A stretch of 27,823 bases of DNA from a virus. The DNA lies in the IMG/VR virus record IMGVR_UViG_3300031227_000318, positions 1 through 27,823 of that record. One strand, given 5' to 3'. This document shows positions 1-27,823 of the stretch, piece by piece (position 1 is the first letter of the stretch; each line of letters starts with the position of its first letter). Below the pieces are notes generated by a model. The model was not told the origin of the DNA. It was given only the letters and a program-made list of their open reading frames with translations, and searched no databases. The position numbers and the translations under genes are program-made.

Positions 1-1
1 A

Positions 2-2599
2 GCTAATAATGCTGCTGTAAATACTCTTTATAATTCTTACTTTGATAGAGATGCAAATCAAGCTGAGTTAGACAATTGGGGAGCTAAAGGTGGTGCAGAC
101 ACTACTGTAAGAGCTTTAGAAGATTTCTTAAAAGGAGAAAGAGAAACATATAAAGTAACTGATCCAATTAAGCCTATCGGGACTGTCAAGTCTGAATATG
201 AATCATTATCTACCGGAGATGAAGATATAGTTTCTGAAGTATCAGATTCTGGAAGTACTGGAAGTACTGGTGGTGTATCTTCTGATGTTACTAACCAGAT
301 AGAAGCTTTAGAAACTCAAGTTGGAAGTTTACAATCTCAACTAGATACATTAAAGGCTGATCAACTTGCTTCTTTTGAATCCGATAAAGCAAAGGCTCAA
401 ACAGAATTAGATGCATCAAGAGCAGAGATTAAAAGATTACAAGATTTACAAAAAACTGAGATAGATAAAGCTGACCCAACCAAACAAGAATTTTACGATC
501 AAGAAACTAGAATACTGCAAAACCAAATGGATGCGGCAGAGTTAGCTTCGTCTAAATTAGAAGAAGATTATTTAAAAGCTAGAGCATTAACTGATGAATT
601 AAGTGCATTAAATGTTCAAGCTAATGCAGCTATACAGGCTGTAAAAGGACAAACTGGTTTAGCAGCATTGCTTAATCCTAGAATAAATCAAACTATAGAT
701 GACTGGACAGGCAGAGCTTCAGTTATTCAAGCTGCGATTGCTGGTGTAGATAACAACATTAATTTAAGTTATCATTATATAGATAAAGCTCAAGAAGATT
801 TAACTGTTAGAAAAAATGAACAAATAGATTACTATAATTCAGTAATTGCTTTCTATGAAAAATTAGAAGTAAGTGAAGAAAAAAGAGAAACATTGGCTAT
901 ATCAGACAAAAAAGAAGCAGCTCAAAATATCATTGATATGAAAGATGCTGAGATAGCTAATTTACAGGTTACAACCGATGCTGTTAAGAAACTTATGTTA
1001 GAAGATCCTATTAGAACTGCCGGAGCTGGTATTAATTTAGCTACAGATGATTTAGCTACTATATCAACAAAACTTGCTAATTACGATTACGGACAAGAGG
1101 TTATAGGTATAAAGAATGGGATGGAAATTGATGGATACGAACCAATCCCATCTGCTGACGGATTAGAAGAAAGTGAAATTACTAGAGTAACTGATAGCAG
1201 AGGAATAGAAAGAATTTATAAAAATCCTCCAGTTGATGAATCCGAAGGAACATGGACAGCTATTAAAGATGCAAGAGGTAATGTCGTTTCAAAAATGAAT
1301 AATAAAACAGGTGAAATTGTTAATGTAGATGGTTCAGACCCTACAGCACCAACTGGAACTGGTTTAGTACAAGATGGAGCTACTGGTGGACAATGTGGAG
1401 ATTATCTACATAAGATTGCAGACAATATTCCTACAATGGGTGATATGTTTGAAGATAAAATGAATATGGGAAATATCTCAACAACTAATTATCAAGTTGG
1501 AGATGTTCTTATTCAAGAAACTAATATGCCTTATGGCCATGTGTCTATTGTAACAGCAGTAAATGGTGACCAAGCTACAGTTATAGAAAGTAATTGGAAG
1601 TTAGATAAAAAAGTTGGTACAAGGACTATCACTATGGGTGACTCAAACGTAAAGGGTGTATATAGAGGAGCACAATTTAAAGAATTACAAGATGAAGTAA
1701 TTAATGAATCTGGAGCAGCTTTAAAGCAAGCTCAATTAGCTCAAATATCAAATGGATTACTTACTAAAGGAGATGCAACAGAATTACTAGGTCAATATGA
1801 AAATGACCCTGAGTTTTTAGCTCAACTTACAGAGGCATTTAATAATCCTAAAAATAGAACTATTAGTGATGCTCACGCTGCTAAATACAATGTACCTTCC
1901 TTAATTACAAAAGGACAGTTTGATAAAATAATGGAAGTTAGAGAAGCTAATGGTTTTGGTAACCTAGTATTCCAAGGTCAAAAAGAAAAAGAATATAATA
2001 ATGTTATGGAATGGCTTGAAATGAAACAGGATCTTACCTCAATTAGAGCTTTAAAAGAAGGTGGAGATTATATTAAGACTTTAAAACCAGAAGAAAAACA
2101 AAGAATATTTAATGAATATAGCGATAAGTTTGGAGTCGATACAGTTGAAGAATTAGATAATGTTGGTGCTACTAATACCGGACCTGTAACTGGGAGACTA
2201 TTGGGAGCTAAAGAATGGATAAATGCAGGAGATGATAGATTAATTGCAATTGATGTTATATCTGGTAAGTATAAGGTTGCCTTCATGAAAGAAATATCTG
2301 GTGTAGCTATCTCACAACAAGAAGCAGAAAGATTGGGTAAATTAGTTCCTAACATTGTTTTACAGGATAAAAGATTTGTTGCTTCTTCAGTCGATGCTCA
2401 AGATTCACTAGATGCTAGTTTAAATAAAGCAGCTCAAAGATTTGGTTTTAATGGTATAGATCAATTAAGAGATTCTACTGATAAAACAAGAGCTGGAGAG
2501 TTTTACGCTTTGGACACTGATACTTTAGAAAATGCTTCTACCGTTGCTACAGAAGGAGGCCAGTCAGTAGAGGATCTAAGAAATAAGTATAACTATTAA
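2..2599 (+). CDS. CHAP-domain virion/tail protein, 5' partial
   Basis: The frame is open from base 2, so the gene starts left of the window; 865 residues are visible. The first residues (LYNSYFDRDANQAELDNWG) resemble the DUF4214-like pattern of surface proteins. Residues about 95-270 are rich in Lys, Glu and Ala and look coiled-coil. Residues about 460-555 form a CHAP (NlpC/P60-like) hydrolase domain: the likely nucleophile is Cys465 in GGQCGDY, His513 lies in YGHVSIV, and the polar third residue is in VIESNW (529-533). CHAP domains cleave peptidoglycan as amidases or endopeptidases. In a protein this large and late in a structural operon this suggests a virion-associated lysin that opens the wall during DNA entry, rather than the endolysin, which is encoded at 5921-6517. 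The C-terminal 300 residues are not recognised. The next gene begins 4 bases after the stop. The CHAP call is firm; the tail role is inferred from position. Confidence 0.8.
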   Translation, partial: ANNAAVNTLYNSYFDRDANQAELDNWGAKGGADTTVRALEDFLKGERETYKVTDPIKPIGTVKSEYESLSTGDEDIVSEVSDSGSTGSTGGVSSDVTNQIEALETQVGSLQSQLDTLKADQLASFESDKAKAQTELDASRAEIKRLQDLQKTEIDKADPTKQEFYDQETRILQNQMDAAELASSKLEEDYLKARALTDELSALNVQANAAIQAVKGQTGLAALLNPRINQTIDDWTGRASVIQAAIAGVDNNINLSYHYIDKAQEDLTVRKNEQIDYYNSVIAFYEKLEVSEEKRETLAISDKKEAAQNIIDMKDAEIANLQVTTDAVKKLMLEDPIRTAGAGINLATDDLATISTKLANYDYGQEVIGIKNGMEIDGYEPIPSADGLEESEITRVTDSRGIERIYKNPPVDESEGTWTAIKDARGNVVSKMNNKTGEIVNVDGSDPTAPTGTGLVQDGATGGQCGDYLHKIADNIPTMGDMFEDKMNMGNISTTNYQVGDVLIQETNMPYGHVSIVTAVNGDQATVIESNWKLDKKVGTRTITMGDSNVKGVYRGAQFKELQDEVINESGAALKQAQLAQISNGLLTKGDATELLGQYENDPEFLAQLTEAFNNPKNRTISDAHAAKYNVPSLITKGQFDKIMEVREANGFGNLVFQGQKEKEYNNVMEWLEMKQDLTSIRALKEGGDYIKTLKPEEKQRIFNEYSDKFGVDTVEELDNVGATNTGPVTGRLLGAKEWINAGDDRLIAIDVISGKYKVAFMKEISGVAISQQEAERLGKLVPNIVLQDKRFVASSVDAQDSLDASLNKAAQRFGFNGIDQLRDSTDKTRAGEFYALDTDTLENASTVATEGGQSVEDLRNKYNY

Positions 2600-2603
2600 G
2601 TAT

Positions 2604-3899
2604 ATGTTAAACGAACAATCTAAAATAAAATTAGATGGTATAATTAAGCAGATGATTGCTAATAAAGAATCTGAAAAAACAATTCAGATGGTCGTTGATG
2701 ATTTTAAGTCTAAATATGACACAGCTAAACTCACTACTTCTGCTAATGCTTCTGAAAAATCAAGTTGGTTTAAGGAAAATGTTATTGGTGGTTATAAAGA
2801 TAGAATTTCTGATGTTAAAGGTGCAGCCAAAGGAGTCGTGAATACATTAACTGGTATTTCTTCATTAGGAGAACGAGGAATAAAATTTTTAAGCTTTAGT
2901 AAATTTGAAGAAGGAGAAAAGACATCAGCAGAAAAACTGATTCCTGAAAAATTTAGAACACCTGAAAAAGATGAGAAACTTGGATTTGCTTTAGAACAAA
3001 TAGCTGAATTTCTAATTCCTATACCGGGAACAAAGGTATCTAAAGTTATAAAACTAACTAAAACTGGTAAAGTTATCCAGATGGCTAAAACAGCTGGTAA
3101 AACAACAGCAGAATTTTCAGCAAAGACTGCAGCACAAAGAGGTGAAGTTAAACCGGGAGATATTGCTGTTAGCGCTGGAGCTGTTATAGCTGGTGGTTTA
3201 GTAACTAAGTTAGGTGCAGAGATATTTAAGAGAGTTCCTACTTGGTTAATGCAAAAAGCAATTGGACAGAAGCCATTAGCATTTATTGAAGGACAAGATG
3301 TTTCTAAATATGCATTAAAGAACAGAAAAGTTGGTACAGTAAATAGTCTTATGAATCGAGGAAATGTAGAAATTGATAAAGCTATTAAGGAAATAAACGA
3401 TAAGCTCCCTAAAAACCAAGCTATTCAACCATCATGGGTAAAGAGTTATGTAGATGGAGCTATTAAAAATCTTAAAGAAAAGAATATAGAAGCTACATTA
3501 GCTAGTATGAATAGTGCTCTTAAATATGATGTAGGGAAAGTATTTCCTAAGCTAGGACTAGAAAAACCAATGATTAAAGCTTATAATGAAACAATACTAA
3601 GAGATGCTTTAAAAGTAAAGATGGCAGAAGGAGCAGGTCAAAAAAGGTTAAGCATGGACAGTATAATCCCATTGTTAATGGGTGGTTATGGTTATTCTCT
3701 TGGAGGTATTCCTGGCGCTGTTGGTGGTTATATAACTAAAAAAGTTTTAACTAGTATTCCGGTCTTAACAAGCACAGCAGTAACAATGGATGTAACTAAG
3801 CGTCTGGCAGAGAAAGGTTTAAATAAGCTTACAATACAAGAGAGAGAATCAATTTTAAGAGTAATGATGGGACTCTTAAGTCAAGGAGTTCAGAAATAA
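2604..3899 (+). CDS. Probable virion protein with Gly-rich hydrophobic segments
   Basis: 431 residues, starting 4 bases after the CHAP gene and therefore translated with it. No enzymatic motif is recognised. The N-terminus (to about residue 40) is a short charged helix of a kind often seen at the start of phage structural proteins. Residues about 60-100 and 175-205 contain Gly/Ala/Val-rich amphipathic or weakly membrane-seeking stretches, and near the C-terminus (about 355-395) there is a second Gly-rich hydrophobic stretch (LLMGGYGYSLGGIPGAVGGY). This composition resembles internal virion or ejection proteins that insert into membranes during DNA entry, which would fit its place beside a virion lysin. 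It is the last gene of this operon; a strong terminator follows at 3962. The functional guess rests only on composition and position. Confidence 0.6.
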   Translation: MLNEQSKIKLDGIIKQMIANKESEKTIQMVVDDFKSKYDTAKLTTSANASEKSSWFKENVIGGYKDRISDVKGAAKGVVNTLTGISSLGERGIKFLSFSKFEEGEKTSAEKLIPEKFRTPEKDEKLGFALEQIAEFLIPIPGTKVSKVIKLTKTGKVIQMAKTAGKTTAEFSAKTAAQRGEVKPGDIAVSAGAVIAGGLVTKLGAEIFKRVPTWLMQKAIGQKPLAFIEGQDVSKYALKNRKVGTVNSLMNRGNVEIDKAIKEINDKLPKNQAIQPSWVKSYVDGAIKNLKEKNIEATLASMNSALKYDVGKVFPKLGLEKPMIKAYNETILRDALKVKMAEGAGQKRLSMDSIIPLLMGGYGYSLGGIPGAVGGYITKKVLTSIPVLTSTAVTMDVTKRLAEKGLNKLTIQERESILRVMMGLLSQGVQK

Positions 3900-3961
3900 A
3901 TACGGTATTTTGGATATGATACACTTATGTCATATATATGAAACGGTTTAGTTAATAAAAT

Positions 3962-3994
3962 AAAAGAGCAGCTTATGTAAAGCCGCTCTTTTTG
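3962..3994. terminator. Bidirectional intrinsic terminator between convergent operons
   Basis: AAAAGAGC-AG-CTT and AAG-CC-GCTCTTTTT form a long hairpin with loop ATGTA. It ends in a T-run on the plus strand and is preceded by an A-run, so it can stop transcription from both sides. It lies between the plus-strand operon ending at 3899 and the minus-strand operon ending at 4025. Confidence 0.9.
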
Positions 3995-4024
3995 TTTAAA
4001 TGAGGTGTTTTATTATGTTTTTTA

Positions 4025-4240
4025 CTATTTCGTCCTGTTTAATCTCCAATCTCTTAATTCCTGATTATATTTTTTCTTCCATTTTCTGTCTTCCTTGACG
4101 TATCCTGTCTTACCTGTTTTTTTCTGTATTATAGCTAATTCATTTCTGAATCTTTCTTTCCTGCTTTCCTTTACACAAATTGCTGTGATTTTGAATATTA
4201 CATAACTAATTATAATGCTCCAAAAAAATAAATGTATCAT
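4025..4240 (-). CDS. Small single-span membrane protein
   Basis: 71 residues. Residues about 3-22 are a hydrophobic segment (FFWSIIISYVIFKITAICV), followed by a very basic tail rich in Lys, Arg and Trp. The expected topology is an N-terminal membrane anchor with a cytoplasmic basic tail. No family is recognised. It is the last gene of the leftward operon, just before the terminator at 3962-3994, and it sits with two other tiny membrane proteins (4256-4363 and 4375-4578). Such clusters often include holin helpers, spanins or superinfection-exclusion proteins. No lipobox is visible, so a spanin is not supported. Confidence 0.6.
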   Translation of the reverse strand: MIHLFFWSIIISYVIFKITAICVKESRKERFRNELAIIQKKTGKTGYVKEDRKWKKKYNQELRDWRLNRTK

Positions 4241-4255
4241 ATGGTTATAAATTAA

Positions 4256-4363
4256 TTATTTATCTTTGTCATCCTCATTAAGTATCTTGTCCATTGTTTT
4301 GTCTAGCTTATTCAAATAATGAATAATAATAAATATAAATATAATTCCAAATATAAATTCCAT
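4256..4363 (-). CDS. 35-residue membrane peptide
   Basis: A short gene reading MEFIFGIIFIFIIIHYL, then a highly charged tail ending NEDDKDK. The first 17 residues are one transmembrane helix and the rest is a soluble acidic/basic tail. It fills the gap between the genes at 4025-4240 and 4375-4578 with tight spacing (15 and 11 bases) and the same orientation, which is the main reason to believe it. No homologue is recognised; it may be a small lysis or exclusion factor. Confidence 0.6.
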   Translation of the reverse strand: MEFIFGIIFIFIIIHYLNKLDKTMDKILNEDDKDK

Positions 4364-4374
4364 ATATTTATAGA

Positions 4375-4578
4375 TTAAAAGAAGATTGCGACTACCATCC
4401 AAATAGCAGAGAATGCCAGGATAAATAGAACGCTAACCATCATTTGTTTAAAGAATGTTGCGAAGTATGTTCCAAGCACAACTCCAACAGATACTAAATA
4501 GATCTTCATCATAGCTATATCCATGATGCTAAAGTTTTGTAGAACATTTTGTGTCCACTCTGTTAGTTTTAATAACAT
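4375..4578 (-). CDS. Small membrane protein with two hydrophobic segments
   Basis: 67 residues with two predicted membrane helices: about 25-42 (MKIYLVSVGVVLGTYFA) and about 46-66 (MMVSVLFILAFSAIWMVVA), joined by a short loop FFKQ. The size and two-helix layout would suit a holin, antiholin or other small phage membrane protein. A better holin candidate lies directly next to the endolysin (6531-6728), so this one may be an antiholin or unrelated. The start is separated by 5 bases from the stop of the dNMP kinase gene. Confidence 0.65.
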   Translation of the reverse strand: MLLKLTEWTQNVLQNFSIMDIAMMKIYLVSVGVVLGTYFATFFKQMMVSVLFILAFSAIWMVVAIFF

Positions 4579-4583
4579 AATTA

Positions 4584-5150
4584 TTAATTTATTTTATTAA
4601 CTCTATCGATTGTAGCTTGATCTTCAATCTGTTGCTGATGAAGCCCGAGTAATAGCTCTAATACACGTTCCTTTAGCTCTGTATCAGTCCCATTGTTCTC
4701 TATTATGTAATCAGCCACTATTTCGTCCTGTTCAGCCTCAGAGGCGTGTGTGTTGCCAGCACAGCCATTACGGACTACACGAACCACTATACCACCTAAT
4801 CTCTTTATCTTTTTGCTCTCATTTACAAAACGAACATCATCTATTACATAGTCATCTGTGTTATTCATTTTAATTCTATTGATCCAATAATCTTTATCTT
4901 CTGCTCGTCTTAATTCTGTTCCATGATTCTTAACTAAAGCTCTAACTACTGGATGATGCCACCATTCTTTAGTCCTGGTGTCAATATGTAATTCTTTTAA
5001 AACAAGTTGAAATATATCAGCTACCTCTTGAATCAAAGCATCTTTGAAACCAATCTTAGTAAAGCCTTCTGCCACCAATGCCTTAGCAGCTAATGTTTTA
5101 CCAGCTTGTGATTTGCCAGTGAATCCTATGATATGTCTTTTATTATTCAT
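4584..5150 (-). CDS. Deoxynucleoside monophosphate kinase
   Basis: 188 residues from the chosen start, MNNKRH. It phosphorylates dNMPs to dNDPs with ATP in the cytoplasm and supports phage DNA synthesis. The Walker A loop GKSQAGKT is near the N-terminus. Other family hallmarks are visible: NHGTELRRAEDKDYWINR, the strand-loop DDVRFVNE, GGIVVRVVR, and HASEAEQD followed by DYIIENNGT. These match phage-type dNMP kinases (T4 gp1-like fold). A longer reading to 5183 would overlap the upstream phosphoesterase gene by 41 bases; the start at 5150 overlaps by 8 bases and puts the P-loop at the usual distance from the N-terminus, so it is preferred. Translational coupling to the upstream gene is likely. 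Confidence 0.88.
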   Translation of the reverse strand: MNNKRHIIGFTGKSQAGKTLAAKALVAEGFTKIGFKDALIQEVADIFQLVLKELHIDTRTKEWWHHPVVRALVKNHGTELRRAEDKDYWINRIKMNNTDDYVIDDVRFVNESKKIKRLGGIVVRVVRNGCAGNTHASEAEQDEIVADYIIENNGTDTELKERVLELLLGLHQQQIEDQATIDRVNKIN

Positions 5151-5916
5151 AATATATCTTATTATTAAATATAACTCTCCCATTCATAATTATCAGAGGT
5201 ACTAACTGATAAAGTCCATTGGGCCATACGTATCCAACCATGAATCCCTTTACCCAAGCACTAGCTTTGTGATTAATATATTCTGGACTAAACTTGCAAG
5301 CTCCTGGCATTGAGTATGCTGAGTGAACCTTCCCGGTAGCTTTTGTGGCTACGGTGGTGACATCCCAGGTATGTAAGTGACCATATAGTATGTTCTTGCC
5401 ATAAACTGTCGCATGCTTCCTTGTGTGAGCTAGGTTATGAAACTCTCCATGTGTTAGATATAGGTGACCTAAACGATGACATGCATTATATTCTTTTATA
5501 TTGACTTCAGGAAATATTTTCTTGAGATCAAATTTCTTTTTCCAGTCATTATAAAATGATCTGCATTCTCGTTCTTTTATTTTGTTTAAAAAGAGTCTTA
5601 TTCTATCCTCATGATTTCCTAAGCACCATCTAATATCTAGTTTCTTATTGTTGCATGATTTAACCAATGGGTTAAAATAATTCTTTCTAAAATTGTATAT
5701 ATCTTCTATGGTTTCATAAGCTCCGTCTTTCCACTCCTTGTATGTGAACTTTGAAACACCATCTGCATCGATCATGTCGCCCAATAACATTAAGCCATCT
5801 GGCCTTAAGTCATTAGCGACCTTCTTTACGATGTTGAACACACCTTTATCGTGCTCACTATTTACAGACTTGAAATGTACATCAGATAAGAAAATATATT
5901 TCTTAAATTTCTTCAT
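5143..5916 (-). CDS. Calcineurin-like metallophosphoesterase
   Basis: 257 residues with all motifs of the metallophosphoesterase fold in order: LSDVHF (D-x-H), LLGDMID (GD-x-x-D), LGNHEDR (GNHE), LTHGEFHN, and YGHLHT (GH-x-H). These residues bind a dinuclear metal centre. The natural substrate cannot be read from sequence: phage members include phosphodiesterases and nucleases acting on DNA ends. Its place beside a dNMP kinase suggests nucleotide or DNA processing. The gene starts 4 bases after the endolysin stop and its end overlaps the kinase start. Confidence 0.88.
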   Translation of the reverse strand: MKKFKKYIFLSDVHFKSVNSEHDKGVFNIVKKVANDLRPDGLMLLGDMIDADGVSKFTYKEWKDGAYETIEDIYNFRKNYFNPLVKSCNNKKLDIRWCLGNHEDRIRLFLNKIKERECRSFYNDWKKKFDLKKIFPEVNIKEYNACHRLGHLYLTHGEFHNLAHTRKHATVYGKNILYGHLHTWDVTTVATKATGKVHSAYSMPGACKFSPEYINHKASAWVKGFMVGYVWPNGLYQLVPLIIMNGRVIFNNKIYYE

Positions 5917-5920
5917 TTGT

Positions 5921-6517
5921 CTATATTAGATCTAATAAATTATTGTAGTCATTTTCACTAATTCCCCAAGTGTTTTTACTCATGATATCCCAGCAGTTAT
6001 CTTTGTTTATATCTACAATACCATCTTTGACCATAAATTTAATCTGTCCTTTATCTTCTACTCTTAAAAGAGCTCTAGATCTAGACCAGTTGACTAAATT
6101 TTCTCCATTCCGGATAAAGGTCATTGGATCTAGTGAGACACCATCCTTACGTATTTCAAAATGCAAGTGAGGTCCGAAACAAAGCGCACCTGTTGCACCT
6201 GAATAACCAACTATGTCTCCAGCTTTTATTTTTTTGTATCCTTCTACGTAATTGTTTTTACTTAAGTGGCCATAAACAGATTGATATCTGCCATGTCTTA
6301 GAATAACTGCATTACCCATATAATAATTATGCTCTACCTTTTCCCATGCACCATCAGCTACTGCATAGATAGGCATTCCTATTCCATTTGGATAATTATG
6401 GTTTCTAGTTCTTAAATCTATTCCTTTATGTCGTCCTCCCTTATACCATTTAGCAATACCATTATGTTGTACTGTGATGTGCCAAATGTCTCTAATTGGT
6501 TTTCTTATTCTAAACAT
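5921..6517 (-). CDS. M23 (LytM-type) peptidoglycan endopeptidase, endolysin
   Basis: 198 residues. The M23 zinc site is complete: the first ligands are in GRHKGIDL (H-x-x-x-D), then YGHLS, and the last ligand and catalytic His are in GPHLHFEI. M23 enzymes cut peptide cross-links of peptidoglycan. No signal peptide is visible, so export would depend on a holin, and a two-helix holin candidate lies immediately upstream (6531-6728). The C-terminal 50 residues after the catalytic domain are unassigned and could bind the cell wall. This gene is taken as the endolysin because of the holin neighbour; the CHAP protein at the window start is more likely part of the virion. Confidence 0.9.
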   Translation of the reverse strand: MFRIRKPIRDIWHITVQHNGIAKWYKGGRHKGIDLRTRNHNYPNGIGMPIYAVADGAWEKVEHNYYMGNAVILRHGRYQSVYGHLSKNNYVEGYKKIKAGDIVGYSGATGALCFGPHLHFEIRKDGVSLDPMTFIRNGENLVNWSRSRALLRVEDKGQIKFMVKDGIVDINKDNCWDIMSKNTWGISENDYNNLLDLI

Positions 6518-6530
6518 ATTATTAAGTTAA

Positions 6531-6728
6531 TTAATAATTCCTTGTGTTGATATATTTGGTTAATTGATTTGCCAACATTATAATTGTTACAGTAATAAAC
6601 TCACCGAAACCCAATGTTGGTACAGCTTCTATAACATAACTTAGCGCAGCTAATACTAATGCTACCCAAGAAACATTAAACATTCCCCAGAGGAAACCTT
6701 TTATTCTATTTTTTAATTCTATTGACAT
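6531..6728 (-). CDS. Holin
   Basis: 65 residues, two hydrophobic helices (about 12-33, LWGMFNVSWVALVLAALSYV, and 42-57, FITVTIIMLANQL), a basic N-terminus and a short charged C-terminus. The length, the helix pattern and the position 13 bases upstream of the M23 endolysin gene are typical of a small phage holin, which forms the membrane hole that releases or triggers the lysin. No family-specific motif is claimed. Confidence 0.75.
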   Translation of the reverse strand: MSIELKNRIKGFLWGMFNVSWVALVLAALSYVIEAVPTLGFGEFITVTIIMLANQLTKYINTRNY

Positions 6729-6739
6729 ATTATTGTTAG

Positions 6740-6871
6740 TTAAACTTTAAATACTTTTCGATCGAAATACTCTGCGCGTTTTCCATCGTTCCATTGTTGG
6801 ACTGGTCTTAGATATCCAACGACCCTGCTGTATACCTCGCAAGGTTGTCTCTCTACTTTTTTTGGTGTCAT
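6740..6871 (-). CDS. Stand-alone glycyl-radical module (NrdD C-terminal-like), 43 aa
   Basis: A 43-residue gene too short for most gene finders. It reads CEVYSRVVGYLRPVQQWN followed by DGKRAEYFDR. This matches the C-terminal glycyl-radical end of class III (anaerobic) ribonucleotide reductase NrdD, where the radical Gly lies in an R-V-x-G-Y-L motif followed by N-x-G-K and R. Short free-standing versions are, to my knowledge, found in phages and uncultured bacteria and are often labelled anaerobic ribonucleoside-triphosphate reductase. The catalytic barrel of NrdD and an activating NrdG are not in this window. It could be a radical spare part that reactivates a host enzyme (as GrcA/YfiD does for pyruvate formate-lyase) or half of a split reductase. 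The match is strong; the role is inferred. Confidence 0.8.
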   Translation of the reverse strand: MTPKKVERQPCEVYSRVVGYLRPVQQWNDGKRAEYFDRKVFKV

Positions 6872-6885
6872 TTGTTTATAGTTAA

Positions 6886-9800
6886 TTATTTAATTGCCCA
6901 AAGAGCATTGTATCGATTACCTTTTCCATCACCATGAAAATCTTTTAATACTTCAGTAACAAAACCTAACTCTTTGAAATCTTTTTCAGTCCATAATGAT
7001 AGATGATTTTCAGCATCTATATCTGAGTTCTCTTTAAGCTTTAATTCTAATGGTCCAAAGATTAATAACCGATTCTTTATCTCGTTTATTATCTTAATCG
7101 ATTCTTTTTTATGAAGATGTTCAAATACATCAAAAACCATTACTAAGTCATAGTCATTATAATGTTTGAAATCTTTCATGTCACATTTAGTGAAGCTAAC
7201 TTGACTTGCCCAATCTATGCCTTTTGCATTATCAATATAAGGTTGATGAATGTCTATAAAATCAAGTTGTTTAAACTTTAAGAAGGGTAGCTGCTTAGCT
7301 AGTCCAGAGCTCATGTCTCCCACTCCAATACTTAATACTTTCATGTTATGTAGTTCCGGCATTGGTAATCTTAGTCTTAGATCAAGTACTCTTGGTATCC
7401 AAGGATATTGTTTCTGAACACCATCCCACCCATGCTCTTTAGCAATAATCTCAAATGTATCTATATCTGATTGTGCAGTTACATTTGGTTTTACTTTATC
7501 GATAGTCTTTGAACCGAAGTGATGAATATATGAATCTCTTATTTCTAATACTTGTCTTCCATATGTTCTAGTGATGGTTTCATATATAAAGTTATCTCCA
7601 CACCAGATCTTTAGTCTAGAATCTATATCCATTATTTTTGACCAAGAGTATTTACTAAGCATGAAGCAACTACCAATAAACGGTAATCCCGTTTTTTCTC
7701 CTTGCATATTATTATGTTTCTCTTCTCCCTTAGGAAAGCTAGGCGGTAATTCTCCATAAGTATGATAAGGAGATGCCATCCAAACATCGTAAGATAACTT
7801 AATCATTAATGGTTCGGCCCATCCTTTTGTTACTAAGATATCATTATTACATACACAGACATATGGAAATTTAGCTGCATCAAGTCCAGTAACCCAACCT
7901 GCATTTACGCCCTTACCTTTGTTTTTGATGTATACAACATCTTCTAGTGATTTATAATCATCAGTTGATCCGTCATCCACTATTATGATTTCTCCTAAGC
8001 TAGGCGTATTCTCTATTATACTCTTAATACATTCTTTTGTCATCTTTATTCCATCTTTTACTGGGATAACAATGGATAGTTTTTTAGCTACTTCTACTAT
8101 ATTTTTATCTATCGAAAAATTAAGTTCTTTACTTCTTCTTTCTAATAGCTCTCTATCAGAATTAAACTTACCGATATTAGCAACTATCTTATGAACCTCA
8201 TCAAATTTACCAGTAAACTTTTTCCCCTGGATTGGATGATCATGATATACTTTTGAAAGCTCAGCCCAAGTATATTTATCAATTTGTTTACATCTATCAG
8301 TAAGCTCATTGTCACAGAAATTATGATAGTATCCTGTATAAAAGAAATTTCCACCTAAATATGGTAATAGCTTTTTACTAGCTAACCAATGAGTGGCAGG
8401 TGAACCTTTTAAGTACATATCATTAAGACCAATTAATCCATCCATATCAGGATATGTTTCCATCATCTTCCATACAGCCTGAATAAGAAAATCTTTTTCA
8501 GGAATACAGTCATTGCCAAGAAACATTACTAGATCACCCTTAGATCTTGCTACTCCTTTACTTAGTGTTTTAGGAGCTCCTTGTCGATTATTAAGATTAT
8601 CTTTTTCTACTATTACTTCATATTTGTTACTAGGATAGTTAGCATGTTTCTTAATAGCTTCTAAACATCTTTTTAATTCTTTCTTTCTATTCAGTGTTGG
8701 AATTACTATAGAAACAAATGGTAAGTCAAAATAGAATCTTAAATCTCTTAGGTATACACTATTTTCTGGTTGAAATTCTAAAGCTTTCTTAACATGTTCT
8801 TTAGCTTCTTCTATTCTACCAATCCATCCACAAGCAGTATAAAGTATTTCATGTGGCTCATTGGTGTATTGAGTTTTCTGATTAGCATAGTATGAGCTCC
8901 AGGGTATTTCCATAGCTGCCTTAGCATAACAAATAGAAGCTTGATAGTTTTGGTTATGTAGATAAAACCTAGCTAACTTTAATAATGGCTCACGTCTTCC
9001 ACTCTCTGCATAGAATGCTTTATTATAACTCTCCACTTGTCTCTCTGGTAGTTGTAGCATGCCATAAGCATCTCCCATGAAAATCATTGACTGTGCTCGT
9101 TCTGTAGGCCATTTCTTCATTTCTATGTGACGTTTAAACTCTTTGATCGCTGATTTAGGTCTTCCAGTCCACAACATCTCTCTAGCAAAGTAATGTGAAT
9201 TTCTATCAGAGTTTGGATTCTCATAACAGTCCACAGCTAATCCTTTTAAATAACCGCCTCTTGGAGTTTCTTCATTTTGCCAATGTTCAAGCTTTACGAT
9301 ATTTTCATTAAGAAATATTCTCTTTGTAGGTTTCTCTCCGTGTAGCACCTCATGCACAATTCCAATCCAGCTAAGCTTACGTCTATTATAAGCTTTACAA
9401 TGAAGAAACTTTATTGCTTCATTACCATATTCATCATGTGAAAATACAAAGTTATATTCTAGCTGATCAGCTCCAAGCTCTACTTCTCCTTGTACTACAT
9501 CTATGTCAAATTTAGTAAATACTTCGTCACAGTCTGGTGTAAAAATAAAATCATTAGAAGCTAATGTAGCCGCATAGTTACGCGCTCCAGCAAAATCGAA
9601 TAGCTTATTACCTTCTGCTACAACGTTATCTTCTCCATTAACTATGAAATGTTTGTTTATTTTTTTAGCTCGTTCAGCTGTGATATTCTTTAAAAACTTT
9701 TCTCCAACCTCTTCTACTTTAACTCCCCATTTTCTGGCAAGCTCTGCAGTTTTATCTGTACTCCCGGTATCAAGCAAACATACCTCTCCGCCTCTAGCTT

Positions 9801-9891
9801 TAAACTCTTCAAGAGATGACAATAATCTGGGTAATGTCTTTTCTTCATTACGAGCTATCATTACAAAACTAAATGTTGGTATTTTTGTCAT
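6886..9891 (-). CDS. Three-domain GT2 glycosyltransferase fused to TPR and methyltransferase
   Basis: 1001 residues, the largest complete protein here. Domain order: GT-A family 2 glycosyltransferase at about 5-225 (FVMIARNEEKTLPRLL, LLDTGSTDKT, TPDCDEVF); TPR-like helical repeats at about 230-385; a second GT2 at about 391-590 (VSIVIPTLNRKKELKRC, MFLGNDCIPE); a third GT2 at about 604-830 (LSIVIPVKDGIKMTKEC, IIVDDGSTDD, CNNDI); and a class I SAM methyltransferase at about 845-1001 (VLSIGVGD, VMVFDVFEHLHK). The second GT2 has VEKDN where a DDGS motif is usual and may be altered in activity. Such multi-GT proteins build glycans on virion proteins, phage DNA bases or the host surface; the substrate cannot be read from sequence. 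The start overlaps the upstream small gene by 23 bases. Domain calls are confident; the biological role is not. Confidence 0.88.
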   Translation of the reverse strand: MTKIPTFSFVMIARNEEKTLPRLLSSLEEFKARGGEVCLLDTGSTDKTAELARKWGVKVEEVGEKFLKNITAERAKKINKHFIVNGEDNVVAEGNKLFDFAGARNYAATLASNDFIFTPDCDEVFTKFDIDVVQGEVELGADQLEYNFVFSHDEYGNEAIKFLHCKAYNRRKLSWIGIVHEVLHGEKPTKRIFLNENIVKLEHWQNEETPRGGYLKGLAVDCYENPNSDRNSHYFAREMLWTGRPKSAIKEFKRHIEMKKWPTERAQSMIFMGDAYGMLQLPERQVESYNKAFYAESGRREPLLKLARFYLHNQNYQASICYAKAAMEIPWSSYYANQKTQYTNEPHEILYTACGWIGRIEEAKEHVKKALEFQPENSVYLRDLRFYFDLPFVSIVIPTLNRKKELKRCLEAIKKHANYPSNKYEVIVEKDNLNNRQGAPKTLSKGVARSKGDLVMFLGNDCIPEKDFLIQAVWKMMETYPDMDGLIGLNDMYLKGSPATHWLASKKLLPYLGGNFFYTGYYHNFCDNELTDRCKQIDKYTWAELSKVYHDHPIQGKKFTGKFDEVHKIVANIGKFNSDRELLERRSKELNFSIDKNIVEVAKKLSIVIPVKDGIKMTKECIKSIIENTPSLGEIIIVDDGSTDDYKSLEDVVYIKNKGKGVNAGWVTGLDAAKFPYVCVCNNDILVTKGWAEPLMIKLSYDVWMASPYHTYGELPPSFPKGEEKHNNMQGEKTGLPFIGSCFMLSKYSWSKIMDIDSRLKIWCGDNFIYETITRTYGRQVLEIRDSYIHHFGSKTIDKVKPNVTAQSDIDTFEIIAKEHGWDGVQKQYPWIPRVLDLRLRLPMPELHNMKVLSIGVGDMSSGLAKQLPFLKFKQLDFIDIHQPYIDNAKGIDWASQVSFTKCDMKDFKHYNDYDLVMVFDVFEHLHKKESIKIINEIKNRLLIFGPLELKLKENSDIDAENHLSLWTEKDFKELGFVTEVLKDFHGDGKGNRYNALWAIK

Positions 9892-10123
9892 TGTTTTTAT
9901 AATTAGCTAATTTAATGTTTATTATTTTTCTTTTTAATCCCTTTGGAAGTTCATATTCTGTCTTATTCTTTATTATATCTGTAGAGGCATATTTAGTAGA
10001 CGTTTTAGTTCCAGTACTAAATACTATTTTGATTCCATCCTTAACAGTTTTAACTGGAACAGAAGGTAATTGAACATATCTTGTTATTCTTCTTATTACC
10101 TTTGCCTTTTTTAATCTTGCCAT
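9869..10123 (-). CDS. Small basic protein of unknown function
   Basis: 84 residues, strongly basic throughout (MARLKKAKVIRRITRYV at the N-terminus, LKRKIINIKLANYK near the end). No domain is recognised. The charge suggests nucleic-acid binding or a structural role. It starts 2 bases before the end of the upstream gene (10126) and overlaps the glycosyltransferase start by 23 bases, so it is embedded in the same translational unit. Confidence 0.6.
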   Translation of the reverse strand: MARLKKAKVIRRITRYVQLPSVPVKTVKDGIKIVFSTGTKTSTKYASTDIIKNKTEYELPKGLKRKIINIKLANYKNNDKNTNI

Positions 10124-10125
10124 AC

Positions 10126-10545
10126 TTACTTAGTTATTTTAGATTCTGGTATCACCCCTTGATTAGCCAGTAAACATTTACCTATCAAATCTTTAGCCAC
10201 ACTAAGCTTGGTAACTGCAATAGTTATTTCTTGATCAAAGACAGTATTATATGTCTTTACGTTCACAGCCGTTGCTTCACATGCATCAATTCTATGATAA
10301 AAATCTGTTAACCACCGATTCATTCCTATTACAGAAGTCTTTGGACTAACTGGATCTAGGATGTTCTCAGGTTCTTCTGTTACTGGTTCTAGTGATATAG
10401 GAGCGATACTTGATGGCACAGTTTCTGTTGGCTCACCGATCACTATATGATCAGATGCTTCAGTTAAAATACTTTCAGATGCTTCAGTTAAAATGTTTTT
10501 TTTCTCATCTTTTACTCCTTGTGTTGTCTTTTTAATGCTTGTCAT
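10126..10545 (-). CDS. Hypothetical protein with tandem repeat and helical C-terminus
   Basis: 139 residues. The N-terminal half is low complexity and acidic, with an in-frame tandem duplication (ILTEASES then ILTEASDH) encoded by a 24-base repeat at 10451-10494, followed by a Pro/Glu/Thr-rich linker. The C-terminal 65 residues (from GMNRWLTDFYHRI) look like a compact helical hairpin, including FDQEITIAVTKLSVAKDLI. The pattern of that helix faintly recalls the small phage helical proteins of the DUF7681 (Acb2-like, anti-CBASS) group, but no diagnostic residue confirms it. Function unknown. Confidence 0.6.
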   Translation of the reverse strand: MTSIKKTTQGVKDEKKNILTEASESILTEASDHIVIGEPTETVPSSIAPISLEPVTEEPENILDPVSPKTSVIGMNRWLTDFYHRIDACEATAVNVKTYNTVFDQEITIAVTKLSVAKDLIGKCLLANQGVIPESKITK

Positions 10546-10560
10546 AAATTTGTTTGTAAG

Positions 10561-10761
10561 TTAATTAATGTTTGAAATAATAAATAGACCAAGTAAGATC
10601 AATACTATAAGTAGGCAACTTGTATTTACACGAACTTCTTGTCTATGTTCATAGCCAGAGTAGCCTGTATAATCTTCAGGACCTGTTTGGTTAACATGAT
10701 CCATTTTAGGCATTAGATCTGTCGGACCAGTGCAATTTTGTGACTTGTTTGGGTTAGACAT
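10561..10761 (-). CDS. Small tail-anchored membrane protein
   Basis: 66 residues. The N-terminal 45 residues are polar (rich in Asn, Gly, Thr, Tyr), and the last 20 (CLLIVLILLGLFIISNIN) form a single C-terminal membrane helix, so the protein is probably tail-anchored. No signal peptide or lipobox is present. It lies between the methyltransferase gene and the repeat-containing gene with short spacers. Function unknown. Confidence 0.6.
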   Translation of the reverse strand: MSNPNKSQNCTGPTDLMPKMDHVNQTGPEDYTGYSGYEHRQEVRVNTSCLLIVLILLGLFIISNIN

Positions 10762-10772
10762 AATAGTTTTTA

Positions 10773-11327
10773 TTAATTAGTTGCTACTCCTATTAAAAAG
10801 AGAGCATTATCAGCACCGGTATAAATATAGGTACCTCTTTGATTAAACCAAGTGATTTTAGAAAAGTATTTATGCATCATAGTTTGTATCTCTTCGTTGC
10901 TCCATACTTGTAAGTGATAGTCGCCTGGAGCATTGACTGGTATCGAAAAGATAAATTCTTTACAGTTGTTTTCAACATTTTGTAAAAACACATCTGGCTT
11001 TTCTAGATGCTCGATTGTTTCAAATGATACACATAGATCGAATTTCTTATCAGGAAAATCTTTGTTTAAATCACATTGTATAAATGGAATGTCTGGATAT
11101 TGACTAGCTGCATAGAGACATGCATCTTGGCTTATGTCTAATCCAGTTACTGTAGCCGCTGTCTCTGTAAGAAGCTTAGAGCCATAACCAGTACCACATG
11201 CTGCATCTAGGACAGTTTTGTTAAGTACAGGCTGTAATGCAAAATTATATCTAGCAATATGTTCTTGTAAGGTTGGAATATATTTTCTCATATCACCAGT
11301 CACGACGCGTTCTCCGTTGAACTTCAT
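10773..11327 (-). CDS. Class I SAM-dependent methyltransferase
   Basis: 184 residues. Motif I is VLDAACGTGYGSKLL (about 40-54), motif II ends in GLDIS, motif III is FIQCDLN, and motif IV is FETIEHL, all typical of Methyltransf_11/25-type enzymes that act on small molecules or sugars. None of the (D/N)PP(Y/F) motifs of DNA methylases is present, so base modification is unlikely. With the GT-methyltransferase fusion downstream in the operon, a role in modifying a glycan or lipid is a reasonable inference. Confidence 0.85.
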   Translation of the reverse strand: MKFNGERVVTGDMRKYIPTLQEHIARYNFALQPVLNKTVLDAACGTGYGSKLLTETAATVTGLDISQDACLYAASQYPDIPFIQCDLNKDFPDKKFDLCVSFETIEHLEKPDVFLQNVENNCKEFIFSIPVNAPGDYHLQVWSNEEIQTMMHKYFSKITWFNQRGTYIYTGADNALFLIGVATN

Positions 11328-11345
11328 AGTTTTATATTTAATTAA

Positions 11346-11945
11346 TTATCTTGAGTAATATTTACCTTCATCTTCCCAATCAATATTTGTTGTTAATCGA
11401 TTGTAGACTTTCATAGTAGAAACAACATCCCCGATAGCGGAGTGAGCATCTTTTATTTCTTCATTGAAAAGTTCTTGATATATTTCCTTTAGTCTTGGCC
11501 ACTTCTTTAGTTTTAATATAGACATACCTTTTGCCATTGTACAATATCTTCTATCCTTATGAAATACTTCACAGAATCTTTCTTTGTTAAATTTTAACCT
11601 CATCATATTTGCTTTGATGATTGATAGATCAAAGTAGAGATTATGGCCCACTATAAGCTCACATTTCCTTGTGTCATGTAATAAGGTCTTAAGTACCATC
11701 TTTAAATCTGTGCCTTCACTATCGGCATTGTGTGAGCTAATTCCATGGATTTTAACCGATTCCTCTGGTATATCCCAACCATCTGGCTTAATAATGTGAT
11801 ATTCTCTATCTATTTCTTTTCCATCTTCATCGGCTACTATCCATGCTATGGAGACGATATGTGGAAATTCATTAAAGTCAGTTTCCCATTTCTTACCTTT
11901 ACCTGGAAGCCCTGTTGTTTCTGTGTCTAGAAATATCTTATACAT
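11346..11945 (-). CDS. DnaQ-like 3'-5' exonuclease (DEDDh)
   Basis: 199 residues from the chosen start, MYKIFLDTETTGL. All three exonuclease motifs are seen: Exo I LDTETTG (Asp, Glu), Exo II HNLYFD (Asp) and Exo III DAHSAIGD (His, Asp), placing it in the DEDDh class. It removes nucleotides from 3' ends of DNA or RNA in the cytoplasm; phages use such enzymes for proofreading, RNA primer removal or nucleotide scavenging. The frame is open upstream to 11984, but the start at 11945 puts the catalytic motif at the very N-terminus as usual and does not overlap the 57-residue gene that ends at 11956. It also has the common start context ACATATG. Confidence 0.88.
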   Translation of the reverse strand: MYKIFLDTETTGLPGKGKKWETDFNEFPHIVSIAWIVADEDGKEIDREYHIIKPDGWDIPEESVKIHGISSHNADSEGTDLKMVLKTLLHDTRKCELIVGHNLYFDLSIIKANMMRLKFNKERFCEVFHKDRRYCTMAKGMSILKLKKWPRLKEIYQELFNEEIKDAHSAIGDVVSTMKVYNRLTTNIDWEDEGKYYSR

Positions 11946-11955
11946 ATGTTTATTA

Positions 11956-12129
11956 TTAAAATTTTTTAAAGCAAGCCATACCACATTTGGGTTCTTTTAA
12001 AATAATAGAATAATCCATTATTTTTAATTCATTAAGAATAGTAATTTCTTTATCTTTTAACTCTTTGAACATTTCTTCATACAATGGAGTTAACACAGAA
12101 TAAAGTTTGTCAGTATCAATTTGTAACAT
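11956..12129 (-). CDS. 57-residue hypothetical protein
   Basis: A short open frame that exactly fills the gap between the metallopeptidase-like gene and the exonuclease gene. It begins MLQIDTDKLYSVLTPLYEEM and ends CGMACFKKF. The middle is an amphipathic, Leu/Glu/Lys-rich helix, and two Cys lie near the C-terminus. No family is recognised. Spacing to the neighbours (7 and 10 bases) and the operon-like packing support it as a real gene. Confidence 0.55.
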   Translation of the reverse strand: MLQIDTDKLYSVLTPLYEEMFKELKDKEITILNELKIMDYSIILKEPKCGMACFKKF

Positions 12130-12136
12130 AATTTTA

Positions 12137-12412
12137 TTATCTTAGTAAATTATTATTTTTTAAGACTGCGTATATTCCCTGTGCTAACCAATCAACATCA
12201 GTTTCAACTAGCTCACCATTAAGTACATGTAATATCTCATGAAATAAAGTTTCTTCTTTTTCTGAAGCAATAAGTTTTTTATCAATAAGTATAATACCTT
12301 TCTCTCTTAGAACAACGCCACAATTTGCTTCATCATTTAATTCTCCATTTTCAACCTCCTTGATCTTGTAGGTATGTCCACCTATTTTTAATTGTTTAGG
12401 AATCTTCATCAT
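12137..12412 (-). CDS. Small HExxH protein, probable zinc metallopeptidase
   Basis: 91 residues from MMKIPKQLKI. The motif LFHEILHVLN (H-E-x-x-H) is the zinc-binding signature of gluzincin-like peptidases such as ImmA/IrrE-type proteins, which in phages and mobile elements cleave repressors or toxins. The N-terminal part looks like a small beta-rich lead-in (GGHTYKIKEV), as in other phage M78-like mini-peptidases. The frame extends to 12448, but the preceding gene ends at 12420, so a start at 12412 fits better. No helix-turn-helix repressor partner is visible in the window. Activity is inferred from the motif alone. Confidence 0.65.
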   Translation of the reverse strand: MMKIPKQLKIGGHTYKIKEVENGELNDEANCGVVLREKGIILIDKKLIASEKEETLFHEILHVLNGELVETDVDWLAQGIYAVLKNNNLLR

Positions 12413-12419
12413 TATTAAT

Positions 12420-12725
12420 TTATACTCTTGATTTATTATATTCTTCAACTTCTTTTTCTAGCTTCTTAATTAATGGTAGGTGATTTGCATAGTTTTCTTT
12501 TGACGTATAATCTGTAATAACCATTATTACATTATGAAATAGATCATAGCCAATCTTTTGAAAACTCATTGCTTCTGACTTTTGGATGTAGTTCGAACCA
12601 TTACAACGAGAGAAAGAATCTCTTACTAATAATATACTTTCTAAAACAATAATTCTTTTTTGTGCTTCATTAAGTTGTTTATTTAATGATTTGATTTGTT
12701 CTCTTTGTTCTGTTTTGTTAAATAT
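12420..12725 (-). CDS. About 100-residue coiled-coil protein lacking an ATG start
   Basis: A long open frame without stop that fills the gap between the genes ending at 12730 and starting at 12412. Only rare codons (ATA at 12723-12725, or ATT at 12741-12743 inside the upstream gene) could initiate; no ATG, GTG or TTG lies at its beginning. The product has a Gln/Glu/Lys-rich coiled-coil start (TEQREQIKSLNKQLNEAQKR), a middle with FSRCNGSNYIQKSEAMSFQK, and a charged end (KKLEKEVEEYNKSRV). The pattern suggests real coding. It could be made by rare-codon initiation, by a +1 frameshift from the end of the upstream gene (run TTTTAAACAATAA), or be split off by a sequencing error. The start given is approximate. 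Confidence 0.5.
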   Translation of the reverse strand: MFNKTEQREQIKSLNKQLNEAQKRIIVLESILLVRDSFSRCNGSNYIQKSEAMSFQKIGYDLFHNVIMVITDYTSKENYANHLPLIKKLEKEVEEYNKSRV

Positions 12726-12729
12726 AAGA

Positions 12730-13083
12730 TTATTGTTTAAAATTTATTAAAGCGAATAGATGAACAAGAACGCTCTCCAAGATAGTTTCAGATTCATAGC
12801 CTCTGTCTTTTTGTTTCTGAGCATTAGCTAATATTTTTTCTATTTCTTTTTTCATAGTTAGTTTTTTAACAACATTTTCAATTACAAGATCTTCTTCTGG
12901 ATAAAAATCATATTTATCATAATCTAATTTACCACTATCAAAAGCATTTTTAATTGTTATCTTTTTCCCATCCTTGCTAAAACCAATCCCATAATGATGT
13001 AAACCATAATAATCATCAAGGAATAAAGCATTCTCTTTTTTATTTGTTTTAGGATTGATAGCTTGTTTTACAAAACTGCTCAT
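12730..13083 (-). CDS. Hypothetical protein, 117 aa
   Basis: No domain recognised. The first 60 residues are rich in Asp, Lys and aromatic residues (ALFLDDYYGLHHYGIGF), perhaps a small beta domain. The C-terminal 50 residues are helical and charged (KKEIEKILANAQKQKDRGYE). Its end runs into the start-less frame at 12420-12725, which may be its continuation after a +1 shift. Confidence 0.6.
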   Translation of the reverse strand: MSSFVKQAINPKTNKKENALFLDDYYGLHHYGIGFSKDGKKITIKNAFDSGKLDYDKYDFYPEEDLVIENVVKKLTMKKEIEKILANAQKQKDRGYESETILESVLVHLFALINFKQ

Positions 13084-13134
13084 ATTTTTTATTTACAATT
13101 TAATATGTTTGTTAGTTTTAATTAGATATATCAT

Positions 13135-13314
13135 TTATGATATATAACCATAAAAGATTAGTGTTAACACAAGACACGTAATAATAGTTGCAATAGTAAT
13201 CCTAATTAAGAATTCATTGTAATTTTTATTCCAAGCGATGATTATATTGGTAGTAAAAGACATAAATAAGAATGTCATTATTAGTATTGAGACTGCTAGT
13301 ATAAAATTTTCCAT
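13135..13314 (-). CDS. 59-residue two-helix membrane protein
   Basis: Begins MENFILAVSILIMTFLFMSF and ends LIFYGYIS. Two hydrophobic segments (about 4-26 and 38-57) flank a short polar loop (WNKNYNEF). It is preceded by the A/T-rich, Shine-Dalgarno-free leader usual here. It would be the first protein gene of the packed leftward operon. No family is recognised. Confidence 0.6.
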   Translation of the reverse strand: MENFILAVSILIMTFLFMSFTTNIIIAWNKNYNEFLIRITIATIITCLVLTLIFYGYIS

Positions 13315-13339
13315 GTATTTATTTTAATTTATTAATGAT

Positions 13340-13548
13340 ATTCACAGAGAGGTCATTGGCAGAAACAACTTACCAACTCAAATTATATTGATAATTTATT
13401 AAACGACCTCTCTAGAATATTGCCTCGTTCTATAAACGTCTTTATAGAATGTTATTAGAGAACATTGACTTCACCTTAATAGGGAGTACGTATTCTTATA
13501 GAGCATTTACTAAGCTCGTCAAAATAGATTAGTAGCTCTACGCTATTA
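13340..13548 (-). ncRNA. Structured RNA segment downstream of the HNH gene
   Basis: This gene-free stretch contains three strong stems: AGAGAGGTC (13346-13354) with GACCTCTCT (13405-13413), 9 bp; TTCTATAAA (13428-13436) with TTTATAGAA (13441-13449) closed by a 4-base loop, perfect 9 bp; and TAGAGC + TACTAA (13499-13513) with TTAGTA + GCTCTA (13529-13540), 12 bp with one bulge. Smaller stems (AATTAT/ATAATT) lie inside the first. The density of perfect stems far exceeds chance for 200 bases. Sense strand is assumed to be that of the HNH gene. It may be one half of a folded RNA interrupted by the HNH gene, or a separate RNA. Confidence 0.5.
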
Positions 13549-13977
13549 TTATGCTAACCCATTAAATATTTTAATAGTAATAGCTTGAATCTTCTTCTCT
13601 TCTTCTTTCATCTTGTCATAAGCTCTATGACATTTTACACATAGTGGTGCATAGTCTTTTAATCTTCTACGGTAGCTGTGATCAATGTTTGCCCAATCAT
13701 CAGCAATTCTTTTTCCACAGCTTGCACAAACATAATCTTTGGCCGCTCCGTTCTTTCGACATACCCATTTATGCATCGCTGATACTCCTGCTTTATTTCC
13801 TTTCCAATTATGAGCATCTTCATCTCTTTTGCCATAACTTGAACCCTGCGCGCCACTCATTTTAGCGCTAATTTTATCCTTAGTGGATTGGGAACGTGGA
13901 ACACCTTTGTTCCAAGATGATTTGCCTTTTCCCCAGTTTGCGTTCTTCATAGATTTTGTGTCTTCCTCTCCGATCAC
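13549..13977 (-). CDS. NUMOD3-HNH endonuclease, homing type
   Basis: 142 residues from a GTG start (an ATG at 13950 is an alternative). The N-terminal half carries NUMOD3-like DNA-binding motifs (SSWNKGVPRSQSTKDKIS, then GKRDEDAHNWKG). The C-terminal half is an HNH nuclease: CASC zinc ligands, ADDWANIDHSYRRR with the catalytic Asp-His region, then PLCVKCH. This architecture is typical of free-standing or intron-borne phage homing endonucleases that cut a specific site and promote their own spread. No RuvC domain is present, so it is not an IscB-type RNA-guided nuclease. It lies between two folded RNA segments, as an intron-encoded ORF would. Confidence 0.85.
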   Translation of the reverse strand: MIGEEDTKSMKNANWGKGKSSWNKGVPRSQSTKDKISAKMSGAQGSSYGKRDEDAHNWKGNKAGVSAMHKWVCRKNGAAKDYVCASCGKRIADDWANIDHSYRRRLKDYAPLCVKCHRAYDKMKEEEKKIQAITIKIFNGLA

Positions 13978-13984
13978 TTACAAG

Positions 13985-14066
13985 AAAACGGAGACTCGTT
14001 CTGATGCTTCTTTATTGATGAGGTGTTAAAGAAACATGTAAATAAACGAAGAGGAAGATGTAAGTT
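13985..14066 (-). ncRNA. Folded RNA segment upstream of the HNH gene
   Basis: Nested complementary segments close on each other: CACTTAC near 13983-13989 with GTAAGT at about 14060-14065; CTCGTT with AACGAAG; and TTCTTTA with TAAAGAA in the centre. Together they make a long imperfect hairpin of about 80 bases. It ends only a few bases from the GTG start of the HNH gene, so it could control that gene or be the 5' part of an intron-like RNA. Confidence 0.4.
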
Positions 14067-14074
14067 AGTAATTT

Positions 14075-14161
14075 AAAAAACCGAGAAGCAAAGAAATGTG
14101 CCAACTCCCACAAACAGGAGCAACGGATTTTAACCGTCTCACTTCTTCGCTTTTCGGTTCT
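14075..14161 (-). ncRNA. Three-way-junction RNA ending in a T-run
   Basis: On the minus strand, AACCGA-A-AAGC-G-AAGAA pairs with TTCTT-T-GCTT-C-TCGGTT, making a stem of about 16 pairs with one G.U and one mismatch. Inside, GTG/CAC closes a junction with two hairpins: ACGG-TTAAAAT-CCGT (7-base loop) and CTCC-TGTTTGTG-GGAG. The stem runs directly into six T residues (14080 down to 14075). It is either a branched intrinsic terminator or a compact small RNA of about 90 nt with its own terminator. It loosely resembles a truncated cloverleaf but cannot be fitted as a tRNA. Confidence 0.55.
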
Positions 14162-14204
14162 TTGAATTGTGTTTGTGTTGCTGGCATATATTTAATCAAT
14201 TAAT

Positions 14205-14262
14205 AAAAAAGTGTAAATTCATCTTATGGGGAGAAGTTCAAAAACTCCCCTGATAAATTTAC
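14205..14262 (-). terminator. Intrinsic terminator of the tmRNA / small RNA unit
   Basis: Two stacked stems on the minus strand: GTAAATT with AATTTAC (outer) and GGGGAG with CTCCCC (inner, 11-base loop), separated by a small internal loop and followed by C and six T residues (14210 down to 14205). Confidence 0.8.
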
Positions 14263-14308
14263 GCTTCAATATTGAACTTTTTATCTATGTGACTATGGCT
14301 AGTCCTAT
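14205..14308 (-). ncRNA. Small RNA of about 100 nt with its own promoter and terminator
   Basis: A minus-strand promoter (TTGACG, 16-base spacer, TATTAT at 14315-14342) lies about 7 bases upstream of position 14308. About 100 bases later an intrinsic terminator (14205-14262) ends the unit. There is no open frame of note between them. The 5' part contains a TTCAATATTGAA palindrome. The target is unknown. The same terminator would also end transcripts coming from the tmRNA. Confidence 0.55.
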
Positions 14309-14314
14309 ATCTTA

Positions 14315-14342
14315 ATAATAACATATATTCAGATTACGTCAA
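14315..14342 (-). promoter_or_regulatory. Sigma-70 promoter for the small RNA
   Basis: Minus strand: -35 TTGACG (14342-14337), 16-base spacer ending in TGT (extended -10 type), -10 TATTAT (14320-14315). Predicted start near 14308. Confidence 0.55.
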
Positions 14343-14393
14343 GCCTTTTAATGGCTATTTAATTCTAGCTAACATTAGCTAATATATCTCAAC

Positions 14394-14413
14394 TTACGAA
14401 CTCAAGTTCGTAA
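14394..14413. promoter_or_regulatory. LexA-like palindrome, copy 1
   Basis: Core ACGAACTCAAGTTCGT, an inverted repeat with 9-10 bp arms. The inner part CGAAC-N4-GTTCG is the Gram-positive (Cheo/DinR-LexA) SOS-box pattern. This copy lies about 50 bases upstream of the small-RNA promoter and about 65 bases beyond the tmRNA 3' end. Identical arms occur at 15770 and 23008. Confidence 0.7.
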
Positions 14414-14437
14414 ATTTGTATTAACTTTTTGCATAGT

Positions 14438-14468
14438 TGTGTGGACTATCCACACATTTGTGTGGATA
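14438..14468. promoter_or_regulatory. Two opposed TATCCACA sites
   Basis: TATCCACA at 14447-14454 (plus) and its complement TGTGGATA at 14461-14468. The first is part of an inverted repeat TGTGTGG-ACTAT-CCACACA (14438-14456). The motif equals 8 of 9 bases of the DnaA box TTATCCACA and recurs four times between 15557 and 15894. Confidence 0.55.
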
Positions 14469-14477
14469 CTATTTTAG

Positions 14478-14861
14478 TGGAGATGGTGGGAATTGAACCC
14501 ACGTCTAATAAAAACTCGAAAGTACTTTTACGAAAATGTTCTGATTTTTAATCTTACTGTTATTGCAAAACCAAACAAAAGAAATAACAGCCAGTCTTGT
14601 TAGTTTAAATTAGTAAGCCAAGACAACTAGCTAATCGATTCTAATTAATGACACCTGGTGACAGCTATTAGAAATCACTGGCCAGATGGTTGTGCTTAGG
14701 ATCAAGCAGCAACAGGAGCAAAAACTAGCATACTAAAAGCAGCTTGCATTTTGCTGAATAAGTTTTTTGCACTTATTTTAATTCGGTGTGATTTACGTGA
14801 TAACCGAGAAGCACGTTTCGAATACTTTCTAATATTCCTATTATCGATGCCTGGCATCCCC
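14478..14861 (-). ncRNA. ssrA: tmRNA (SsrA)
   Basis: About 384 nt. The 5' end GGGGATG (14861-14855) pairs with CATCTCC at the 3' end (14485-14479) over 7 bp with one G.U, forming the tRNA-like acceptor. Next to it is a T-arm, GTGGG-TTCAATT-CCCAC, preceded by the conserved GAC. CCA is not encoded (ACTA follows). The tag frame begins with resume codon GCA at 14770-14768 and ends with TGA at 14704-14702. It encodes 22 residues starting AKNLFSKMQA and ending MLVFAPVAA, so the terminal Val-Ala-Ala matches the protease-recognition end of SsrA tags. tmRNA with SmpB rescues stalled ribosomes and tags the product for degradation. Here it lies 4 bases beyond a tRNA-Thr and is probably cut from the same precursor. 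No smpB is in the window, so host SmpB is presumably used. The tag is long and hydrophobic compared with the common 10-residue tags. Confidence 0.9.
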
Positions 14862-14864
14862 GTG

Positions 14865-14937
14865 AGCCTCCGGTAGGAGTCGAACCTACAATCTTCTGGT
14901 TACAAATCAGGAGCTTTACCAGCTAAGCTACAGAGGC
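14865..14937 (-). tRNA. tRNA-Thr (TGT)
   Basis: Acceptor GCCTCTG/CGGAGGC (one G.U), D-arm GCTT-AGCTGGTA-AAGC, anticodon loop TTTGTAA with anticodon TGT, T-arm GTAGG-TTCGACT-CCTAC. No encoded CCA. The anticodon stem CCTGA/CCAGA has only three pairs: 27-43 is C-A and 31-39 is A-C. This is unusual and may mean a degenerate tRNA or one altered around the anticodon. It lies between the large structured RNA and the tmRNA. Confidence 0.9.
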
Positions 14938-14963
14938 TTATTGTTTAAATCTCGATTAGATAT

Positions 14964-15380
14964 AACCCGGCCTTTAAAAGGTCATATAATATATACTCTT
15001 AGATTAAGATAATTTCAATAAATTTAATTCATTATAAATAAACTTAATTTATTGTTATGTAAGAGAATCTCTAAGAGCAGATAAAACAGAAGGTCATTGC
15101 GGGAAAGTTATTCCCTGACTGCTATGTTACTCTTATTTTAAATCCCAAACTTATATCGGGATCATGTCAGACAAGTAGGCCGGGTTTTCACGGAGCACGG
15201 ACAATCAGCTGAGTACAAGGATTATTGCTGTAGAGCTTCCGGAGAAGATACATCGCCCGCCTTATACTCAATTGACCATCCGTGTCGTTAGCTTGCTAAG
15301 ACATTTGGTTTCAAGGTATTTAACGCCCCAGATACCATTAAACTAGGCATATTCTCTATTGTAAGGTAGACCACCACGTG
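14964..15380 (-). ncRNA. Large structured RNA of about 400 nt upstream of tRNA-Thr and tmRNA
   Basis: No protein gene is visible, but long-range pairing is dense. AGGCCGGGTT (15177-15186) pairs perfectly with AACCCGGCCT (14964-14973), enclosing a 200-base domain with hairpins at 15093-15119 (GTCA, GGGAA/TTCCC), 15142-15162 (ATCCC/GGGAT), 15072-15135 (TAAGAG + AGCAG with CTGCT + CTCTTA) and an AT-rich stem at 15016-15054 (CAATAAATT/AATTTATTG). The other domain is a stepped stem: CACGGA (15196-15201) with TCCGTG (15279-15284), CAAT with ATTG, and GAGTACAAG (15211-15219) with CTTATACTC (15261-15269), topped by CTTC-CGGA-GAAG (15236-15247). Wobble pairs in the long stem are G.U only if the minus strand is the RNA, which fits the promoters at 15504 and 15568. 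Size, ornate fold and position beside phage tRNAs recall the ROOL and GOLLD classes, but a match to either is not claimed. Confidence 0.6.
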
Positions 15381-15386
15381 GCCAAG

Positions 15387-15497
15387 AAAAAAACATTGTT
15401 TAGACAACTGTTGTGACTCCGTAGAAGAAAAGTCGTGTATAAATACACTCAGTTATCTAAATAATGTCTTCTTCTACGATTCAATTTCTTTAGTTAT
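15387..15497 (-). promoter_or_regulatory. Attenuator-like leader: two competing stems and a T-run
   Basis: The RNA from the promoter at 15504 would begin near 15497. Its first stem pairs 15478-15469 with 15429-15420 (CGTAGAAGAA/TTCTTCTACG, 10 perfect pairs). A second stem pairs 15466-15450 with 15410-15394 (17 positions, one mismatch, one G.U in minus sense) and runs straight into seven T residues (15393-15387), as in an intrinsic terminator. Its loop contains a hairpin GTGTA/TACAC (15435-15448). The two long stems interleave, so they either exclude each other (antiterminator versus terminator) or form a pseudoknot. The large RNA, tRNA-Thr and tmRNA lie downstream. Confidence 0.6.
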
Positions 15498-15503
15498 GAT
15501 TTA

Positions 15504-15542
15504 AGTATACCATACTGACAGATCCTGTCAAGTACTGTACTT
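15504..15542 (-). promoter_or_regulatory. Sigma-70 promoter with nested inverted repeats, leftward
   Basis: Minus strand: -35 TTGACA (15531-15526), 16-base spacer ending TGG, -10 TATACT (15509-15504). Three inverted repeats cover it: AGTAT-ACC-ATACT (15504-15516), TGACA-GATCC-TGTCA (15516-15530) and AAGTAC-T-GTACTT (15530-15542). These are candidate operators. The -35 context CTTGACAGGA is shared with the promoters at 15568 and 15851. Confidence 0.75.
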
Positions 15543-15567
15543 AATAGCTACTCGACTATCCACACTT

Positions 15568-15595
15568 ATTGTATCACACCTGAATTTCCTGTCAA
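15568..15595 (-). promoter_or_regulatory. Second leftward sigma-70 promoter
   Basis: Minus strand: -35 TTGACA (15595-15590), 16-base spacer ending TGA (extended -10), -10 TACAAT (15573-15568). It lies 64 bases upstream of the first leftward promoter. A TATCCACA site (15557-15564) overlaps the predicted start near 15561. Confidence 0.7.
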
Positions 15596-15769
15596 GACAA
15601 TTAACAATAAGCTCATATTAATAGGTATAATCTATATGTTTACTATACCTGTTTTATATTTAACTGAAAGATTTTTGTGAAGATATCTTCATAACTTGGT
15701 CTTGACTAATTGAGAATATAAAAAGTATCCACACATCTATCCACACATCTAAAGAAAATAAAAACTCAA

Positions 15770-15791
15770 TTTACGAACTTGAGTTCGTAAA
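15770..15791. promoter_or_regulatory. LexA-like palindrome, copy 2
   Basis: Core ACGAACTTGAGTTCGT with 10-bp arms; its centre is the reverse complement of the other two copies. It lies between the divergent promoters (leftward at 15568, rightward at 15851), 60 bases upstream of the rightward -35. An SOS-type or phage repressor could act here. Confidence 0.7.
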
Positions 15792-15850
15792 ATTAGAAAA
15801 AGCTTCATTTTGCTAGCATAATCGTTGATTATTAAATGTGGCCTAAGTGC

Positions 15851-15879
15851 TTGACAGGAGTGGCTAAATAATATATAAT
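15851..15879 (+). promoter_or_regulatory. Consensus sigma-70 promoter, rightward
   Basis: TTGACA (15851-15856), 17-base spacer, TATAAT (15874-15879): a perfect match in both boxes and in spacing. The start is predicted near 15886, directly before the TATCCACA site at 15887. It would drive the gene at 15919 and the packaging operon. Confidence 0.9.
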
Positions 15880-15918
15880 ATAAGAGTATCCACACTAATT
15901 AAGTATTAAAAAGTTGAT

Positions 15919-16116
15919 ATGAATTCATTGGTAATTACGACTTTAGCTGGCCTAGTTTTAGCAGCTTATGGTTGGATCTTTAACGTCATCTTAAGACGTA
16001 TAAGTAAAGTAGAGAGGAAACAGGAATCGAGTGATCTCTGTTATTTAGAAATTAAAACAGCATTGGCTCAGATCCAAACAGATTTAAAGTGGATCAAAGA
16101 AAGAAAAGTTAATTAA
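15919..16116 (+). CDS. Small membrane-anchored coiled-coil protein
   Basis: 65 residues: an N-terminal membrane helix (about 3-25, LVITTLAGLVLAAYGWIFNV), then a basic turn (LRRISKVERK) and an amphipathic helix to the end. This layout is seen in small phage membrane proteins of uncertain role, often near packaging genes. It is the first gene after the consensus promoter at 15851, so it should be strongly expressed. No Shine-Dalgarno sequence precedes it. Confidence 0.7.
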   Translation: MNSLVITTLAGLVLAAYGWIFNVILRRISKVERKQESSDLCYLEIKTALAQIQTDLKWIKERKVN

Positions 16117-16123
16117 AATTAAC

Positions 16124-16219
16124 ATGAAAGTAGAAGCTATATTTCTAACAACAGTAATGGCGTTAGTCGTAATAGCTATGATATACTTTATCGGGGCGTG
16201 GATAAATTATCCAAAATAA
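16124..16219 (+). CDS. 31-residue membrane peptide
   Basis: Begins MKVEAIFLTTVMALVVIAMI and ends AWINYPK: almost entirely one membrane helix. It starts 7 bases after the preceding stop and ends 14 bases before the chosen TerS start. Spacing and composition support a real gene; function unknown. Confidence 0.55.
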   Translation: MKVEAIFLTTVMALVVIAMIYFIGAWINYPK

Positions 16220-16233
16220 AAGTAATATATATA

Positions 16234-16710
16234 ATGAGTAAGTTAAAGCCTAAACAAAAATTGTTCTGTAAGCTCTATGCTAGTGATAGGGAGTTTTTTG
16301 GTAATGGAGTTATCTCATACATAAAGGCGTTTGATATAGACAGAGACAAGCCAGGACAGTATAATGTAGCTAGGTCAGGTGCTTCTGATCTTCTAGCAAA
16401 GCCTTACATCTTGGATGAAATCAATAAACTGATGGATATCTATATAAACAACGAAACTGTAGATAAAGAATTAGGTTTTGTAATACTACAGCATTCAGAT
16501 CTCAGATCAAAAGTCTCGGCTATCAAAGAATGGAATAAATTAAAAGCAAGAGTAGAAGAGAAGATGATTCACAAGATAGAAAATACTTTATCTGATGAAC
16601 AGATAGATCAGCTCTTAAAAAGAAGAAAAGACGCTGAGACAGAAAAAACACAAGGAGATGTAGGAGTACAAGACTCAGAACCGTCAGAGCCGTCAGTGGA
16701 GCCTCAGTAG
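16234..16710 (+). CDS. terS: Terminase small subunit
   Basis: 158 residues from MSKLKPKQKLFCKLYASD. The N-terminal region has the K-P-K-Q-x-x-F-C-x-L-Y-A pattern of TerS proteins, followed by FGNGVISYIKAF, a typical DNA-binding helical segment. The C-terminal third is acidic and disordered (ends SEPSVEPQ), usual for the oligomerisation/TerL contact tail. TerS recognises the packaging site and hands DNA to TerL. The frame extends to 16198, but the start at 16234 gives the canonical N-terminus and avoids overlap with the 31-residue gene. Three tRNAs separate it from TerL, which is uncommon. Confidence 0.85.
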   Translation: MSKLKPKQKLFCKLYASDREFFGNGVISYIKAFDIDRDKPGQYNVARSGASDLLAKPYILDEINKLMDIYINNETVDKELGFVILQHSDLRSKVSAIKEWNKLKARVEEKMIHKIENTLSDEQIDQLLKRRKDAETEKTQGDVGVQDSEPSEPSVEPQ

Positions 16711-16805
16711 CTCCTAATGAAGCCTAAACATCGCAACTATGAAAAGATTTATACTACAACTAAATCATAGCAATCACCCCGGTAACCCGAGAGGGTTTTA
16801 ATTAT

Positions 16806-16881
16806 GGTGGTTATAGTGTAGAGGTTAACACAACTGTTTGTGACACAGTCAATCTGAGTTCGAGTCTCAGTGACCACCCCA
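16806..16881 (+). tRNA. tRNA-His (GTG)
   Basis: Extra G at position -1 (16806) opposite C73, acceptor GTGGTTA/TGACCAC, D-arm GTGT/ACAC, anticodon stem ACTGT/ACAGT with loop TTGTGAC (anticodon GTG), T-arm CTGAG-TTCGAGT-CTCAG. CCA is encoded (16879-16881). The fold is complete and well paired. Confidence 0.95.
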
Positions 16882-16888
16882 GTTTATA

Positions 16889-16959
16889 CAGGGTGTGGTA
16901 AAATGGTATTACGCCTGGCTTGGGTCCAGGTAACGCATGTTCGATTCATGCCATCCTGA
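16889..16959 (+). tRNA. tRNA-Pro (TGG)
   Basis: Acceptor CAGGGTG/CATCCTG (one G.U), anticodon stem CCTGG/CCAGG with loop CTTGGGT (anticodon TGG), T-arm GCATG-TTCGATT-CATGC. No encoded CCA. It lies 7 bases after tRNA-His. Confidence 0.93.
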
Positions 16960-16970
16960 CATAAAAATAT

Positions 16971-17043
16971 CGCGGTGTAGAGCAGTTGGCAGCTCGCCAT
17001 GTTCATAACTTGGAGGTCATCGGTTCGAATCCGATCACCGCAA
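16971..17043 (+). tRNA. Initiator-like tRNA-Met (CAT)
   Basis: Acceptor CGCGGTG/CACCGCA with the C1 x A72 mismatch typical of bacterial initiator tRNA; D-stem GAGC/GCTC gives the A11:U24 pair also typical of initiators. Anticodon loop TTCATAA. The anticodon stem CCATG/CTTGG, however, lacks the three consecutive G:C pairs of standard initiators and has a T.T mismatch at 30-40. T-arm ATCGG-TTCGAAT-CCGAT. No encoded CCA. Confidence 0.92.
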
Positions 17044-17075
17044 CAAACAATAATTAAGATTAATTATTTAAACAA

Positions 17076-18521
17076 ATGCCATTAAGTAAAGAACCTTTGA
17101 GTGACGCAGAGGAAAAGCAGATATATCAAGCTGGTAGAAGTGATTTAGTAGACTTTTCTATACTAACTAATCCTAAATACACACCGGCATGGATACATGA
17201 GGAGATAGCAAGACAATTAATGAGAGTAGAGCGCGGTGAAATTAAAAGATTAATGTTATTTGTACCACCTAGATATGGTAAATCTGAATTAGGAAGTATA
17301 AACTTTCCGGCATATTACTTAGGTAGAAACCCAGATAAAGAAGTAATAGTATCAAGTTATTCAGCTGAATTAGCTCAGGACTTCGGATTTAAGACACGAA
17401 ACCTGGTAAATGACAAATCGTATCAAGATATTTTTCAAACTAAATTAAGAGAAGATAGTCAATCTAAAGCTAAATGGTTGACACAAGAAGGCGGAGGATA
17501 CACTGCGGTCGGCGTAGGTGGAGCTATCACAGGTAGAGGGGCTGATATATTTTTAATAGATGATCCTTTAAAGAATAGAGCAGAAGCAGAGAGTAAATTA
17601 ATTAGAGATAACATTTGGTCATGGTATACGTCCACGGCTTATACAAGATTAGAGAAAGATGCGGCCGTTGTTCTAATTATGACACGCTGGCACTTGGATG
17701 ATCTAGCAGGTAGATTATTAAAAGCTCAGGAAGAAGGCGGAGAACAGTGGGAAGTAGTAAAGTTTCCTGCTATAGCTACAGAAGATGAAGAATTTAGAAA
17801 GACTGGAGAACCATTGTGGCCTGGGAAGTATAATCTAAAGACACTAGAAACAACTAAAAAGACAGTTGGAACATATGATTGGTCCAGTTTATATCAACAG
17901 AATCCAGTATTAACAGAGAACCAAGAGTTTAAACCTAATTGGTTCAAGACAAGAACACAAACAGAATTAGATACTGTACAGACAAGAAGCTTTTTGACTA
18001 TAGATACAGCGATATCTAAGTCGGCATCTGCTGATTATACCGGGCTGTGTGATAATCAAGTAGATATTAATAACTTCTGGAACCTAAAGGCCTGGAGAGT
18101 TAAGATAGATCCTAAAGAATTGATTGACTTATTATTTACATTATGGGATAAACGACATTATGAGAAGATAGGAATAGAGAAAACCATCTATTTAATGGCT
18201 ATTAAGCCGTTTTTAGACGATGAACAGCGTAAACGTAACAAGTTCTTACCAATAGTAGAGTTACAGCATAATCAGATTAACAAAGAAGTAAGAATCAGAG
18301 GACTGATACCTAGATATGAAAGTGGTGGAGTGTTCCATGTTGATAAAGAATGCGCCGCGCTAGAAGAAGAACTGTTAACATTTCCAAGAGCAATCAATGA
18401 TGATGTATCAGATGCAACAGCTTATCAGGACCAGTTAGCAGAAGCTCCATTTAATGAGGAAGAAGATCAAATGAGAACTGTATTAAATAGACAAGAACGA
18501 TCTGCGGATCATATAGTTTAA
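17076..18521 (+). CDS. terL: Terminase large subunit
   Basis: 481 residues. The N-terminal ATPase has the Walker A-like VPPRYGKSELGS (about 64-75), the strand EVIVSSYS, GAITGRGADIFLIDDPLKN with the Walker B Asp-Asp, and the coupling region AVVLIMTRWHLDDLAGR. The C-terminal RNase H-like nuclease shows LTIDTAISKSASADYTG (first acidic residue), GIEKTIY and DDVSDATAYQ (last acidic cluster). It pumps DNA into the prohead and cuts the concatemer. Length is normal for the family. It starts just after the initiator-like tRNA, without a Shine-Dalgarno sequence. Confidence 0.95.
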   Translation: MPLSKEPLSDAEEKQIYQAGRSDLVDFSILTNPKYTPAWIHEEIARQLMRVERGEIKRLMLFVPPRYGKSELGSINFPAYYLGRNPDKEVIVSSYSAELAQDFGFKTRNLVNDKSYQDIFQTKLREDSQSKAKWLTQEGGGYTAVGVGGAITGRGADIFLIDDPLKNRAEAESKLIRDNIWSWYTSTAYTRLEKDAAVVLIMTRWHLDDLAGRLLKAQEEGGEQWEVVKFPAIATEDEEFRKTGEPLWPGKYNLKTLETTKKTVGTYDWSSLYQQNPVLTENQEFKPNWFKTRTQTELDTVQTRSFLTIDTAISKSASADYTGLCDNQVDINNFWNLKAWRVKIDPKELIDLLFTLWDKRHYEKIGIEKTIYLMAIKPFLDDEQRKRNKFLPIVELQHNQINKEVRIRGLIPRYESGGVFHVDKECAALEEELLTFPRAINDDVSDATAYQDQLAEAPFNEEEDQMRTVLNRQERSADHIV

Positions 18522-18525
18522 TCAT

Positions 18526-18684
18526 ATGACTAATAAACCAATACATTGTCCCAATTGTCAAGACATACTGATTATTCTTAATAAAGATAGTGAATTTGAT
18601 ATAAAAGCTAAATGTAAGAAGTGTAATAGGACATATAATGTAAAATCAGTCAAAGTATATAAAATATCAATAGAAATGATATAG
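18526..18684 (+). CDS. Com-like zinc-finger protein, 52 aa
   Basis: Two CxxC pairs (CPNC at about 8-11 and CKKC at about 30-33) form a zinc ribbon, with a basic C-terminal part (RTYNVKSVKVYK). This resembles the Com family of Mu-like phages, which bind mRNA and activate translation of a DNA-modification gene, and other small phage zinc ribbons. No mom-like gene is visible. It starts 4 bases after TerL and is followed by a terminator-like hairpin. Confidence 0.65.
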   Translation: MTNKPIHCPNCQDILIILNKDSEFDIKAKCKKCNRTYNVKSVKVYKISIEMI

Positions 18685-18696
18685 TGAATAAAACCA

Positions 18697-18740
18697 GATT
18701 GGGGGAACTGGTAGAAAAAAATCCCCCATCTTATTTCATT
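18697..18740 (+). terminator. Terminator-like hairpin after the zinc-finger gene
   Basis: GAT-T-GGGGGA pairs with TCCCCC-ATC around a 15-base A-rich loop (18697-18730). It is followed by a T-rich, interrupted stretch (TTATTTCATTTTTG). It separates the TerS/TerL unit from the promoter at 18774. Confidence 0.6.
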
Positions 18741-18773
18741 TTTGTATTAAAAATAACATAAAAGTGAAACAAC

Positions 18774-18802
18774 TTGACAACAGGTTGAATACCTGATACA
18801 AT
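18774..18802 (+). promoter_or_regulatory. Sigma-70 promoter with operator-like repeat
   Basis: TTGACA (18774-18779), 17-base spacer, TACAAT (18797-18802) with an extended -10 TGA. The spacer holds an inverted repeat CAGGT-TGAAT-ACCTG (18781-18795). Predicted start is near 18809. Confidence 0.75.
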
Positions 18803-18808
18803 ATAATT

Positions 18809-18892
18809 AATAGCCTTACGAGGCTAGCGTGAATCGCATCTTCTCATCTTAAGGGATGGACATATCAATTGATATATTCATCCTTTTTTTTA
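18809..18892 (+). ncRNA. Small RNA of about 84 nt or leader of the head operon
   Basis: Between the promoter at 18774 and a terminator at 18851-18892 lies a short transcript with a 5' hairpin TAGCCT-TACG-AGGCTA (18811-18826, UNCG-type tetraloop) and no open frame. It is either a stand-alone small RNA or an attenuating leader controlling the portal operon by readthrough. Confidence 0.6.
18851..18892 (+). terminator. Intrinsic terminator of the small RNA
   Basis: GGATG (18854-18858) pairs with CATCC (18879-18883), enclosing the perfect palindrome ATATCAATTGATAT (18862-18875); eight T residues follow. The downstream gene starts 7 bases later, so readthrough must occur for its expression unless another promoter exists. 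Confidence 0.85.
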
Positions 18893-18898
18893 TAACAT

Positions 18899-19063
18899 AT
18901 GAAAGTATTTAGCCAAAAATCTAAACGATTCATTTCAGAAGCAGGATTCCAATTTGAGAATATTATGCGTCAACGTAGTGATCCCGATAGAAAAGAAATG
19001 AAACAAATCTTAGAGAATAGAAAGAATAGAGCTAATTTAAAGAAAGACGATAATTGTTTGTAA
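18899..19063 (+). CDS. 54-residue basic hypothetical protein
   Basis: Begins MKVFSQKSKRFISEAGFQFE; the second half is a charged helix (RQRSDPDRKEMKQILENRKN). The start context is ACATATG, directly after the terminator at 18851. It precedes the portal gene by 15 bases. No family is recognised; such small basic proteins are common between terminase and portal. Confidence 0.6.
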   Translation: MKVFSQKSKRFISEAGFQFENIMRQRSDPDRKEMKQILENRKNRANLKKDDNCL

Positions 19064-19078
19064 ATAATAATAAATAAT

Positions 19079-20758
19079 ATGGGAATTTTGAAAAAAGTGA
19101 AAGAGGAACTTACAGATTATGAAACAGCTTCTGTAGAAATCTGTCTTGGTTACAGCTTTTCTGCTTTTAAATTAAACAGAAGAATAACTCTTTTTAAGAA
19201 CAACATCTACCCTACCGGGAAGTTAGATAGTCAGGGTAATTATAAATACTACTTTGATGTTATAGCACCTAGAGCAGATGGTGAGATTAAGAATATAGAC
19301 TTTGATACTGCTAACATCATACTTGCTTCTGATGTAAAGGCAGATGCTGGTAGAATACTTATCTCTAATACAAGACTGGGTGAATTTCTTAATGAGTCAG
19401 GCCAGGCTGCTAAATTAAATGAAGCAGTAGAGCGCGGAACAGAGTGGGGTGACTGGGTAGCTAAGAAAACCAAAGGAAACTATCGTTTACTTGATTTAAA
19501 TAATGTCTGTGTTCTTAACCAAATAGCTGAAACATTAGAAGATTCTGACGTTATAGAGAAAGAAGTGTTGAGTTCTAGTGATTTACGTAAACGTAAGGAT
19601 GTCTGGGATAATGTTGATGAGTTATTGAAATCTACTAAGCCAGGAGAGAATAAGACAGCTCCTGATTTCTATATATATGAACGTAATGGTGAGATTACTG
19701 AAAGAGAATACAATTTAGCCAAAGGACTTGAAGGTGGCGATGAAAACAAATATAAACTAGCTAAAGTAATAGTTGGAGGCATAAAGAAAAATGATCCAAC
19801 ACAAATACTGTTTACTATAGAGATAACTAAGAAACCATATATTGAATATCACAGAGGTAAATTTAGTGGTCGTTGGAGACGAGTTGGTATGTATGAATTA
19901 CTATTCGACATACAAACAAGAGCTAATGAGATCGGTAATCAAATAGCTAGAGGCCTAGAATGGTCATCTAAAACTATATTTAGAAGTAGCGATAGAGTAT
20001 TGGCACAGAATATATTGACAGATCTACAGAATGGTGACGTAATCAAAAGTAAAGATTTAGCACAAGTAGGAGTTAGAATGGAAGGATTAGATCAATTACT
20101 AGCAGATTGGAATAGATTAATGGAAATGGCAGATAAACTAGCCAATTCATATGAAATAGTTACTGGTGGAAATCTTCCATCTGGAACATCGTTTGCCCTT
20201 GGCAATCTTCAGAATGCTAATGCTAATAAACTATTCGACTTTATTAGGGAGAAGTTAACAATTTCTTTTACAGATGTTATTAAAGAATGTGTATTACCTG
20301 ATATTCTAAAAGATCTTAAAGCATTAGACATATTGAAACTAAATAATGATTCCGGCGCACTACAGAAATACAACGAAATGCTAGCAGATGAGTGGTATAT
20401 AAACAACCTAATGGCTTTACCTCCTCATTCAGCTGAAATGGCTATAGCAATAAAAGCTGAGAAGGTAAAAGAATTAATGGTTAATAAAGAATTGGTGATA
20501 AAACTGAGTAGATTAATGTGGGAAGGCTTTAAACCAAGAGTAAAAGTTGTGATTACAGGTGAAAACTGGCTATTAGCAAGTGAATTAGATACATTAAAGA
20601 CATTTATCGCTCTAGAATCTGATCCAGTAAGACGTACAGCACTTATAGAAATGGCAATGCGCAAGAAAAACATTAATGTAGAGTCTTTACCTAAAACAGA
20701 AGCTCCGCAAGAACCACAGATGCAACCAATGGTAGCTCCACAAGAACAACCAGTATAA
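19079..20758 (+). CDS. Portal protein
   Basis: 559 residues, immediately downstream of the terminase genes and upstream of scaffold and capsid genes, the usual place for the portal. It has the expected size and alternating helix/strand composition, with a helical middle region (YELLFDIQTRANEIGNQIAR) and a region KLANSYEIVTGGNLPSGTSF that resembles the segment before the tunnel helices. The last 20 residues are a Pro/Gln-rich tail (PQEPQMQPMVAPQEQP). The portal forms the dodecameric DNA gate of the head. There is no catalytic motif, so the call relies on gene order and size. Confidence 0.8.
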   Translation: MGILKKVKEELTDYETASVEICLGYSFSAFKLNRRITLFKNNIYPTGKLDSQGNYKYYFDVIAPRADGEIKNIDFDTANIILASDVKADAGRILISNTRLGEFLNESGQAAKLNEAVERGTEWGDWVAKKTKGNYRLLDLNNVCVLNQIAETLEDSDVIEKEVLSSSDLRKRKDVWDNVDELLKSTKPGENKTAPDFYIYERNGEITEREYNLAKGLEGGDENKYKLAKVIVGGIKKNDPTQILFTIEITKKPYIEYHRGKFSGRWRRVGMYELLFDIQTRANEIGNQIARGLEWSSKTIFRSSDRVLAQNILTDLQNGDVIKSKDLAQVGVRMEGLDQLLADWNRLMEMADKLANSYEIVTGGNLPSGTSFALGNLQNANANKLFDFIREKLTISFTDVIKECVLPDILKDLKALDILKLNNDSGALQKYNEMLADEWYINNLMALPPHSAEMAIAIKAEKVKELMVNKELVIKLSRLMWEGFKPRVKVVITGENWLLASELDTLKTFIALESDPVRRTALIEMAMRKKNINVESLPKTEAPQEPQMQPMVAPQEQPV

Positions 20759-20776
20759 TAAACTAATTATTTAGAT

Positions 20777-21034
20777 ATGAGTACTAATCAAGACATTAAA
20801 AAAGTATTAGATAGCTCTGCAGGTGCTCCGTTAAAGGATTATCTGACAGATAAACTTAATGAGCTTAAGAGTATAGATAGTATAATAGAGAAAGATATAG
20901 CAACACAACAAGCCTTAGAAGTCAAGTCTCAGAAACGAGCTTATAACAAGTTAAAAGAGATAATGGAAGAAATAATGACTGTTCAGGCTGATGTTAAACC
21001 AGAAGATCCAAGAGATAGTTTTAATATAGAATAA
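20777..21034 (+). CDS. Small helical protein between portal and scaffold
   Basis: 85 residues, nearly all helical and charged (LTDKLNELKSIDSIIEKDI, then QKRAYNKLKEIMEEIM), ending in an acidic tail. It may be a coiled-coil helper of head assembly or part of a split scaffold. No family is recognised. Confidence 0.6.
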   Translation: MSTNQDIKKVLDSSAGAPLKDYLTDKLNELKSIDSIIEKDIATQQALEVKSQKRAYNKLKEIMEEIMTVQADVKPEDPRDSFNIE

Positions 21035-21088
21035 TTTGATTCATTTCAAATATTAATTAAGTCCCAGATGGGATTAACAACAAAACAT

Positions 21089-27823: not shown

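Follow-up and report, generated by a model that had tools for sequence, protein, structure and literature searches.

Gene content and features of the locus

The 27.8-kb window (the whole stretch of DNA that was analyzed, taken from IMG/VR) is a fragment of a tailed phage. Its plus strand carries genes for terminase, capsid, and tail fibre, its minus strand genes for DNA metabolism, glycosyltransferase, and peptidase. The two divergent modules are separated by a 1.9-kb stretch whose minus strand encodes a tRNA-Thr and a tmRNA. No open reading frame of at least 60 aa was found between 13977 and 15919, and the longest frame overlapping the large RNA described here has 39 codons and a TTG start, in agreement with an initial annotation that had placed no protein gene in this region. 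The features are listed 5' to 3' along the minus strand, with the domains of the large RNA directly below it.

15568..15595, minus: predicted distal sigma-70-like promoter P1, TTGACA-16-TACAAT with extended -10 (TG); 11/12 match
15504..15531, minus: predicted proximal sigma-70-like promoter P2, TTGACA-16-TATACT with extended -10 (TG); 11/12 match, predicted start site ~15497
14938..15497, minus: large structured RNA, boundaries inferred; z -8.7 for 14945-15484, no Rfam match
15385..15475, minus: 5' domain, a 25-bp hairpin (13+12 bp) that encloses two small hairpins; z -7.1, below 200/200 shuffles
15289..15384, minus: middle region, small hairpin 15383-15369 and a poorly defined remainder; z +0.3, most pair probabilities 0.4-0.6
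15190..15288, minus: domain 2, a 24-bp stem (12+12) with C(UCCG)G at its apex (15247-15236); z -4.4, below 200/200 shuffles, pair probability 0.98-0.99
14964..15186, minus: domain 3, multibranch, closed by the 10-bp long-range stem 15186-15177/14973-14964; z -5.7, below 200/200 shuffles
14864..14937, minus: tRNA-Thr (UGU), from ARAGORN; Rfam 63 bits
14477..14861, minus: one-piece tmRNA with tag AKNLFSKMQAAFSMLVFAPVAA, from ARAGORN; Rfam 128.8 bits
14205..14262, minus: likely terminator region 3' of the tmRNA, hairpin 14262-14213 followed by U6; from sequence and a pair probability of 0.99-1.00

Directly downstream of the large RNA and on the same strand are the tRNA-Thr and the tmRNA, with a 2-nt spacer between these two. 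Seven promoter matches of P1/P2 quality occur in the window, compared with ~2 expected per shuffled window, and two of the seven are the tandem P1/P2 pair. We set the 5' end near 15497 because of the 25-bp 5' hairpin (15475-15385) and the promoters at 15595-15568 and 15531-15504; this predicted start and the first stem are ~20 nt apart. Cleavage of the tRNA-Thr by RNase P would set the 3' end at 14938, giving a minus-strand RNA of ~550-560 nt between the inferred start and that site. The element had been annotated at 14964-15380; it is indeed present there, but the extent of ~400 nt was too small, the RNA probably running from ~15497 to 14938. Between the promoters and the tmRNA we saw no terminator of the classical type, although the 5' hairpin does end in a U7 tract. 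With each element visible in the sequence, the large RNA, tRNA-Thr, and tmRNA are apparently transcribed jointly. The initial annotation of a large minus-strand RNA with elaborate structure, apparently in one transcript with the tRNA-Thr and tmRNA, is well supported.

Folding statistics and domain structure

For 14945-15484, the folding energy of the minus strand is -164.2 kcal/mol vs a shuffle mean of -117.3 (z -8.7), and the plus strand of the same interval scores z -3.1. Other 540-nt tiles of the window, sampled every 1 kb, ranged from z +3.3 to -4.6, excepting minus-strand tiles that overlap the large RNA or its downstream flank. The only other minus-strand tile equally strong was 14001-14540 (z -8.2), which falls in that flank and has hairpins of its own. 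Compared with its own shuffles, the tmRNA of this phage scored z -3.6, weaker than the large RNA. G-U pairs make up 21/166 pairs of the minus fold and 10/154 of the plus fold. The wobble pairs had been described as fitting only the minus strand; "only" slightly overstates this because the 10-bp stem is itself strand-neutral and each of two long stems has a single A.C mismatch, which on the plus strand would become a wobble pair. Together with the promoters, these statistics make a real structured minus-strand RNA at this locus highly probable.

Because three domains fold below every shuffle and the middle region scores z +0.3, the structural case rests on those three domains, with the middle ~95 nt undefined. 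The apical loop of domain 2 (15247-15236) is a UNCG-type tetraloop. The perfect 10-bp long-range stem reported at the outset was confirmed: AACCCGGCCU (15186-15177) pairs exactly with AGGCCGGGUU (14973-14964) at a mean pair probability of 0.96. Some perfect 10-mer pairing arose in 14% of dinucleotide shuffles, and a long-range one with at least seven G/C in 0/2000. We did not take the end-to-end (5'-3') closing helix of the isolated fold as evidence; it was found in 10% of shuffles and was lost once the downstream RNAs were included.

The first ~110 nt can also form a 10-bp hairpin (15478-15469/15429-15420) that is mutually exclusive with the 25-bp hairpin, whose 3' arm is accompanied by the U7 tract. 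In prefix folding, the 10-bp hairpin was dominant at 78-96 nt, and the longer hairpin took over from 102 nt, the length at which the U tract is being transcribed. The forced alternative hairpin folds at -22.7 kcal/mol vs -35.1 kcal/mol for the long one.

Comparison with known RNA families

ROOL assembles into a homo-octameric nanocage and GOLLD into a multimeric cage expressed at lysis; the purpose of both cages is unknown. Both are described as phage RNAs often located near tRNA islands and forming nanocages (PMC12286853). The large RNA had been proposed as a possible relative of these two, and we found no match to either model. A scan of the window with all of Rfam (Rfam 15) at gathering thresholds returned nothing for the large RNA and did detect the tRNA and tmRNA, and a scan with 4227 models at E<=10 gave no ROOL, GOLLD, RNase P, or riboswitch match, only hairpin-type chance matches. 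One of these, mir-977 on 15387-15474 at the loose Rfam threshold, was discarded as such. Single searches with the ROOL model, run without a positive control, and with the GOLLD model, which covers the conserved 3' region, were likewise empty. The whole-library scan therefore carries the weight against ROOL, as it recovered the tRNA and tmRNA. RNase P had also been suggested for comparison and gave no covariance-model match at E<=10; we weighed a similarity between ACCCGGCCUA and the RNase P CR-V sequence but rejected it.

The large RNA is like ROOL (RF03087; 574 model positions) in its phage genome, nearby tRNA genes, elaborate fold, and similar length, the length here depending on inferred ends; it differs in having no covariance-model match. 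It shares with GOLLD (RF02032) a phage genome, a position near tRNA genes, and a large and ornate form, but has no model match and is shorter than typical GOLLD RNAs, many of which exceed 800 nt. Our best reading is that it resembles ROOL and GOLLD in size and setting only and is a member of neither.

Search for homologues

We looked for homologues of the large RNA in phage and plasmid records and found none. Two sequence patterns taken from it gave only chance matches in IMG/VR, and scans of genome contigs gave no match. Relatives of the phage were reached through TerL, MCP, portal, the zinc-finger-like protein at 13549-13977, and a 65-aa neighbour; none of these had a credible match, including ~30 portal relatives. 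Nor did a credible match appear in 19 contigs, related or tmRNA-bearing, whose records were scanned in full. A tRNA-tmRNA junction pattern in IMG/VR hit mostly loci without a tmRNA; adjacent tRNA and tmRNA genes were found in L022, L064, L089, L096, and L124, none with the large RNA. A single-sequence covariance model of 15186-15349, run over the collected loci and 16 records, matched nothing beyond its own sequence and the reverse complement of that sequence.

The closest relatives (L002, L163, and L126) end before the large-RNA locus. In two others, L142 and L166, no copy of the large RNA was detectable in the region between the divergent modules, where AT-rich, repeat-rich DNA with DnaA boxes is found instead. 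Because pattern scans require exact short matches, absence from the searched sets is weak evidence of rarity.

Possible roles of the large RNA

The leading explanation, at about even odds, is that the locus yields a discrete, stable, non-coding phage RNA of ~550 nt that is cut from an ncRNA/tRNA-Thr/tmRNA precursor and acts in trans. Under this model, the two strong tandem promoters would drive a precursor of large RNA, then tRNA-Thr, then tmRNA. As established tRNA maturation would predict, RNase P would cut at the 5' end of the tRNA and thereby free the 3' end of the large RNA, and the next cut would free the tmRNA. The released RNA could then act as a structural or binding RNA beside the tRNAs and tmRNA of a translation-support kit during infection. 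Judging by setting and size, its most likely function would be that of a scaffold or a platform for binding, as with other large phage RNAs that lie close to tRNA genes. The model draws on the strand-specific fold beyond chance, the three domains, the GC-rich stem, the tetraloop, the lack of an ORF, the tandem promoters, the tRNA-Thr and tmRNA downstream, and the hairpin with U6; weighed against it are the failure to find a homologue, the gap without a copy in L142 and L166, the lost closing helix, and the middle 95 nt without excess structure.

More tentatively, and on balance with some doubt, the RNA could be the founding example of a new class: a large and ornate RNA that the phage would transcribe together with a tRNA and a tmRNA and that would work in trans, possibly self-assembling, in translation takeover. 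Because no homologue was found, and hence no covariation, such a class is possible but undemonstrated. If this is a third, unrelated large RNA, its physical linkage with tRNA-Thr and tmRNA in a small phage would tie large RNAs of this kind to the rescue of ribosomes or the takeover of translation, and would offer a compact locus for tests of function.

The main rival to a discrete RNA, which we regard as rather unlikely, is a structured 5' leader that controls in cis the read-through into, or the maturation or stability of, the tRNA-Thr/tmRNA precursor. It is supported by the prefix-fold switch: an early 10-bp hairpin replaced by a longer one directly before U7 is attenuator-like, and the 25-bp stem could be an RNase III site. 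Pairing of a riboswitch with a tmRNA has been reported in the marine phage Melnitz (PMC9004378), which is similar in linking a structured RNA element to a phage tmRNA; there, however, a two-piece tmRNA is combined with a glutamine riboswitch, whereas the tmRNA here is one-piece and no riboswitch family matches. Moreover, a leader needs only the first ~110 nt, yet two more domains (223 and 99 nt) are each over-stable in their own right; unlike a strong terminator, the stem adjoining the U tract is rich in A and U and has a long loop.

Less likely still is a part in phage replication, with the large RNA, or its DNA strand in folded form, acting in initiation or priming at an intergenic origin. 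The six TATCCACAC sites, each agreeing with the DnaA box at 8/9 positions, are confined to 14447-15895 (0.16 expected), the GC-skew minimum is at 15774, and the corresponding gap of L142 and L166 contains TTATCCACA boxes and TATAGTA repeats. However, the skew also tracks the divergent gene order, the six sites fall outside the structured region, and the origin-like gaps of L142 and L166 are without the large RNA. The strand-specific structure with wobble pairs points to RNA. A very divergent member of ROOL, GOLLD, or RNase P missed by present covariance models is the least probable reading and a very improbable one, given the empty model searches, even though the size and setting are ROOL- and GOLLD-like and phage RNAs can diverge fast.

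Other features of the region and its relatives

Apart from any role of the large RNA, the clustering of TATCCACAC sites between the divergent modules, close to the GC-skew minimum, may mark a replication origin. The promoters at 15851-15879, 15595-15568, and 15531-15504 have an extended -35 element, CTTGACAGGA, in common. Downstream, the minus strand of 14000-14345 has further over-stable hairpins (14262-14213 with U6, and 14163-14075 with a U run), the first of which goes with a promoter-like site at 14342-14315; these are possibly small RNAs or tandem terminators.

The palindrome TTACGAACTYRAGTTCGTAA occurs in three copies (14394-14413, 15771-15790, and 23009-23028; 0 expected by chance) and, among the 175 loci compared, only in those of the same phage. 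The IMG/VR contig L002 starts at the middle copy (15771-15790). The pattern of the palindrome, GAAC-N4-GTTC, resembles the Gram-positive LexA box; since one copy lies directly after the capsid gene, a bidirectional terminator is also possible. Among the relatives, the more distant L149 encodes a tmRNA with tag GKNLVQSPYFPFGLGLPVQYA at 2795-3147, and the terminase large subunit of L163 (1235-3982; 915 aa) appears to contain two inteins.
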